Below, piece after piece: positions 1-64,000 of a DNA stretch of 64,000 bases; position 1 is the stretch's first letter, and every line of letters begins with the position of its first letter. Below the pieces are notes generated by a model that did not search any database, was not told where the DNA came from, and saw only the letters and a list, made by a program, of their open reading frames with translations. The position numbers and the translations under genes were made by a program. Source of the DNA: Mesonia mobilis DSM 19841 (GTDB lineage Bacteria; Bacteroidota; Bacteroidia; Flavobacteriales; Flavobacteriaceae); assembly GCF_000423405.1 (NCBI RefSeq), contig NZ_AUHX01000001.1, positions 124,001 through 188,000 on the forward strand. Direction: 5' to 3'.

Positions 1-70
1 CTATCCATATTCACTTTCTAATAAATAAAATTTTAAATCATAATTTATAAAATTCAGAATTAGATCATTT

Positions 71-1575
71 ATGAAATGCTTTCTTAAAAACTCATTTTTC
101 ATCGCTTTAGTTATGGCATTCGTTCATAGCCAAGCGCAAGAAAAAGATTTGGTGAAATTTGTAGATCCTTTAATTGGTACTGCAAAAATGGGACACACCT
201 ATCCCGGTGCCACCGCTCCGTTTGGGATGGTGCAATTAAGTCCTGATACAGATACCATTCCTTTTGCTGTAAACGGAAAATACAATCCCGATGTTTATAA
301 ATATTGTGCCGGCTATCAATACGACGATCCTACCATTGTAGGTTTTAGTCATACACATTTTAGTGGGACGGGACATTCAGATCTAGGAGATTTTTTACTA
401 ATGCCAACTACCGGAAAACTTCAACTTAACCCGAATACAGCTTCTAATCCTGATGCAGGTTATCGTTCTCGATTTTCTCATAAAAATGAAAATGCAGAAG
501 CCGGATATTACAAGTAGAATTAAAAGATTATAATATTAATGCAGAATTTACAGCTTCAGAAAGAGTTGTGATACATCAATATACGTTTAATGCTGAAGGA
601 TAAAATCACTTAATTTTCGATCTCACTCACCGAATTTATAATTATGATGGTAAAAATGTGTGGACATTTGTACGTGTTGAAAACGACACTTTGGTAACCG
701 GTTTTCGACAAACTAATGGTTGGGCACGAACTCGAACCGTCTATTTCTCAATGAGTTTTAATAAGCCCATCAAAAATTATGGTCATCAAAAGAATGGAAA
801 ACAAACTTATACCGGTTTTTGGAGAAAATTTGATCAAACTAAAAAGCGTTCAGAAAATTGGAGAAATGTTTATGATCGATCAATCGGCTTTATGCGAGCA
901 AAATTGAGTGATGGAAGTTTTCTACAAGATTTTGATCCTCTAAATACTAGTCAGCGTGGTTTTATAGAAGGCAATAGTTGGAATTATAGTCTTTACGTAC
1001 CTCACGAACCCAAAGAAATGATTCAATTAATGGGTGGTGAAAAAAAATTCTCACAACATTTAGATTCTTTATTTACGATGGAATTGCCCGATAAATATTT
1101 TGAACATACCGAAGATATTTCTCGAGATGGTATTATTGCAAACTATGTACATGGGAATGAGCCATCTCACCATATTTTATATTATTATAATTATATGGAT
1201 CAAGCTTGGAAAGCTCAAGAAAAAATCCGTTTAATTTTAAACGAAATGTATAATCCATCTCCGGCAGGTTTAGGTGGTAATGATGATTTCGGTCAAATGA
1301 GTGCTTGGTATATTTTCAATAGTATAGGTTTTTACCCGATGGCGCCGGCTTCCGGTCAATTTATGCTGGGTAGTCCTAAAATATATAAAGCAGATGTAAA
1401 ACTACCTAACGGAAAGCAACTACATATCGAAGCAAAGAACCAAAGTGAAAAGAATGTATATGTAAAGTCTGTGACTTTAAACGGAAAGGTAATTGCAAAC
1501 GGTATAATTACTTTTAAAGAATTGATGGAAGGAGGAGAGTTGGTCTTTAAAATGAGTAGAAAGCCTAATAAGTAA
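71..1575 (+). pseudogene. Decayed GH92 alpha-1,2-mannosidase
   Basis: This is the remnant of a secreted glycoside hydrolase family 92 enzyme, a calcium-dependent family that removes alpha-mannose from N-glycans and mannans. The start encodes a signal peptide ending near Ala-Gln, then the family opening with VDPLIGT and the GFSHTHFSGTG stretch. Three lesions are visible. One base is lost at about 513, so YYK runs into TAG where the second frame continues KVELKDY. A TAA at 601-603 sits in the restored frame. After the FNKPI region (about 760-845) the text jumps straight to the conserved NWRNVYD block, so some 250-300 residues of the core are missing. The C-terminal part (GGNDDFGQMSAWY, then a beta-sandwich) is intact. 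The usual length is about 750 residues, and only about 500 codons remain. It converges on the SusD gene. Confidence 0.9.
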
Positions 1576-1604
1576 TATTTTTATTAAAATCTGCGAATAT
1601 AAAA

Positions 1605-1630
1605 AAACCCAGACTTTTAAGTCTGGGTTT
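1605..1630. terminator. Bidirectional terminator between GH92 remnant and susD
   Basis: A 12-bp perfect stem AAACCCAGACTT / AAGTCTGGGTTT with a 2-nt minimal loop is flanked by A and T tracts, so it can end transcription from both sides. It lies 30 bp after the GH92 remnant and 59 bp after the SusD stop codon. Confidence 0.85.
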
Positions 1631-1688
1631 CAATTAACAAAAGACAAAGTTTAGTGGAAATTTCTTTTGTTAATTATACACTTTCACT

Positions 1689-3128
1689 TTATTCAACATC
1701 CCAAAATAACGCTGTTTGTTGAGTGTCACCTCCTATAGCGTTTGCAGCATTGTTATAATTCGTTGTATTTAGATTTTGTTCTGTTATAGGGTAGGTGTAT
1801 CTTAAAGGAACTGGATTTCCAGATGATTCAGGTAGATTAAATTCGGGAGCATCAAATTTTCTCCAAACATTCCAACCTTGATAAGGGTTATCGTACATCG
1901 CAATCCAAAATTGCGTACCTAGTAGTTCTTCCCAATTTGTTGAATCATAAGCTACTTCAGTTTGAGACAAATAATCTGATGCATCATCATCAGAGCCTCC
2001 CCAATAATTTATTGATGCTGTAATTGCTGCATTATAATGGCTTTCAGCATCACTAACAGAAGAATAGCCTCTTTGTGCAGCTTCGGCTAAATAAAATTCT
2101 ACTTCAGCATAATCTAAAAGAATTCCTTCGTGTGCTGGATCTAAAAATGTTTCACCAACATGAGTAAAAGAGGCATAAGGGCTACTTCCACCGTAAGTAC
2201 CACCGGTATAACCGTTATCTAAGTTATCGTCAAAATAGAAAGGTCTTCTAGGGTCTTCTAATTCATTCAATTTATCTACAATAGTATTTGCAGTAACATA
2301 ATCAGATCTACCACTTTGAACTAAATCTACCCATAAAGGATTTGTATTTGGAGGCGAAGATTGATAATAAATTAATGCATTGTCTGAATTTGCCGTCATA
2401 ACTCCATTATCAATTGCTGTATTTGCAGCATCTTGAGATAGGGTAGGGTTAGATTCTGAAATTCTCATAGCCAATCTAAGCAATACAGAATTTGAAAATT
2501 TTCTCCAGTTATTCATATTTCCCTCATATATTACATCTGCGTCTGTAAACCCTTGTCCATTAGCTAATGCGTCATCAGCTTCAATTAACCTATTGATCAA
2601 ATCTTGATAGATCATTTCAGCTTCTGAATATTCAGGTAATGGGTTTTGACTTCCTTGAAGAGCACTTTCATAAGGTATATCTCCAAAAGTATCTACTAAA
2701 ACTTGCCAAGCATACACTTGTAAAACTTCAATTTGAGCAATTCTAGCTGCTGCATCTTCTTCGCTTAGCGGACCATCACTTATAACTTGACCTTCTTGAA
2801 CATTATTTTTTGCATCTTCTAAATCGAATAATACATTTTGATAAATTCTTGCCCAATGATTTGAAGGGATATTTCTATTGACAATGTTATAATTAGGCTC
2901 ATCTAGATAAGTTGTAGCCGTCCAGTATTGAGATATAAATCTAAAAATATTAAGATTTACATTAGGCGTAGCCATTTGATCACCTAATGCCTGAGTGGAA
3001 GAGGTGAAAAGAAAATCTGCAGCTACATCTTGCGGATTTTTAGGATCTGTATTTAAACTTTCGAATTGATCGTCTGAGCAGGAGAAAAACACTGCTATAA
3101 ACAATATTGCGATTATATATTTTTTCAT
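1689..3128 (-). CDS. SusD/RagB-like nutrient-binding outer membrane lipoprotein
   Basis: This is a surface lipoprotein that caps a SusC transporter and captures its ligand. The 479-residue chain starts with a short hydrophobic signal and a lipobox FFSC with Cys17, followed by SDD, the acidic surface-export type of signal. The sequence and length fit the SusD-like_2 branch (N-terminal LNTDPKNPQDV, TPR-like helices, C-terminal QGWNVWRKFDAPEF and YTYPITEQNLN motifs). It follows the SusC gene by 10 bp on the same strand and so is surely co-transcribed. The substrate cannot be read from sequence; the neighbouring broken GH92 mannosidase hints at mannose-rich glycans, but some SusCD pairs of this branch import peptides. 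The family call is firm; the ligand is unknown. Confidence 0.95.
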   Translation of the reverse strand: MKKYIIAILFIAVFFSCSDDQFESLNTDPKNPQDVAADFLFTSSTQALGDQMATPNVNLNIFRFISQYWTATTYLDEPNYNIVNRNIPSNHWARIYQNVLFDLEDAKNNVQEGQVISDGPLSEEDAAARIAQIEVLQVYAWQVLVDTFGDIPYESALQGSQNPLPEYSEAEMIYQDLINRLIEADDALANGQGFTDADVIYEGNMNNWRKFSNSVLLRLAMRISESNPTLSQDAANTAIDNGVMTANSDNALIYYQSSPPNTNPLWVDLVQSGRSDYVTANTIVDKLNELEDPRRPFYFDDNLDNGYTGGTYGGSSPYASFTHVGETFLDPAHEGILLDYAEVEFYLAEAAQRGYSSVSDAESHYNAAITASINYWGGSDDDASDYLSQTEVAYDSTNWEELLGTQFWIAMYDNPYQGWNVWRKFDAPEFNLPESSGNPVPLRYTYPITEQNLNTTNYNNAANAIGGDTQQTALFWDVE

Positions 3129-3138
3129 ATTATTTTAT

Positions 3139-6100
3139 TTAAAATTTAAGTCTTAAACTTGCTCCAATTTCTCTAAAAGAAGGATAAGCACCAGATTGAT
3201 AACCTTGTATATTACCAGAACTTAATCCTGCTTCAGGATCTGAATATGGAATATTCTTGTGAATGATCCATAAATTTCTACCAATTACAGAAACTGAGGC
3301 ACTACTTAAGAATGTGTTTTCAAGAATTTTTTTCGAAAAATCATATCTTAAACTAACTTCTCTAAGTTTAACAAAAGATGCATCATAAATATGCCCTTTA
3401 TTAGCATCTCTAGCATAACCGTAAGGATTTGCATAAGTATTAAAAGATGCTCTAGTTGTATTTGGTGCTCCATCTTCAGTAACACCAGGTAATATTCTAC
3501 CCCCACTATCAGGACCACTTGTTACTGGAGCTCTTAGAGGGTTTCCTAAGTCGTTAGTCCCCACAGTTCTATCATACAAACCTGTTGCGAAACCATACCA
3601 AGTATCTAGTGAGAATATATCACCACCTTGTTGAACGTCAATCAAAAATGATAAGCTTACATTCTTGTAAGTAAATGAATTTTGAACACCACCAATCCAA
3701 TCTGGTTGAATATTACCAATGATTTCATTATTGGTATCTGATGTTAAATAATACCCGTTGCTACCAACAATTTTCTGGCCATTCTCATTATATACATAAT
3801 CAGAACCTCTAATAGCTCCATAAGGTTGTCCTGGTGCCGCATTGATAGAAACCCCTCCTTGTAAACTTGCAAGTTCTAGATTTTCAATTCCATCGGTGAG
3901 TTCAACAACCTCACTACGGTTTCTAGCCCAATTTACCGATAAATTCCAATTGAAATCTTCAGTTTTTATTGGAGTTGCTCTAAACAATACTTCAATACCT
4001 TTATTTTCGATAGTACCTGCATTTAAAATTCTAGCAGAATATCCTGTTGCATCGGAAGTTGGTACAGGAGTAATTTGATCTTCAGTTCTATTATTATAAT
4101 ATGAAAAATCAAAGCCTAATCGATTGTTTAAGAAATTTGCCTCTAAACCTAATTCGTAATTTTTAGATCTTTCTGGTCTTAAATTAGGATTATTTAGCGT
4201 TGCAGGGTTTGAAGCATTACCACTAGCATTAAATGGTAAACTTACGTTATAGGTATTTATTAGTCTGTAAGGGTCTGTGTCGTTACCAACTTCAGCATAA
4301 TTAGCTCTAAACTTGGCAAATGATAACCAATCTGTTTCAACTAAATTAGAGACTAATATACTTGTTGAAATTGATGGGTAATAAAAGACATTATTATCTG
4401 TAGGTAAGGTTGATGATTTGTCTCTTCTAATTGTTCCTTCAACAAAATAAGTATCATCAAAACCTAAACCAGCTCTTGCGTATAAACCAAATAGCATATT
4501 TTTTGCATCATACTCATCTGGCGCTTCTAGAGGATTATTAGTATTACTTAGGTCGTATAATCCTGGGATAGCTAAACCTCCATTCGTGGAAGCATCAATA
4601 TAATTCATGCTATTTCTTCTTAAATTCCAACCTGCATTACCATCTAGATTAATGTTGTCGGTTAAGTCTTTATTGAAATTAAGAATTATATCATAATTGT
4701 ATTCTGAAACTCTATTATTAAATCTAGAATAACCGGATACGCCAGAACTACCAACATTTCTTCTTTCCTCTCTTAATTCATCATAAGTATCAAATGTAAA
4801 ACGACCTAGAACGCTAAATACATCGTTAAATTCGTAATTCAGATTAATGTTACCGAAATATCTATTTCTCGTATCGGTTTCGTAGTTTTCATATCTAGTC
4901 CAATAAGGATTGTCAGAATATATAGGACTCAAATTATTAGGTCCGTTAGGATTCCAAGTAATATTTTCTCTAGTAGAAAGGTATGCTTGCTTTTGTTCTT
5001 CTAAATCGACATTTACCTGCCACCATTGTCTGAAAGCTTGCATAATATTGTCTGAATCATAACCCGTACCATATCTACCTCTACCATCTGTTTTGGTATA
5101 TGAGATATTCGTGTTTGCAGAAAACTTATCAGTAAAATCATGAGACCCACTAAACTTTACAGTATTTCTTTTAATCTCACTGTTCGGTAAGTTACCATCT
5201 TGTAAGAAATTTGTAACGCTTAGTCTATACGTACTTTTATCTGTACCACCACTTAATGCAACACTATTAATTGCTGTTGTACCACCTTCCCAAATTGAAT
5301 TAGGATCATTTTCAGCAGCACGCCACGGAGTTGCTTGTTGATAGGTATCTAATTGTGGATAAATTGAATTCCACTGAAAGATAGGTTGACCGTCAAATGC
5401 ACCACCATAAGAAGCATCTTCTGTAAAAGGAGTGGTTCTATCTGGAATACCATCACCATCAATATCTGATAAGCCGAAATACCCATCATCAGAGTCATAA
5501 TATGGGCCATAACCAGCACCATATTTTTTTTGATATACTGGTAAAGTATTTTCATTAACCTGTGATGCCATTAGTGTAGAACTAATGGTAACACCTATAT
5601 CAGTATTTTTCTGCCCTTTTTTTGTTTCAATAATTATAACTCCATTTGAAGCTCTTGCACCATATAAGGCAGTAGCTGCTGCACCCTTTAATACATTAAT
5701 AGATTTAATATCTTCAGGATTAATATCTGTGGCAGCATTACCGTAATCATACCCACCTGCACCAGACATTTGGCTAGAAGTGTTATTATTTGAATTGTCA
5801 ATAGGGGTTCCATCAATTACATATAAAGCTTGATTATTACCTGTTAATGATGCATTACCCCTAATTACGGTATTTGTCGAACCTCCTAGTGTACCAGAAG
5901 GATTTATTCTTAATCCCGCAACTTTTCCTGAAAGCGCATTGGCAAAGTTAGTTGTTGGAACATCAGAAACTTCAGAGCCATCAACTTCTTGTGTAGCGTA
6001 ACCAAGAGATTTTTTTTCTCTTTCTATACCTAATGCAGTTACTACAACTTCATCTAACTCTGCAGAATCTGGTTCTAATACTACATCAATTGTGGTATTG

Positions 6101-6360
6101 TTGGTCACCGGGTATTCTACTGTTTTTAACCCTACATAAGAAAACACAAGCACATCTCCTGTTTGCGCTTGTATTGAATAATTACCATCGAAATCGGTTT
6201 GAGTACCGGTCGAGGTGTCTTTAATCACAACATTTACTCCGGGTAAGGGTAAATTATTGTTGTCTGTCACTGTTCCTGTAATTTCACTTTCCTGCGCTAA
6301 AAGCAGTTGTGAAAATAGCACACTGAGCAGTGTGCAAAACACTTTAAATTTTGTTCTCAT
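3139..6360 (-). CDS. SusC/RagA family TonB-linked outer membrane transporter
   Basis: This TonB-dependent outer membrane channel works with the adjacent SusD lipoprotein. In the 1073 residues one sees a signal peptide (to about residue 22, ending LLLAQ), a carboxypeptidase-regulatory-like Ig domain (about 25-105, GTVTDNNNLPLPGVNVVIKD), a TonB box region near LDEVVVTALG, a plug with the family signature DIKSINVLKGAAATALYG and GVIIIETKKG, and a long beta-barrel ending in RLKF, where a terminal Phe is needed for barrel insertion. The length is normal and no frame damage is visible, in contrast to the nearby GH92 gene. No anti-sigma or hybrid two-component regulator is next to it. I could not pick out a clear -7 box in the 240 bp upstream. 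Confidence 0.96.
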   Translation of the reverse strand: MRTKFKVFCTLLSVLFSQLLLAQESEITGTVTDNNNLPLPGVNVVIKDTSTGTQTDFDGNYSIQAQTGDVLVFSYVGLKTVEYPVTNNTTIDVVLEPDSAELDEVVVTALGIEREKKSLGYATQEVDGSEVSDVPTTNFANALSGKVAGLRINPSGTLGGSTNTVIRGNASLTGNNQALYVIDGTPIDNSNNNTSSQMSGAGGYDYGNAATDINPEDIKSINVLKGAAATALYGARASNGVIIIETKKGQKNTDIGVTISSTLMASQVNENTLPVYQKKYGAGYGPYYDSDDGYFGLSDIDGDGIPDRTTPFTEDASYGGAFDGQPIFQWNSIYPQLDTYQQATPWRAAENDPNSIWEGGTTAINSVALSGGTDKSTYRLSVTNFLQDGNLPNSEIKRNTVKFSGSHDFTDKFSANTNISYTKTDGRGRYGTGYDSDNIMQAFRQWWQVNVDLEEQKQAYLSTRENITWNPNGPNNLSPIYSDNPYWTRYENYETDTRNRYFGNINLNYEFNDVFSVLGRFTFDTYDELREERRNVGSSGVSGYSRFNNRVSEYNYDIILNFNKDLTDNINLDGNAGWNLRRNSMNYIDASTNGGLAIPGLYDLSNTNNPLEAPDEYDAKNMLFGLYARAGLGFDDTYFVEGTIRRDKSSTLPTDNNVFYYPSISTSILVSNLVETDWLSFAKFRANYAEVGNDTDPYRLINTYNVSLPFNASGNASNPATLNNPNLRPERSKNYELGLEANFLNNRLGFDFSYYNNRTEDQITPVPTSDATGYSARILNAGTIENKGIEVLFRATPIKTEDFNWNLSVNWARNRSEVVELTDGIENLELASLQGGVSINAAPGQPYGAIRGSDYVYNENGQKIVGSNGYYLTSDTNNEIIGNIQPDWIGGVQNSFTYKNVSLSFLIDVQQGGDIFSLDTWYGFATGLYDRTVGTNDLGNPLRAPVTSGPDSGGRILPGVTEDGAPNTTRASFNTYANPYGYARDANKGHIYDASFVKLREVSLRYDFSKKILENTFLSSASVSVIGRNLWIIHKNIPYSDPEAGLSSGNIQGYQSGAYPSFREIGASLRLKF

Positions 6361-6545
6361 ATTTATTTATTTGAATTAGCCTTTTTGAAGTAGGTGAAAA
6401 ACAATTAAATAACATGTGTTAAAGTGAAAATTTAACAGTTTAAAAGCATTTATTTATAAAAATTTTAACTTTTTGTTAAGTTTTAGTAATAATATTTTAA
6501 GAATTTATCTAAATATATCATTAGTGATGATTTGGATATACTTTA

Positions 6546-6578
6546 TAAAAAAAGCCACGCAATTTGCGTGGCTTTTTT
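6546..6578 (-). terminator. Terminator of icd
   Basis: The stem GCCACGC / GCGTGGC with a 5-nt loop is extended by A6/T6 flanks, 23 bp downstream of the icd stop. The symmetric flanks could also block read-through toward icd from the plus strand. Confidence 0.88.
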
Positions 6579-6601
6579 CGTGAAAATATGTAATTAGATT
6601 A

Positions 6602-8845
<2,244 letters not shown>

Positions 8846-8933
8846 TTACGGATTTTTTCGTGAAATCCTTGGTTAATAAATCGTTTTTTTAAATCTACCT
8901 AAGAACGAATTATAGATTTAAACGTGAGAATCA

Positions 8934-8941
8934 CAAATATA
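8934..8941 (-). promoter_or_regulatory. Candidate -7 promoter box for icd
   Basis: On the minus strand this reads TATATTTG, a full match to the Bacteroidota -7 consensus TAnnTTTG. No good -33 TTTG lies at 19-20 bp. It would give an icd leader of about 105 nt, which includes a small GGATTT/AAATCC hairpin at about 8849-8867. Confidence 0.5.
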
Positions 8942-9273
8942 AGCAATTAGAGGCTTTTTTTGGGTATATATTTAATTAGAAAACTGTTAAGAAAATAGAA
9001 ATTAGATAAGATTTTAAAAATTTAAAAGCCATTCCGTTATAGCGAGATAATGAAATGGCTTTTCGAAGAGATAGATTTAAATGTATAACTCTATCATCAT
9101 CGTGACTTATCTGAAAATTAGATAAGATATGTTTTATTGAAATAGGAAATTCCTTTTGTCGTTTCCTCATTTCTTCTACTATAAAATTAAGAAATATTTA
9201 TTTTGAAATCAAATTTTTATAAGTAATTAATTTTTAACCGTTTATAAACAGAGTTTATTAACTTTTGTTCATA
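8942..9273. other. Non-coding stretch between icd and rplS with one hairpin
   Basis: About 330 bp of very AT-rich sequence with no convincing gene; short open frames here have no recognisable sequence. The one structure is a hairpin at 9024-9063 (AAAAGCCATT / AATGGCTTTT, 20-nt loop), which on the minus strand is followed by a T-rich run. It could end a small RNA lying between it and the rplS terminator, but no clear promoter supports this. Confidence 0.4.
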
Positions 9274-9275
9274 AA

Positions 9276-9303
9276 AAAACCTCCAGTGAAAACTGAAGGT
9301 TTT
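9276..9303 (-). terminator. Terminator of rplS
   Basis: Stem AAAACCT-C-CAGT / ACTG-A-AGGTTTT with a GAAA loop and one C/A mismatch, 24 bp after the rplS stop. Confidence 0.85.
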
Positions 9304-9327
9304 AAATATGTTCTAAAAAATGCTGAA

Positions 9328-9681
9328 TTATTTGAAACGACGTTCTTTAATTCTCGCTTTTTTACCGGTAAGCTCTCTAAAGTAGTAAATTCTAGATTGA
9401 CGAACTTTACCTCTTTTATTAATTTCAACTTTTTGAAGTGCTGGTAAGTTGATTGGGAAAATACGCTCAACACCAACAGTACCACTCATCTTACGGATAG
9501 TAAAAGTTTGAGAAGATCCTTCACCTTTAATTTGAATAACTACACCTCTAAAGAACTGAGTACGAGTTTTAGCACCCTCTTTAATTTCGTAGTAAACCGT
9601 AATTGTGTCTCCCGCATTAAACTTTGGGAATTCTTTTTTTGTTACGAATTCGTCTTGTACAAATTTAATTAACGATTCCAT
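9328..9681 (-). CDS. rplS: 50S ribosomal protein L19
   Basis: L19 sits at the interface of the 30S and 50S subunits. The 117-residue protein shows the family core FNAGDTITVYYEI, RTQFFRGVVIQIKG, FTIRKMSGTVGVERIFPI and the basic tail GKVRQSRIYYFREL. Length and start match the family. It lies downstream of trmD on the same strand with a 112-bp gap, the order usual in bacteria, although rpsP and rimM are not in this window. A terminator follows. Confidence 0.98.
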   Translation of the reverse strand: MESLIKFVQDEFVTKKEFPKFNAGDTITVYYEIKEGAKTRTQFFRGVVIQIKGEGSSQTFTIRKMSGTVGVERIFPINLPALQKVEINKRGKVRQSRIYYFRELTGKKARIKERRFK

Positions 9682-9793
9682 TATTTAAATAGATTTAAAG
9701 ATAAAACTAAACCAACATTCGCGACTATCGCCAGAGGTTGATATAGAAACGAGTGCAAAATTAATAATTATTTTTAAACCGGCAAGCTAAAAC

Positions 9794-10471
9794 TTAATCT
9801 TTTAAAAGATCTGGTCTACGTTCTTGGGTACGTTGGTAAGCTTGCTCTTCTCGCCAAGCTTCGATCTTCGGGAAGTTACCACTGGTTAAGATTTCTGGAA
9901 CTTTCCAGCCTTTATATTCGGCGGGTCTTGTGTAAATTGGTGGCGCTAATAAATTATCCTGAAAAGAGTCGGTTAGGGCAGAAGTCTCATTACCTAAAAC
10001 GCCCGGTATTAATCTTATCACGGCATCACAAAGTATCGCCGCGCCTAACTCACCACCCGAAAGTACAAAATCTCCAACCGATATTTCTCGTGTGATAAAA
10101 TGATCTCGAACACGCTGGTCGACACCTTTATAATGACCACAAAGAATAATGATATTTCCTTGAAGTGAAATTTGATTCGCAATTTTCTGGTTGAGCGTTT
10201 CACCATCGGGAGTCATATAAATAACTTCGTCGTAATCACGCTCTTCTTTTAATTGAGTAATGCATTTATCGATAGGTTCGATCATCATCACCATTCCTGC
10301 GCCGCCGCCAAACTGGTAATCGTCGATCTGTTTGTAATTATCGGTGGTGTAATCTCGTAAATTATGAAGATGTACTTCAACTAAACCTTTATCGATCGCT
10401 CGTTGTAAAATTGAAGCTTCAAACGGACTTCTTAGTATATCGGGTACAACCGTAATAATATCGATGCGCAT
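9794..10471 (-). CDS. trmD: tRNA (guanine(37)-N1)-methyltransferase
   Basis: TrmD uses S-adenosylmethionine to methylate G37 next to the anticodon, which prevents +1 frameshifting. The 225 residues show the SPOUT trefoil-knot motifs in order: [24 protein letters not shown] and [16 protein letters not shown], plus the N-terminal [12 protein letters not shown] and FGGGAGMVM. The C-terminal domain ends RRPDLLKD. It starts 9 bp after the coiled-coil membrane protein gene upstream and precedes rplS. Confidence 0.97.
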
Positions 10472-10480
10472 AAACGAACC

Positions 10481-11080
10481 TTAGAGTTTATTCTTGTTTT
10501 GTTTGTTTTTTTCGTCTTGTAGCTGTCTACCGAGTTTTTGTTGTTTTTCTAAAGATTTTTTACGGTATTCGTCAAATTCAGCTTCATTTTCAGCTAAATT
10601 TTTCTTAGCCTCTTTCGTTAAAACATTGCTTTGTTTGTATTTATAAATAAAGAATACCAAAATTAAAACTAAAGCAAAAACAATTACCCACATTATGGTT
10701 TGGTAAGTGCCTTTATCGGTGGCAATTCCGAAGAAAGAAATTTGATCTTTTTCTTCAGTAACTTGGTTTAGATTATTCTGGGTATTATTTAATTCAGCTT
10801 TTAAATTTTCGATCTTTAATTTTTGCTCTTCGATAGTTTTGTTTGAAGCTGCAATTTCTTCATTTAAAGATTCTATTCTTTGTACGGTATTTTTTTGAAG
10901 TTGAGTAAGTTTGTATTGTTTTACAACCTTGTAATCTTGGTAATTATTAGAACCATCGATCACTTCGTTAAACTGACTGTTAATCGAATTATCTTCTTGC
11001 TCGGCTTCTTCTTGTGCTATGACTAAATTTACGGTAAGTAAAAAAGTTAGAAATAAAAAAAATGGTTTAAGTTTCATCAT
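10481..11080 (-). CDS. Membrane protein with coiled coils, upstream of trmD
   Basis: The function is unknown. The 199 residues hold a signal peptide (ending VNLVIAQ), a linker, a long coiled coil (about residues 60-112, rich in E, K, N and L heptads), one transmembrane helix (about 126-148, TIMWVIVFALVLILVFFIYKY) and a second charged helical tail rich in K, E and Q. The likely topology is a periplasmic coiled coil with a cytoplasmic tail. It sits 9 bp before trmD, so the two are co-transcribed. Similar proteins in related genomes may carry a transferred tRNA-methyltransferase label, but nothing in this sequence is a methyltransferase. The start could be Met1 or Met2. Confidence 0.85.
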   Translation of the reverse strand: MMKLKPFFLFLTFLLTVNLVIAQEEAEQEDNSINSQFNEVIDGSNNYQDYKVVKQYKLTQLQKNTVQRIESLNEEIAASNKTIEEQKLKIENLKAELNNTQNNLNQVTEEKDQISFFGIATDKGTYQTIMWVIVFALVLILVFFIYKYKQSNVLTKEAKKNLAENEAEFDEYRKKSLEKQQKLGRQLQDEKNKQNKNKL

Positions 11081-11197
11081 TGCTTGTTTTTTCAGCTTAA
11101 ATAACTTTTGTTATTCCACTTTATTGTAAAAACATCTTTCGATTTAAATAAAGCTTCAAAGATAATTAAAGCATTTAAGTTTTATAATGAAAATAAA

Positions 11198-11227
11198 AAA
11201 AACCTACCGGGCAAGCAGTAGGTTTTT
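11198..11227 (-). terminator. Terminator of the GAPDH gene
   Basis: A 10-bp stem AAAAACCTAC / GTAGGTTTTT with a 10-nt loop, 20 bp after the GAPDH stop. It also separates that gene from the trmD group. Confidence 0.85.
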
Positions 11228-11247
11228 AAGACGACGGTTTTTACCTA

Positions 11248-12693
11248 TTAATAATAAGTGAACCGTCTTACTTTGGCAATATATTTAGCCAGACGAATTA
11301 CTTGATGGCTGTAACCATATTCGTTATCATACCATATATATAAGATCGCATTTTTACCATCTTCGGTAACGATCGTTGCGTTACTATCGTAAATTGAAGG
11401 TGCAGAAGAACCAATAATATCTGAAGATACCAACTCGTTATCGATCGAGTATTTAATTTGTTCAACCAAATTTCCTTCTAAAGCATATTTTTTAATAATG
11501 GTATTTAAACCGCTAACAGAAATAGATTTTTTCAGGTTTAAATTCAAAATCGCTAAAGAACCATTAGGTACAGGAACACGAATGGCGTTAGAAGTTAATT
11601 TACCTTCTAAAACAGGTAATGCTTTTGCTACCGCTTTACCGGCTCCGGTTTCTGTAATTACCATATTTAATGCAGCAGCGCGACCTCTACGGTATTTGCT
11701 GTGCATATTATCGACCAAATTTTGATCGTTGGTATATGCGTGAATTGTTTCTAAATGTCCATGTTGTACTCCTAAAGAATCTTCAACAGCTTTTAAAATA
11801 GGTGTGATCGCGTTAGTGGTACAAGATGCTGCTGAAAAAATTGAAACTTTATCGGGATCGTAGTCTTTATGATTAACTCCGTGAACAATATTTGGAATTC
11901 CTTTACCCGGCGCAGTTAATAAAACTTTACTCGCACCTTTTGCTTTTAAATGTCGCTTTAAAGCTTCTTCATCTCTAAAAGCTCCGGTGTTATCAATAAT
12001 TAAAGCATCGTTGATGCCGTATTTGGTATAATCGATATCTTCCGGTTGATTGGCAGAAATAATATGAACAGTAGTACCATTAATGATCAATGCATTTTTC
12101 TTTTCATCGATACTTACTGTACCCGAAAAGTCGCTATGTACAGAATCACTTTGTAAAAGTGATGCTCTTTTTTCTAAAACTGTAGCATCTACTTTACCAC
12201 GGGTAACGATCGCGCGAAGTCTTAACTGGCTTCCTTTACCGGTTTTCGTCATTAATTCTCTAGCCAACAAACGACCAATACGTCCAAAACCATATAAAAC
12301 GACATCTTTAGGATCGATGTTTTTGTAAGATTTTGCTTTGGAAAGTTTAGTTGAAACAAATGCAGTTGCATTGTGTTTTGCATCTTCTAATTGGTACTCG
12401 TAAGTAAGTTTACCAATGTCTAATTTTGCCGGTGGAAGGTCTAAGGTCTGAATTGCTTTTGCAATTTCTACAGAATCGAAAATAGATATTGGTTTCTGTA
12501 CAAATTTTGCAGCATATTCATGAAGGTTTAAAATCTCGCTCACGTTTTTATCGATAAGCTGATTTCTAAAAAGAACTAATTCTATCGATTTATCGTACCA
12601 TAAATCGCTAACAATTTTAATGAACTCTACCGTTGCTTTTCTACGGTCTGCTTGGAAAGCAAGTTCTTTTTCGTATGCCTCGTTCTGACTCAT
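11248..12693 (-). CDS. Glyceraldehyde-3-phosphate dehydrogenase, long form
   Basis: This enzyme oxidises glyceraldehyde 3-phosphate to 1,3-bisphosphoglycerate, or runs in reverse. I take the start at the ATG encoding MSQNEAYEKEL, giving 481 residues; the 25 codons before it have basic, signal-less character and no support. The protein has an N-terminal extension of about 130 residues, then the nucleotide-binding YGFGRIGRLLARE and the catalytic SAASCTTNAITP with Cys291. The extension is typical of a GAPDH subgroup common in this phylum and absent from the 335-residue classical enzyme. Whether it prefers NAD or NADP cannot be told. It is a single gene with its own terminator. Confidence 0.93.
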   Translation of the reverse strand: MSQNEAYEKELAFQADRRKATVEFIKIVSDLWYDKSIELVLFRNQLIDKNVSEILNLHEYAAKFVQKPISIFDSVEIAKAIQTLDLPPAKLDIGKLTYEYQLEDAKHNATAFVSTKLSKAKSYKNIDPKDVVLYGFGRIGRLLARELMTKTGKGSQLRLRAIVTRGKVDATVLEKRASLLQSDSVHSDFSGTVSIDEKKNALIINGTTVHIISANQPEDIDYTKYGINDALIIDNTGAFRDEEALKRHLKAKGASKVLLTAPGKGIPNIVHGVNHKDYDPDKVSIFSAASCTTNAITPILKAVEDSLGVQHGHLETIHAYTNDQNLVDNMHSKYRRGRAAALNMVITETGAGKAVAKALPVLEGKLTSNAIRVPVPNGSLAILNLNLKKSISVSGLNTIIKKYALEGNLVEQIKYSIDNELVSSDIIGSSAPSIYDSNATIVTEDGKNAILYIWYDNEYGYSHQVIRLAKYIAKVRRFTYY

Positions 12694-12774
12694 TTTTCTG
12701 TGTTGTGTTTGTGAATAAAAAATTTTAAGTCGAGGCAAAAATACATATTTCAAACGTTTTCGTAACAAAAAAAT

Positions 12775-12809
12775 AAAAAAATCCTCTTAGTGTTTCAAGA
12801 GGATTTTTT
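12775..12809 (-). terminator. Terminator of the HtrA-type protease gene
   Basis: Stem AAAAAATCCTCTT / AAGAGGATTTTTT with an 8-nt loop, 17 bp after the protease stop and upstream of the GAPDH coding region. Confidence 0.88.
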
Positions 12810-12825
12810 ATGAATAATTCAAGGT

Positions 12826-14223
12826 TTAGTTTCTAAACGTGTAACTTTCTTGTTGTCCGTTTTGATTTCTAAACGTAATCTTAGTGTTTTCGTTTTCAGA
12901 CTTGTTATTCATTATTTTTTTAACATCGTCTATATTTTTAATTTCTTTATTATCGATCTCGACAATAATGTATTTGTCTTGCGGAATTTCGATGCGTTGG
13001 GAGAGTGGTCTAACGATTCTAACTCCATGATCAATTTTAAAATTATTCAAATAATCTTGATCGGCATTGGTAATTTCGACGCCGGCGATATCTAGATTGT
13101 AAGTTTCGTACTTCGTTAGTTTTACGTTTGCTTCTCGCTCTTCACCATCTCTAAAGTAATTAATATTTACCGTATTCCCCGGTCTTTTAGTTCTAATGTA
13201 GGAAGTTAAATCTGAAAACTTTCTAATATTTACTCCATCGATCTCGGTAATAAGATCTCCACGTTTTAGTCCGGCTTTTTCCGCTCCTTCTGCTACAGAA
13301 TTTATGTAAACTCCTTGAGAAATTGCAAGATCATTTTGCTTTGCAGCTTCCGGATTCAAAGTTCCGCCGGTAATACCTAAAATAGCTTGTTGTACATCGC
13401 CATATTCTAAAATATCTTCCACGATTTTTTTCGCATTATTACTCGGTACGGCAAAACCATAACCAATATAACTTCCGGTTTGCGAAGTAATAGCTGTGTT
13501 AATTCCTATTAATTCTCCGTTCGTATTTACCAAAGCTCCACCGCTATTTCCTGGGTTGATGGCTGCATCGGTTTGTATAAACGATTGCATTTTAGAGTCT
13601 CCTTCATTTAAATCTCTTCCTTTAGCACTAATAATTCCTGCCGTTACGGTAGAAGTTAAGTTGAAAGGATTCCCCACAGCCAAAGCCCAATCTCCAATTT
13701 TTACATTATCGCTATCGGCAAACGGAATATAATCTAAATCTTGTGCTTCAACTTTTATCAGAGCAATATCAGATTGTGGATCGGTGCCAATCACTTCAGC
13801 TTTATAAGTAAGGTTATTATTTAAAGTCACTTCTAATTCACTAGCGCCATCGATCACGTGATTATTGGTAACAATATAACCATCAGGAGTAATAATTACA
13901 CCAGAACCGGCACCTTGTATGGCTCTACCACCGCGCATACCGCTCATATATTCACGAAGAGTTCTAGGTTGTCTGCCAATCGCTACATTTTTAACGTGAA
14001 CCACTGCGTGTACGGTTTTATCGGCAGCTTCGGTAAAATCGGTTTCTACTGCATTAACTTTACTATATTTATTAGAAATAAAGGTTGCGGCTTCTTTTTG
14101 GTTCTCTTCTTGTGTTTCTAAAATTGGGTTAAGACTTTCATCTTCAATAAAAAGCTTGTAGCTTCCTAGGGTTATTGCTCCACCCAAGATCGAAACAAGT
14201 AATAAACTGGATAACTTTTTCAT
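12826..14223 (-). CDS. HtrA/Deg-family periplasmic serine protease
   Basis: This is an envelope quality-control protease. The 465 residues show an N-terminal membrane signal or anchor (about 4-25), a trypsin-like domain with the full triad His122 (TNNHVIDG), Asp152 (SDIALIKV) and Ser227 (NPGNSGGAL), and two PDZ domains (about 280-370 and 385-465). The first PDZ has GVYINSVAEGAEKAGLKRGD; the second is more diverged. The length is normal for DegP/DegQ. It stands alone and is divergent from dapF, sharing an intergenic space of 127 bp. Confidence 0.94.
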   Translation of the reverse strand: MKKLSSLLLVSILGGAITLGSYKLFIEDESLNPILETQEENQKEAATFISNKYSKVNAVETDFTEAADKTVHAVVHVKNVAIGRQPRTLREYMSGMRGGRAIQGAGSGVIITPDGYIVTNNHVIDGASELEVTLNNNLTYKAEVIGTDPQSDIALIKVEAQDLDYIPFADSDNVKIGDWALAVGNPFNLTSTVTAGIISAKGRDLNEGDSKMQSFIQTDAAINPGNSGGALVNTNGELIGINTAITSQTGSYIGYGFAVPSNNAKKIVEDILEYGDVQQAILGITGGTLNPEAAKQNDLAISQGVYINSVAEGAEKAGLKRGDLITEIDGVNIRKFSDLTSYIRTKRPGNTVNINYFRDGEEREANVKLTKYETYNLDIAGVEITNADQDYLNNFKIDHGVRIVRPLSQRIEIPQDKYIIVEIDNKEIKNIDDVKKIMNNKSENENTKITFRNQNGQQESYTFRN

Positions 14224-14322
14224 AGGGTTGTTGGTTTTAATTCTAAAATTATAAACTTTTGTTTCTTCATATTATTGGCTTAACTGTTTTTTAACGGCAC
14301 CACAATTTCAAAGTGAATATTG

Positions 14323-14330
14323 TATATTTG
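14323..14330 (+). promoter_or_regulatory. -7 promoter box for the dapF operon
   Basis: TATATTTG, a full match to TAnnTTTG, 20 bp before the dapF ATG and followed by a purine-rich leader. No clear -33 box. Confidence 0.6.
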
Positions 14331-14350
14331 CGCACTTTTAAAACGAAAAA

Positions 14351-15130
14351 ATGACCGTAAAATTTTATAAATATCAAGGAACGGGTAACGATTTTGTGAT
14401 GATCGATAACCGAGAAGGAATTTTCAAAAATGATACCAAAGTAATTCAGCGTTTATGTGACCGAAAATTTGGCATAGGAGCTGACGGACTTATACTTTTA
14501 GAAAATTCTGAAGATCCTGAAGACGATTTTAAAATGGTCTATTTTAACAGCGACGGAAACCAAAGTACGATGTGTGGTAACGGCGGAAGATGCTTAGTTC
14601 GTTTTGCGGAGTTTTTAAATATTGTTGAAAAAACCGCGATTTTTACAGCGATCGATGGTAAACATCACGCTAAAATTGAAGCCGATAAAATTCATTTACA
14701 AATGCAAGATGTTGCTGAAGTAAAAGAATTAGGAACCGAATATTTTTTAGATACCGGCTCGCCACACCATATCGTTTTTACGCCTGAAATTCAGCAGCTA
14801 GACGTGAAAAAAGAAGGTGCTGCCATTCGTTATAATGAAGTTTATAAAGCTGAAGGAACCAATGTGAATTTTGTAGAACCACAAGATGAAATTCTTCAGG
14901 TAAGAACCTACGAACGTGGCGTGGAAGATGAAACGCTTTCTTGCGGAACCGGAGTTACAGCTGTGGCTATCGCTTCAACTTACGCTAAAAAATACAATAG
15001 TTTACCGGTAAAAATACAAACACCCGGCGGAAATTTAGAGATCAGTTTCAAACAAAACGGAAATCAATTTACCGATGTTTGGTTAAGCGGACCGGCAGAA
15101 CAGGTTTTTGAAGGTGTAATCGAATGCTAA
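14351..15130 (+). CDS. dapF: Diaminopimelate epimerase
   Basis: This enzyme interconverts LL- and meso-diaminopimelate for lysine and peptidoglycan synthesis by a two-base, cofactor-free mechanism. Both catalytic cysteines are present: Cys75 in TMCGNGGRC and Cys198 in LSCGTGVTA. The N-terminal YQGTGNDFVMID and the middle TGSPHHIVF are typical, and 259 residues is normal. The stop overlaps the next gene by 7 bp, and mltG overlaps that gene in turn, so the three form a tight operon that joins two cell-wall genes. Confidence 0.97.
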   Translation: MTVKFYKYQGTGNDFVMIDNREGIFKNDTKVIQRLCDRKFGIGADGLILLENSEDPEDDFKMVYFNSDGNQSTMCGNGGRCLVRFAEFLNIVEKTAIFTAIDGKHHAKIEADKIHLQMQDVAEVKELGTEYFLDTGSPHHIVFTPEIQQLDVKKEGAAIRYNEVYKAEGTNVNFVEPQDEILQVRTYERGVEDETLSCGTGVTAVAIASTYAKKYNSLPVKIQTPGGNLEISFKQNGNQFTDVWLSGPAEQVFEGVIEC

Positions 15131-15654
15131 CATTATCGGGAAAACATATTAACTTACGTCCGCTAGAACCGGAAGATCTCGATTTTATTTACGATATCGA
15201 AAATAACGAAGATCTGTGGGAGTTAAGCTCAACGCAAATGCCTTATTCGCGGTTTTTAATTCAGCAATATTTAGAGAATGCGCATCGCGATATTTATGAA
15301 GTAAAGCAATTGCGCTTAGTGATCGAAAGTAAAGAAGGTGAGAGTTTAGGCTTGATCGATATTTTCGATTTTGACCCACAACATCGCAGAGCGGCGATCG
15401 GTATTTTAATTGTAGATCAAGAAAATAGGGGCAAAGGTTTTGGTGCAGAAGCTTTGCAATTACTTTGCGATTATGCTTTCGAGCGTCTAAAACTACATCA
15501 GGTTTTTGCAAATGTGGCGGCAGATAATTTAAAAAGTCAGAAACTTTTTACACAGCGAGGTTTTGAAAAAATTGGTGTAAAAAAAGACTGGAATCTCGTA
15601 AACGGAACTTATAAAGACGAATTTTTATATCAATTATTGAATAATGTATATTAA
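15124..15654 (+). CDS. GNAT-family N-acetyltransferase (RimJ/RimL-like)
   Basis: This is a putative acetyl-CoA-dependent acetyltransferase. The 176 residues have the GNAT layout: N-terminal INLRPLEPEDLDFIYDIENN, the beta-strand IGILIVDQENRGKGFGAEAL with an acetyl-CoA loop close to the Q/RxxGxG/A pattern, and VFANVAADNLKSQKLFTQRGF. It resembles the RimJ/RimL group, whose targets include protein N-termini, but the substrate here is unknown. It is wedged between dapF and mltG with overlaps of 7 and 11 bp, which points to coupled translation. Confidence 0.9.
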   Translation: MLTLSGKHINLRPLEPEDLDFIYDIENNEDLWELSSTQMPYSRFLIQQYLENAHRDIYEVKQLRLVIESKEGESLGLIDIFDFDPQHRRAAIGILIVDQENRGKGFGAEALQLLCDYAFERLKLHQVFANVAADNLKSQKLFTQRGFEKIGVKKDWNLVNGTYKDEFLYQLLNNVY

Positions 15655-16687
15655 AAAAATAATATTAATCATTTCACTTTTAGGAGTGGTGGCTTTGGGG
15701 ATATTTAGTTATTTTATTTATGACTCAATTTTTTCTCCCAATACCAAGTTTACTTCAGCAACAGAAGAAGTTTTTGTTGAAACCGATGAAGAATATCGAG
15801 ATGTTATTCAACAACTGCGTCCGCTAGTAAAAGATATCGAAAGTTTTGATGCGATCGCCAGAAAAAAAGGTTACGCCAACAATCTAAAACCGGGAAGATT
15901 CATTCTGAAAAAAGGGATGAATAACAACGAAATGATCAATACGTTACGAAGCCAAAATCAACCAGTTTCTTTGGTTTTTAACAATCAAGAACGTTTAGAA
16001 GATCTTGCCGGCAGAATTGCTATGCAGATCGAAGCCGATAGTCTTTCGTTAATAGAAACGATGAAAGATTCAACTTTTTTAGCCGAAAATAATTTTAAGC
16101 CCGAGACTGCTTTGGCGATGTACATTCCCAATCAATATCAATTGTATTGGAATACTTCCGCAGAAATTTTTAGAAACCGAATGCTTAAAGAATACCAACG
16201 TTTCTGGAACGAAAAACGAAAGGCAAAAGCAGAAAAGATCGATCTAACGCCCAACGAAGTTTATACGTTAGCTGCCATCGTCCAAAAAGAAACGGCCAAA
16301 GTTGATGAGCGTAGACGTGTGGCTGGTGTTTATATGAATCGTTATAACCGCGGAATTAAACTTGACGCCGACCCTACCGTAATTTATGCTGTTAAGAAGA
16401 AAAATAACGATTTTGATACCGTGATCAAACGCGTATTATACAAAGATCTAGAAACCGATTCTCCTTACAATACTTATAAATATGCAGGGTTGCCGCCGGG
16501 ACCAATTGCCATGCCAGATATTTCTGCGATCGATGCGGTGTTAAATTACGAAGATCACGACTATTATTATTTCGTGGCAAATCCCGAAAAACCAGGTTAT
16601 CATAAATTTGCGAAAACCTTACGCCAACACAATAATAACCGACAAGCTTACGTACGCTGGATCAATAAAATGGGAATTAATCGATAG
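15644..16687 (+). CDS. mltG: Endolytic murein transglycosylase
   Basis: MltG cuts nascent glycan strands in the inner membrane and helps set strand length. The 347 residues have one N-terminal membrane helix (about 5-27), a LysM-like region (about 80-110) and the YceG catalytic domain. The catalytic Glu216 lies in AAIVQKETAKVDERR, followed by VAGVYMNRYNRGIKLDADPT and YNTYKYAGLPPGPI. It overlaps the GNAT gene by 11 bp. An intergenic repeat element begins 10 bp after the stop. Confidence 0.95.
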   Translation: MYIKKIILIISLLGVVALGIFSYFIYDSIFSPNTKFTSATEEVFVETDEEYRDVIQQLRPLVKDIESFDAIARKKGYANNLKPGRFILKKGMNNNEMINTLRSQNQPVSLVFNNQERLEDLAGRIAMQIEADSLSLIETMKDSTFLAENNFKPETALAMYIPNQYQLYWNTSAEIFRNRMLKEYQRFWNEKRKAKAEKIDLTPNEVYTLAAIVQKETAKVDERRRVAGVYMNRYNRGIKLDADPTVIYAVKKKNNDFDTVIKRVLYKDLETDSPYNTYKYAGLPPGPIAMPDISAIDAVLNYEDHDYYYFVANPEKPGYHKFAKTLRQHNNNRQAYVRWINKMGINR

Positions 16688-16697
16688 GATTGTTTCT

Positions 16698-16783
16698 GGG
16701 CGTTACCCTAACGGGTCGGGCTTTACACTACAATCTTTTTACTCGTTTCTCGTAAAAAGTATTTCCGTTGCAATCCCTAACGC
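16698..16783 (+). repeat. Dispersed structured repeat, copy A
   Basis: An 86-bp element between mltG and the RhuM-Fic gene. The ends are inverted (GCGTTA near the start, TAACGC at the end). Inside are a small hairpin ACCCTAACGGGT, the constant GGTCGGGCTTT, and a second hairpin TTTTTAC / GTAAAAA. Three related copies lie at 41074-41175, 45463-45550 and 46646-46735. Confidence 0.85.
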
Positions 16784-16802
16784 AAAATGAGAAGCTTGTA
16801 AA

Positions 16803-17798
16803 CTAATATTTCTTTATAAGATTGATAATTAGTTTTATAATTAATTCTCTTTGATCTGGAACACTCTGTGCTACAGCTAAAGCCAATGCTACTAAAGTAT
16901 TATCATTAATTTTTCGTTCTTTATTGAACTTTAAGCTAAAATTATTTTGCTCTAAAAACCATACAAAAATGAAAGAACCAATTCTTTTATTACCATCACT
17001 AAATGCATGACCTTTTATAATTGAATATAGAAGTTGCGCGGCTTGTTCTTCAACCGTAGGGTAAGCCAATTCGCCAAAAACTGTTTGAGAAATACTTCCT
17101 AAAATCCCTTTAAAAGATTTGTCTTTTTCATTTCCAAATAATTCAGTAGCCTCTCCTTTTTTTATAAGCTCTTTTTTTAAAACTAGAATAGCATCTTTAA
17201 CATCTTGATAGTTTATTACATAAATAATTTCTTTATTTAAATAATCTGTTTTTAGATTTTCAGAATCATATTTATTCAGTAATTCAAAAGATTTTGAGTA
17301 AAGACTGACAATATTTAAAAAACCATCAGTTAGATTTGTTTCTTTTTGGAGTATTACGTCGTTTAAAGTATTAATTTGATTTTCTAAAAGCGATATTTGT
17401 TTAGTTTTTTGGGTTAATAGTTTTTTATTTAGAACATATCCATTAAGTAAATATTCTTTTAATTTTTGTGTTGCCCATTTCCTAAACTCTGTAGCAATAT
17501 TTGATTTAACTCGATATCCAATCGAGATGATTACGTCTAAATTATAATGATTAACTTGGTAACTTTTTCCATCTTTTGCAGTATGTGCAATTTTTGCACG
17601 AACTGATTCTTTATTTAATTCTTCTTCTTTAAATATATTTTTAATATGTCTACCAATAACAGTTCTATCTCTATCAAATATTTCTGCAATTTGTTGTTCT
17701 GTAGCCCAAATAGTGTCATTGTTTTGGTCTAAAATAACCTCAAACTCATTATTATGATTAGAAGGTTTGAAAACAGCTATTTTATTACTATTTGACAT
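16803..17798 (-). CDS. RhuM-family protein with C-terminal Fic/Doc domain
   Basis: The 331-residue protein has two parts. The first (about 20-125) is the RhuM-like region seen in mobile islands, with DTIWATEQQIAEIFDRDRTV and YNLDVIISIGYRVKS. The second carries a Fic/Doc motif, HAFSDGNKR (His264 to Arg272), preceded by the YPTVEEQAAQLLYSIIKG helix. Fic proteins usually transfer AMP to target proteins; Doc-type members with Lys where Fic has Gly phosphorylate their target (EF-Tu for Doc). Lys271 makes this one Doc-like. A coiled segment (about 125-160) links the two. No antitoxin gene is adjacent, and the target is unknown. It is probably an acquired gene. Confidence 0.85.
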   Translation of the reverse strand: MSNSNKIAVFKPSNHNNEFEVILDQNNDTIWATEQQIAEIFDRDRTVIGRHIKNIFKEEELNKESVRAKIAHTAKDGKSYQVNHYNLDVIISIGYRVKSNIATEFRKWATQKLKEYLLNGYVLNKKLLTQKTKQISLLENQINTLNDVILQKETNLTDGFLNIVSLYSKSFELLNKYDSENLKTDYLNKEIIYVINYQDVKDAILVLKKELIKKGEATELFGNEKDKSFKGILGSISQTVFGELAYPTVEEQAAQLLYSIIKGHAFSDGNKRIGSFIFVWFLEQNNFSLKFNKERKINDNTLVALALAVAQSVPDQRELIIKLIINLIKKY

Positions 17799-17856
17799 AT
17801 GTGATGAAATTACAGCTTTTAAATATAAGTCAATATTTAAAAGTAAATAATAAAGA

Positions 17857-19470
17857 TTAATCTTTAACCTTCTTCACTCGTTTTAAATCCAATAAATTGA
17901 TAGGGTTAATGCCTAAATCTTTTACGTTTTTCTGTGTAAAGCGAACTACCTGATCGTAATATAAAGGCACAACAGCAGCTTCTTTCATTACGATCGAATC
18001 CATTTGTTGGTAGAGAGAGATTCTATTTTTTGCTTCAGAAGTATTGATGGCTTTTTCGTATAAACTATCAAAAGTAGCCGATTTAAAATGCGTGTAATTA
18101 GGTCCGTTGGGCGAGAAGTTTTCCGAATAAAATAGCGATAAATAATTTTCAGCATCGGGGTAATCGGCGATCCAACTCGCTCTAAAAATGTCTAATTTTC
18201 CCGCCGAGCGTTGCTGCCGAAGGGTAGAAGGTGGCATCACATCAATATTTACTTGTATCCCGATTTTCTGCAATTCTCGCTGAATATATTCTACTAGATC
18301 TAAATAGGAAGAGTTAGTGCTTATAGTCACTTCCGGAGAAGTATCGCCGGTTTCTTTTTGGTAAGCGGCTAAAAGTTCTTTCGCTTTTTGCGGATTGTAT
18401 TCATAATATTTTTCTTTAGCAAAACCGGGTAAACCTTTTGGGATAAATCCGTTTTCTGCCGGCGTTCCAATTCCGTTTCGTAAATAGGTAATCATCGTTT
18501 CGCGATTAAAACCATAATTGATGGCTTGGCGTAATTGGCGAGCGTTAATTTCTGGTGTTTCGCTATCCAAGTAAATTCCTAAATATTCGGTATTTAAATA
18601 AGGTGCTGAAAGCATTTCAACTCGATTAGCGTATTTTTCTTTCAGTTGTCCAACCGAAGAAAGTAATTCATCTTTATAAGAAGGATCTAAACCGCTTAGA
18701 AAATCGATATTTCCTTGCGCAAATTGTAAAAATTCACTTTGCTTGTCGGGTAAAAAAGTGGTGGCGACAGCTTCCAAATAGGGGAGTTGTTCACCGTTTT
18801 CATCTTTTTCAAAATAAAGATTATTCTTTCTAAAAACCAGTTTTTCATTAGCTTCCCAACGTTTAAATTTAAACGGACCGGTACCGATTGGATCTTTTCT
18901 AAAATCAAGCCTTTCCATTTCAGTGGGAATGACTGAGCAAAACTTCATCGATAGCAAGCCTAAAAAGGCAGGAAACGGTTGTTGAAGCTGAATTTTCACG
19001 GTAGAATCATTTTCAGCAGAAATGGTTTTCACATTTTGCATCACCCAACTTCCCGGAGAAGCCAAATTTACGTCTGTTAAACGCTTCAAGCTATAAACCA
19101 CATCTTTTGCGGTTACAATTCTGGTCGAGTCTTTCCCGAAAATTTCGTGTTTGTGAAAATAGACTTTCTTCCGCAGAGAAAATATATAGGTTTTAGCGTC
19201 TTCAGAAATCGTCCAGCTTTCAGCTAAATCAGGTTGAATATTTAAGCTGTCATCTAATTGAACCAAGCTGTTGTATAGCTGATGGCACGGCCAAATATTT
19301 CGTTGGTCTTTAGCAAAAGCAGGATCTAAAGAGGTGATATTTGCGTGTTCATTGTAGCGAAAAACCAAATGATCTCGATCGTAATTACTTGTGTTTTGGC
19401 AGGAAATTAGAAATAAAGTAAATACTAAAACGAATATTTTATTGGTATGGAAGCGGGAAGTTAGAAGCAC
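17857..19470 (-). CDS. Peptide-type ABC substrate-binding lipoprotein (family 5)
   Basis: This is a solute-binding protein of the OppA/DppA family. The 537-residue chain has a lipobox LISC (Cys24), the N-terminal family motif ANITSLDPAFAKDQRN, LAESWTISEDAKTYIFSLRK and the C-terminal DYPDAENYLSLFYSENF. No permease or ATPase gene is next to it, so the partners are elsewhere or it has another role. The extra N-terminal residues before the hydrophobic stretch (MLLTSRFHTNK) are acceptable for a lipoprotein signal, and no closer ATG exists. Confidence 0.9.
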   Translation of the reverse strand: MLLTSRFHTNKIFVLVFTLFLISCQNTSNYDRDHLVFRYNEHANITSLDPAFAKDQRNIWPCHQLYNSLVQLDDSLNIQPDLAESWTISEDAKTYIFSLRKKVYFHKHEIFGKDSTRIVTAKDVVYSLKRLTDVNLASPGSWVMQNVKTISAENDSTVKIQLQQPFPAFLGLLSMKFCSVIPTEMERLDFRKDPIGTGPFKFKRWEANEKLVFRKNNLYFEKDENGEQLPYLEAVATTFLPDKQSEFLQFAQGNIDFLSGLDPSYKDELLSSVGQLKEKYANRVEMLSAPYLNTEYLGIYLDSETPEINARQLRQAINYGFNRETMITYLRNGIGTPAENGFIPKGLPGFAKEKYYEYNPQKAKELLAAYQKETGDTSPEVTISTNSSYLDLVEYIQRELQKIGIQVNIDVMPPSTLRQQRSAGKLDIFRASWIADYPDAENYLSLFYSENFSPNGPNYTHFKSATFDSLYEKAINTSEAKNRISLYQQMDSIVMKEAAVVPLYYDQVVRFTQKNVKDLGINPINLLDLKRVKKVKD

Positions 19471-19509
19471 GAAGTTTTAATTTATTAAGTTTTATTATTT
19501 GAAAATTAT

Positions 19510-19592
19510 CGTCACCCTGAATTTATTTCAGGGTCTCATCATATTGATTACGTATTAAACGGATGTGATTCTGAGTCAAGCTCAGAATGACG
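19510..19592. repeat. Dispersed two-hairpin repeat, copy 1
   Basis: Ends CGTCA and TGACG are complementary. Inside are two hairpins: CCCTGAA / TTTCAGGG near the left end and ATTCTGAG / CTCAGAAT near the right. It fills most of the 315-bp space between the binding-protein gene and mtaB; the rest holds the mtaB promoter and leader. A degraded relative lies at 21174-21252. Confidence 0.8.
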
Positions 19593-19694
19593 CTTTTTTA
19601 AAAAACTGTAATTCACTATATTATAATTTAAGTTTCGAAACAACACAAACTTTCAAAAAATAGAAATCCTGCTGCAAAACTCATAATTCATTAC

Positions 19695-19702
19695 TATATT
19701 TG
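19695..19702 (+). promoter_or_regulatory. -7 promoter box for mtaB
   Basis: TATATTTG, a full match to TAnnTTTG. The leader of about 75 nt contains a small hairpin (TAAC-A-AGGC / GCCT-AA-GTTA, 19722-19745) and then an unusually strong Shine-Dalgarno AAAGGAG about 6 bp before the ATG. Confidence 0.6.
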
Positions 19703-19785
19703 CACGCGTTTTTGTAAGGAGTAACAAGGCTTATCGCCTAAGTTATTCATCACAATAATACTAAAAGATTAGGAAAGGAGCTGTT

Positions 19786-21141
19786 ATGATAGATACAAAT
19801 AAAAATGTAGCATTTTACACGCTGGGTTGTAAGCTTAATTTTTCTGAAACTTCAACGATTGCCCGTTCATTCGAAAATGAAGGTTTTAATCGTGTAGAGT
19901 TTACCGAAAAAGCAGAAATTTATGTGATCAATACGTGTAGTGTTACCGAAAATGCCGATAAGCGTTTTAAAACTATCGTGAAGCAAGCCCAGAAACTTAA
20001 TGAAAACGCCTTTGTGATCGCCATTGGTTGTTATGCGCAATTAAAACCGGAAGAGTTGGCCGATGTTGAAGGGGTTGATTTGGTATTAGGAGCTACCGAA
20101 AAATTCAACATTACCAGTTATTTAAATGAATTACTGAGTCAGCCAGCTGAAACTCGCACAGCTCAAATCCATTCGTGTGAGATTGACGAAGCCGATTTTT
20201 ATGTTGGTTCTTATTCGATTGGTGATCGAACGCGCGCATTTTTAAAAGTGCAAGATGGTTGTGATTATAAATGTACGTATTGTACCATTCCTTTAGCACG
20301 TGGAATCTCTCGAAGCGATACCTTAGAAAATGTGCTGAAGAACGCCAAAGAAATTTCTGATCAAGACATTAAAGAAATTGTATTGACCGGTGTAAATATT
20401 GGCGATTATGGAAAAGGGGAGTTTGGCAATAAAAAGCACGAGCATACTTTTTTGGAATTGGTAAAAGCTTTAGATGAAGTAGAAGGGATCGAGCGTTTAC
20501 GAATTTCTTCCATTGAACCGAATTTATTAAAAAACGAAACCATCGATTTTGTTGCGCAAAGCAATACGTTTGTGCCGCATTTTCATATTCCTTTACAGAG
20601 CGGAAGCAACAAATTGTTAGGCTTAATGCGTCGTCGTTACCGTAGAGAATTATATGTAGATCGTGTGGAGCAAATTAAAGAAACAATGCCGAACGCTTGT
20701 ATTGGTGTTGATGTAATTGTTGGTTTTCCCGGTGAAACCGACGAGTTGTTTTTAGAAACTTATAATTTCTTGAACGATCTTGATATTTCTTATTTACACG
20801 TCTTTACATATTCTGAAAGAGATAATACACTTGCGGCAGAAATGGAAGATGTCGTACCGTTAAAGGTGAGAAAAAAGCGTAGTAAAATGTTACGTGGTCT
20901 TTCAGCTAAGAAGCGAAGAGCATTTTATGAAAGTCAGCTAGGGAATACACTTACCGTACTTTTTGAAGGTGAAAATAAAGAAGGCTATATTCACGGATTT
21001 ACACAGAATTACGTGAAAGTGAAAATGCCATGGAATCCGGAATTTGTAAATACTTTACACGAAGTAACTTTAACTGAGATTGATGAAGACGGCTTAGTTC
21101 GTTTTGATTTAGTAGAATCGAATTCGAACGTGGCGGTTTAG
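19786..21141 (+). CDS. mtaB: tRNA t6A37 methylthiotransferase
   Basis: This radical-SAM enzyme adds a methylthio group to t6A at position 37 of ANN-decoding tRNAs. The 451 residues have an N-terminal UPF0004 domain with the three cluster cysteines Cys15, Cys51 and Cys82, the radical-SAM motif CDYKCTYC (Cys159, Cys163, Cys166) and a C-terminal TRAM domain (about 375-440). The opening YTLGCKLNFSET is typical of MtaB as against MiaB and RimO. The start is fixed by a strong Shine-Dalgarno. Confidence 0.95.
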   Translation: MIDTNKNVAFYTLGCKLNFSETSTIARSFENEGFNRVEFTEKAEIYVINTCSVTENADKRFKTIVKQAQKLNENAFVIAIGCYAQLKPEELADVEGVDLVLGATEKFNITSYLNELLSQPAETRTAQIHSCEIDEADFYVGSYSIGDRTRAFLKVQDGCDYKCTYCTIPLARGISRSDTLENVLKNAKEISDQDIKEIVLTGVNIGDYGKGEFGNKKHEHTFLELVKALDEVEGIERLRISSIEPNLLKNETIDFVAQSNTFVPHFHIPLQSGSNKLLGLMRRRYRRELYVDRVEQIKETMPNACIGVDVIVGFPGETDELFLETYNFLNDLDISYLHVFTYSERDNTLAAEMEDVVPLKVRKKRSKMLRGLSAKKRRAFYESQLGNTLTVLFEGENKEGYIHGFTQNYVKVKMPWNPEFVNTLHEVTLTEIDEDGLVRFDLVESNSNVAV

Positions 21142-21173
21142 TTATTTATAGTTTCAATTAACATCAACTTAAA

Positions 21174-21252
21174 TTGAATCAGGGTCTCATCATACGAGTT
21201 TCTACCTGTTATTTTAAATAAGATTCCATGTGGTGAGCGGAATGATGACGCT
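21174..21252. repeat. Dispersed two-hairpin repeat, degraded copy 2
   Basis: This shares CAGGGTCTCATCATA exactly with copy 1 at 19510-19592 and ends in ATGATGACGCTT, but both hairpins have decayed. It touches the stop codon of the DinB-like gene. Confidence 0.6.
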
Positions 21253-21698
21253 TAATCATTACGTTTATAAAAAATATAATCGGTAACTAAAGGTTCTATT
21301 TTATTTCTTCGGAAGTCGGCAATAATTTGCCCTTTGTGATGCGTGTAATGATTGGCAATATGAAAAAGAATATCTCTTACCGAATTGCTGAAGTCTTTTC
21401 CTTTTGAATTTTGATAGGTGATTAGTTGAGCTAAATCAAACTCATTAATGATCTGAAGCGTTTTAGCGTGAGTTGCCTCAATTAATTGAGGCAAATCTTT
21501 TAAATGGTGAAGTTGATGAACCTCCAATTTTTCTTCCGCTAAAATTCGAGCATTCCAAATTTGATGAGCATTGAGGCAATGACAAAACAAATTAAAAGTT
21601 GACTGCGGAATTTTTTCTTGGTGAGTTCCAAATTCAGCAATCAACTTTTGATTATAAAAATGATGGTATTCAAAAATATCGTTTAGAAAGACTTTCAT
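21252..21698 (-). CDS. DinB/YfiT-like putative metalloenzyme
   Basis: This is a four-helix-bundle protein of the DinB superfamily, many members of which are thiol S-transferases or act in damage response, with a three-histidine metal site. The 148 residues contain CHCLNAHQIWNARI with one candidate His and the C-terminal IANHYTHHKGQI with the other candidates. The substrate is unknown. Its stop abuts a repeat element, and its start is 1 bp from the next gene, a GNAT-like protein, so both belong to one operon with pirin. Confidence 0.88.
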   Translation of the reverse strand: MKVFLNDIFEYHHFYNQKLIAEFGTHQEKIPQSTFNLFCHCLNAHQIWNARILAEEKLEVHQLHHLKDLPQLIEATHAKTLQIINEFDLAQLITYQNSKGKDFSNSVRDILFHIANHYTHHKGQIIADFRRNKIEPLVTDYIFYKRND

Positions 21699-21699
21699 T

Positions 21700-21999
21700 T
21701 TAAATATTCATCCCAACCGGTAATAAATCCGAATATTTCGATTTGTTAGCCCGAAAGAATTTTTTTACTTCTTTACTCGTGGGCACAATTCTAATTCTTC
21801 CTTTTTCTTCAATATAATCAAAGATCTTGGTTAGAAATTTTTCTTGATAACCTTGCTCTTGAAGTTTTTCTGATATTTCTAATTTCGAAAGAAAAATTTT
21901 ACGTTCCTGTTCAGAATATTCTAACTTGATGAGATCGCCATCAATTTCAGCTTCAAACTGTCTTAAAAAGTCGTTGTTTTTAATTTCAAAATCTTCCAT
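21700..21999 (-). CDS. Small GNAT-like protein (Acetyltransf_CG type)
   Basis: The 99-residue protein resembles the short GCN5-related group (YjdJ type): GDLIKLEYSEQERKIFLSKL, a central EKLQEQGYQEKFLTKIFDYIEE helix that takes the place of the acetyl-CoA loop, and the end IRIVPTSKEVKKFFRANKSK. The canonical GxGxA loop is weak here, so activity is uncertain. It sits between pirin and the DinB-like gene on the same strand with short gaps. Confidence 0.75.
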   Translation of the reverse strand: MEDFEIKNNDFLRQFEAEIDGDLIKLEYSEQERKIFLSKLEISEKLQEQGYQEKFLTKIFDYIEEKGRIRIVPTSKEVKKFFRANKSKYSDLLPVGMNI

Positions 22000-22014
22000 A
22001 GCATTCGTTTTTAA

Positions 22015-22731
22015 TTATTCCATCGGCACTTCAATTAAAAGTATGCGTGCATCTTCTAATACTTCAATTTCTGTACCATTTGCTTCCCAAATACCTAGCG
22101 CATCTCTTTTTTCAAGCGTTTGATCATCAATTTTCACTTTACCGGAGATCAAGAAAATATACATTCCGTGGTTTTCCCGATGTACTTGGTAATTCACTTT
22201 TTTACCGGCATCGATGTTTCCTAAATTAAAATAGGTTTGTTGATGAACCCAAAGCGCATTGCCATCATTATCATCTTTAGGTGAAACAACGGTAAGCAAT
22301 TTATTATGGCGATCTTCAGGCGTGTATTTTTTCTGGTCGTAACGAGGTTCTACATTTTCAGTTTCTGTAAACACCCAAATTTGTAAGGTATTTGCCATTT
22401 CGGTTTTGCTACCATTAAATTCGCTGTGTTGTACTCCGCTTCCGGCACTCATTACTTGTACTTCACCTTCGTGAATAATACCTTCGTTGCCCATAGAATC
22501 TTTATGCTGAAGCGCTCCCGCTAACGGAATAGTGATAATTTCCATATTTTGATGAGGATGCGTTCCAAAACCCATTCCGCCGTCAATAAAATCATCATTT
22601 AAAACCCGCAAAGCGCCAAATTGTAAGCGATTTGGGTTGAAGTAATTTGCGAAACTAAACGAGTAATTGGCTTTTAACCATCCGAAGTCTGAAGATCCTC
22701 TTGTTGAAGCAGGATGAAAAACTTTTTTCAT
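22015..22731 (-). CDS. Pirin-family cupin protein
   Basis: This is a bicupin of the pirin family; some members (YhhW) open the ring of quercetin, others act as redox-linked regulators. The 238 residues carry the N-terminal cupin metal motif in GFGTHPHQNMEIITIPLAG and HSEFN, with His and Glu ligands. The C-terminal cupin is present but without metal ligands, as usual. It is first in a minus-strand group followed by the GNAT-like and DinB-like genes. The physiological substrate is unknown. Confidence 0.92.
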   Translation of the reverse strand: MKKVFHPASTRGSSDFGWLKANYSFSFANYFNPNRLQFGALRVLNDDFIDGGMGFGTHPHQNMEIITIPLAGALQHKDSMGNEGIIHEGEVQVMSAGSGVQHSEFNGSKTEMANTLQIWVFTETENVEPRYDQKKYTPEDRHNKLLTVVSPKDDNDGNALWVHQQTYFNLGNIDAGKKVNYQVHRENHGMYIFLISGKVKIDDQTLEKRDALGIWEANGTEIEVLEDARILLIEVPME

Positions 22732-22827
22732 TTTAAAAATTTTATAAGATCAAATACAGAAAGAACTGTTATTTTTGAAGTAAAGTTAGTTTTTTAATAC
22801 CAGTTTTACTGTTATATCGCTGTTAAA

Positions 22828-23511
22828 ATGGATGATCTAGAACCCAAAACACATGTTTACTTTATGCCGGGAATGGCGGCTAATCCTAGTATTTTTGAAT
22901 ACATTAACCTGCCCGAAAAATATGTGATACATTGGTTAAAATGGAAAATACCTTACCATAATGAAAGTATGCATTCTTACATTACTAGAATGTTAGAAGA
23001 TGTTGTGCATACCGATCCTGTACTTATTGGCGTTTCTTTTGGTGGAGTGATCGTGCAAGAAATGGCTAAACTAATTTCGGTAAAGCGATTAATTTTAGTT
23101 TCTACCGTAAAATCGAAACACGAGTTACCGGCAAGAATGAAGTTAGCCCGTACAACCGGTTTATATAAAATTTTACCGACCAGTTTAGCCGGTAGAATAG
23201 GCGATCTAGAAAAGTTACCGGTAGGAGAATTTACCCGAAAGCGCGCACATTTATACAAGCAATACCTTTCGGTGAGCGATAAACAGTATTTAGATTGGGC
23301 AATACAAAAAATGGTTTGCTGGGATCAAGAAGAACCTTTAGAAGGTACTATTCATATTCATGGCGGTGCAGATTTGGTATTTCCTATAAAAAACATTAAA
23401 AATTGCATAGTTATTGAAGGTGGTACACATATTATGATTATTAACCGTTTTAGATGGTTTAATAAACATTTACCTTCTTTAATTGAAAAAGGAGAATTAG
23501 TAGAAAATTAA
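22828..23511 (+). CDS. Alpha/beta-hydrolase fold protein
   Basis: A 227-residue hydrolase of unknown substrate. The nucleophile elbow GVSFGG (Ser70) follows a beta-strand, the opening VYFMPGMAANPSIFEYI includes a probable oxyanion region, and the C-terminal IVIEGGTHIMIINR supplies the catalytic His, with an Asp in GGADLVFP. It has no signal peptide. The gene is divergent from pirin and lies 18 bp before the lytic transglycosylase gene, so it may be co-transcribed with it. Confidence 0.85.
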   Translation: MDDLEPKTHVYFMPGMAANPSIFEYINLPEKYVIHWLKWKIPYHNESMHSYITRMLEDVVHTDPVLIGVSFGGVIVQEMAKLISVKRLILVSTVKSKHELPARMKLARTTGLYKILPTSLAGRIGDLEKLPVGEFTRKRAHLYKQYLSVSDKQYLDWAIQKMVCWDQEEPLEGTIHIHGGADLVFPIKNIKNCIVIEGGTHIMIINRFRWFNKHLPSLIEKGELVEN

Positions 23512-23529
23512 TTATTGAAAATTGTGAAG

Positions 23530-24483
23530 ATGAAGAAAATAAAGAACGGATTAATGATTATTGGTGTAGTGGCGATTGCAGGTTTAGGTATTCAGGCGGT
23601 AAGCTCAATACAAACTGAAGGTTCTAACGCCATAAGTACGACAAAAGAAGAAAACGATAAAGCAACTAAAGATTATAACGTTTATGCCTTATCGCTACCT
23701 GAAAATATAAATTTTGCAGGAGAAGCAGTTCCTGTTGAAAATCCCGATATTCACGAACGTATGGATCGTGAATTGTTGGTAAATACCTATTGGCAATCTA
23801 ACGGATTATTGCTCATTAAAAGAGCGCATAAATACTTCCCGATCATCGAGCCAATTTTAAAGAAAAACGGAATCCCGGACGATTTTAAATATTTGGCAAT
23901 TGCAGAAAGCGGACTAACACAAATCGTTTCACCGGCCGGCGCAACGGGTTTTTGGCAGTTAATGGAAGCGACTGCAGAAGAACACGGTTTAGAAGTTAAC
24001 GATAATGTAGACGAACGTTACCATATTGAAAAAGCAACCCAAGCAGCTTGCGAATATTTACAGGAATCTAAAGAACGTTTTGGTTCGTGGACACTCGCAG
24101 CAGCAGCTTACAACGCAGGAAATTATGGGATTAGCAAACAACAAGAACGTCAAGATGTAAACGATTATTACGACTTACTTTTAGGAGAAGAAACCGGTAG
24201 GTATGTGTTTAGAATTTTGGCTTTAAAAGAAATTTTAAGCAATCCAGAGAAGTACGGTTTCAATTTTGAAGAAAAACACCTATACCAACCAATTTCTACT
24301 CAAAATGTTGAAGTAGATACCGCCGTTACAGACTTTGCGCGTTTTGCTAAAGACTTCGGTATTAATTATAAAATATTAAAAATTCATAATCCTTGGTTAA
24401 GAGAAGCACATCTTAACAATAAATCTCGTAAGTTGTACGAAATTAAAATTCCGGAAAAAGGAGTTTACACTTACCAACCATAA
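23530..24483 (+). CDS. Lytic transglycosylase with SLT domain
   Basis: This enzyme cleaves peptidoglycan to form 1,6-anhydro ends. I prefer the ATG start giving MKKIKNGLM (317 residues) over a TTG five codons earlier. It has an N-terminal membrane anchor or signal (about 7-27), then an SLT domain with the catalytic Glu126 in YLAIAESGLTQ, GATGFWQLMEATAEEHGL and AAAAYNAGNYG. It resembles the catalytic half of MltD, without LysM repeats. Its stop codon shares a base with the cardiolipin synthase start (TAATG). Confidence 0.93.
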   Translation: MKKIKNGLMIIGVVAIAGLGIQAVSSIQTEGSNAISTTKEENDKATKDYNVYALSLPENINFAGEAVPVENPDIHERMDRELLVNTYWQSNGLLLIKRAHKYFPIIEPILKKNGIPDDFKYLAIAESGLTQIVSPAGATGFWQLMEATAEEHGLEVNDNVDERYHIEKATQAACEYLQESKERFGSWTLAAAAYNAGNYGISKQQERQDVNDYYDLLLGEETGRYVFRILALKEILSNPEKYGFNFEEKHLYQPISTQNVEVDTAVTDFARFAKDFGINYKILKIHNPWLREAHLNNKSRKLYEIKIPEKGVYTYQP

Positions 24484-25940
24484 TGTTAGAATTTATACAG
24501 AATAATATTTTTTTAACCTTAATTATTATCAACTATGTAATTGCCATTGGTACGGCAATATTTATCATACTGAATAATAGAAATCCCATAACGACCGTGT
24601 CTTATATTTTGGCACTGGTCGTTTTGCCGTTTTTAGGCCTTTTGATTTACTACTTTTTTGGTCAAGAATACCGAAAAGATAAAATGTTTAAACGTAAAAA
24701 GGTGTTTTATAATGAAACAGTTAAAAAATGGGAAAAGAAATTAATGCTGAATGATTATCGGTTAGAGAATTATCAATCAGATTTTCTTCATAATAAGGTT
24801 AACGTTGTGAAACTGCTTCAGAATAATCAAAAAAAACCACTCATCTTCGGTAACGATGTAAAAATCCTTATTAATGGTGAAAAGAAATTTGAATCTCTTT
24901 TTAAAGATCTAGAAGAAGCTAAAAACCATATTCACGTTGAATATTACATGTTTAACGACGATAAAATTGGTTCTAAATTTATCGAAGCACTTATTAAAAG
25001 AGCAAAAGACGGTATTGATGTTCGGGTAAACTATGATTATGTAGCGAGTGGTATTACCAATAAATCCATCAAACGAATGAAAGAAGCCGGGATAGAGATT
25101 TTCCCGTTTATGCCGGTTTGGTTTCCTAATTTAACCCGAAAACTCAATTATAGAAATCATCGAAAGATCGTAGTGATCGATGGGATTATTGGTTACGTTG
25201 GCGGAGTAAATGTTTCAGATGAATATGTAAATCCTAACGACACCGGCTATTGGCGAGATACACATTCTAGGTTAAAAGGAAATGTTGTAAAATCGATTCA
25301 ATCTCATTTTTTATTGAATTGGAATTTTGTTTCTGAACAAGAAATCGAAATTACCGACGATTTTTTCCCGAAAGTTGAAGAAAAATGTGGAGATATTCCT
25401 GTGCAAATTGCTGCGAGTGGTCCAGATTCAGACTATCCGCACATTATGGAAGCTATTTTTACAGCCATCAACGGAGCCGAAGATTACATAAGAATTACCA
25501 CACCTTATTTTATACCAAACGATCAAATGCTTACAGCGCTGAAAACCGCAAGTAGGAGAGGAGTCGATATAGAAATTTTAATTCCGAAAGAAGGAGATTC
25601 TTGGGCTGCAAAATACGCTACAAATTCTTACATACAAGAATTATTAGAGTCGGGCATAAAAGTTTACCATTATTGTAAAGGTATGGTTCACGCCAAAACA
25701 ATGGTGGTCGATGGTTTACTTTCAACCATAGGAACTTCAAATATGGATTATCGTAGTTTTGAAATTAACTTCGAGATTACGGCAATTTTCTACGATGAAG
25801 GAATTAGCAAAAAAATGAAAGAAATTTTTGAAGAAGACGTTGAACATTGTGATAAGGTAGATATAGAAGACTGGGAAGATCGCGCCTTTTGGGAGAAAGT
25901 AAAAGAATCGTTTAGCAGGCTTTGGGCGCCATTATTATAA
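24483..25940 (+). CDS. cls: Cardiolipin synthase (phospholipase D type)
   Basis: This enzyme condenses two phosphatidylglycerols into cardiolipin and glycerol at the inner membrane. The 485 residues have two N-terminal membrane helices (about 8-32 and 40-60), then two HKD motifs: NHRKIVVIDG (His226, Lys228, Asp233) and HAKTMVVDG (His403, Lys405, Asp410). Length and layout match bacterial ClsA. Its start overlaps the stop of the transglycosylase gene. It converges on the thioredoxin-fold gene with a 2-bp gap and no terminator. Confidence 0.95.
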   Translation: MLEFIQNNIFLTLIIINYVIAIGTAIFIILNNRNPITTVSYILALVVLPFLGLLIYYFFGQEYRKDKMFKRKKVFYNETVKKWEKKLMLNDYRLENYQSDFLHNKVNVVKLLQNNQKKPLIFGNDVKILINGEKKFESLFKDLEEAKNHIHVEYYMFNDDKIGSKFIEALIKRAKDGIDVRVNYDYVASGITNKSIKRMKEAGIEIFPFMPVWFPNLTRKLNYRNHRKIVVIDGIIGYVGGVNVSDEYVNPNDTGYWRDTHSRLKGNVVKSIQSHFLLNWNFVSEQEIEITDDFFPKVEEKCGDIPVQIAASGPDSDYPHIMEAIFTAINGAEDYIRITTPYFIPNDQMLTALKTASRRGVDIEILIPKEGDSWAAKYATNSYIQELLESGIKVYHYCKGMVHAKTMVVDGLLSTIGTSNMDYRSFEINFEITAIFYDEGISKKMKEIFEEDVEHCDKVDIEDWEDRAFWEKVKESFSRLWAPLL

Positions 25941-25942
25941 CA

Positions 25943-26641
25943 TTACTTAATGTTGAATTCTATTTTATTTAGAATTTCTTCTTCGTGTTCTAAAATTTGC
26001 GAAACTCCTTCAGAAACATTTTGATAATTAAGCGTGTACGATTTTTCGTATGAAGAATTGTATGGTAAAATCACGGTTCTACTAATATCTACGATTTGCT
26101 TATCAGAACCTATAAAAAATGTAGTTGGGAAACCTAGCGAATGTTTCATGGTTTTTACAATATAGGCATCGCGATTTTCTAATTCATCTACATAAACAAT
26201 ATCGATAGAATTATCATATTCACGAGCTACTTTTCTTACTTCACTTTTTTTATTCCAAAACAAAACAATAAAATCTATTTGATCTTCGTATTTTCTGGAA
26301 AGCTCGTTTAAGGCCGGTATTTCTCCTTTACCGGGAACACACCACGAAGCATAGGTTAATAAAAATATCGGTTTCTCATAATCGTTAAAGCAATTTTTAT
26401 TTTTGCCCAAACAATTAATACTGAAGTTATCGATATAGGAACCTTTTAAACAGTGGTTAACTAGGGAGTCAAATAGGAAGTTTGCTCGGTTCACATCCTC
26501 ATAACGATACGCTTTACTTATTTTTTTCTTATAGCCTTTGATGTGTAAACCAACGGCTTCAGAAAAATAAGTTTTATCGTCTTGAGCGTTAACAGAAAAC
26601 AGAGAGAAACAAAAAAAGATTATGGGTATTAATTTATTCAT
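25943..26641 (-). CDS. Exported thioredoxin-fold (TlpA-like) protein with one active-site Cys
   Basis: I take the ATG giving MNKLIPIIFF (232 residues) with a signal peptide ending SVNAQ; the upstream alternative is TTG. A thioredoxin fold starts near residue 88: FLLTYASWCVPGKGEIPALNEL, with cis-Pro in SLGFPTTFFIG. Compared with the TlpA pattern WCxPCxxE, the second Cys is Gly104, so only Cys101 remains. It cannot do normal dithiol chemistry and may act as a monothiol or scaffold protein. Two further cysteines (Cys77, Cys84) precede the fold. No partner is evident. Confidence 0.85.
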   Translation of the reverse strand: MNKLIPIIFFCFSLFSVNAQDDKTYFSEAVGLHIKGYKKKISKAYRYEDVNRANFLFDSLVNHCLKGSYIDNFSINCLGKNKNCFNDYEKPIFLLTYASWCVPGKGEIPALNELSRKYEDQIDFIVLFWNKKSEVRKVAREYDNSIDIVYVDELENRDAYIVKTMKHSLGFPTTFFIGSDKQIVDISRTVILPYNSSYEKSYTLNYQNVSEGVSQILEHEEEILNKIEFNIK

Positions 26642-26753
26642 ACGCCAAAAAATCAAAAATACTAATATAAAGATATTAAAATTTATCTATTATTTTGAAA
26701 AATTGGCAAAAGAATAAATTTCTTCAGCTTAAATTGAAGATTTCTTAACAGCG

Positions 26754-27269
26754 TTAGATTTTCTTCATCTGCTGTTTCATCATTCTAATTTGTTCGTTGA
26801 GCATACCGTGTTTATCAAGCGTTTTAGCTTCTTTAAGTAATAATTGCGCTTCACGTTTACGTCGTTTAGTCATCGCAATACCTGCCAAATTAAGCTTTGC
26901 CATGGCTAAATCTTGACTCATCGATAAACCAAGTTTAATTGCTTTCTTAAAGTATTTTTCAGCTTGAGTGATATTGGTTTGAGAAACCATAAGTCCATGA
27001 AGGTAGTAGTAGTAACCTTGTTGTTTTTGTACCAAGGCAGACTCCGGATTAGAAATTTTATCTAACCATTTTTTAGCTCCGGGAAAATCTTGTTTTCTCA
27101 ATCTAAGGAAGGCCAATAAAATTAATTCATTCTTAAAGTATAAAAAGATAAAAACTGCCGCTAATAAAATAAGTAAAATACCATTACCTATATTGTTTTC
27201 AATAAATTGATAAATAGCATAACCTATGGTTGCTGCAGCTAAAACTAATTTTATATTTTTGTTGAACAT
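26754..27269 (-). CDS. Membrane protein with TPR-like repeats
   Basis: The function is unknown. Of 171 residues, two N-terminal transmembrane helices (about 8-24 and 28-46) are followed by helical repeats of TPR type (about 55-150), with QGYYYYLHGLMVSQTNITQAEKYFKKAIKLGL the clearest unit (split here by residues 84-115), and a basic tail. Such proteins usually hold protein partners at the inner face of the membrane. A TACCTTTG -7 box lies at 27292-27299 on the minus strand. It is divergent from rpmH. Confidence 0.82.
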   Translation of the reverse strand: MFNKNIKLVLAAATIGYAIYQFIENNIGNGILLILLAAVFIFLYFKNELILLAFLRLRKQDFPGAKKWLDKISNPESALVQKQQGYYYYLHGLMVSQTNITQAEKYFKKAIKLGLSMSQDLAMAKLNLAGIAMTKRRKREAQLLLKEAKTLDKHGMLNEQIRMMKQQMKKI

Positions 27270-27332
27270 GTGTGTAATTTTTTTGGAGCCGCAAAGGTAA
27301 AAAAAACAATTAGAAAATTATTTAAAAATCCG

Positions 27333-27363
27333 TTTGGAAGAGTTAAAAGATATTGTATATTTG
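27333..27363 (+). promoter_or_regulatory. Consensus promoter for rpmH
   Basis: TTTG at 27333-27336 and TATATTTG at 27356-27363, separated by 19 bp: the full Bacteroidota -33/-7 promoter. It gives a leader of about 65-70 nt before the L34 start, which fits a highly expressed ribosomal gene. Confidence 0.85.
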
Positions 27364-27437
27364 CCCGCAGTTTTAAAAAAGAGATTCTCTTATACAAAAC
27401 AACGAAGATACTTAAGAAGATTTAAAGATATTTTAAA

Positions 27438-27596
27438 ATGAAAAGAACGTTTCAACCCTCAAAGAGAAAAAGAAAAAATAAGCACGGATTTAGAGAGCGC
27501 ATGAGTAGCGTTAACGGAAGAAAAGTGCTTGCACGTAGAAGAGCAAAAGGAAGAAAGAAACTTTCTGTATCTTCAGAAAACAGACACAAACACTAA
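27438..27596 (+). CDS. rpmH: 50S ribosomal protein L34
   Basis: A 52-residue ribosomal protein. It opens [18 protein letters not shown] and continues [17 protein letters not shown] and [11 protein letters not shown], the near-invariant L34 sequence, with a short tail ENRHKH as in related bacteria. The consensus promoter upstream and the terminator downstream show a one-gene unit. The usual neighbours dnaA and rnpA are not here, so this is not evidence of the replication origin. Confidence 0.98.
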
Positions 27597-27625
27597 TATG
27601 ATTTATTAGTGATTTAAAATATTAA

Positions 27626-27653
27626 GGTGTTACTTATCGTAACGCCTTTTTTT
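27626..27653 (+). terminator. Terminator of rpmH
   Basis: Stem GGTGTTAC / GTAACGCC (one G-T pair), 5-nt loop, then seven T residues, 29 bp after the rpmH stop. Confidence 0.88.
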
Positions 27654-27669
27654 ATACCTATTCGTATCT

Positions 27670-27677
27670 TAACTTTG
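27670..27677 (+). promoter_or_regulatory. Candidate -7 box for carB
   Basis: TAACTTTG, a full match to TAnnTTTG, 26 bp before the carB ATG. The -33 region falls in the T tract of the rpmH terminator and has no TTTG. Confidence 0.5.
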
Positions 27678-27703
27678 TAACCCAAACTAATATATTTTTT
27701 CAG

Positions 27704-30559
27704 ATGCCTAAAAACAAAGACCTCAAAAGTATTTTAATTATTGGATCGGGACCAATTATTATTGGTCAAGCTTGTGAATTTGATTATTCTGGTACACAAG
27801 CCCTACGTTCTCTGCGAGAAGACGGGATAGAAACTATTCTTATTAATTCTAACCCCGCAACAATTATGACAGATCCGTCGATGGCAGATCATGTCTATTT
27901 AAAACCCCTCACCACCAAATCGATTATCGAAATTTTAAAAGAGCATCCGCAAATCGATGCTGTTTTACCAACGATGGGTGGGCAAACCGCATTAAATCTT
28001 TGTATCGAGGCAGATGAAAAAGGTATTTGGGAAGATTTTAATGTGAAGCTTATCGGGGTAGATATTAATGCAATTAATATTACTGAAGATAGAGAACAAT
28101 TTAGAGAGTTAATGGGCAAAATAGATGTTCCAATGGCTCCACAAGCAACAGCAACTTCTTTTTTAAGAGGAAAAGAGATTGCACAAGAATTTGGTTTTCC
28201 GCTAGTAATTAGAGCTTCTTACACCCTGGGAGGCGCAGGAGCCGGAATTGTTTACAAAGAAGAAGACTTCGACGAGATGTTAACTAGAGGTCTAGAAGTT
28301 TCGCCAATTCACGAAGTGATGATCGATAAGGCGATGATGGGTTGGAAAGAATATGAGCTAGAACTTCTTCGCGATAAAAATGATAATGTGGTTATTATTT
28401 GTACCATTGAGAATATGGACCCAATGGGTATTCATACAGGAGATTCGATCACTGTAGCGCCGGCAATGACGCTTAGTGATACCACTTTCCAGAAAATGCG
28501 TGATATGGCCATTAAAATGATGCGTAGTATCGGTGATTTCTCAGGAGGTTGTAACGTGCAATTTGCGGTAAGCCCAGACGATAAAGAAGACATTATCGCT
28601 ATCGAAATTAATCCGCGTGTATCTCGTTCTTCAGCATTAGCATCAAAAGCAACAGGATATCCTATCGCAAAAATCGCTTCAAAATTAGCATTAGGTTATA
28701 CCTTAGATGAATTAGATAACCAGATTACCAAAACTACTTCAGCATTATTCGAACCAACATTAGATTACGTAATTGTAAAAATACCACGTTGGAACTTCGA
28801 TAAATTTGAAGGATCAGACAGAACCTTAGGTTTACAGATGAAAGCGGTAGGAGAAGTAATGGGTATTGGCCGTTCTTTCCAAGAAGCGCTTCATAAAGCT
28901 ACACAATCTTTAGAGATTAAGCGTAATGGTTTAGGCGCAGATGGTAAAGGTTACACCGATTACGATACCATTATCGATAAATTAACTCACGCTAGCTGGG
29001 ATCGCGTATTTGTGATTTATGATGCAATACAATTAGGTATTCCGTTAAGTAGAATTCACGAGATCACGAAGATCGATATGTGGTTCTTAAAACAATATGA
29101 AGAGCTTTACCACTTAGAGAAAGAAATTTCTTCTAAATATACGATCGATACCATTAATAAAGAAATTTTACTCGAAGCAAAACAAAAAGGTTATGGTGAT
29201 CGCCAGATCGCTTTTATGCTGAAGTGCTTAGAGAGTGAAGTTCATAAAAAACGTGAAGAATTAAATATTAATCGCGTTTATAAATTAGTAGATACGTGTG
29301 CGGCAGAGTTTGAAGCTCAAACACCTTATTATTATTCAACTTTTGAAAGTGAAGTTGAAACTGCCGATGGTACAAAATATGTAGAAAACGAAAGTGAAGT
29401 TTCAGACCGTAAAAAGATCGTAGTTTTAGGTTCTGGTCCTAACCGAATTGGTCAAGGGATCGAGTTTGATTACTGTTGTGTTCACGGAGTTTTAGCAGCT
29501 TCTGAAGCGGGTTACGAAACCATTATGATCAACTGTAATCCAGAAACGGTGTCTACCGATTTTGATGTAGCAGATAAACTTTATTTCGAGCCGGTTTTCT
29601 GGGAGCATATTTACGATATCATTAAACACGAAAATCCGGAAGGTGTGATCGTTCAGTTAGGTGGGCAAACTGCCCTTAAATTAGCTGAAAAATTAGACCG
29701 CTACGGAATTAAAATTATGGGAACCAGCTACCAAGCTTTAGATTTAGCTGAAGATCGTGGTAGTTTCTCTAAATTATTACAAGACAATAACATTCCTTAC
29801 CCAGATTTTGGTACGGCAGAAACTGCAGATGAAGCCTTAGCTTTAGCAGATGAGTTAGATTTCCCAATTTTAGTGCGTCCTTCTTACGTATTAGGAGGTC
29901 AAGGAATGAAGATCGTGATCAATAAAAAAGAATTAGAAGCGCACGTCGTAGATTTATTAAGAAAAATACCAAACAATAAATTACTGTTAGACCATTATTT
30001 AGATGGCGCAATCGAAGCTGAAGCAGATGCGATCTGCGATGGAGAAGATGTTTATATTATTGGTATTATGGAGCATATTGAACCTTGTGGTATTCACTCG
30101 GGAGATTCAAATGCGTTGCTTCCTCCGTTTAATTTAGGAGATTTAGTACTTCAGCAAATAAAAGATCATACGCGTAAAATTGCGTTAGCATTAGATACGG
30201 TTGGTTTAATCAACATTCAGTTTGCAATTAAAGACGACAAAGTTTACATTATCGAAGCCAATCCAAGAGCATCGAGAACTGTTCCGTTTATTGCAAAAGC
30301 TTATGGTGAGCCTTATGTAAATTATGCAACTAAGGTGATGTTAGGCGATAAAAAGATCAAAGATTTCGAATTTAATCCGCAATTAGAGGGTTATGCGATC
30401 AAACAACCGGTATTCTCTTTTAACAAATTCCCGAAAGTAAATAAACAATTAGGACCAGAGATGAAGAGTACAGGAGAAAGTATCTTATTTATCAAAGATT
30501 TAAAAGACGACGATTTTTACGAGCTTTACGCAAGACGTAAAATGTACTTAACTAGATAA
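27704..30559 (+). CDS. carB: Carbamoyl-phosphate synthase large subunit, lacking the allosteric domain
   Basis: CarB makes carbamoyl phosphate for arginine and pyrimidines, using ammonia from the CarA subunit. The 951 residues hold both ATP-grasp halves: the first opens LIIGSGPIIIGQACEFDYSG and has RASYTLGGAGAGIV; the second opens VVLGSGPNRIGQGIEFDYCC and has RPSYVLGGQGMKIV. The usual protein is about 1070 residues. This one ends just after the second synthase domain (DDFYELYARRKMYLTR), where the methylglyoxal-synthase-like domain that binds UMP, IMP or ornithine would begin. The stop is followed at once by a clean terminator, so the gene is whole. carA is not adjacent. Confidence 0.96.
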   Translation: MPKNKDLKSILIIGSGPIIIGQACEFDYSGTQALRSLREDGIETILINSNPATIMTDPSMADHVYLKPLTTKSIIEILKEHPQIDAVLPTMGGQTALNLCIEADEKGIWEDFNVKLIGVDINAINITEDREQFRELMGKIDVPMAPQATATSFLRGKEIAQEFGFPLVIRASYTLGGAGAGIVYKEEDFDEMLTRGLEVSPIHEVMIDKAMMGWKEYELELLRDKNDNVVIICTIENMDPMGIHTGDSITVAPAMTLSDTTFQKMRDMAIKMMRSIGDFSGGCNVQFAVSPDDKEDIIAIEINPRVSRSSALASKATGYPIAKIASKLALGYTLDELDNQITKTTSALFEPTLDYVIVKIPRWNFDKFEGSDRTLGLQMKAVGEVMGIGRSFQEALHKATQSLEIKRNGLGADGKGYTDYDTIIDKLTHASWDRVFVIYDAIQLGIPLSRIHEITKIDMWFLKQYEELYHLEKEISSKYTIDTINKEILLEAKQKGYGDRQIAFMLKCLESEVHKKREELNINRVYKLVDTCAAEFEAQTPYYYSTFESEVETADGTKYVENESEVSDRKKIVVLGSGPNRIGQGIEFDYCCVHGVLAASEAGYETIMINCNPETVSTDFDVADKLYFEPVFWEHIYDIIKHENPEGVIVQLGGQTALKLAEKLDRYGIKIMGTSYQALDLAEDRGSFSKLLQDNNIPYPDFGTAETADEALALADELDFPILVRPSYVLGGQGMKIVINKKELEAHVVDLLRKIPNNKLLLDHYLDGAIEAEADAICDGEDVYIIGIMEHIEPCGIHSGDSNALLPPFNLGDLVLQQIKDHTRKIALALDTVGLINIQFAIKDDKVYIIEANPRASRTVPFIAKAYGEPYVNYATKVMLGDKKIKDFEFNPQLEGYAIKQPVFSFNKFPKVNKQLGPEMKSTGESILFIKDLKDDDFYELYARRKMYLTR

Positions 30560-30570
30560 TACTTATGAAT

Positions 30571-30603
30571 GGCCTGAAATATTTAATTTTCAGGCCTTTT
30601 TTT
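30571..30603 (+). terminator. Terminator of carB
   Basis: Stem GGCCTGAAA / TTTCAGGCC, 8-nt AT loop, then seven T residues, 11 bp after the carB stop. Confidence 0.9.
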
Positions 30604-30616
30604 ATAGCACAAAAAG

Positions 30617-30648
30617 TTTGGTTATATAAAACCGCTGCTCTAATTTTG
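30617..30648 (+). promoter_or_regulatory. Consensus promoter of the efflux operon, nearly leaderless
   Basis: TTTG at 30617-30620 and TAATTTTG at 30641-30648, spacing 20 bp. The -7 box ends only 8 bp before the ATG at 30657, so the mRNA would start within a few bases of the start codon. Confidence 0.75.
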
Positions 30649-30656
30649 CATTCGTA

Positions 30657-31088
30657 ATGAGAAAGACATTTTCAAAATATATATTGTCTTTAACTATTCT
30701 TTTATTAGGAGTAGCTAACCTCTATGCAAATACTTCAGCACTTTCTGTTAATTTATTTGATACTACTTTAAATGAATTAACGCAAGAAGCAAAAACGCAA
30801 ACAGACGATGATCATCTAGCGTTTATTACTTCAAGCTCTTCAGACTCAGAAAAACATCGCAAAGAATATGAAGAGCGTGTTACCGAAGAAGAATTTGAAG
30901 AAGATATTTCTTCCTCAAAAAAAATTACAGATCAAGTACAGCATAAATTAGCTTCTTTATTGTATGCTTTTCTGCTTGATTATCATTTTTCAGAACAAAA
31001 CCACGATTGCTTTTCTAGTCACGAGCAATTTTCCAATCTAACAAGTCATACCCCGTTATACATAAGACTTTGCGTATATAGGTTATGA
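30657..31088 (+). CDS. Small exported protein leading the efflux operon
   Basis: I do not recognise this family. The 143-residue chain has a signal peptide (about 1-24, ending LYANTS), a very acidic middle with a run of serines (ITSSSSDSEK, then EERVTEEEFEEDISSS) and a C-terminal half rich in aromatic residues (LASLLYAFLLDYHF) ending LYIRLCVYRL. The promoter directly before it and the RND operon 175 bp after it suggest it is the first gene of that operon. A role as a periplasmic sensor or adaptor is a guess. Confidence 0.7.
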   Translation: MRKTFSKYILSLTILLLGVANLYANTSALSVNLFDTTLNELTQEAKTQTDDDHLAFITSSSSDSEKHRKEYEERVTEEEFEEDISSSKKITDQVQHKLASLLYAFLLDYHFSEQNHDCFSSHEQFSNLTSHTPLYIRLCVYRL

Positions 31089-31101
31089 TTTTTTACTTTA
31101 A

Positions 31102-31135
31102 GTAAACCCGGCTTTTTCAGCTTATTTGGGTTTAC
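31102..31135 (+). terminator. Possible weak terminator or attenuator before the efflux pump
   Basis: Stem GTAAACCC / GGGTTTAC with an 18-nt loop, followed by CTTTTC and not a pure T run. It lies between the small exported protein gene and the pump genes, so it may reduce, but not stop, transcription into the pump. Confidence 0.45.
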
Positions 31136-31263
31136 CTTTTCTCAACTTTTAGACTGAAGTAATTAACGAACAAAACTCGATTGTTTAAAGATCGCAGTTT
31201 TCTTTCGTGATGATCTTCATTCTTATTCTCAATTTCCAATAACATTTTAAATTAAAGTAAATC

Positions 31264-32346
31264 ATGATGAGGAGAATTCTCATGTTCATGAGCTTGTGTA
31301 CCATTGTTTTAACAAGCTGTGAATCTAAAAAACACCACGAAGAGTTAGAATCGAAATACTTAGTGAGTAGCCCGATTAGAAAAGACACCTTAATTAGTAA
31401 CGAATATGTGGCGCAGGTGCGTTCGATAAGAAATATAGAAATTCGAGCACAAGAGCGCGGTTATTTGCAAGATATTTATGTAGATGAAGGTGATTTTGTA
31501 AAGAAAGGGCAGTTAATGTTTAGAATCATGCCTAAACTTTACGAAGCAGAGCAGCAAAAAGCAAAAGCTGAAGCAGATTTTGCTAGAATAGAATATGAAA
31601 ATACAAAAGTATTAGCCGATAGTAATGTAGTGGCCAAAAACGAATTAGCGATGGCAAAAGCACATTACGATAAAGCAAATGCAGAATTAGCCCTGGCAAA
31701 TGTTCATTTAGAATTTACTACCATTCGTGCACCGTTTGATGGTATTGTAGACCGTTTACACCTAAAGTTGGGAAGCTTAGTAGATGAAGGAGATTTGCTA
31801 ACTACACTTTCAGATAATAGTGAAATGTGGGTGTATTACAATGTTCCTGAAGCTGAATACTTAGATTACAAGTCGAATAAAAATTCAGAAGAAAAGAAAG
31901 AGGTAGAATTATTAATGGCAAACAATAAAATCTATAACCAAAAAGGAGTTGTAGAAACTATTGAAGGTGAATTTAATAACGAAACCGGTAACATCGCTTT
32001 TAGAGCAAACTTCCCTAATCCGGACGGACTGTTGAGACACGGAGAAACCGGAAGTATTCTTACTAAAATTCCTTATAAAAACGCATTACTCATTCCGCAG
32101 AAAGCAACCTTCGAGGTATTGAGCAAGCATTATGCTTATGTGGTAAATGAAGAAGGTAAAATAGAAGCTAGAGAAATTAGTGTACAAGCTGAATTACCAC
32201 ATGTTTATCTAATTAGTGACGGTTTAACCGTAGATGATAAAATTCTACTCGAAGGAATTAGAAAAGTAAGAGATGGCGATCACATAAAGTTTGATTTTGA
32301 AGAGCCTGAAGAGGTGATCGCACATTTAGAATTATACGCAGAATAA
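31264..32346 (+). CDS. RND efflux periplasmic adaptor lipoprotein (membrane fusion protein)
   Basis: This adaptor links the inner membrane pump to the outer membrane channel. The 360 residues include a lipobox LTSC (Cys19), a split lipoyl domain (IRAQERGYLQDIYVDEGDFV and FTTIRAPFDGIVDRLHLKLG), a short alpha-hairpin (about 95-145), and beta-barrel and membrane-proximal domains. This is the AcrA/MexA type. It is followed by the pump gene after 22 bp. The start could also be the second Met. Confidence 0.94.
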   Translation: MMRRILMFMSLCTIVLTSCESKKHHEELESKYLVSSPIRKDTLISNEYVAQVRSIRNIEIRAQERGYLQDIYVDEGDFVKKGQLMFRIMPKLYEAEQQKAKAEADFARIEYENTKVLADSNVVAKNELAMAKAHYDKANAELALANVHLEFTTIRAPFDGIVDRLHLKLGSLVDEGDLLTTLSDNSEMWVYYNVPEAEYLDYKSNKNSEEKKEVELLMANNKIYNQKGVVETIEGEFNNETGNIAFRANFPNPDGLLRHGETGSILTKIPYKNALLIPQKATFEVLSKHYAYVVNEEGKIEAREISVQAELPHVYLISDGLTVDDKILLEGIRKVRDGDHIKFDFEEPEEVIAHLELYAE

Positions 32347-32368
32347 TTCAACTTAAAATTTAAAAATC

Positions 32369-35300
32369 ATGTTTAAACGATTTATACACAGACCTGTATT
32401 TGCTATCGTTATTCCAATAATAATAGTTTTTATGGGGTCGCTGGCAATCAAACAATTGCCAATATCACAATTTCCGCAGATTGCTCCAACCACGGTAAAT
32501 ATTTTCGTGGCATATCCGGGAGCAAGTGCCGATGTTTTAGTAAAATCAACCCTAATTACCTTAGAGAACTCCATTAACGGAGTACAAGGAATGCGGTATA
32601 TTGCTACCGATGCTACCAGTGCCGGTGAAGCTACGTTACGAGTAATTTTTGAACCGGGAACAGATCCTAACGATGCGGTCGTCCGAGTGAAAACCAGGGT
32701 CGATAAAGTAATGCCATTGCTCCCCGAGTTAGTTCAACGAGAAGGAGTTACCATTACGCCAATCCAACCGAGTATGTTAATGTACGTTAACCTCTATTCA
32801 AAAAGTAAAAGTATGGATGAAAAGTATCTATACAATTATGCCAATGTAAAAATGATCCCTGAAATTAACCGGATTAAAGGTATTGCTAAATCAAATATTT
32901 TAGGGAGTCGTAAATATGCGATGCGTGTTTGGTTAAACCCCGATAGAATGAGAGCTTACGAGGTTTCTGTAGATGAAGTGATGGAAGCTATGCAAAAGCA
33001 AAGTATTGTAGGACGCCCGGGACGTTTAGGTCGTAGTTCGGGTATCGAAGCACAATCTTTAGAATATGTTTTAACTTACAAAGGAAGGTATAACGAACCG
33101 GAGCAATACGAGAACATTATTATTCGAGCAAATGCCGATGGCGAGAGTTTACATTTAAAAGATATTGGTCGAGTAGAGTTGGGAAGCGAATTTTTCGATA
33201 TTTACTCCAATTTAGATGGTCATCCTTCCGCAGCTATCGTTTTAAAACAAAGTTACGGTAGTAATGCAAGCGATGTGATCGATGAAGTAAAAGCCAAGTT
33301 AGAAGATATGCGAGAAGACTTCCCACCCGGGATGGATTATAAACTTAGCTACGACGTTTCTCAGTTTTTAGACGCTTCCATCGAACAAGTGGTGCATACG
33401 CTTCGAGATGCATTCTTTTTAGTGGCAATTGTAGTATTTATTTTCTTAGGCGATTGGCGATCCACCTTAATTCCTATTTTGGCGGTTCCGGTTTCTTTGA
33501 TCGGAGCGTTTTTTGTGATTCAGTTTTTTGGTATTTCAATTAACTTGGTCACACTATTTGCTTTAGTGTTAGCCATTGGTATTGTGGTCGATGATGCGAT
33601 TGTGGTGGTAGAAGCGGTTCACGCAAAATTCGAAGAGCATCCAGACATTTCCCCATATTTAGCAGTAAAACAAGTGCTAGGTGAAATTGGTGGAGCCATT
33701 ATCGCAATTACCATGGTCATGGTTTCGGTGTTTTTGCCAATTTCATTTATGTCTGGACCGGTAGGAACGTTTTATAGACAGTTCTCGATCACAATGGCAA
33801 GTTCAATAGTAATTTCAGCCATAATTGCTTTAACCCTTACACCGGTACTGTGTGCAATGTTGCTGAAGAATAATCACGGAAAAGAGAAAAAACAAAACCT
33901 CTTGACCAAAGGCCTAGATAAGTTTAATAGTGGTTTCGATAAACTTACCGGTAAATACGTAAATGTGTTGAAGCGAATTGTGAGTAGAAGATGGCTTACT
34001 TTCGGAATTTTAATTGCCTTCTGCGCCGGTATTTATTTAGAAAGTCAAGTCTTGCCTTCAGGTTTCGTACCCAGTGAAGATCAAGGAACTATTTATGCGA
34101 TTATTCAAACGCCACCGGGAGCAACTTTAGAACGTACCAACGAAGTTTCTAAAAAACTACAAGCCATCTGTGAAGAGGTTGAAGGTATCGAGTCGGTTTC
34201 TTCTTTGGCAGGTTACGAGATTATGACCGAAGGTCGTGGTTCTAATGCCGGTACGTGTTTAATAAACCTTAAAAAATGGTCAGATCGAGAACACACGGTA
34301 ACCGAAATTATGGAAGAGCTCGAAGAAAAATCGAAAGATTTAGGAGCCATTATCGAGTTTTTCGAGCCGCCGGCAATTCCTGGGTTTGGTTCTTCAGGAG
34401 GTTTTTCAATGCGTTTGTTAGATGAAAATACCGAAACCGATTATCAGGATTTCGATAAGATCAATCAAGAATTTATGGAAGATCTTAGAAAGCGTCCCGA
34501 GCTTAAAGGTTTATTTACCTTCTTTGCTGCTAATTATCCGCAATACGAACTCGAATTTAATAACGAGTTAGCGATGCAGAAAGGAGTTTCAATCGGCGAT
34601 GCGATGGAAAATCTGAATATTCTAATCGGGAGTACGTACGAACAAGGTTTTATTAAATTCAACCGTTTCTTTAAAGTTTATGTACAATCAGACCCTAAAT
34701 TTAGACGATTACCTTCAGATGTACTGAATATGTATGTAAAAAATGAACACGGTGAAATGGTTCCTTATTCAGCATTTATGAAACTGAAAAAAATGCAAGG
34801 TCCTAACGAGATCACGCGTTTCAATATGTATAATTCAGCCTCTATTCGCGGTTTACCTGCTGAAGGTTATACCACGGCAGATGCGATACAGGCTATTCGA
34901 GAAGTAGCGGAAGAAACTTTACCTAAAAACTACGATATCGCTTGGGAAGGTCTTTCTTACGATGAAGCGCAACGTGGTAACGAATCGATCTATATTTTCT
35001 TGATCGTCTTGGTATTTGTTTATTTTGTTTTAGCCGCACAATACGAAAGTTTCATTATTCCGTTAACCGTTATTTTTTCTTTACCGGTCGGAGTATTCGG
35101 CTCGTTTATGCTACTCAAATTAATGGGCTTACAAAACGATATTTATGCTCAAATAGGCTTGATTATGTTAGTCGGTTTATTGGGTAAAAATGCGGTATTA
35201 ATCGTCGAGTTTGCAGTGCTGAAACACAAAGAAGGCTTAAGCATTTTACAAGCAGCTATCGAAGGTGCAAAAGTACGTTTTCGACCAATTTTAATGACGT

Positions 35301-35533
35301 CTTTTGCTTTTATCGCAGGTTTAATTCCATTGATTGTTGCTACCGGAGCCGGAGCTGTTGGAAATAGAACTTTAGGAGCTTCAGCTTTAGGCGGAATGCT
35401 TTTCGGTACTGTTTTCGGGGTAATTATTGTTCCCGGTTTGTACTACATTTTTGGCAGTCTCGCCGAAGGAAAATCGCTAATTAAATTCGAAGAGGAAACT
35501 CCATTAACTGAAGATTTTGAGTATGATGAATAG
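32369..35533 (+). CDS. RND multidrug efflux permease (HAE1/AcrB type)
   Basis: This is a proton-driven pump of the AcrB/MexB group. The 1054 residues have twelve predicted membrane helices and two large periplasmic loops. Visible signatures are the N-terminal MFKRFIHRPVFAIVIPIIIV, the proton-relay Asp pair in ALVLAIGIVVDDAIVVVEAV, GPVGTFYRQFSITMASSIVI, and the TM10-11 region VGLLGKNAVLIVEFAV with its Lys. The length is normal. Substrates cannot be inferred from sequence alone. Confidence 0.96.
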   Translation: MFKRFIHRPVFAIVIPIIIVFMGSLAIKQLPISQFPQIAPTTVNIFVAYPGASADVLVKSTLITLENSINGVQGMRYIATDATSAGEATLRVIFEPGTDPNDAVVRVKTRVDKVMPLLPELVQREGVTITPIQPSMLMYVNLYSKSKSMDEKYLYNYANVKMIPEINRIKGIAKSNILGSRKYAMRVWLNPDRMRAYEVSVDEVMEAMQKQSIVGRPGRLGRSSGIEAQSLEYVLTYKGRYNEPEQYENIIIRANADGESLHLKDIGRVELGSEFFDIYSNLDGHPSAAIVLKQSYGSNASDVIDEVKAKLEDMREDFPPGMDYKLSYDVSQFLDASIEQVVHTLRDAFFLVAIVVFIFLGDWRSTLIPILAVPVSLIGAFFVIQFFGISINLVTLFALVLAIGIVVDDAIVVVEAVHAKFEEHPDISPYLAVKQVLGEIGGAIIAITMVMVSVFLPISFMSGPVGTFYRQFSITMASSIVISAIIALTLTPVLCAMLLKNNHGKEKKQNLLTKGLDKFNSGFDKLTGKYVNVLKRIVSRRWLTFGILIAFCAGIYLESQVLPSGFVPSEDQGTIYAIIQTPPGATLERTNEVSKKLQAICEEVEGIESVSSLAGYEIMTEGRGSNAGTCLINLKKWSDREHTVTEIMEELEEKSKDLGAIIEFFEPPAIPGFGSSGGFSMRLLDENTETDYQDFDKINQEFMEDLRKRPELKGLFTFFAANYPQYELEFNNELAMQKGVSIGDAMENLNILIGSTYEQGFIKFNRFFKVYVQSDPKFRRLPSDVLNMYVKNEHGEMVPYSAFMKLKKMQGPNEITRFNMYNSASIRGLPAEGYTTADAIQAIREVAEETLPKNYDIAWEGLSYDEAQRGNESIYIFLIVLVFVYFVLAAQYESFIIPLTVIFSLPVGVFGSFMLLKLMGLQNDIYAQIGLIMLVGLLGKNAVLIVEFAVLKHKEGLSILQAAIEGAKVRFRPILMTSFAFIAGLIPLIVATGAGAVGNRTLGASALGGMLFGTVFGVIIVPGLYYIFGSLAEGKSLIKFEEETPLTEDFEYDE

Positions 35534-36998
35534 ATATAGAAAACAAAGAATAATAAACAGCTTCAGCATAAGTTTAGTACTACTTATGTTTACAGCTTGT
35601 GTTCCTTCATTAGTAAAGAAAACAGCAAATAAAGAAGTGCCTGCGAATTTTCATAATTCGCAGGATACACTTCCTGCTTTTGCGGGTACTCAAAAAGACA
35701 CGATGAGTAGTGCGCAAATTAATTGGAAAGAGTTTTTTACCGATCCGTATTTAAATAATTTGATTGAAGTCGGACTAGAAAACAATCAAGAGCTAAACAT
35801 TACTTTACAGGAAATACAAATTTCTCAGAATGAGGTACGCGCCAGAAAAGGAGAATATTTACCATATATAGGTTTACAAGCCGGCGGCGGAATCGAAAAA
35901 GCTGCTAAATATACACGTGATGGTGCTGTTGAAGAAAACTTGATTATTAGAGAAAATGAAGCATTTCCAGATCCGTTACCCGATTACCAAATAGGTGCTT
36001 ACGCCACTTGGGAAGTCGATGTTTGGAATAAACTTCATAATGCGAAAAAAGCCAGTGTATTTCGATATTTATCTTCTGTAGAAGGGAAAAATTTTATGGT
36101 GACCCATCTAATTGCAGAAATAGCCAATTCTTATTATGAATTATTAGCACTAGATAACCAATTAGAAATTATTCATCAAAATATCAATATTCAGAGCAAT
36201 GCGCTTCGCATCGTGAAATTGCAGAAACAAGCCGCGAGAGCTACAGAATTAGCTGTACAACGTTTTGAGGCTGAAGTTGCGAAAACAAAAAGCTTGCAAT
36301 TTGATATTCAACAGCAAATTGTAGAAACAGAAAATAGAATTAACTTTTTGGTAGGGCGTTACCCGCAACCTATAGAGAGAAATTCTGCGGCTTTTACAGA
36401 CTTGGTTCCTAAGCATATTCAAACCGGTATTCCTTCAGCAATGTTAGATAATCGTCCAGATATAAAACAGGCTGAATTAGACTTAAAAGCTGCCGAGTTA
36501 GATATAAAAGTAGCGAAAGCGAGATTTTATCCATCTTTAGGCATTTCAGCAAGCTTAGGTTATCAGGCTTTTAATGCGAAATACCTCTTAAAAACTCCGC
36601 AATCATTACTCTACAGTTTAGCAGGAGATATTACGGCGCCTTTAATCAACAGAAATGCCATAAAAGCAGATTACAATAGTGCGAATGCAATGCAAGTTCA
36701 AGCTGTATATAATTATGAACGTACCGTTTTAAATGCATATATCGAAGTTGCTAATAAGGTTTCTAGAATTAATAATCTCGAAAAAAGTTATGATCTTGTT
36801 GCGCATCAAGTAGAAGCTTTAACCAAGTCTATCGATATTTCTAATGGTTTATTTAGAAATGCACGTGCAGATTATATGGAGGTTTTGCTCACACAACGTG
36901 ATGCTTTAGAATCTAAATTCGAATTAATAGAAACTAAAAAGAAACAGATGAATGCTTTAGTGAATATCTACCAAGCGCTTGGCGGCGGTTGGCAGTAA
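35523..36998 (+). CDS. Outer membrane efflux channel (TolC/OprM, NodT type)
   Basis: This is the outer membrane part of the tripartite pump. I use the ATG that overlaps the pump gene by 11 bp (491 residues); a TTG two codons earlier is less likely. A lipobox FTAC marks it as a lipoprotein. Two OEP repeats follow: about 60-270 (NNLIEVGLENNQELNITLQE) and about 285-490 (DNRPDIKQAELDLKAAELD, then ARADYMEVLLTQRDALESK). The overlap implies coupled translation with the permease. A terminator follows. Confidence 0.95.
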   Translation: MMNRYRKQRIINSFSISLVLLMFTACVPSLVKKTANKEVPANFHNSQDTLPAFAGTQKDTMSSAQINWKEFFTDPYLNNLIEVGLENNQELNITLQEIQISQNEVRARKGEYLPYIGLQAGGGIEKAAKYTRDGAVEENLIIRENEAFPDPLPDYQIGAYATWEVDVWNKLHNAKKASVFRYLSSVEGKNFMVTHLIAEIANSYYELLALDNQLEIIHQNINIQSNALRIVKLQKQAARATELAVQRFEAEVAKTKSLQFDIQQQIVETENRINFLVGRYPQPIERNSAAFTDLVPKHIQTGIPSAMLDNRPDIKQAELDLKAAELDIKVAKARFYPSLGISASLGYQAFNAKYLLKTPQSLLYSLAGDITAPLINRNAIKADYNSANAMQVQAVYNYERTVLNAYIEVANKVSRINNLEKSYDLVAHQVEALTKSIDISNGLFRNARADYMEVLLTQRDALESKFELIETKKKQMNALVNIYQALGGGWQ

Positions 36999-37033
36999 CA
37001 TTGAGTTTAATTTGTTGGGTTAATTGAGAGAAG

Positions 37034-37063
37034 CCACGCTGTGTAATGCAGTGTGGTTTTTTT
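37034..37063 (+). terminator. Terminator of the efflux operon
   Basis: Stem CCACGCTG / CAGTGTGG (one G-T pair), 7-nt loop, then seven T residues, 35 bp after the channel gene. Confidence 0.85.
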
Positions 37064-37140
37064 ATGGAAGATGAAAAATTTAAAGTTAAGTAAACGTTGG
37101 TAAATAGTTAATAAAAGGTAACTTAATTAGATTATATTTT

Positions 37141-37148
37141 TATTTTTG
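37141..37148 (+). promoter_or_regulatory. Candidate -7 box for the porin gene
   Basis: TATTTTTG, a full match to TAnnTTTG, 27 bp before the porin ATG. No clear -33 box. Confidence 0.5.
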
Positions 37149-37175
37149 TAAGCCTAAAATAAATCATCAAAATTT

Positions 37176-38390
37176 ATGAAAGGGCAATTTTCGGTACTAT
37201 TTTTATTAGCATGTGTTTTGCTTTTATTTTCTCAAAAAAGTAGAGCACAGCAAGAAAAAGATTCTGTAATAGTAGAAGAAAATTGGAAAATCGATTACGG
37301 TTCTAAGGGTATTGAGCTTCGAGCGCCAGACAACAAATACCTTTTGCAAATACAGAGTAGACTTCAATTTAGATTTGCTACACCGAGTGATAATGATCCA
37401 GTTACCTTTAACGATTTTAATGGCCAACAAAATAGCGTATTCAAAATTAATAGATCTCGACTAAAAGTAGGAGGTCATGCTTACAAACCTTGGTTAAAAT
37501 ATTATTGGGAGTATGAATTAGGTCGATCTAATTTACTCGATTTTCGTGTGATGATCGAAAAATGGGAATGGTTAAACCTAAAATTAGGTCAATGGAAAGT
37601 AGAATTTTCAAGAGAAAGAAGAATAAGTAGTGGCGGTCAACAACTAGTAGATCGTTCAATTTTAAATAGAAACTTTACAGTAGATCGTCAACAAGGAGTT
37701 GAGTTATATGGTCGATTAAGAGATAAAGGCGCTTTAGATTTTAGTTATTGGGCTGGAGTTTTTACAGGAACCGGACGCGGAGCTCGTGATAACGACGATA
37801 AAAATTTAATGTACTTTGGAAGATTACAATGGAATTTTCTAGGTGAAGCCTTAGGCTTTAAAAGTGTAGATTTTGAAATACACCAAAAACCGGCTGCGAT
37901 TATTGCGGTTGCCGGAGTTACCAATAGGAGTGCTTTTACGCGTTTTTCGAGCGCCGGAGGTGGTGTTCTTGCCGGTTTTGAAGAGCAACAACCAGGTCAA
38001 TACCGTATGAACCAAGTAAACTTAGAAACAGCGTTGATGTATAAAGGCTTAAGTTGGCAATCAGAATTTCATACCAAAGAAATAGTAGATCATTTTAATA
38101 ACAACCAAAAAAGTAATTTAACGGGGTATTATTTACAAGCCGGTTATTTAGCGCACCAATCGATTAATTGGTGGCCAGAACCTTTAGAGATGGCAGCAAG
38201 ATTCGCTCATTACGACCCAAGTGAAGTGTCAGATTATAATTTAGATGAAGTTTCGCTGGCATTTAATTGGTTTTTTAAACAACACAAGAATAAACTCTCG
38301 ATGGAAGTTTCAAACTTCGATTATGAAACTCCGCAAGCCAATGTCGAAAACGAATGGCGTTTTCGAGTACAATGGGATATTTCATTTTAA
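37176..38390 (+). CDS. Outer membrane porin (phosphate-selective porin O/P family)
   Basis: A 404-residue outer membrane beta-barrel. It has a signal peptide (about 1-24, ending KSRAQ), the family opening GIELRAPDNKYLLQIQSRLQ and FKINRSRLKVGGHAYKPWLK, repeated aromatic-ended beta-strands, and a terminal Phe (VQWDISF). Despite the family name, members in this phylum need not carry phosphate, and no pho genes or pho box are near. It follows the efflux operon but has its own promoter. Confidence 0.9.
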   Translation: MKGQFSVLFLLACVLLLFSQKSRAQQEKDSVIVEENWKIDYGSKGIELRAPDNKYLLQIQSRLQFRFATPSDNDPVTFNDFNGQQNSVFKINRSRLKVGGHAYKPWLKYYWEYELGRSNLLDFRVMIEKWEWLNLKLGQWKVEFSRERRISSGGQQLVDRSILNRNFTVDRQQGVELYGRLRDKGALDFSYWAGVFTGTGRGARDNDDKNLMYFGRLQWNFLGEALGFKSVDFEIHQKPAAIIAVAGVTNRSAFTRFSSAGGGVLAGFEEQQPGQYRMNQVNLETALMYKGLSWQSEFHTKEIVDHFNNNQKSNLTGYYLQAGYLAHQSINWWPEPLEMAARFAHYDPSEVSDYNLDEVSLAFNWFFKQHKNKLSMEVSNFDYETPQANVENEWRFRVQWDISF

Positions 38391-38445
38391 ATAGTAAATA
38401 AATCTAAATAAGAGAGAAGAGGTTGAGGTAACAACCTCTTAATTA

Positions 38446-39198
38446 TTACCAGCTTTCTTGCAATCCGTTTGCAAGAGCAGCTTTATATTTTTCTTCATCA
38501 AACTTATATAAGTCCGGTGCTTTATGAGCGCCACCTTTACGAGTTTCATTCAATTTTTCTAGAATTGCGTAACGCGTCATTTTTCGGTAAAAGTTACCAC
38601 GGTTTAATTTTTTATCTAAAATAATTTCATAGAGTTTCTGTAACTCGGGCATGGTAAATTTTTCAGGAAGAAGATTATAACCCACCGGTTTATAATTTAA
38701 ATCTCTTCGAAGTTGAAGTAGCGCCGCATTAAAAATATCTTCGTGATCCATCATAAATTCTGGTAGATCATTTATATCTTTCCATTCGCAAGCTTCAGAA
38801 AAAGTATCGACAACAGGATTAACGGTTGAATAATCTATTAGCGCATAATGAGCAATAGAAACATAACGTTGTTTATGCCAAAGATCGTCCGGAAAATCTT
38901 TGAAAAAAGCTTCAGATCTATTTCTTTTACCGAAAGTTTTAAATTGATTTAGGTAAATATCTTGTGCTCCTGTTCTATCTTTTAATATTCGATTAGCAGC
39001 TTCATTTAAATCTTCATCTTTATGAAGGTAACCACCGGGTAAACCCCATTCTTTACTACCATTTAGTTTAAGTAATAAAACTTTTAGACTTGCGTCGTGA
39101 AATCCAAAAACTACGCAATCTATAGAGATACTTGGTAAGAACTCTTTTTTTAGTTGGGGTGATAACTCTAATAATTGGTTATATAATTCTTTTTTCAT
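38446..39198 (-). CDS. Nudix-derived transcriptional regulator (NrtR/AraR-like)
   Basis: The 250 residues have an N-terminal Nudix domain (about 25-155) and a C-terminal winged-helix domain (about 170-235, LLPEKFTMPELQKLYEIILD and RGNFYRKM). The Nudix box GYLHKDEDLNEAANRILKDR keeps Gly56, Glu62 and Arg70 but has Ile71 and Arg75 where the metal-binding REUXEE glutamates should be, so it is probably a ligand sensor and not a hydrolase. In this phylum such proteins control sugar catabolism (AraR, XylR types) or NAD salvage. Its own promoter overlaps a 12-bp palindrome. The ligand is unknown. Confidence 0.88.
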   Translation of the reverse strand: MKKELYNQLLELSPQLKKEFLPSISIDCVVFGFHDASLKVLLLKLNGSKEWGLPGGYLHKDEDLNEAANRILKDRTGAQDIYLNQFKTFGKRNRSEAFFKDFPDDLWHKQRYVSIAHYALIDYSTVNPVVDTFSEACEWKDINDLPEFMMDHEDIFNAALLQLRRDLNYKPVGYNLLPEKFTMPELQKLYEIILDKKLNRGNFYRKMTRYAILEKLNETRKGGAHKAPDLYKFDEEKYKAALANGLQESW

Positions 39199-39215
39199 AT
39201 AATTCGCTTATTCTT

Positions 39216-39246
39216 CAAATGTATACATTCTTCTAAGTGAAATCAA
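39216..39246 (-). promoter_or_regulatory. Promoter of the Nudix regulator with overlapping palindrome
   Basis: On the minus strand: TTG at 39246-39244, 20-bp spacer, TACATTTG at 39223-39216. The perfect palindrome AATGTATACATT (39218-39229) overlaps the -7 box and may be an operator for self-repression. Confidence 0.6.
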
Positions 39247-39277
39247 TAATAAAACATTTTTATATAATACAATGCGT

Positions 39278-39310
39278 AAAAAAGCCTTATCATTTCGATA
39301 AGGCTTTTTT
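39278..39310. terminator. Terminator between nitroreductase and the Nudix regulator
   Basis: Stem GCCTTATC / GATAAGGC, 5-nt loop, flanked by A6 and T7. It ends the nitroreductase transcript (stop 36 bp away) on the minus strand. Confidence 0.88.
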
Positions 39311-39345
39311 TATTCTATTATTAAATTGAAAAATGAAATCAGCAA

Positions 39346-40041
39346 TTATTTTTTAGGATCGCTAATTGTTTTATCCATTGGTTCGGTTTCCAGATTTGCG
39401 GCATCATCGATGGTCATTTCTGTAATAAACTCTTCTTTAGGAGTACGTATTTTTTTCATATTTACCAGCCAATCGTTTTCATTTTCACGATAACCTAAAG
39501 GCAATAACAACGTACTTTTATAACCAGAACCTTTTAATTTTAAAAGCTCATCTAATTTTTCAGGTAGAAAACCTTCCATCGGAGTAGCATCAACTTTTTG
39601 CTCTGCAGCAGCAGCAATTGCCATCGAAAATGAAATATAACTTTGTTTAGAGGCGTGATGCGCGTGCCACTCTTCACTTAATTGAGAATACATTCCCCAA
39701 AGATTATTTTTATAATCATCCATGGTGCTGTGAGGCAAATCACGCTCATCCATCGTATAATTAAATACTTCGGTGATGCGCTCTTCGGTATATTTATCCC
39801 AAGCGGCAAAAACTAATAAATGCGAACAATCGATAATCTGGTTTTGGTTCCACGCTAGATCTTTGATCTTAGTTAATAGAGCTTCATCAGAAATCACGAT
39901 AATTTTATAAGGCTGTAAACCCGATGAAGAAGGAGCTAAACGAGCCGCTTCTAAAATGTAATCTAATTTATCTTGCGGCACTTTTTTGCCGTTCATTTTT
40001 TTGGTAGCGTAACGCCACTGTAAATCATTAAGTAAACTCAT
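39346..40041 (-). CDS. NAD(P)H-dependent nitroreductase-family oxidoreductase
   Basis: This is an FMN enzyme that reduces nitro compounds or quinones. The 231 residues show the family start WRYATKKMNGKKVPQDKLDYI, the FMN loop RLAPSSSGLQPYKIIVI and the C-terminal LLLPLGYRENENDWL. It resembles NfsB. The gene is divergent from an HxlR regulator, a common arrangement in which the regulator responds to quinones, aldehydes or electrophiles and controls the reductase. It ends at its own terminator. Confidence 0.93.
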   Translation of the reverse strand: MSLLNDLQWRYATKKMNGKKVPQDKLDYILEAARLAPSSSGLQPYKIIVISDEALLTKIKDLAWNQNQIIDCSHLLVFAAWDKYTEERITEVFNYTMDERDLPHSTMDDYKNNLWGMYSQLSEEWHAHHASKQSYISFSMAIAAAAEQKVDATPMEGFLPEKLDELLKLKGSGYKSTLLLPLGYRENENDWLVNMKKIRTPKEEFITEMTIDDAANLETEPMDKTISDPKK

Positions 40042-40059
40042 ATTTCAAAAAATTTTTTG

Positions 40060-40098
40060 ACAAAGTTAAGGAGTACTGCTTTAGTTGAGTAACTTTGT
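40060..40098. promoter_or_regulatory. Paired divergent -7 boxes forming a 9-bp inverted repeat
   Basis: ACAAAGTTA at 40060-40068 and TAACTTTGT at 40090-40098 are perfect inverted copies. Each arm read outward gives TAACTTTG, a full -7 box: one for the nitroreductase (minus), one for the HxlR gene (plus). Neither has a good -33 box. The same arms could serve as regulator half-sites 30 bp apart. Confidence 0.6.
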
Positions 40099-40138
40099 GA
40101 CAAAAAGTAATAGTGACATTCGGGTAACCACAATATTT

Positions 40139-40498
40139 ATGGAGGTAGTAGAAAAAAAATCGGCATTAATCACTTGTTCAGAAAAAATTAGAGCCATACA
40201 CGACACGATGGATGTGTTGAGCGGTAAATGGAAGGTTTCTATTATTGCTTGTTTATGCTACCAATCCATGCGTTATTCTGAAATTTTAAGAGAAGTTGAA
40301 GGAATATCGGGTAAAATGCTAAGTCGTGAATTAAAAGATCTAGAGATCAATAACCTCATTCACCGTAAAGTGTTAGACACGAAACCGGTAAGCGTGAGTT
40401 ATGAAATTTCTGACTACGGAAGATCATTAAAACAACTTACCGATGTTATTGCCGATTGGGGAATAAACCACCGAAAAGAAATGATCAAAGAGTTTTAA
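40139..40498 (+). CDS. HxlR-family transcriptional regulator
   Basis: The 119-residue winged-helix protein has the family core DVLSGKWKVSIIACLCYQSM, RYSEILREVEGISGKMLSRE and a wing with VSVSYEISDYG. I place the start at the ATG giving MEVVEKKSAL; a TTG 18 codons upstream would run through the promoter. Cys31 (LITCSEKI) and the helix Cys residues could sense electrophiles, as in some HxlR proteins. It probably controls the divergent nitroreductase. Its stop touches the stop of the acetyltransferase gene with no gap. Confidence 0.9.
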   Translation: MEVVEKKSALITCSEKIRAIHDTMDVLSGKWKVSIIACLCYQSMRYSEILREVEGISGKMLSRELKDLEINNLIHRKVLDTKPVSVSYEISDYGRSLKQLTDVIADWGINHRKEMIKEF

Positions 40499-41056
40499 TT
40501 ACCCTAATTCTTTAATCACTTTACACGGGTTTCCGGCGGCCATCACATTGGCGGGAATATTTTTTGTCACCACACTGCCGGCACCGATAACACTTTTATC
40601 TCCAATTTTTACACCGGGGCAAATGGTTACATTGCCACCAATCCAAACGTTTTTACCAATATGTATAGGTTTACCTTTTTCAATATGTGTGGCTCGCTTT
40701 TCTGCATTGGTAGGATGCACGGCGGTATAAATTTGCACATTCGGGCCAAACATGGTTTGTTCGCCAATTTCTATCACGGCTAGATCTAAAAGTGTACAAT
40801 TAAAATTGAAAAATACGCCTTTACCTGTTCTAATATTATAACCATAATCACAATAAAACGGAGGTTGAATAAAAGTTGCTTTATGAGCATTAGGTAATAA
40901 TTTTCGGGTAATTTCTTTTTGCTGCTGAAGATTTTCCGGCGGGTTATGATTGAGCTCGTGCAATAATTTTCTGGCAGCTAAACGTTCTTTACTTAATTCT
41001 TTATCTAGCGGATTAAAATATTCTCCTGCCAGCATTTTTTCTTTTTCTGTTTTCAT
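40499..41056 (-). CDS. Sugar O-acetyltransferase (maltose/galactoside type)
   Basis: A 185-residue left-handed beta-helix enzyme that moves acetyl from acetyl-CoA to a sugar hydroxyl. It has the N-terminal MLAGEYFNPLDKELSKERL helix motif of this family, hexapeptide repeats (about 75-175, IGKNVWIGGNVTICPGVKIG) and the catalytic His in IYTAVHPTNAEKR. It lies in the same direction as DUF3307 and satD, separated from them by a structured repeat. The real substrate is unknown; such enzymes often act in detoxification. Confidence 0.93.
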   Translation of the reverse strand: MKTEKEKMLAGEYFNPLDKELSKERLAARKLLHELNHNPPENLQQQKEITRKLLPNAHKATFIQPPFYCDYGYNIRTGKGVFFNFNCTLLDLAVIEIGEQTMFGPNVQIYTAVHPTNAEKRATHIEKGKPIHIGKNVWIGGNVTICPGVKIGDKSVIGAGSVVTKNIPANVMAAGNPCKVIKELG

Positions 41057-41073
41057 TTGTTAGTTGAGGTTTT

Positions 41074-41175
41074 GCGTTAGGGGTTGAGGCTTTGTTGGAG
41101 CTCTTTTGAAATTCCTGCCTACGCAGGAATTTGAAAAAGCGACTGCCGAAAACCCGACCCGATAGGGGAACGCCC
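41074..41175 (-). repeat. Dispersed structured repeat, copy D
   Basis: A 102-bp element in minus orientation between DUF3307 and the acetyltransferase gene. It has the family ends (GGGCGTTC and CCTAACGC), the small hairpin CCCCTATCGGG and the constant GGTCGGG. Its second hairpin is replaced by the longer palindrome AAATTCCTGC / GCAGGAATTT (41109-41132). Confidence 0.8.
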
Positions 41176-41181
41176 TAAATT

Positions 41182-41889
41182 TTAAAGATATGATAAACTA
41201 TAATTACACAAAAGTGCCACGACAATGGCGAGCCCAAAACTGAGTAACGTACCAATGAGAATGTACTCAGTGAGCTTACGGTCTTTAGATTCGGTGAGGT
41301 CGCTAAACCTGAAAATTGACTTGGCGGCAATTAGAAAACCAACGCCCTCCCAATGCTGCGACGCAATAAAAACAAATACGAGTAAACGTTCTAAGATCCC
41401 GATGTATTTTCCGGCGTTTTCGAGCGATTCGTCTTTTTCGATCTCGGTATTGGGCTTGTAAATAGAAATTAAGGTTTTTATCATAATCGATGCCGGCATG
41501 GTCAAAAAGAAGGCTCCGGTAAGGTAACACAGCAAAATAGGCGAGAGGTTAAAATGAATATTCTCCCGCTCGATTAAAAAATACAATCCGAAAATTATAC
41601 TGAAATGAAATAGCTGATCGAGAAAAAAAAGCAAACGTCGATTTTTTTCATTTTGAAAACTAAGCTTCCAAGCGTCGATGGTCAAATGAGTCACGGCAAT
41701 AGTTAATGGAACGTACCAAAGTTTTAGATTCCATAGGAAAAGAAAATTCAGCAGTAAATGAATCCCGACGTGAAAGTAGAGTTTATTCGAAGCTAATTTT
41801 TTACTTTCTTTTTCTTTTACCCAAGAATAAGGTTGCAACAGAAAATCGCCCACCAAATGCGCTAAAATAAGTTGGAGTAATAGCATCAT
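41182..41889 (-). CDS. DUF3307 membrane protein, partner of SatD
   Basis: The 235-residue integral membrane protein has about six helices. The opening LLLQLILAHLVGDFLLQPYSW, with His and Asp inside the first helix, and VTHLTIDAWK are the conserved marks of DUF3307. The function of the family is not established; polar residues in the membrane suggest transport or catalysis. The start overlaps the satD stop as ATGA, so translation is coupled and the two proteins are probably made in fixed ratio. A second in-frame Met follows directly. Confidence 0.85.
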   Translation of the reverse strand: MMLLLQLILAHLVGDFLLQPYSWVKEKESKKLASNKLYFHVGIHLLLNFLFLWNLKLWYVPLTIAVTHLTIDAWKLSFQNEKNRRLLFFLDQLFHFSIIFGLYFLIERENIHFNLSPILLCYLTGAFFLTMPASIMIKTLISIYKPNTEIEKDESLENAGKYIGILERLLVFVFIASQHWEGVGFLIAAKSIFRFSDLTESKDRKLTEYILIGTLLSFGLAIVVALLCNYSLSYL

Positions 41890-42500
41890 AATATCGACTT
41901 TATTTTCTGTTGAAAAATTTTGTTGAAATCGGTTAACTGACTTAATCCTGCACGTTTTTGGCGTTCACTTACCGTGTTTTGTTTGATGCCGATTAATTCT
42001 CCCAATTGTTGCTGATTCATTCCCGGATTTTCTAAACTCAATTTAACAATTTCAGCTGAATTTGGCGTCCAATGATCCATCGTTAAAAGCGCTAACTGAA
42101 AATATACATTCAGTTCTTCGTCGAGTTTTAAGTTTCCGGTATTGATGAGTAGATTGGTTTTTTCGCGTTTCAATTTTTCAAACACTTCGCCCGATCTAAT
42201 AAAAGCACTTCCGTTAGCTTCAGAAATTGTTGCTGCGTCATAGCTTTTTTCACCCAAACCGATCGCCATTCTGGCATCGAGTTCTTTCATTGTTTTTAAA
42301 GCGGCTTTGATGTACACACATTGCCAAAAAACTTCTAGCGGCGATTTTATTTCTACTTGAAAGCTATCGCCTCTAAAAATTTCCCAATCTTTTTGCTCTT
42401 TACCCAAAACCTGAAGCGTCGCACGCATCTGTTCTAAGTAAGCTTCCGGTAAATTAACCGATTGCGAATTAATAATATCTCCTGTAATTACACTTGTCAT
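41886..42500 (-). CDS. SatD-family protein with C-terminal helix-turn-helix
   Basis: A 204-residue cytoplasmic protein. The start (MTSVITGDIINSQ) and GDSFQVEI match the SatD family. By eye, the first 125 residues follow the order of a class III nucleotidyl-cyclase domain: Asp8 in TGDII, Asp45 in RGDSF, then RMAIGLGE and ANGSAFIRSGEVFEKL, similar to the RIGIHTG and GxxVNxAARL blocks. Residues about 148-186 form a helix-turn-helix (NQQQLGELIGIKQNTVSERQ). Four palindromes lie directly upstream. So it is probably a regulator of its own operon with DUF3307. The cyclase link is inference; no activity is known to me. Confidence 0.82.
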   Translation of the reverse strand: MTSVITGDIINSQSVNLPEAYLEQMRATLQVLGKEQKDWEIFRGDSFQVEIKSPLEVFWQCVYIKAALKTMKELDARMAIGLGEKSYDAATISEANGSAFIRSGEVFEKLKREKTNLLINTGNLKLDEELNVYFQLALLTMDHWTPNSAEIVKLSLENPGMNQQQLGELIGIKQNTVSERQKRAGLSQLTDFNKIFQQKIKSIL

Positions 42501-42508
42501 ATTTCAAA

Positions 42509-42612
42509 TATCGTTTAAAAACACGATAAATACAAATATCGTTTTTAAAGACGATAATATAACTTATCGTTTATAAAGATGATAAATTCAAATATCGTCT
42601 AAGAAAGCGATA
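42509..42612. promoter_or_regulatory. Four-unit palindrome array upstream of satD
   Basis: Four 20-bp units, TATCGT-N8-ACGATA, start at 42509, 42537, 42565 and 42593, an exact 28-bp period. The third has ATGATA and the fourth GCGATA in the right arm, one change each. Spacers are 8 bp. Because the half-sites within a unit are also 14 bp apart, eight half-sites fall every 14 bp in alternating direction. On the minus strand, unit edges give GATATTTG (42512-42505 and 42540-42533), one base off TAnnTTTG, with a TTTG exactly 20 bp before the first. This is a strong candidate operator array for the SatD helix-turn-helix. Confidence 0.85.
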
Positions 42613-42710
42613 ATTTAACCAGTGAATTTTCATAATTTTTATCTGAAATTAAAAAGTGTTAAACCTTAAAACTAGGTAACCAAAGTCACGCTATTTAAAT
42701 TAGGATGAAG

Positions 42711-42718
42711 TAAATTTG
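42711..42718 (+). promoter_or_regulatory. Candidate -7 box for cydAB
   Basis: TAAATTTG, a full match to TAnnTTTG, 26 bp before the cydA ATG. No -33 TTTG, which suggests an activator. I saw no clear FNR/CRP palindrome (TTGAT-N4-ATCAA) upstream. Confidence 0.5.
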
Positions 42719-42744
42719 TAGGAGAACTAAACTTCGCTTTTTCT

Positions 42745-44046
42745 ATGGAAAATCTAGAGGCCGCAAGACTTCAAATGGCAATCACACTCATTTTCCACAT
42801 TGTATTTGCCTGTATTGGGATGGTGATGCCTTTTTTTATGGTGATCTCGCACTATAAATGGTTAAAAACTCGAAAAGAAATTTACTTAAAACTTACCAAA
42901 GCTTGGCAACGTGGCGTAGCAATTTTCTTTGTTACCGGAGCGGTTTCCGGGACTGCACTTTCATTTGAATTAGGTTTACTCTGGCCGGAATTTATGAAAC
43001 ACGCCGGACCTATTATCGGGATGCCGTTCTCGTTAGAAGGAGCCGCCTTTTTTGTAGAAGCGATCGCACTTGGTTTTTATTTATACGGTTGGAAAAAGTT
43101 ACCCGAAAAATTCCACTGGTTTACCGGAGTTATTATCGGTATTTCGGGAGTGATGTCGGGTATTTTGGTCGTTGCCGCTAATGGTTGGATGAATTCACCT
43201 TCAGGTTTTACCTATGAAAACGGAGTATTTTCAGATATCAACCCAATAGAAGCGATGTTGAATGGCGCTTGGTTTACGCAAGCTTTACATATGACGCTGG
43301 CAGCTTTTGTAGCGACCGGTTTTGCCGTTGCGGGAATTCATGCCTATCAAGTTTATAAAGGAAGAAATGTAGAATTACACAAAAAAGCATTCCGCATAGC
43401 CATTATTTTTGCCGCAGTTGCAGCATTGTTACAACCCATTAGCGGAGATATTTCAGCAAAAGATGTAGCAGAACGACAACCAGCAAAACTTGCTGCTTTA
43501 GAAGCACACTACGAAACAGAAAAAGGCGCTCCGCTTTATATCGGCGGAATTGTAGATGAAGAAAAGCAAGAAGTAACTCATAAAATTGAAATCCCAAAAG
43601 CACTTTCGTTTTTGGCTTTTGGCGATTTTGATGCGGAAGTAAAAGGTTTGAATGACTTTCCCGAAGATGAACAACCTCCGGTAGCGATCGTTCATTACGC
43701 TTTTCAAATTATGGTGGGCATCGGTACATTGTTAGCGATCGTTGGCTTGTTTTATCTTTTAAGTTTAAAGTGGAAAAAGTGGCAAAATCATCGTAAATTC
43801 TGGTTGCTATTTACCTTAATGGCGCCTTTGGGTTATATTGCTTTAGAAGCCGGTTGGATCGTTACAGAAGTTGGCCGCCAACCTTGGATCATTTATCAAG
43901 TAATGAAAACCAAAGATGCGGTCACGCCAATGCCGGGAATTTTCTATAGTTTAATTACCTATACCGGGATGTATATTGTACTTACCTGCGTAGTGAGTTG
44001 GCTATTGGCAAGACAAATTAAAGTATTGAACCAAAACGAAGCTTAG
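42745..44046 (+). CDS. cydA: Cytochrome bd quinol oxidase subunit I
   Basis: CydA holds the three hemes of the bd-type terminal oxidase, which oxidises quinol and reduces O2 to water at low oxygen. The 433 residues have about nine membrane helices. His18 (LIFHIVFA) matches the heme ligand near the N-terminus, and GAAFFVEAIALGFYLYGW holds the conserved glutamates of the proton path. GRQPWIIYQVMKT is the classic C-terminal signature. The loop between helices 6 and 7 is short, as in the CydA of short Q-loop type. cydB follows after 1 bp. Confidence 0.96.
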   Translation: MENLEAARLQMAITLIFHIVFACIGMVMPFFMVISHYKWLKTRKEIYLKLTKAWQRGVAIFFVTGAVSGTALSFELGLLWPEFMKHAGPIIGMPFSLEGAAFFVEAIALGFYLYGWKKLPEKFHWFTGVIIGISGVMSGILVVAANGWMNSPSGFTYENGVFSDINPIEAMLNGAWFTQALHMTLAAFVATGFAVAGIHAYQVYKGRNVELHKKAFRIAIIFAAVAALLQPISGDISAKDVAERQPAKLAALEAHYETEKGAPLYIGGIVDEEKQEVTHKIEIPKALSFLAFGDFDAEVKGLNDFPEDEQPPVAIVHYAFQIMVGIGTLLAIVGLFYLLSLKWKKWQNHRKFWLLFTLMAPLGYIALEAGWIVTEVGRQPWIIYQVMKTKDAVTPMPGIFYSLITYTGMYIVLTCVVSWLLARQIKVLNQNEA

Positions 44047-44047
44047 T

Positions 44048-45067
44048 ATGTTAACCGTAGTTTTATTCTTTCTATTTTTCTCGTTGTTTCTCTATGTATT
44101 ACTAGCAGGAGCAGATTTTGGCGGCGGAATTATCGAATTATTTTCTTCTCCTAAAAATCAAGAGAAAACCAAGCAAACCATTTATCGTGTGATGGGACCC
44201 ATTTGGGAAGCCAATCACATTTGGATCATTATTTTAATCGTGATCTTATGGATAGGATTTCCGCAGTATTTCAACATTTTTGTAGTGTATTTACATATCC
44301 CGATTACCTTGATGTTATTGGGAATTACAATTCGTGGTCTAGCCTTTATTTTTAGACATTACGATGCCGTAAAAGGGCGTTCGCAAGGTTCTTATAATGC
44401 GTTATTTAAATTAGGAAGTATCTTGAGTCCGCTGTTTTTGGGAGTGATCTTTGGTGGTTTAGTAGGAGGGAACATTAATTTATTTTCTGAAAATCCTAAC
44501 CTTAGTTTTAAAGAAATTTATATCGACGGTTGGTTCAATGTTTTTTCGGTATTGATCGGTGTTTTTTATATCGCGCTTTGTGCGTTTATCGCTTCTAATT
44601 TTTTAATTGGCGAGGCAGATGATGAAGATGAATTAAACTTATACCGAAAAAAAGCAAGTTACTCTACCATTATTTTAGTTTTCATAGGTTTAGTGATTTT
44701 AGCTTATGGTTATTTTAATGAGATTGATTTTGTGATCGATTTTATAGAAAACAAATATTCGATCGTTGCCGTTGCCATTTCCGGGATTGTATTAATTCCA
44801 CTTTGGAAGATGATTAAATTAAAGCGAAAAGCTTGGGCAAGAATTTTAGCCGGAGTACAAGTTTTATTAATTGTTTCTGCGGCGATGTTAGCACATTTTC
44901 CTGATGTTATAATTACTTCAACACAAGAAATTAGTATTTTAGATGGTGTTGCTCCAGATAGTGTAATTCAAGTGTTAGGGATTGCATTACTTATTGGTGG
45001 CGCTATTATTTTACCGGGACTTTATCACTTAATGAAGTCTTTTCAACTTATCAAATTATTTAAATAA
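44048..45067 (+). CDS. cydB: Cytochrome bd quinol oxidase subunit II
   Basis: The second subunit of the bd oxidase, needed for assembly and for the oxygen or proton channel. The 339 residues are very hydrophobic with about eight or nine helices. The opening includes LLAGADFGGGIIELFSS, and GPIWEANHIWIIILIVILW is the family signature. The stop shares one base with the start of the DUF423 gene (TAATG), so cydA, cydB and that gene form one operon. The assembly ABC transporter CydDC is not present here. Confidence 0.96.
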   Translation: MLTVVLFFLFFSLFLYVLLAGADFGGGIIELFSSPKNQEKTKQTIYRVMGPIWEANHIWIIILIVILWIGFPQYFNIFVVYLHIPITLMLLGITIRGLAFIFRHYDAVKGRSQGSYNALFKLGSILSPLFLGVIFGGLVGGNINLFSENPNLSFKEIYIDGWFNVFSVLIGVFYIALCAFIASNFLIGEADDEDELNLYRKKASYSTIILVFIGLVILAYGYFNEIDFVIDFIENKYSIVAVAISGIVLIPLWKMIKLKRKAWARILAGVQVLLIVSAAMLAHFPDVIITSTQEISILDGVAPDSVIQVLGIALLIGGAIILPGLYHLMKSFQLIKLFK

Positions 45068-45468
45068 TGATCAAAGAAATTACCCTAATTTCCGGAGCTG
45101 TTTTCGGGATTTTAGCCATTGTTTTAGGTGCTTTTGGCGCCCATGCTTTAAAAAAAACTTTTACTGAAGAGCAATTATCAAGTTTTGAAACCGGCGTAAA
45201 ATACCAAATGTATCACGCCATTCTCCTGTTGGTGATCGGTTTAAATTTTCCCTTGGTAAATACGATCGAACATTTTATGGTATTTTTTGTGATCGCCGGA
45301 GTAATTCTCTTTTCGTTTAGTATTTACGGTTTATGTATTTCTTCCAGCAGAGGCAAGAAAATTAAAATTTTAGGTCCGATAACTCCACTCGGCGGACTTT
45401 CACTCATCATCGGTTGGATCTTGATGTTAGTCGTTTTCTTAGATTACGGATTTTATTTGGGTGCGTAA
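45067..45468 (+). CDS. DUF423 membrane protein
   Basis: A 133-residue protein with four membrane helices, family DUF423 (YgdD-like). Marks are the opening GAVFGILAIVLGAFGAHALK, then GVKYQMYHAILLL, and GPITPLGGLSLIIGWI near the end. The function is unknown. It overlaps the cydB stop by one base, which suggests a link with respiration or simple co-expression. The last Ala codon and the stop codon lie inside the end of a dispersed repeat (GCGTAA). Confidence 0.9.
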   Translation: MIKEITLISGAVFGILAIVLGAFGAHALKKTFTEEQLSSFETGVKYQMYHAILLLVIGLNFPLVNTIEHFMVFFVIAGVILFSFSIYGLCISSSRGKKIKILGPITPLGGLSLIIGWILMLVVFLDYGFYLGA

Positions 45469-45550
45469 GGGATCGAAATGGCATCCTTTTTTTGCTTTGA
45501 TAAATGGCAAAAAAAGATATAATGAAGAGCCCGACCTGTAAGGTTACGCC
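45463..45550 (-). repeat. Dispersed structured repeat, copy C
   Basis: An 88-bp element in minus orientation. The ends are GGCGTAA and TTACGCC in complement, the hairpin TTTTTTTGC / GCAAAAAAA is well kept, and GGTCGGGCT is present. Its right end supplies the final codon and stop of the DUF423 gene. Confidence 0.85.
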
Positions 45551-45552
45551 AT

Positions 45553-45592
45553 AAAAAAAGCTCCGACTAAATTACTAATCGGAGCTTTTTTT
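45553..45592. terminator. Bidirectional terminator, DUF423 gene and lipoprotein gene
   Basis: Stem GCTCCGA / TCGGAGC with a 12-nt loop, flanked by A7 and T7; it lies between converging transcripts. Confidence 0.88.
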
Positions 45593-45609
45593 ATATAAAA
45601 TCTTTAAAC

Positions 45610-45999
45610 TTATCTACTCAATTCAAGTACCTGAACGCTTTCGTTCCCATCGGTCGATTTCCAAACCTGAGTTTTAGATTTGTCGCTCACGATGATCCAG
45701 GTTTTGTTTAACGCAGATTTATCATTCTTCTTAGCGCTTTTAATTACGATATAATCTTCGTGTAATTCGTAATTAAATTCAGACTTATCGGAATAATCAT
45801 TCTGAAAAACATTGTAGTTAATATCCTTAGTTCCTTTTCCGTTTTTCTTAAAAGTGATGGTCCCGATATTTTGCGAAGTTGTATTTTGACCCTTATCGTT
45901 TATCACTTCATATTTATCAATATTCCAGGTGTTTACGATATTTGGCGAACAACTCGCTAAAGAAATAAAGGTGACTAAAAGTAAAAGTTTGCTTTTCAT
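45610..45999 (-). CDS. Small lipoprotein, lipocalin-like
   Basis: I use the ATG giving MKSKLLLLVTFISLASC (129 residues) and not the one 10 codons upstream. The lipobox LASC is clear. After it comes VNTWNIDKYEVINDKGQN and alternating beta-strand sequence (IGTITFKKNGKG, EFNYELHEDYIVI, TWIIVSDKSKTQVWKS), as in the lipocalin-like DUF families common in this phylum. The ligand and role are unknown. It ends at a bidirectional terminator. Confidence 0.8.
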   Translation of the reverse strand: MKSKLLLLVTFISLASCSPNIVNTWNIDKYEVINDKGQNTTSQNIGTITFKKNGKGTKDINYNVFQNDYSDKSEFNYELHEDYIVIKSAKKNDKSALNKTWIIVSDKSKTQVWKSTDGNESVQVLELSR

Positions 46000-46072
46000 A
46001 ATTAAATTTATTTTTAGACAAAAAAACAACTTTAATTGCTTGTAAACCCTTGATTTTGCAGAGATTTAACTT

Positions 46073-46624
46073 TTAATCGTTCAATTCTACCTGTACGCGA
46101 TATTGCTGAAGATCGTTTTGAAATTCTGCAGACGAGAAATCGATATGATGAAATTCTTCATCACGTTTACGCTTTAGTTGCGTACGTTTCATACTTTTTA
46201 AAAAGCGAAGTACACTTTTACGACGTGATAAAATTAAGCCGGGAACCTTCATACTATTTCCGTTTTTATCTTTGGCAACCATCGTAATGTAAGACGAGTT
46301 ACAGTGTTTACTTTCGCCGGTTTGTATATTTTCTGCTTCCACACGAATCCCGATCACCATCGAGCTGGTTCCCACATAATTTACCGAAGCCTTCATCGTC
46401 ACCAACTCACCAATTTCGATAGGTCTTAAAAAATCGACGGTATCGACGCTGGCTGTTACGCAATATTGTCCGCTATGTTTCGAAGCACAAGCAAACGCGA
46501 TTTGATCTAATAACGATAAAATATAACCTCCGTGAATTTTTCCGTTGAAATTAGAATGGGAGGGAAGCATCAATTCAGAAATGACCACTTCAGATTCAGA
46601 AACGTGTTTAAATTCTTTACTCAT
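46073..46624 (-). CDS. Acyl-CoA thioesterase, hotdog fold
   Basis: This enzyme hydrolyses acyl-CoA to free acid and CoA. The 183 residues have the hotdog core FNGKIHGGYILSLLDQIAFA, with the family His-Gly-Gly and the Asp, and then VDTVDFLRPIEIGELVTMKA and GTSSMVIGIRVEAENIQTGE. It matches the cytosolic acyl-CoA hydrolase group (YciA/BACH). The basic C-terminal tail (about 130-183) is longer than in YciA. A dispersed repeat begins 21 bp upstream of the start. Confidence 0.92.
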   Translation of the reverse strand: MSKEFKHVSESEVVISELMLPSHSNFNGKIHGGYILSLLDQIAFACASKHSGQYCVTASVDTVDFLRPIEIGELVTMKASVNYVGTSSMVIGIRVEAENIQTGESKHCNSSYITMVAKDKNGNSMKVPGLILSRRKSVLRFLKSMKRTQLKRKRDEEFHHIDFSSAEFQNDLQQYRVQVELND

Positions 46625-46645
46625 AATTAGTTTTAGTTGGTTTTT

Positions 46646-46735
46646 GGGCGCAACCCTAGCGGGTCGGGCTTTTCGCTATATCTTTTTTTGCCATTTACGA
46701 AAGCAAAAAAAGGATGCTGCTGCAATCCCTTGCGC
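46646..46735 (+). repeat. Dispersed structured repeat, copy B
   Basis: A 90-bp element upstream of the thioesterase gene. Ends GCGCAA / TTGCGC, hairpin ACCCTAGCGGGT, constant GGTCGGGCTTT, second hairpin CTTTTTTTGC / GCAAAAAAAG. Compared with copy A (ends GCGTTA / TAACGC) both arms changed together. It lies in the 334-bp gap 46625-46958, which otherwise holds a degenerate hairpin at 46819-46838 and a short tandem repeat. Confidence 0.85.
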
Positions 46736-46909
46736 AAGGTAAAAATAGAAGTTTGAAAGCTGAAATAAGAAAAATATAGATAGAAAATTAAAATCGTATG
46801 ATCAAGATTTTATTGGTCGCACTGAGCTTATCGAAGTGAAAACTTAGCATTACGAACAAAATCTATAAAATTAGTTTTCCATTAAAAAAGACTCCAATTT
46901 TTCTATATT

Positions 46910-46940
46910 CTACAACCTACAACCTACAACCTACGACCTA
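46910..46940. repeat. 7-bp tandem repeat
   Basis: Four copies of CTACAAC (the last CTACGAC) plus CTA, followed by looser copies. No gene or promoter uses it visibly. Copy number may vary between strains. Confidence 0.8.
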
Positions 46941-46958
46941 AAATCTACAATCGACTCA

Positions 46959-47324
46959 CTACCTCCTAAAATGTGGAGATTGCGAAAGTTCAACATCGGT
47001 CACAAAATACTTGGTATCTCCCCAAAAAATAAAAGTTCCAAAACGTTCGATGTAGGTAAGTTTTACGTATTCACCTTGATATTCTTTTAATTTTTCGATC
47101 ACTTCATCATCTTGATCTAACACCGAAAAACTAAAAATCTGAGCACCGCTAATTCCTTGGCTTATCTGTCCTTCCCAGGTTTTTACCATCACACCACGAT
47201 TACTAAATTTTATCAATTCTCCTGCGCGAGTACCTTGACTATAAGGCACAAAATATATAAATGCATAATAGGCGATGGCAAGCGCTGCAATACCTAATAA
47301 AACGTAAGCTAATATTTTTTTCAT
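46959..47324 (-). CDS. Small membrane-anchored protein, co-transcribed with rmuC
   Basis: The function is unknown. Of 121 residues, one N-terminal helix (about 4-26) anchors it, with the rest outside: GTRAGELIKFSNRGVMVKTW, then GAQIFSFSVLDQDDEVIEKL and KLTYIERFGTFIFWGDTKYF, a compact beta-rich domain. Related short proteins in this phylum may carry a 6-phosphogluconate dehydrogenase label, for which there is no support in the sequence. Its start overlaps the rmuC stop by 4 bp (ATGA). Confidence 0.8.
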   Translation of the reverse strand: MKKILAYVLLGIAALAIAYYAFIYFVPYSQGTRAGELIKFSNRGVMVKTWEGQISQGISGAQIFSFSVLDQDDEVIEKLKEYQGEYVKLTYIERFGTFIFWGDTKYFVTDVELSQSPHFRR

Positions 47325-48646
47325 GAATCAATTTCGTTAATAGATTGGTCGATTAATTTCGGGTCTATTTGTTTACTGGCTTTGGCGCCAAGTTGTTTTA
47401 ATTTTTCTACGCGTCTTACCAGATTTCCTTTTCCGGTAAGCTTTTTCATCGCTTTATCGTAACTGTTTTGAACGGTGCCAATTTGATTGCCCACTTTTTT
47501 AAATTCTTCTGTTAAATTCACAAACGAATCGTATAAAGCTCCGGCTTGGGTAGCAATTTCAATAGCATTTTGTTTCTGCTTTTCATTTTGCCACATACTA
47601 TCGATGGTTTTTAAAACCGCCAATAAAGTAGTTGGCGTTACCAAAATAATATTTTTATCGAAAGCATCGCCGTAAAGTTGCGGATATTCGTTAGAAGCCA
47701 CTGCAAATGCCGCTTCAATCGGAATAAATAACAACACAAAATCGGGACTTTCCATATCGTATAACTGATGGTAATTTTTCTTACTCAACTCTTCTACACG
47801 ATTTTTAACCGCGATAAGATGATTTTTAAGATGAAGTGGTTTCTGCGTTTCTTCAGTTTCGTTTACATAACGTTCGTAAGCATTAAGTGAAACTTTTGAG
47901 TCGATAATCATTTTTTTATCGCCCGGAAGTTCAATAATTACATCGGGCATCACACGTTTTCCTTCTTCTGTTCTAAAATTTTGCTGAACAAAATACTCAC
48001 TGTTTTTCTGTAAACCGCTTCGTTCTAACACGCGTTCTAAGACCATTTCACCCCAATTTCCCTGCATTTTGGTATCACCTTTTAAAGCTTTAGTGAGGTT
48101 GGTCGCTTCTTCGCTGATTTTTAGATTTTGCTCATTTAAAAATTGTAGCTGTTTACTTAATTCAGCATTGATCTTCACCGAATTCAAGCTGTTTTTTTCT
48201 ACTTTTTCTTCAAAAACTTTAATTTTTTCCTGAAGCGGATTCAAAATATGCTGAATATTCTCTTTATTCTGATTCGAGAATTTTTCTGAATTCTGATCGA
48301 AAATTTTATGGGCTAAATTCTCAAACTCTTTCTGAAATTTTTCTTGCAACTGTTCAACTTCTTGTTTTTGCTCTTGGTTGCGTTGCTGAAGGTTGTCGAA
48401 TTCTACATTTTTCCGCGTGAGTTCGTCTTTAAAAAAGTCTTTTTCATTCCGAAGCGAATCGCGTTCTGTTTTAACTTCTTGTAGGTTTTTTTCTGAAGTT
48501 TCCCACTGAAGTTGGTAACTCGAAACTTCACTTTCTAAGCTTTTTTGTAGTGATTGTTGCTTTAATTTTCCGAGACTTTTTCCAATAAAAATCCCTATGA
48601 AAAGCATCACTACTGCAATGATTCCAAAAATGATATATTCTGTCAT
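47321..48646 (-). CDS. rmuC: DNA recombination protein RmuC
   Basis: RmuC limits inversions at short repeats in E. coli; it has a nuclease-like fold. The 441 residues have an N-terminal membrane helix (about 4-24), a long coiled coil (about 30-190) and the RmuC domain (about 195-400) with MQGNWGEMVLERVLERSGL, VMPDVIIELPGDKKMIIDSK and VLLFIPIEAAFAVA. This is the standard layout and length. The small membrane protein gene follows with an ATGA overlap. Confidence 0.95.
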   Translation of the reverse strand: MTEYIIFGIIAVVMLFIGIFIGKSLGKLKQQSLQKSLESEVSSYQLQWETSEKNLQEVKTERDSLRNEKDFFKDELTRKNVEFDNLQQRNQEQKQEVEQLQEKFQKEFENLAHKIFDQNSEKFSNQNKENIQHILNPLQEKIKVFEEKVEKNSLNSVKINAELSKQLQFLNEQNLKISEEATNLTKALKGDTKMQGNWGEMVLERVLERSGLQKNSEYFVQQNFRTEEGKRVMPDVIIELPGDKKMIIDSKVSLNAYERYVNETEETQKPLHLKNHLIAVKNRVEELSKKNYHQLYDMESPDFVLLFIPIEAAFAVASNEYPQLYGDAFDKNIILVTPTTLLAVLKTIDSMWQNEKQKQNAIEIATQAGALYDSFVNLTEEFKKVGNQIGTVQNSYDKAMKKLTGKGNLVRRVEKLKQLGAKASKQIDPKLIDQSINEIDS

Positions 48647-48722
48647 AAAAGCCTTTTTTCAAATGTACATAAAATTACTTCAGCAAAGGTGAGATTTATT
48701 CTAACGAACTTATAGCTTGCTC

Positions 48723-48841
48723 CGTCATTCCGTGCTTGACAAGCAATTTCACATTATATTAAAGTACGAAAAAGATGATGTAATGCTGAAATCGAAGATT
48801 CAACGAAGTTAATCAACACTTCGACAAGCTCAGTGTGACAT
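48723..48841. repeat. Degenerate two-ended repeat between rmuC and the B12 transporter
   Basis: The left end CGTCATTCCGTGCTTGAC and right end CACTTCGACAAGCTCAGTG resemble dispersed repeats of related genomes. A matching right-end hairpin (CACTGAGCTTATCGAAGTG) occurs at about 46820-46838. The 221-bp gap holds nothing else. Confidence 0.55.
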
Positions 48842-48867
48842 TTTGGAATAATTCAAAATTTAATTTC

Positions 48868-49650
48868 CTACAAAACCCTAAAACTTTTACTGGCAGCGTC
48901 AAATTCAACTAAATCTTTCGGGAAAAGTTCTTGGAGCAGATTGCTTTTAATTAATTCTTCCGGAGTTTTTTGAAAGATCTTTCCTTGATTCACCAAAATA
49001 ATTTGATCACATAATTGTAACGCCAGATTAATTTCGTGCGTAGCAAATATAATCGCCTTTTCGGTTTTTCGGGTAAGTTTCTTCAAAAGTTGAAGCACAA
49101 AAATTTTATGATATAAATCTAAATGTGTGGTGGGTTCATCTAAAAAAATAAGGGGAGTTTCTTGCGCAATGGCTCTGGCTAGAAATACTTTTTGTAACTG
49201 TCCGTCGCTTAAACTCCCGCATTTACGTTGGGATTTATCGGTTATTTCTAATAATTCTAAAGCTTGTTGAACCGCTTTTCTATCTTCCGAAGATAATTGT
49301 CCTAACCAATTGGTATAAGGTTGTCTTCCTAGAGCAACTAATTCTTCGACCGAAAGATTTTGGGAGAAATGTGTTTCGGTAAGTACAATACTAATGAGTT
49401 CAGAAAGTTTTTGAACACTAATGTCTTTTAAACTTTTCTGCTGAATTAAAACTTTCCCTGAAAGCGGATCTAAATTGCCGGTCAAAGTTTTTAGAAGTGT
49501 CGATTTTCCTGAACCATTTATCCCGATAACGGCTACTAATTCCGCAGCATTTATTTCAACTGAAATTTCTTCAGCCACAATTTTATTGGCATAACCAATA
49601 GTGAGTTCTTGTGCTTGAAGAATAGGTTTTATTTCAGTTTTATTAGTCAT
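48868..49650 (-). CDS. btuD: ABC transporter ATPase for vitamin B12 (or heme/siderophore)
   Basis: This is the nucleotide-binding subunit of a FecCD-type importer. The 260 residues show Walker A GINGSGKST, the signature LSDGQLQKVFLARA and Walker B LIFLDEPTTHLD, with the switch His in IIFATHEI. The family covers B12, heme and ferric siderophores. The nearby riboswitch, BtuB and BtuG-like genes favour B12. The permease gene is 58 bp upstream on the same strand. Confidence 0.85.
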   Translation of the reverse strand: MTNKTEIKPILQAQELTIGYANKIVAEEISVEINAAELVAVIGINGSGKSTLLKTLTGNLDPLSGKVLIQQKSLKDISVQKLSELISIVLTETHFSQNLSVEELVALGRQPYTNWLGQLSSEDRKAVQQALELLEITDKSQRKCGSLSDGQLQKVFLARAIAQETPLIFLDEPTTHLDLYHKIFVLQLLKKLTRKTEKAIIFATHEINLALQLCDQIILVNQGKIFQKTPEELIKSNLLQELFPKDLVEFDAASKSFRVL

Positions 49651-49708
49651 ATCATCATTTTAAAAAGTTCCTTTCCTTATTAAGGAAAGGTGCCAAAGGC
49701 GGAAAGGT

Positions 49709-50731
49709 TTAAAAATATAATTTCTTTTTTCTCACCAATAACCAAATTACCACCGGAGCGCCAATGAGAGAGGTAATCGCGTTGATGGGCAAGGTAAGAT
49801 TACTTCCCGGAAGTTGTGCAATACTGTCGCAAATAAGCATTAAAATTGCTCCGCCTAAAGCGACCGCCGGAAACAACACTAAATGATTACTCTTGGTAAT
49901 TACCTGTCGCACCAAATGCGGAACCGCCAAACCTATAAAAGCGATAGGTCCGGCAAAAACGGTGATACTTCCGGCCAATAATCCGGTAGCGATAATTACT
50001 AAAAGTCTATTTTGTTTTAAGTTGGTTCCTAAGCTTTTGGCGTATTTTTCACCTAAAAGAAGTGCGTTTAGGTTTTTGATACAAAAAATTGAAATTATAA
50101 CTCCCGCCAACCAAAAAAAAGCGAGAATGAAAACTTCTTGCCATGCGAGATTGCCTAAGCTGCCAAACGACCAAAAAATATATTTCTGTAAAGATTCTGA
50201 TGGACTAAAATAGGAGAGTACGCTTACTACGGCCGATGTTAGACTCGCAAACATTAGTCCGATAATTAGTAGTGCCATCGTATCTTTTACTCGAAATGAA
50301 GTTGCTAAAACTGCCAGTAAAACCAAAACGCTACCTAAACTTGCAGCGATCACCAAGGTAAATTTCGAGAGAAACAAAGTCGAGAAAACTCCACCAAAAA
50401 CCGCTCCGCCTAAAATGACGATCGCGACACCTAAACTTGCGCCGCTACTTAAACCCAACACATAAGGTCCCGCTAACGGATTGCGAAATAAGGTTTGCAT
50501 TAATAATCCGCTAAGCGCTAAACCAGAACCTACTAAAACAGCGGTTATGGCTTTTGGTAAACGATAATCGAGAATAATGTATCGCCAAGTTTCTTTTTCA
50601 ACATCAGTATTAAAAAAACTTGCTAGAATATCTTTTAGCGGGATCGTCACTGAACCTAAACTAATATTGAGCATTAGTAAAACGAGCAGTAGCAGTAAAC
50701 CACTTAAAAGATATAGCGATGATTTTTGCAT
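49709..50731 (-). CDS. btuC: FecCD/BtuC-family ABC permease
   Basis: A 340-residue inner membrane permease with about ten helices. Family marks: PKAITAVLVGSGLALSGLLM, QTLFRNPLAGPYVLGLSSGA, and the coupling helix region FIGLAVPHLVRQV. It pairs with the ATPase downstream and the binding protein upstream. A 214-bp gap with a structured element separates it from the binding protein gene, so it may have lower or separate expression. Confidence 0.9.
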   Translation of the reverse strand: MQKSSLYLLSGLLLLLVLLMLNISLGSVTIPLKDILASFFNTDVEKETWRYIILDYRLPKAITAVLVGSGLALSGLLMQTLFRNPLAGPYVLGLSSGASLGVAIVILGGAVFGGVFSTLFLSKFTLVIAASLGSVLVLLAVLATSFRVKDTMALLIIGLMFASLTSAVVSVLSYFSPSESLQKYIFWSFGSLGNLAWQEVFILAFFWLAGVIISIFCIKNLNALLLGEKYAKSLGTNLKQNRLLVIIATGLLAGSITVFAGPIAFIGLAVPHLVRQVITKSNHLVLFPAVALGGAILMLICDSIAQLPGSNLTLPINAITSLIGAPVVIWLLVRKKKLYF

Positions 50732-50817
50732 TTAGCGAAGGTAAAAATTTTAGATTTTACTTTTTTCCATTGCCGAAAAAAGTAACAAAAAAGTCTAGGT
50801 TTATTTTTATTTCTTTG

Positions 50818-50907
50818 AATTGTACTGAAAACCTTTTTGCCTGCGCAAGGGAAACCGCTGCGCTAATCCCTTGCTCCACATCCTATGCTGCAATGTTTTC
50901 AACAATT
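50818..50907. repeat. Structured element inside the ABC transporter operon
   Basis: Outer arms AATTGTACTGAAAAC (50818-50832) and GTTTTCAACAATT (50895-50907) pair with a 2-nt bulge. An inner stem AAGGG / CCCTT (about 50848-50872) lies within. A separate hairpin ACTTTTTT / AAAAAAGT is at 50759-50783. Together they fill the 214-bp gap between the permease and binding-protein genes. Confidence 0.6.
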
Positions 50908-50945
50908 ACTACAGAATTAAAAAGTAGACCGATTTAAAATAGATC

Positions 50946-52088
50946 TTACTCCAAAGCTTTAAAAAAAGTGTTTTCATAATCGTTTAGCAATTCCGGATGA
51001 AAAATTTTAATGAGATCTTTTAACACAAGATCTGGGCGTTGCGGAGCTAATTCGTAATACAAAACGCCACCGGTTTCTCCTTTAACACCGGCAAAACTAT
51101 AGATTTTTTGTTGCTGAAAAGCGTTGAATTCTTGGTAATGTTCAGAAGCATTTTGCATTTGCTCGTAACTGGTAAAACTTCCCGGAGCGATCCAAAAATC
51201 GGCATTTTGAGCTTTATCAAGCACACTTTCAAAAGCGGCAGCAATACTACCATTTCCGGTGGTTTCAGCGTAAAGATAATTGGCTTTTGCATCTTTTATA
51301 AATTGCGCCTGCCAAGAATTTCCGTAGGGTAAATACCAAACATCTTTATACATCGATCCTGCTAAAACGCTAGGTTGGTTTTTGGCTTGTTGCGCTAATT
51401 TTTTTGCGGAAAGATATTCTTCTTCAATCTCATTAAAAATTTCTTCGGCTTTTTGTTCTTGGTTGTAAAATGCTCCAAAAAATTTAATCCATTCCGCTTT
51501 TCCTAACGGATCGGTTTCTGTCCAATCGCCATTGTAAACCACCGGAATACCACTTTTGTTGACGGTTTCGAAGGTTTTGTTTCCGCCTTCCACAGCAAAA
51601 CCGATCACCACATCAGGATTTAGATTCAGCAACACTTCGGTATTGATATGCTCATTTTCGCCGATTTCTTCCACTTTTCCTTCTTGAATTAAATTTCTCG
51701 TTTTTTCAGAAGAAATATAATCGAGATGCGGAAAACCAATTAAGGTATTTTCTTGTCCTAAACTTTCTAAAGAAGGGATGTGAGTGGTCGAAGTCACCAC
51801 AATTTTATTTATAGGAATCGTTACTTTTTGATCGAATTGAAGTGTATCTGGAAGTGTCACATTTTTTTCAGCCAAAACATAGGTAAATTCTTTTTCAGCT
51901 TTTGGCCAAGGAGAATTCACTTTTACAATTTTAAAGTCTTCAAAGTTGGTGATGCTAAAACCTTCTGCGTAAGAAATTTCAACAGTTTCAGCCTTAACAT
52001 GAGTTGAAGTTTTAGAAGAGGTGTTTTTCGATTGTTCTTTACAATTAAACAGTAAAATTAATGCAAAAAGGAAGCCTATTTTTTTCAT
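50946..52088 (-). CDS. btuF: ABC substrate-binding lipoprotein, BtuF-like
   Basis: A 380-residue lipoprotein with lipobox LFNC (Cys16). It has the two-lobe helical-backbone fold of cluster A binding proteins: KIVVTSTTHIPSLESLGQEN, LIGFPHLDYISSEKTRNLIQ, then LNLNPDVVIGFAV, and LAPQRPDLVLKDLIKIFHPE at the end. E. coli BtuF is about 265 residues; members in this phylum are longer at the N-terminus. It is divergent from the riboswitch-controlled btuB. B12 is the best guess from context; heme or siderophore cannot be excluded. Confidence 0.85.
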   Translation of the reverse strand: MKKIGFLFALILLFNCKEQSKNTSSKTSTHVKAETVEISYAEGFSITNFEDFKIVKVNSPWPKAEKEFTYVLAEKNVTLPDTLQFDQKVTIPINKIVVTSTTHIPSLESLGQENTLIGFPHLDYISSEKTRNLIQEGKVEEIGENEHINTEVLLNLNPDVVIGFAVEGGNKTFETVNKSGIPVVYNGDWTETDPLGKAEWIKFFGAFYNQEQKAEEIFNEIEEEYLSAKKLAQQAKNQPSVLAGSMYKDVWYLPYGNSWQAQFIKDAKANYLYAETTGNGSIAAAFESVLDKAQNADFWIAPGSFTSYEQMQNASEHYQEFNAFQQQKIYSFAGVKGETGGVLYYELAPQRPDLVLKDLIKIFHPELLNDYENTFFKALE

Positions 52089-52113
52089 TGGTATAAAAAT
52101 TGGTTTTCGCGCA

Positions 52114-52121
52114 CAAAAGTA
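52114..52121 (-). promoter_or_regulatory. Candidate -7 box for the ABC transporter operon
   Basis: The minus strand reads TACTTTTG, a full match to TAnnTTTG, 25 bp before the binding-protein ATG. The leader is too short to contain a riboswitch of its own. Confidence 0.55.
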
Positions 52122-52175
52122 AGATTATTTCAATTTAAGTTAGAAAATGCTGAAGAAATGTTTATTTTCGCAGCG

Positions 52176-52372
52176 AAATTGGTTGATTGCTGAAAATATT
52201 TCAGTCATCATTAAAAGGGAATCAGGTGATTCTTTGTGAAAAAACCTGAGCTGTTCCCGCAACTGTAAGCTTCGTCTGAAAAGATGCTTGTGGTAAAACT
52301 TCAAAATCCACTGTCGAAAGATGGGAAGGAAGACCACAAGACGTGAGCCAGGAGACCTGCCAGTTTGTAACT
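52176..52372 (+). ncRNA. Cobalamin riboswitch
   Basis: This is an AdoCbl/B12-sensing leader. Conserved blocks appear in order: AAAAGGGAATCAGGTG (about 52213-52228), CTGAGCTGTTCCCGCAACTG (about 52246-52265), CCACTG (about 52308), GGGAAGGAAG (about 52323), and the B12 box GACGTGAGCCAGGAGACC to TGCC (about 52340-52361). A hairpin (AGACTTT / AAAGGTCT, 52382-52402) then covers the region just before the btuB start at 52410, so ligand binding probably blocks translation initiation. A weak -7 box (TATTTTCG) lies at 52163-52170. Confidence 0.95.
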
Positions 52373-52409
52373 AAAATCTAAAGACTTTCGGGTAAAAGGT
52401 CTCTGGTGA

Positions 52410-54236
52410 ATGAAACATTTTATACGCTACATTTTATTTTTCTGGGTGTTAAACTCGGCATTCTCCCAAACAGATTCGATCACTGTTTTGGAAGAAGTTT
52501 TGGTGATCCCAACGAAGTTGAAAGAATTTTCAACCGGGCAAACCTTGACGAGTTTGCAAGATTCGTTGTTACTTCAAAATAAGCCATCTTTAATTTCTGC
52601 CTTAAATTTTAATACGCCTATCTATTTTAAAGAAAATGGTTTGGGAATGGTGGCTTCACCATCCTTTAGAGGAACCAATGCTTCGCAAACCGCTGTGTTA
52701 TGGAACGGAATTAACATTAATTCTCGTTTTAATGGGCAAACCGATTTTAATACGATAAACACCGGAAGTTACGATGCGATCAACATTCGTGGCGGTGGCG
52801 GAAGTGTGATCTATGGTACCGGAGCTATTGGCGGAACGGTGCATTTGACCAACGAAGTCGATTTTAAAAAACAGTTCAAGAATCGGGTTTATATAGGTTA
52901 TGGTAGTTTTGATACGTACGATTTGCGCTATCAATTAAGCGCAGCCGATAAAAATTGGAGTACAAAAATCTCTTTCAGTAGAAATCAGTCAGACAACGAT
53001 TTTGAGTATATCGATGCTGATCGAAAAAATTTAAACGGAGCCTTTTACAACAATAGTTTAAATGCAGTTTTCGGTTATCAATTTCATAAAAATAACACCT
53101 TAAAATTTTATAGCGAAGTGTTTGAAAGTGAACGCCATTTTTCACTCATTCGACCTTCAGAAAATAGAACCAAATATGAAGACGTAAGTCTGAAAAATTT
53201 GTTGGAGTGGGAAGTAAGCGGTAAAAAAATCACTTCAATCGCTCGGGTAGCTTATTTAAAAGAAGAATATAAATATTTCCCGAATATTGAAACTGAATCC
53301 TTCACTTTCGGGGCAGCAAATACAGTGATCGGGAAATATGATTTTAGTTATAAATTTTCAAAAAAAATAAAACTGAATGCCATTCTTTCGCACGAATATA
53401 CCGATGGAGAAGGTTCAAGCATTCCGCAGAATGAGCGCAATATTTCTTCCGGAGCTTTATTGTTGAAGCATTTGGTGAATGAGAAATGGGCATATGAAAT
53501 CGCTGCCAGAAAAGAGTTGACGAACGATTATGAAAGTCCGTTACTATTTAGTTTTGGTACCGGTTACAGCTTTACCGATTTCTATAAATTAAAGCTGAAT
53601 GTTTCTAAAAACTTCAGAATTCCAACCTATAACGATCTGTATTGGGCAACCGGTGGAAATCCCGATCTAGCTGCAGAAGAAGCGATGCAATATGAATTAG
53701 GGAATGAATTTCTTTTCAGCAATTTTAAAATAACGTTGACCGGTTATTATAATGATATAAAACAAATGATCAATTGGGTTCCCGGGAGTAGCGGTTATTG
53801 GACGCCCAAAAATATAGATGAAGTAGCAACTTACGGTGCAGAATTTTTACTGAATTATAAAAAACAATTCGATCGTCATCTTTTCGCTGTAAATGGAACT
53901 TATGCGTACACCGTTTCAGAAAATAAAATTACCAAAAAACAATTGATCTACGTGCCTTATCATAAAGTCACGGGATCTATTTATTATGCATTTCAAGATC
54001 TATTTATTGAAACCCAAGCTTTGTATAACGGAGAGGTTTTTACGAGAAGTGACAACAATTCAAACTATAATTTAGACGCTTATTGGCTATGGAATGCAGG
54101 TTTAGGCTATCATATCTCTAAAAATTTTACGCTTGGTGGGAAGGTGAGAAACCTACTAAATAGCGATTATCAAAATGTAGAAGACCGGCGAATGCCCGGA
54201 ACTAATTATACTATTTATTTAACCCTTAATTTTTAA
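52410..54236 (+). CDS. btuB: TonB-dependent vitamin B12 receptor
   Basis: This is the outer membrane transporter for cobalamins. The 608 residues hold a signal peptide (ending SAFSQ), a TonB box near TDSITVLEEVLVIP, a plug (about 45-150, SPSFRGTNASQTAVLWNGIN and GGGSVIYGTGAIGGTVHLTN) and a 22-strand barrel ending LTLNF. The barrel signature FRIPTYNDLYWATGGNPDL matches BtuB/FepA receptors. Unlike SusC it has no N-terminal Ig domain. The riboswitch upstream fixes the ligand class. The BtuG-like gene follows after 3 bp. Confidence 0.95.
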   Translation: MKHFIRYILFFWVLNSAFSQTDSITVLEEVLVIPTKLKEFSTGQTLTSLQDSLLLQNKPSLISALNFNTPIYFKENGLGMVASPSFRGTNASQTAVLWNGININSRFNGQTDFNTINTGSYDAINIRGGGGSVIYGTGAIGGTVHLTNEVDFKKQFKNRVYIGYGSFDTYDLRYQLSAADKNWSTKISFSRNQSDNDFEYIDADRKNLNGAFYNNSLNAVFGYQFHKNNTLKFYSEVFESERHFSLIRPSENRTKYEDVSLKNLLEWEVSGKKITSIARVAYLKEEYKYFPNIETESFTFGAANTVIGKYDFSYKFSKKIKLNAILSHEYTDGEGSSIPQNERNISSGALLLKHLVNEKWAYEIAARKELTNDYESPLLFSFGTGYSFTDFYKLKLNVSKNFRIPTYNDLYWATGGNPDLAAEEAMQYELGNEFLFSNFKITLTGYYNDIKQMINWVPGSSGYWTPKNIDEVATYGAEFLLNYKKQFDRHLFAVNGTYAYTVSENKITKKQLIYVPYHKVTGSIYYAFQDLFIETQALYNGEVFTRSDNNSNYNLDAYWLWNAGLGYHISKNFTLGGKVRNLLNSDYQNVEDRRMPGTNYTIYLTLNF

Positions 54237-54239
54237 AAC

Positions 54240-55292
54240 ATGAAACTTACCAAATTTTTAGCGGGAGCCTTTATCGGTTCTATTTTATTAAGCGCTTGTA
54301 GCGATGATGATGATTTTACCGGAGAAATCGATGAACCTCTTGGAACTTATGACAACGGAATTTTAGTATTAAATGAAGGAGGAATAGGAACGGTAACTTA
54401 CATCAGCGAAGATTTACAAACGAGTGAACAAGCTATTTATCAAGCTGTAAATAGTGGTGACGATATTGGAGCTTACGCGCAATCGATCTTTTTTGATGAC
54501 GATCTAGCGTATATTATTTCTAACGGTTCTAACTTAATTACCGTAGTAAATCGTTATACGTTTGAATTAGTTGGGAAAGTTGATAGTGGTTTGAATGTGC
54601 CTCGTTACGGAGTTGTAGAAAACGGAAAAGCTTACGTAACCAATCAAGCAGATTTTTCAACCAACGAAGACGATTATGTTGCCGTTATTAATTTACAAAG
54701 TTTAGAAGTTGAACAAACTGTCGTTATTGGGAATGCTGTAGAATTTATTGAAGAAGAAGACGGTTTACTTTATATTCAGAATGCAACTTATGGAACGGGA
54801 AATTATATTTCTGTATTTAACCCGACTACAAATCAGGTTGAAAATACGTTAACTACTGCCGATCAATTAAATTCTTTTGAGATCGAAGACGGGATCATTT
54901 ATGCATTGAGCGCAAACTCTATACAACGTTACCATATAAATTCATTAGAAATGATTAGTGCGGTAGATTTTAGTTTTGGTACACAAGAAAATCCACTTTC
55001 TGCTGCTAATTTAGATATTGAAGATGATCAAATTTACTTTACGGTAGGAACTTCAGTTTACCGTATGGGAATTAATGCTGAAGAAGCTCCGGAAGAGGCA
55101 GTTTTAACCTATAATTCTAATTCTGCTTATGGAGTTATGTACGGTTTTGAGGTTGAAGATAACCGTATTTATATTGCCGATGGTGGCGATTTTGGATCAG
55201 ATAGTTTTGTAGAAGTTTATGACCTTCAAGGGAATCTATTAAATAATATTACCGTAGGAGTGGGTCCTAATGGTTTTTATTTTAATGACTAA
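54240..55292 (+). CDS. btuG: BtuG-like surface beta-propeller lipoprotein
   Basis: In Bacteroides, BtuG is a surface lipoprotein with a seven-bladed propeller that binds B12 very tightly and passes it to BtuB. Here 350 residues have lipobox LSAC (Cys20) followed by SDDDDF, the acidic surface-export signal, and YncE-like repeating blades (GILVLNEGGIGTVTYIS, DDDLAYIISNGSNLITVVN, KAYVTNQADF, GLLYIQNATY, IYIADGG). The 3-bp distance from btuB shows co-transcription under the riboswitch. The propeller and location support BtuG function, though similarity to BtuG itself was not tested. Confidence 0.82.
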   Translation: MKLTKFLAGAFIGSILLSACSDDDDFTGEIDEPLGTYDNGILVLNEGGIGTVTYISEDLQTSEQAIYQAVNSGDDIGAYAQSIFFDDDLAYIISNGSNLITVVNRYTFELVGKVDSGLNVPRYGVVENGKAYVTNQADFSTNEDDYVAVINLQSLEVEQTVVIGNAVEFIEEEDGLLYIQNATYGTGNYISVFNPTTNQVENTLTTADQLNSFEIEDGIIYALSANSIQRYHINSLEMISAVDFSFGTQENPLSAANLDIEDDQIYFTVGTSVYRMGINAEEAPEEAVLTYNSNSAYGVMYGFEVEDNRIYIADGGDFGSDSFVEVYDLQGNLLNNITVGVGPNGFYFND

Positions 55293-55331
55293 TACTTTGA
55301 AGTAAATAGGTGCTTTTGAGTTAAGCACAAA

Positions 55332-55360
55332 AAAACTCCCGATGATAAATCGGGAGTTTT
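55332..55360. terminator. Bidirectional terminator, btuG and S41 protease genes
   Basis: Stem AAAACTCCCGAT / ATCGGGAGTTTT with a 5-nt loop, between the two converging genes (39 bp from btuG, 24 bp from the protease). Confidence 0.9.
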
Positions 55361-55383
55361 GTATTTTATAAGGTATTTAAAAA

Positions 55384-56778
55384 TTATTCAACAGTTTCAA
55401 CATACATACGCTGAAAGTTTGGCTGATTCATATCGCTTTCACCAATAAGTTCAACCTCTGTAAAACTAGGCTGTGGTGGAGCCATTCTTCCGAAGCTTAC
55501 ATCGTTTAAAGCCGCGGCAAATAAGTTTTCATTTGGGTTTCCTAATTCTCCTAAATTAGCAAAATCTTCTTCAGCTTGAATTGTAGGGATCAATCCGTCA
55601 TCATAATCTGTAAAACCATTAGCATTCACCGATTTTAAAATTAAAGGTTGCATCGCGTAACGGTGATTAATGTTAGCTCCGGCACGAGAAAAATCTGGTG
55701 AATCGTAAAGGGTTACCGAACCTTGGTATTTTCCGGTAGTTGCTGTTCCTACCTGAACTACTTCAATATAAGGTCTTAAAGAGGCGATTAATAATTCACT
55801 TGCCGATGCGGTACTTTGCGTGGTAAGTACATAAACTTTATTTAGGTTTAGACTATTAATACCGGCGCCGGTACTAATTTCATTATTAAATAAACGTTCT
55901 TGATCTTCAAAAAGTTCGTTATAAACCTGCGTAGAAAAAAGTTGACCGTCAAACTGACCGGTAATCATACTTGCCAAATCGTTACTGGTTTCGATACTTC
56001 CGCCACCATTGTAACGTAAATCAACCACTAAATCGGTGATATTTTCAGCTTGAAATTGTGAAAATGCATTATTCAGGTCATTATCAAAATTACGGTTAAA
56101 CGCGTTGTACATTAAATAACCAACTTTTTGATTGTTTTCTAACTCGATGGTATTTACAATATGTACCGGATTTTCGGTGTATTCTTGTTTGGTTAACGTG
56201 ATGGTTTCTTCAAGTGGCGTAAGCGTTCCTGCTTCAAAATTCGCCAAACCTATCGTATAGGTATTTGGAGCTAATAATTCACGAAAATTATCTACACTTA
56301 ATGCTGTGCCGTCTATTCTGTTAAAGATCATTCCTCTGGTAACACCTTCGCTTTCTGCAGAAGTATTTGGTAAAACGTAACGTACATAACCAAAAACATC
56401 ATTGGTGTTGCTTATGCTTACGAGTCCGTATTCCATTCCATTATTCAGCGTAATTCCATCTAAATTATTTTCTAAAACGCGATAATCAGAATAAATAACA
56501 CTAAAACGATCATCGGGAGAAAGTAAAGCTTCAAAGAAATTTTCTGGTGTTGAGTAATTATTTTTAAATTGAGTAACAGCTTCTTCACTAATATCTTCTG
56601 CCAGTATAGGAATATCTCCTTTATAAAGGTAGAAAATATCTAAACCTCGATATATAAAGTCTTTAATATCATCTACAGAAGCGGGGTTTATATCATCATC
56701 TTGATCTTCAAAACAAGAAGTTAAGAGACTCACAGAGAATACCAATAGAAATAAATGGGTAATTTTATTTTTCATCAT
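55384..56778 (-). CDS. S41-family C-terminal processing peptidase, lipoprotein
   Basis: A 464-residue exported protease with lipobox LTSC (Cys22) and an acidic stretch after it (FEDQDDD), so it is probably surface-exposed or in the outer membrane. An S41 N-terminal helical part and a PDZ region (about 110-200, ESEGVTRGMIFNRIDGTALS) precede the S41 catalytic domain (about 225-400), with LVVDLRYNGGGSIETSNDLA and the nucleophile in TQSTASASELLIAS. Its targets are unknown. It is divergent from the ECF sigma operon, with which it may share control. Confidence 0.9.
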   Translation of the reverse strand: MMKNKITHLFLLVFSVSLLTSCFEDQDDDINPASVDDIKDFIYRGLDIFYLYKGDIPILAEDISEEAVTQFKNNYSTPENFFEALLSPDDRFSVIYSDYRVLENNLDGITLNNGMEYGLVSISNTNDVFGYVRYVLPNTSAESEGVTRGMIFNRIDGTALSVDNFRELLAPNTYTIGLANFEAGTLTPLEETITLTKQEYTENPVHIVNTIELENNQKVGYLMYNAFNRNFDNDLNNAFSQFQAENITDLVVDLRYNGGGSIETSNDLASMITGQFDGQLFSTQVYNELFEDQERLFNNEISTGAGINSLNLNKVYVLTTQSTASASELLIASLRPYIEVVQVGTATTGKYQGSVTLYDSPDFSRAGANINHRYAMQPLILKSVNANGFTDYDDGLIPTIQAEEDFANLGELGNPNENLFAAALNDVSFGRMAPPQPSFTEVELIGESDMNQPNFQRMYVETVE

Positions 56779-56834
56779 TGCAATTTAAAAGTATAACTCT
56801 AAAATAATCACAATATTATAAATTGAAAATATAT

Positions 56835-56860
56835 TGTAACAAAATTTAAACCCGTTCGTC
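56835..56860 (+). promoter_or_regulatory. ECF-type promoter of the sigma factor operon
   Basis: TGTAAC (56835-56840), 16-bp spacer, CGTC (56857-56860), 29 bp before the ATG. This is the classic ECF layout (AAC in -35, CGTC in -10), not the housekeeping -33/-7 type, so the operon is probably self-activated. Confidence 0.7.
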
Positions 56861-56889
56861 ACCATAGTGTAGAGCGAAAGCAAAAAGAA

Positions 56890-57399
56890 ATGAACCAACA
56901 AGAATTTTTAGTTTTTATAGAACCCATTAAAGATAAGATGTACAGACTTTCGGTACGCTTGTTGGTTTCTAAAGAAGCAGCGCAAGATGCGGTTCAAGAA
57001 GTATTTGTAAAACTCTGGAACAAAAGAGATACTTTAAAAAAATACGATAATGCACACGCTTTCGCGATGACGGTGACTAAAAATCATTGTCTCGATCAAT
57101 TAAAACTGAAGAAAAATAATAACCTGAGAATTGTTCATAGTAATTATGAAGATGAAAGTAAATCGCTTCAAAAACAATTAGAAGCAAAAAACGAATTAGA
57201 AATTGTTGCTGAAATTATTAAAGATCTATCAGAACAGGAACAAACCTTAATTCAACTTCGAGATATTGAGCAATTAGAATATGAAGAGATTATAGAAATT
57301 ACCGGGATGAAGCCTACCGCTATAAGAGTAGCTTTATCTCGTGCCAGAAAAAAAATTAGAAAAGAAATTATTAAAAAACATCGCTATGGAACTGTCTAA
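56890..57399 (+). CDS. ECF-type RNA polymerase sigma factor
   Basis: A 169-residue sigma factor of the extracytoplasmic-function group. Region 2 (about 10-75) has MYRLSVRLLVSKEAAQDAVQ and EVFVKLWNKRDTL with the -10 recognition stretch AFAMTVTKNHCLDQLK. Region 4 (about 105-160) has LSEQEQTLIQLRDIEQLEYE and the helix-turn-helix ITGMKPTAIRVALSRARKKI. It overlaps the next gene, a membrane protein that looks like its anti-sigma partner, by 14 bp. Confidence 0.95.
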   Translation: MNQQEFLVFIEPIKDKMYRLSVRLLVSKEAAQDAVQEVFVKLWNKRDTLKKYDNAHAFAMTVTKNHCLDQLKLKKNNNLRIVHSNYEDESKSLQKQLEAKNELEIVAEIIKDLSEQEQTLIQLRDIEQLEYEEIIEITGMKPTAIRVALSRARKKIRKEIIKKHRYGTV

Positions 57400-57853
57400 C
57401 ATCAAAACCCTACTCGATAAATATCTAGAGGCAGAAACTACGCTAGCTGAAGAAAAAGTTTTAGAAACTTACTTTCTTTCAGATCACGTAACTCCAGAAT
57501 TGCAAGAGTACATTCCGTTATTCAACTTTTTTGAAAACGAACGAAGCCTCGAAACTTCAGAAGAAATAGAATTTAAAATGCCTTTTGAAGTTGAAGAAAA
57601 ACGATCTAACCGATCATTAATTTACAAATGGTCTGGTATTGCGGCAAGTGTAGCCATTTTAGTCTCGGTTTTTATTTTCAACCAACAACAAAAAAATACT
57701 GTAACTAATCAAGCACCGGTAGAATATGAACTGGCGATGCAAAACACACAAGATTTACTGTTAATGATGACCGATGCGGTTTCTAACGGTAAAAAGCAGT
57801 TAACCTATTTAAAAGAAATCAATCAAACCAAAAATCAATTAATAAACAAATAG
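57386..57853 (+). CDS. Probable anti-sigma factor, single-pass membrane protein
   Basis: I use the ATG inside the end of the sigma gene (155 residues, MELSNIKTLLDKYLEAETT). The N-terminal 65 or so residues resemble the helical zinc-free anti-sigma domain (LLDKYLEAETTLAEEKVLET, then FFLSDH-type spacing). One membrane helix (about 86-103, WSGIAASVAILVSVFIF) is followed by a short periplasmic part. The overlap and position after the ECF gene are the main evidence; no family name was recognised from sequence alone. Confidence 0.75.
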   Translation: MELSNIKTLLDKYLEAETTLAEEKVLETYFLSDHVTPELQEYIPLFNFFENERSLETSEEIEFKMPFEVEEKRSNRSLIYKWSGIAASVAILVSVFIFNQQQKNTVTNQAPVEYELAMQNTQDLLLMMTDAVSNGKKQLTYLKEINQTKNQLINK

Positions 57854-57857
57854 TCCT

Positions 57858-58382
57858 ATGAAAAAGTTAGTATTAATTATTGCATTAAGTGTATTCCCGT
57901 TTTTAAGTCAAGCGCAGTCGTTTAGCAATTATGCAGATATGAAAGGCGTAAGCTCGATGGTAATGACCAGCGAGATGTTTAAACTTCTAGCCGATATAGA
58001 TTTTGAAAGTACCGATCCAGAAGTAAAACGTTACATTCAGCTTATTGAAAATTTAGAAGACATTAAAGTTTTAACTACGCAAGATGCTTCAATTTCAAAA
58101 AAGATGGAGGCCGATGTTAATTCTTATTTAAGTTCAGCTTCCATGAGTAAACTTATGAGCTTTAAAGATGATGGTAAAGAAGTGAACTTTTACTCAAAAC
58201 CAGGAAGTAAAAAAGGAGCGGTAAGTCAACTTTTTATGTTCTTAAAAGGAATGGAAGAAGGAGAACCAATTACCGTAATAATGTCGATCACCGGAGATAT
58301 CGATTTAAAAGAAGTGTCTAAACTGGCGCAAGATTTAGAAGTTCCCGGTGCAGACCAATTAGAAAAAGTAAACGAAAAATAA
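57858..58382 (+). CDS. DUF4252 exported protein
   Basis: A 174-residue periplasmic protein of family DUF4252, with a signal peptide ending SQAQ. Marks are FSNYADMKGVSSMVMTSEMF near the start, ENLEDIKVLTT in the middle, and a C-terminal VSQLFMFLKGMEEGEPITVI. The function is unknown. It follows the anti-sigma gene by 4 bp and precedes a second DUF4252 gene by 9 bp. In this phylum such proteins often sit in ECF operons, which suggests a link to envelope stress sensing. Confidence 0.85.
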   Translation: MKKLVLIIALSVFPFLSQAQSFSNYADMKGVSSMVMTSEMFKLLADIDFESTDPEVKRYIQLIENLEDIKVLTTQDASISKKMEADVNSYLSSASMSKLMSFKDDGKEVNFYSKPGSKKGAVSQLFMFLKGMEEGEPITVIMSITGDIDLKEVSKLAQDLEVPGADQLEKVNEK

Positions 58383-58391
58383 AAAATTGCT

Positions 58392-58982
58392 ATGAAAAAG
58401 ATAAATCTAATTTTGTTACTTGTTATCGCAGTGGTTGCGGTCGCTTGTAACAGTGAGCCTTCACTACAAAAATATTATGTAGAAAATCAAGAAAATGAAA
58501 ATTTTGTAGTCTTAGATGTTCCTTCGAGTTTATTTTTAGGAGATAATTCTGGCCTTTCAGAAGAAGATCAAAAAGTGATTCGATCGATAAGAAAAGCCAA
58601 TGTGTTAGTCTTACCGGTAAACAATAACAATCAAGATGTTTATCAAGAAGAAAAAGCTACGATGGAAACTATTCTGAAAGATGAAAAATACAAAGTCTTA
58701 ATGCGTTTTGGATCTTCAGGAAAAAATGTAAAAGTGATGTATTTAGGTGAAGAAGATGCCATCGACGAAGTAATTGTTTATGCTAACGACGATACCAAAG
58801 GTTTTGCGGTAGCTCGATTATTGGGTGACGATATGAATTTTGCTGCCATTATGAAGTTAATGCGATCTGCTGCAAAAGGCGACGTCGATGTAAATTTAGA
58901 TGTTTTAGAAGGTTTTGGTAAAGAGCTAAACGAAAAATCTGAGAAAACAAAAGATAGTATCGAAGTAAAAGTAGAAATATAG
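58392..58982 (+). CDS. DUF4252 lipoprotein
   Basis: The second DUF4252 member, 196 residues, with lipobox VAVAC (Cys19). Shared features with the first are FVVLDVPSSLFLG, IRSIRKANVLVLPVN (the counterpart of ENLEDIKVLTT) and a C-terminal strand region DDMNFAAIMKLMRSAAKGD. It has a charged tail (ELNEKSEKTKDSIEVK). It is likely a diverged duplicate of its neighbour, one free in the periplasm and one anchored to a membrane. It is last in the ECF operon, ahead of a terminator. Confidence 0.85.
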   Translation: MKKINLILLLVIAVVAVACNSEPSLQKYYVENQENENFVVLDVPSSLFLGDNSGLSEEDQKVIRSIRKANVLVLPVNNNNQDVYQEEKATMETILKDEKYKVLMRFGSSGKNVKVMYLGEEDAIDEVIVYANDDTKGFAVARLLGDDMNFAAIMKLMRSAAKGDVDVNLDVLEGFGKELNEKSEKTKDSIEVKVEI

Positions 58983-59015
58983 GATTCCACATAAAATTCA
59001 TCAATCAATCAATTC

Positions 59016-59044
59016 ACCGGATTTTATTTAAATCCGGTTTTTTT
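59016..59044 (+). terminator. Terminator of the ECF sigma operon
   Basis: Stem ACCGGATTT / AAATCCGGT with a 5-nt loop, then seven T residues, 33 bp after the last gene. Confidence 0.9.
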
Positions 59045-59118
59045 ATGCCCAAGCTTAACTTTTCTTTAAACCTTAAACGAATACGTTTTCTTTACCTTTA
59101 TTAGAAAACTATATTCCA

Positions 59119-60741
59119 ATGAAATTTTTTATAAATAATCCTCAACAAGTCGTAGATGAAGGGATTGAAGGTTTACTCACCGATCCTAATCTTACCAAAC
59201 TAGATAACTTTCCAGAAGTTCGAGTCGTTCTTCGTAAAAACATCGATAAAAATAAAGTCGCTGTCATTTCTGGCGGTGGCTCGGGTCACGAGCCTGCGCA
59301 CGCTGGTTTTGTAGGCGAAGGAATGTTAACTGCTGCCGTTTGTGGCGATATTTTTGCTTCACCATCTGTCGATGCAGTTTTGTCTGCCATTGTTGCCACG
59401 ACCGGAGAAAAAGGTTGCTTACTTATTATTAAAAATTATACCGGCGACCGACTTAATTTTGGTCTGGCTGCAGAACAAGCTCGCGATATGGGTTACAAAG
59501 TTGAAACCGTTATTGTGGGTGACGATATTGCGTTAGGTGAAGATGTTGAGCAGCGCGGTTTAGCAGGAACTTTATTTGTTCACAAAGCTGCCGGTTATTT
59601 AGCTGAGGAAGGCAAAAATTTAGCTCAAGTTACCAAAATGGCTAAAAAAGTTGCCGAGCAAACTTTTTCTATCGGACTTTCCTTAGAAGAAGGACAAAAG
59701 TTTCAAAACCCTGAAAGTTCTCGTTTAGATCAATCGGAAGCTGAACTCGGTTTAGGTATTCACGGTGAACCCGGCGTAGAAACCATTTCGATGGATAATG
59801 CAGAAAGTCTAATGCAACAAGCAATTCAGAAATTAAAAGAATATCTACCTTCTGAAGATAAAGAATATGCTTTAATGCTGAATAACCTAGGAAGTGTCAC
59901 TCCGTTAGAAATGAATATTTTACTCTACGCATTTCAAAAATCAGAGCTGGCAGAACGAGTGAAGTTAATTGTTGGTCCTTCACAATTGATGACTTCCTTA
60001 AATATGAATGGTTTTTCAATTTCGATGTTAGTTATAGATGAAGAAATTAAAAAAGCTTTAACTGCAAAAGCAACACCCGTTTCTTGGTTCATTAGAGAAT
60101 TTGGTAAAATAAGTTCAGTTGAAAGTCCGCAATTACCGGAGACACTTCCATTTGAAGCTTCTTCAAATTCAGCTAAAGAAAAATCATTGCAAAAAATTAC
60201 CAAAGAATTAATCAGTTTAGAAAAAGAACTCAACGCGATCGATGAAAAAGTTGGCGATGGCGACGCAGGTTCAACATTTGCTACAGGAGCGAAGAAATTA
60301 CAAGAATTACACGATAAATTACCGTTTAATAATGACGCCGAATTACTCATTACTATCGGAAGAATTTTAGCTCGGGAAACCGGAGGTTCTAGCGGAGTTT
60401 TACTTTCTATTATGTTCACACGTGCGGGGAATGCTTACAAAGAACATCAGCATTTAGGAAAAGCTTTAAACGAAGGCTTGCAAAAAATGAAAGAATTTGG
60501 TGGTGCCGAAGAAGGACAGCGTACGATGATCGATGCGTTACAACCGGCATTTACAGTTTTAGCAGAAGATGGAACGATCGAAGAGGCGGCAAAAAAGGCT
60601 AGGGAAGGAGCCAACAAAACCAAAGAAATTACCAATACAGATTTTGGCCGATCTTCTTATTTATCTGAAAAATCTTTAAAGGATATTCCAGATCCGGGAG
60701 CAGAAGCCGTTGCAAAAGTTTTTGAAGTACTCACTTCATAA
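59119..60741 (+). CDS. dhaK: Dihydroxyacetone kinase, ATP-dependent, single chain
   Basis: This enzyme phosphorylates dihydroxyacetone (or glyceraldehyde) with ATP. The 540 residues combine the K domain (about 1-325: VAVISGGGSGHEPAHAGFVG, VCGDIFASPSVDAVL; the substrate-binding His lies in GIHGEPGVETI) and the L domain (about 355-540: DEKVGDGDAGSTFATGAKKL with metal-binding Asp residues, ETGGSSGVLLSIMF, GQRTMIDALQPA). This is the fused, ATP-using form, not the PTS-linked DhaKLM. No glycerol genes are adjacent, so its in vivo role is open. Confidence 0.94.
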   Translation: MKFFINNPQQVVDEGIEGLLTDPNLTKLDNFPEVRVVLRKNIDKNKVAVISGGGSGHEPAHAGFVGEGMLTAAVCGDIFASPSVDAVLSAIVATTGEKGCLLIIKNYTGDRLNFGLAAEQARDMGYKVETVIVGDDIALGEDVEQRGLAGTLFVHKAAGYLAEEGKNLAQVTKMAKKVAEQTFSIGLSLEEGQKFQNPESSRLDQSEAELGLGIHGEPGVETISMDNAESLMQQAIQKLKEYLPSEDKEYALMLNNLGSVTPLEMNILLYAFQKSELAERVKLIVGPSQLMTSLNMNGFSISMLVIDEEIKKALTAKATPVSWFIREFGKISSVESPQLPETLPFEASSNSAKEKSLQKITKELISLEKELNAIDEKVGDGDAGSTFATGAKKLQELHDKLPFNNDAELLITIGRILARETGGSSGVLLSIMFTRAGNAYKEHQHLGKALNEGLQKMKEFGGAEEGQRTMIDALQPAFTVLAEDGTIEEAAKKAREGANKTKEITNTDFGRSSYLSEKSLKDIPDPGAEAVAKVFEVLTS

Positions 60742-60744
60742 ACT

Positions 60745-60776
60745 AAAAAAGCCACTGCAATTGCAGTGGCTTTTTT
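60745..60776. terminator. Bidirectional terminator, dhaK and sdaA
   Basis: A 32-bp perfect palindrome: A6, GCCACTGCAA / TTGCAGTGGC, T6. It lies 4 bp after dhaK and 18 bp from the sdaA stop on the other strand, so it serves both converging genes. Confidence 0.92.
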
Positions 60777-60794
60777 AATATACTTCATTACTAA

Positions 60795-62228
60795 TTAACA
60801 ATCCGACAAACTTACTTTTACAGCCAAACCACCTTCAGAAGTTTCTTTGTATTTAGCGTGCATATCTTTTGCGGTATCCCACATCGTTTCAATCACTTTA
60901 TCCAACGGAACTTTAGCTTTTGTAGCATCGGTTTCTAAAGCAATTTCAGCAGCATTTATCGCTTTAATGGCGCCCATTGCGTTGCGTTCTATACAAGGTA
61001 TTTGCACCAAACCGGCAATAGGATCGCAGGTTAACCCAAGGTGATGTTCCATCGCAATTTCGCTTGCCATTAAAACCTGTTCTGGTGTTCCGCCTAATAA
61101 TTCGGTAAGTGCTCCGGCAGCCATTGCAGAAGAAACGCCGATTTCTGCTTGGCAACCACCCATCGCGGCAGAAATTGTTGCTCCTTTTTTAAAGAGACTT
61201 CCTATTTCGCCGGCAACTAATAAAAATTGCTTTACGTGTTCAAAATTGGCATCGTGATTTTCAATGGTCATATAATACATTAAAACCGCAGGAACCGTTC
61301 CGGCACTTCCGTTAGTAGGTGCGGTAACCACACGACCAAGTGAGGCATTTACTTCATTTACACTTAATGCGTAACAACTTACCCATTTTAGTATTTGCCT
61401 AAATTTTACTTCTGTATTTCGAATACCTTCTAACCACTGTTGAGGCGAATTATATTCAACATCACCAATGAGACGTTGGTGCATATCGAAAGCGCGACGT
61501 TGTACTTTTAAACCACCTGGTAAAATACCTTCGGTATGGCATCCGGTAAACATCGATTCTAGCATTACTTGCCAAACATCGCGCAAACCTTTATCGATTT
61601 GTGTTTCGGTTCGTAGAGACTTTTCATTTTCTAGAACAATTTCAGAAATCTTTTTTCCTTCAGCATTACAATAAGCAAGAAGTTCTGTGGCTTTTTCTAT
61701 AGGAAAAGGAAACTGCTCGAAATTTTCAATTTTCTTCTTTGCATTTTTTCGTTCTTTTTTCACCACAAATCCGCCGCCGATAGAGTAGAAGCAAGAACTG
61801 GTTTTCTTACCGTTTTTTAATTTGGCAGAAAATTTAATTCCGTTGGGATGAAAATCTAAGAACTTTCTATTAAAAACGACTTGTGTTTTCGGGTCGAAAT
61901 CGATTTCTAACTCCCGATTAAATAAAATCTTTTTTTCTTCTTGAATCGAAGCAATTAGGTTTTCTAACATCGAAAGATCCATCGTTACGGGATCATAACC
62001 ACACAAACCTAAAATTGAAGCAATATCGGTAGCGTGACCTTTACCGGTTAACGATAAAGAACCATAAAGATCTACTTTAATGGTTTCAACTAAATCAAAT
62101 GTATCTTTCTTTTTAAGTTCGGCAATCCAACGTTGTCCGGCTCTCCAAGGTCCTAATGTATGAGAGCTAGAAGGACCAACGCCAATTTTCAGCATATCGA
62201 AAACACTAATACATTCAATTTTCTTCAT
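60795..62228 (-). CDS. sdaA: L-serine ammonia-lyase (serine deaminase), iron-sulfur type
   Basis: This enzyme converts L-serine to pyruvate and ammonia with a 4Fe-4S cluster. The 477 residues form the single-chain type: a beta domain (about 1-150, SVFDMLKIGVGPSSSHTLGP) and an alpha domain with VVTAPTNGSAGTVPAVLMYY, GCQAEIGVSSAMAAGAL and CDPIAGLVQIPCIERNAMG, which holds cluster cysteines. The length is slightly above E. coli SdaA (454). The start is secure (MKKIECISVFDML). It is a single gene with its own terminator. Confidence 0.95.
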   Translation of the reverse strand: MKKIECISVFDMLKIGVGPSSSHTLGPWRAGQRWIAELKKKDTFDLVETIKVDLYGSLSLTGKGHATDIASILGLCGYDPVTMDLSMLENLIASIQEEKKILFNRELEIDFDPKTQVVFNRKFLDFHPNGIKFSAKLKNGKKTSSCFYSIGGGFVVKKERKNAKKKIENFEQFPFPIEKATELLAYCNAEGKKISEIVLENEKSLRTETQIDKGLRDVWQVMLESMFTGCHTEGILPGGLKVQRRAFDMHQRLIGDVEYNSPQQWLEGIRNTEVKFRQILKWVSCYALSVNEVNASLGRVVTAPTNGSAGTVPAVLMYYMTIENHDANFEHVKQFLLVAGEIGSLFKKGATISAAMGGCQAEIGVSSAMAAGALTELLGGTPEQVLMASEIAMEHHLGLTCDPIAGLVQIPCIERNAMGAIKAINAAEIALETDATKAKVPLDKVIETMWDTAKDMHAKYKETSEGGLAVKVSLSDC

Positions 62229-62412
62229 AGAAGTGTGATTTTTAAAAAAGATTGAATTTTTCGCAAATATGAAGAGAAATAATGAACTAAAGATAATTTG
62301 AGTTGAAATATTTCTTTAAGTTTTCAAATATTTTCAATCTGAAGGTTCATCACTAAGAAAATTCAATTTTAGCTTACAAAATGTCAATATTGTAGTATTG
62401 AAATTATCGAAA

Positions 62413-62454
62413 ATGACAACCTGTCATAAAAATTCTGCTGGCACAAAGATTGAC
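62413..62454 (+). promoter_or_regulatory. Inverted repeat and sigma-54-like site before dnaK
   Basis: The perfect inverted repeat ATGACA-ACC-TGTCAT (62413-62427) lies 11 bp before TGGCAC-N5-TTGAC (62439-62454), close to the sigma-54 pattern TGGCAC-N5-TTGCW. It starts about 48 bp before the dnaK ATG. I found no TAnnTTTG box nearby and no CIRCE element. Confidence 0.5.
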
Positions 62455-62501
62455 TATTTGTAATCGAATTTAAAATTTGAAAAAAAACTAAAAATATAAT
62501 T

Positions 62502-64000
62502 ATGAGTAAAATAATTGGTATAGACTTAGGAACTACCAACTCTTGTGTTTCTGTGATGGAAGGTAATGAGCCAACTGTAGTGCCTAATGCTGAAGGTAAA
62601 AGAACAACCCCTTCTGTAATTGCATTTGTAGAAGGAGGAGAAATTAAAGTTGGAGATCCTGCAAAACGTCAAGCAGTTACCAATCCAACAAAAACGATCG
62701 CTTCGATCAAAAGATTTATGGGTAACAAATATTCAGAATCTTCTAAAGAAGCAAGTCGTGTTGCTTATAATGTGGTAAAAGGTGATAACGATACACCTCG
62801 TGTAGATATCGATGGTCGTCTTTATACTCCACAAGAACTTTCTGCAATGATCCTTCAGAAAATGAAGAAAACGGCAGAAGACTATTTAGGTCAAGATGTA
62901 ACAGAAGCTGTAATTACAGTTCCTGCATATTTTAACGATTCTCAGCGTCAAGCTACAAAAGAAGCTGGTGAGATCGCCGGTCTTAAAGTAAGAAGAATTA
63001 TCAATGAGCCAACTGCTGCAGCATTAGCTTACGGTTTAGATAAAAAAGGTCAAGATCAAAAAATTGTTGTTTTTGACTTTGGTGGTGGTACGCACGATGT
63101 TTCTATCTTAGAATTAGGAGACGGAGTATTTGAAGTATTAGCAACAGATGGTGATACGCACTTAGGAGGTGACGATGTAGATGAAGCTGTGATCGATTGG
63201 TTAGCTGAAGAATTTATCAAAGATGAAGACATCGATTTAAGAAAAGATCCAATGGCGCTTCAACGTTTAAAAGAAGCTGCTGAAAAGGCTAAGATCGAAT
63301 TATCATCTTCAACTTCAACAGAAATTAACTTACCTTACGTTACTGCAACTGCTAGCGGACCAAAACACTTGGTAAGAACACTTTCTAGATCTAAATTCGA
63401 GCAATTAATTGGAGATTTAGTAAAAAGAACCATCGCTCCTTGTGAGAAAGCTTTAAAAGCAGCTGGTTTATCAAAGAGTGATATTGATGAAATTATCTTA
63501 GTAGGTGGTTCTACTCGTATTCCTGCAGTACAAGAAGCTGTGGAAAACTTCTTCGGTAAGAAGCCAAGTAAAGGAGTAAACCCAGATGAAGTTGTATCTG
63601 TTGGTGCAGCAATCCAAGGTGGAGTTTTAACCGGTGATGTAAAAGACGTTCTTTTATTAGATGTAACGCCACTTTCTTTAGGTATCGAAACTATGGGTGG
63701 TGTAAACACTAAATTAATTGAAGCGAATACAACCATCCCAACTAAGAAATCTCAGGTTTTCTCAACCGCTGCAGATAATCAGCCATCGGTAGAAATTCAC
63801 GTATTACAAGGTGAGCGTCCAATGGCAGCAGATAACAAAACTATTGGTAGATTCCACTTAGATGGTATTCCACCGGCACAAAGAGGAACTCCTCAAATTG
63901 AAGTAACCTTCGATATTGATGCTAACGGAATTATTAAAGTAAGTGCTGAAGATAAAGCGACCGGTAAGAAACAAGATATTCGTATCGAAGCTTCTTCTGG
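62502..64000 (+). CDS. dnaK: Chaperone DnaK (Hsp70), 3' end outside the window
   Basis: This ATP-driven chaperone acts with DnaJ and GrpE. The 499 residues present cover the whole ATPase domain and much of the substrate-binding beta domain. Marks: [20 protein letters not shown] at the start, [34 protein letters not shown] (His in place of the more common Phe, as in this phylum), [13 protein letters not shown] and [16 protein letters not shown]. The remaining part of about 140 residues, with the lid, lies beyond the window edge. The frame is open to the last base. Confidence 0.97.

Follow-up and report, generated by a model that had tools for sequence, protein, structure and literature searches.

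Regulation from tandem operators is familiar from the repressors of the omega heptads and the MetJ boxes and from BldC and MraZ, and the SatD array described here resembles these systems in placing several evenly spaced short sites upstream of the operon that it would regulate. It differs from them in that the geometry (14 bp and 28–29 bp) is kept across a phylum whilst the base specificity has been replaced many times. The SatD family (PF16264) takes its name from satD of Streptococcus mutans, whose sat operon is laid out differently from the satD–DUF3307 pairing; the neighbour of SatD in Mesonia is DUF3307. Published passages either link SatD to acid tolerance or list it as a DNA-binding protein, and one study reports satD as essential in the Streptococcus pyogenes strains tested, yet present in only 178 of 249 genomes (PMC11323703). 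A gene that is essential though accessory would fit a repressor of something harmful, and may hint at a toxic effector that its partner neutralises. Family-wide correlations between protein and DNA specificity are described for MerR (PMC5045206); the evidence is of the same type as that presented here, namely correlated positions in the helix-turn-helix (HTH) and the site. Unlike the MerR family, SatD apparently serves a single operon, and its code is unusually readable because its arrays mostly give 4–8 half-site readings per species.

Within the open-licence PMC literature no description of a SatD operator, array or DNA-binding test was found, so the opinion of an earlier reading of the sequence alone that this array is undescribed for SatD-family genes held for those papers. 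We consider it highly probable that satD–DUF3307 is autoregulated and has this array as its operator, bound by SatD dimers that would repress their own operon. Beyond what the sequence-only reading had noticed, the analysis points to a half-site that switches, a rigid dimer register, overlap with promoters, a possible cyclase-like domain and plasmid-borne copies.

The palindrome array in Mesonia mobilis and its relatives

The stretch analysed, hereafter the window, comprises 64,000 nucleotides of the Mesonia mobilis DSM 19841 genome (contig NZ_AUHX01000001.1). Four palindromes of the form TATCGT-N8-ACGATA, spaced at exactly 28 bp, lie between satD and cydA, which runs divergently from 42745 (Table 1), and were recovered just as the sequence-only reading had described them. 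On the minus strand, 8 bp separate unit 1 from the ATG of satD. The further contention that such regularity is not chance was borne out: at up to two mismatches the window holds 12 palindromes against 3.09 expected, a count reached by none of 100 shuffles.

Table 1. Positions of the array, the adjacent genes and the candidate promoter elements in the window
Feature	Position	Strand	Description
DUF3307 gene	41182..41889	-	235 aa, all-helical model; Pfam DUF3307 88.8 bits
satD	41886..42500	-	204 aa; predicted N-terminal domain weakly like a cyclase palm, and C-terminal helix-turn-helix
SatD residues 173–183, codons	41952..41984	-	predicted recognition helix KQNTVSERQKR
Candidate -7 box GATATTTG	42505..42512	-	one fixed base off TAnnTTTG; overlaps end of unit 1
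Putative operator unit 1	42509..42528	-	TATCGT-N8-ACGATA, 0 mismatches, nearest satD
Candidate -33 TTG	42533..42535	-	spacer of 20 bp to the -7 box, occupied by unit 1
Putative operator unit 2	42537..42556	-	TATCGT-N8-ACGATA, 0 mismatches
Putative operator unit 3	42565..42584	-	TATCGT-N8-ACGATA, 1 mismatch
Putative operator unit 4	42593..42612	-	TATCGT-N8-ACGATA, 1 mismatch

A scan of the whole genome (3.2 Mb, 59 contigs) with a three-half-site pattern at up to three mismatches returned four forward and four reverse matches, against one and four for a control pattern. Six of the eight places are the satD array itself, one lies in a coding frame of contig C10 that we read as cusA-like and one lies elsewhere with three mismatches; no second array was found at these settings. 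A wider SatD regulon was rejected at up to one mismatch, at which no second intergenic site was found in the genome: all 11 further single palindromes fall inside stop-to-stop frames of more than 100 codons, and the genome's other perfect palindrome, on contig C10, is in a coding frame. The C10 match (C10:72917-72950, equivalent to L003:1487-1520) has three half-sites in register with one mismatch, and its 34 bp recur identically in three other genomes (G002, G009 and G010), probably as shared coding DNA.

All 16 genomes of the genus carry satD. The three-half-site pattern, at up to two mismatches, occurs in 15 of them and at the satD locus in 14 of those; a few further matches lie away from satD, and the genus was found to have one array per genome, scattered matches aside. 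G004, which is not among the 14, is the telling exception: its SatD helix reads RSQSNISEAFKR in place of IKQNTVSERQKR, and upstream of its satD stand TATCTG/CAGATA half-sites at unchanged spacing. In G013 SatD is 99% identical to that of the window. In G015 (locus L020) satD is interrupted by a stop and a frame change, and its array is degenerate; we set this disruption aside as uninformative because the arrays of the similar loci in G009 and G011 are likewise degenerate.

In samples that overlap one another, SatD was found in 143 of 249 genomes of the Flavobacteriaceae, 47 of 395 of the class and 78 of 395 of the phylum (Pfam profile). The 310 loci yielded 268 distinct satD genes with 300 bp of upstream sequence, after removal of 16 without a profile match (L003 and 15 of the 30 loci L161–L190), one without a start codon (L022) and 25 duplicates. 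Within the last 160 bp upstream of these genes, direct 6-mer repeats number 2229 at lag 28 and 339 at lag 29, where dinucleotide shuffles give 14.1 and 15.5, and inverted 6-mers at 14 bp number 508 against 13.6. A de novo search, which assumed no sequence but did assume the 14/28–29 geometry, placed 219 of the 268 loci above the 99th percentile of shuffles, with TATnnn in one orientation as the consensus half-site in 213 of the 219. When TAT is taken as given, 220 of 268 loci score at least 22 of 24, against 0 of 268 when each region is given a single mononucleotide shuffle. Amongst lags of 10–60, the best is 28 or 29 in 226 of the 268 upstream regions, whereas the opening 180 bp of satD itself give such a lag at 4 loci of 268. 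By either of two criteria an array is present at 250 loci; by both it is absent from 18 of the 268, some of which give double-lag signals only.

Loci outside the TAT class keep repeats of 28 or 29 bp built on different half-sites. At lag 28, 7-mers recur 35 times across 15 loci of the phylum search and 114 times across a further 33 loci with low scores, with fewer than one recurrence expected per lag. The sequence-only reading had proposed looking for the same half-site and period upstream of satD in related genomes. The 14/28-bp geometry is indeed shared, but TATCGT does not persist beyond near relatives, and a search for TATCGT alone would wrongly 'refute' conservation because the half-site changes while the geometry stays. 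A second type of SatD, seen at L186, L190 and L349, comes with GTTTCA-like half-sites of 29-bp period; the genomes concerned have a TATnnn-type copy as well.

Chains of half-sites, in which steps of 13–15 bp were allowed, show how the array is built. Inner steps, within TATnnn...nnnATA, are 14 bp in 597 of 598 cases, whereas steps between units are 14 (378), 15 (68) or 13 bp (2); a near-invariant inner step beside a variable outer one suggests that the 20-bp palindrome is probably a rigid dimer unit. The middle four spacer bases are A or T in 96–98% of cases, the commonest outer spacer is TATTTGTT (38/378), and 195 of 220 arrays give 4–8 half-site readings per species.

Co-variation of half-site bases with the predicted recognition helix

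Within TATnnn the last three bases switch between loci (CGT, TCC, CAC, TAG, AAG, CTG, CGG and others), and the protein changes with them. Amongst all 204 columns of SatD, ranked by MI with nnn over 235 loci scoring at least 21, residues 179, 175 and 176 take the top three places. A helix spans residues 174–183 in the SatD model, and three columns picked at random would land together in the 11 residues 173–183 about once in 8,400 draws (165/1,394,204). Individual pairings are close: E179 occurs with C at base 4 in 50 of 51 cases and with G or T at base 5 in 51 of 51, Q179 with A5 in 55 of 59 and K179 with C5 in 47 of 56, whilst at base 6 D175 goes with C (36/36), N175 with C or T (70/71) and S175 with G (62/79). 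The pairings Q179/A5, D175/C6 and E179/C4 fit common preferences between side chains and bases. Taken as triples (residues 175, 176 and 179), NTE goes with CGT in 23 of 24 loci, with members down to 33% identical, DAK with TCC or GCC (34/36), NAK with TCC (8/8), SNE with CTG (10/12), SSE with CGG (7/7), SAQ with TAG or AAG (26/26) and NAT with CAC (8/10).

Shared ancestry was addressed in several ways on the 220 loci scoring at least 22, the sample also used for prediction. Firstly, amongst pairs of proteins 50–60% identical, residue 179 differs in 14% of same-site pairs and in 89% of different-site pairs, whilst differences over the remainder of the protein are nearly matched (0.447 and 0.457); the corresponding figures for residue 179 are 0.23 and 0.79 at 60–70% identity and 0.18 and 0.59 at 70–95%, with the proviso that identity-matched pairs are not independent of each other. 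In disjoint nearest pairs the triple has changed in 23 of 39 with different sites and 15 of 65 with the same site, at mean identities of 0.65 and 0.76 respectively. Secondly, none of 400 simulations on a tree built without columns 165–204, with 175 variable columns ranked, reaches the MI of residue 179 at base 4, 5 or 6; residue 176 likewise outdoes every simulation for base 5, as does residue 175 for base 6. The same is true, for at least one base, of several columns that lie outside the helix (167, 125, 159, 168, 109, 88 and 11), and column 167 ranks first by z for base 6. Thirdly, proteins less than 40% identical that share a triple share nnn in 31 of 50 cases, against 5 of 50 controls. Independent-pairs tests on supported branches had too few pairs for significance in all six cases; five leaned in the expected direction, and that for Q179 and base 5, again on few pairs, was evenly split (1.8 for, 1.7 against). 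Since some close pairs switch nnn with the triple unchanged, the three residues are not the whole code.

Taken together, the co-variation argues strongly that SatD reads the array, and supports the candidate named in the sequence-only reading for the protein that would assemble along it. That the array is a SatD operator is thus very likely. Copies collected later fit the triples by our reading: L347 and L348 (S,N,E; identical to each other) carry TATCTG and L350 (S,S,E) carries TATCGG, as the triple table says, and L346 (S,S,E) has CGG as its column consensus, although just 2 of its 6 half-sites read TATCGG without mismatch. The nnn of L345 (S,T,E) is CGT, which is among the two known earlier for that triple; the S,S,D of L343 and L344 lies outside the earlier triple table as printed.

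Parsimony places 65 changes of nnn on the tree, and in 10 of the 220 arrays symmetric units of two kinds occur together, possibly as intermediates in specificity switching. TATTCC-type and TATCAC-type units are mixed at L049, L115, L035 and L040. At L049 (Lacinutrix) and L115, TCC units stand beside CAC or CAT units and the helix, NQNAISK, seems to fall between that of the TCC type (QDA.SK) and that of the CAC type (QNA.ST). The 220 natural protein/site pairs thus combine fixed geometry with switching specificity and make the joint change of a transcription factor and its sites, apparent intermediates included, open to testing; SatD variants could also supply orthogonal repressors for the Bacteroidota.

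Operon context, promoter overlap and mode of regulation

The DUF3307 gene overlaps satD by 4 bp in the window, and a DUF3307-like frame follows satD at every one of the 146 loci whose downstream sequence runs to 700 bp or more. On the other side the neighbours vary: the largest upstream cluster accounts for 53 of 145 loci, and the clusters include genes that we read as rmuC-like, thioesterase-like, cydA and DUF423-like. The array goes with satD and not with the varying neighbour beyond it. That it serves another regulator, or the divergent cydA, is suggested by its place between satD and cydA in the window, but the cydA cluster comprises only 8 loci, satD and DUF3307 stay where the upstream neighbour differs, and the sites co-vary with the SatD helix. 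The link to cydA was rejected on this ground, and the explanation as a whole is very improbable.

The position of the units relative to promoter elements bears on what bound SatD would do. TAnnTTTG, given as the flavobacterial -7 consensus in PMC9723704, occurs 217 times upstream of satD where mononucleotide shuffles give 55; 107 of the occurrences share one register, starting two bases before the end of a unit. A TTG stands 20 bp further upstream in 41 of these 107 in-register boxes, a spacing that is partly a consequence of the 28-bp period. As that period equals 8+20, neighbouring units can make up promoters that overlap one another, each with an operator in its spacer. The promoter candidate in the window would start transcription near the ATG.

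It could instead be argued that the palindromes act as RNA hairpins in the leader, or as a terminator or attenuator, given that a 120-nt strand folds better than shuffles of it (z -3.44, matched by 1 of 200 shuffles). Folding, however, is built into any palindromic DNA, there is no Rfam match, and co-variation with the HTH of the adjacent protein would be unexpected of a hairpin; moreover, because the units overlap promoter boxes, much of the array is probably untranscribed. This explanation merits very little credence. A more serious alternative, though still an unlikely one, is that SatD binds the array but activates or fine-tunes the operon, for example through recruitment of RNA polymerase by the units further upstream. 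The HTH of SatD resembles sigma-70 region 4, the arrays reach upstream of the promoter-proximal unit, and exact in-register boxes occur at only 79 of 220 loci, that of the window being one base off. Against activation, where boxes are found the units coincide with the core promoter elements or occupy the gap separating them, with the TTG spacer of 20 in 41 of 107, an arrangement expected to occlude polymerase.

Promoter overlap is the evidence from which we infer repression rather than activation, and autorepression of the satD–DUF3307 operon is likely. As in an autoregulator, regular sites are conserved with the gene of the regulator and change with its recognition residues. Under autorepression, as the co-variation suggests, one SatD dimer would bind each 20-bp TATnnn-N8-n'n'n'ATA palindrome through its C-terminal HTH, in which TAT is constant and residues 175, 176 and 179 would do most of the reading of nnn, and several dimers would pack at 28 (sometimes 29) bp. 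With units often between the -33 TTG and the -7 TAnnTTTG, bound SatD should exclude RNA polymerase and so repress the operon. A nucleotide, probably bound by the N-terminal domain, would release the repressor or load it, with DUF3307 as the membrane effector; nucleotide sensing by SatD and an effector role for DUF3307 are plausible. With apparently a single operon to serve, SatD would be free to change in step with its sites, so that DNA specificity could drift on a fixed geometry. Such a scheme would give the little-studied SatD family a regulatory function and tie the orphan DUF3307 to it.

Protein domains and plasmid-borne copies

Recognition of the window protein as SatD is borderline by Pfam (29.3 bits against a cut-off of 29); the profile scores 28.4 bits in a whole-genome frame search, 29 with its neighbours, and matches 64 of 80 aligned relatives at E≤0.1. 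The likeness of the HTH to sigma-70 region 4 (Sigma70_r4, 21.4 bits, cut-off 24.1) and to HipB is below curated cut-offs in both cases. The SatD model has a mean pLDDT of 97.7, and its best Foldseek matches in the PDB come from GGDEF and class III cyclase domains, mCpol ranking 40th; none reaches E≤0.001 (best 1.5e-3, TM 0.44). A profile of whole SatD matches Ma1120 weakly (E 0.006), whilst that of the N-terminal domain alone finds DosC (E 0.009), then a thiamine enzyme (E 0.12), Ma1120 being absent. D8 and D45 are invariant in 38 N-terminal domains and may be equivalents of the two metal-binding cyclase aspartates. The likeness of SatD to the GGDEF and class III cyclase palm and to Panoptes mCpol is weak, and SatD differs from them in the predicted fusion of its weakly cyclase-like domain to an HTH.

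The DUF3307 model is confident and all-helical (pLDDT 92.9), with no PDB match to its fold (best E 0.99). Six residues are invariant His or Asp (H11, D15, H40, H44, H68 and D72), hinting at a metal site. The protein matches the PHROG membrane-protein family phrog_2470 (E 1.1e-13), filed under moron/host takeover. DUF3307 is present in 148 of 249 Flavobacteriaceae genomes and, by comparison of the genome lists by hand, together with SatD in 139; SatD occurs without DUF3307 in four (G071, G102, G120 and G164) and DUF3307 without SatD in nine. At 8 of the 10 DUF3307 loci in these nine apparently SatD-less genomes a divergent SatD lies upstream, and the other two (L327 and L331) are short forms of DUF3307 without one; 29-bp arrays are plain at two of the divergent loci (L329 and L330), not at all of them.

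Nine genomes carry two copies of SatD. By our reading, half-sites are clearly different in six pairs (G780, G806, G814, G689, G773 and G877), of which G689 and G773 are near-identical and count as one; they are related in G334, and for one or both copies in G869 and G830 they are not readable. Genomes with two copies thus mostly appear to carry differently addressed arrays. Neither SatD nor DUF3307 matched a known defence family in PADLOC, and SatD had no match in the phage collection.

satD and DUF3307 form a compact gene pair on mobile elements, a trait of toxin–antitoxin and defence modules. Homologues of SatD (22–29% identity) occur in 14 plasmid records, 13 from Proteobacteria and one from Segatella, of which 6 are predicted to be mobilizable and 8 are not. 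Amongst nine plasmids inspected, DUF3307 is annotated beside SatD in all seven annotated records, the two Pseudoalteromonas records being unannotated at the locus. Repeats of 28 or 29 bp were found in three of seven plasmid upstream regions tested (L337, L338 and L339) and were absent from three; L335 gives a weak lag-28 signal amid stronger other lags.

A broader reading, which we offer tentatively, sees in satD–DUF3307 a two-gene module, widespread and in part mobile, whose cyclase-like repressor senses a nucleotide and silences a membrane effector through a phased array, and whose three-base address has been rewritten dozens of times on an unchanged scaffold because copies can meet in one cell. 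If true, it would provide a nearly complete natural DNA-recognition code, with orthogonal regulators for co-resident copies.

Plasmid-borne SatD–DUF3307 pairs were seen at L334, L335, L336, L339, L340 and L342. The Sphingomonas plasmid copy (L334) lies near a gene of a Pycsar-effector family, L335 and L339 near transposases, L336 near a mobilisation gene and L340 near an Xre-family antitoxin and a recombinase; the smallest plasmid with SatD is 3.77 kb long and has five annotated features.
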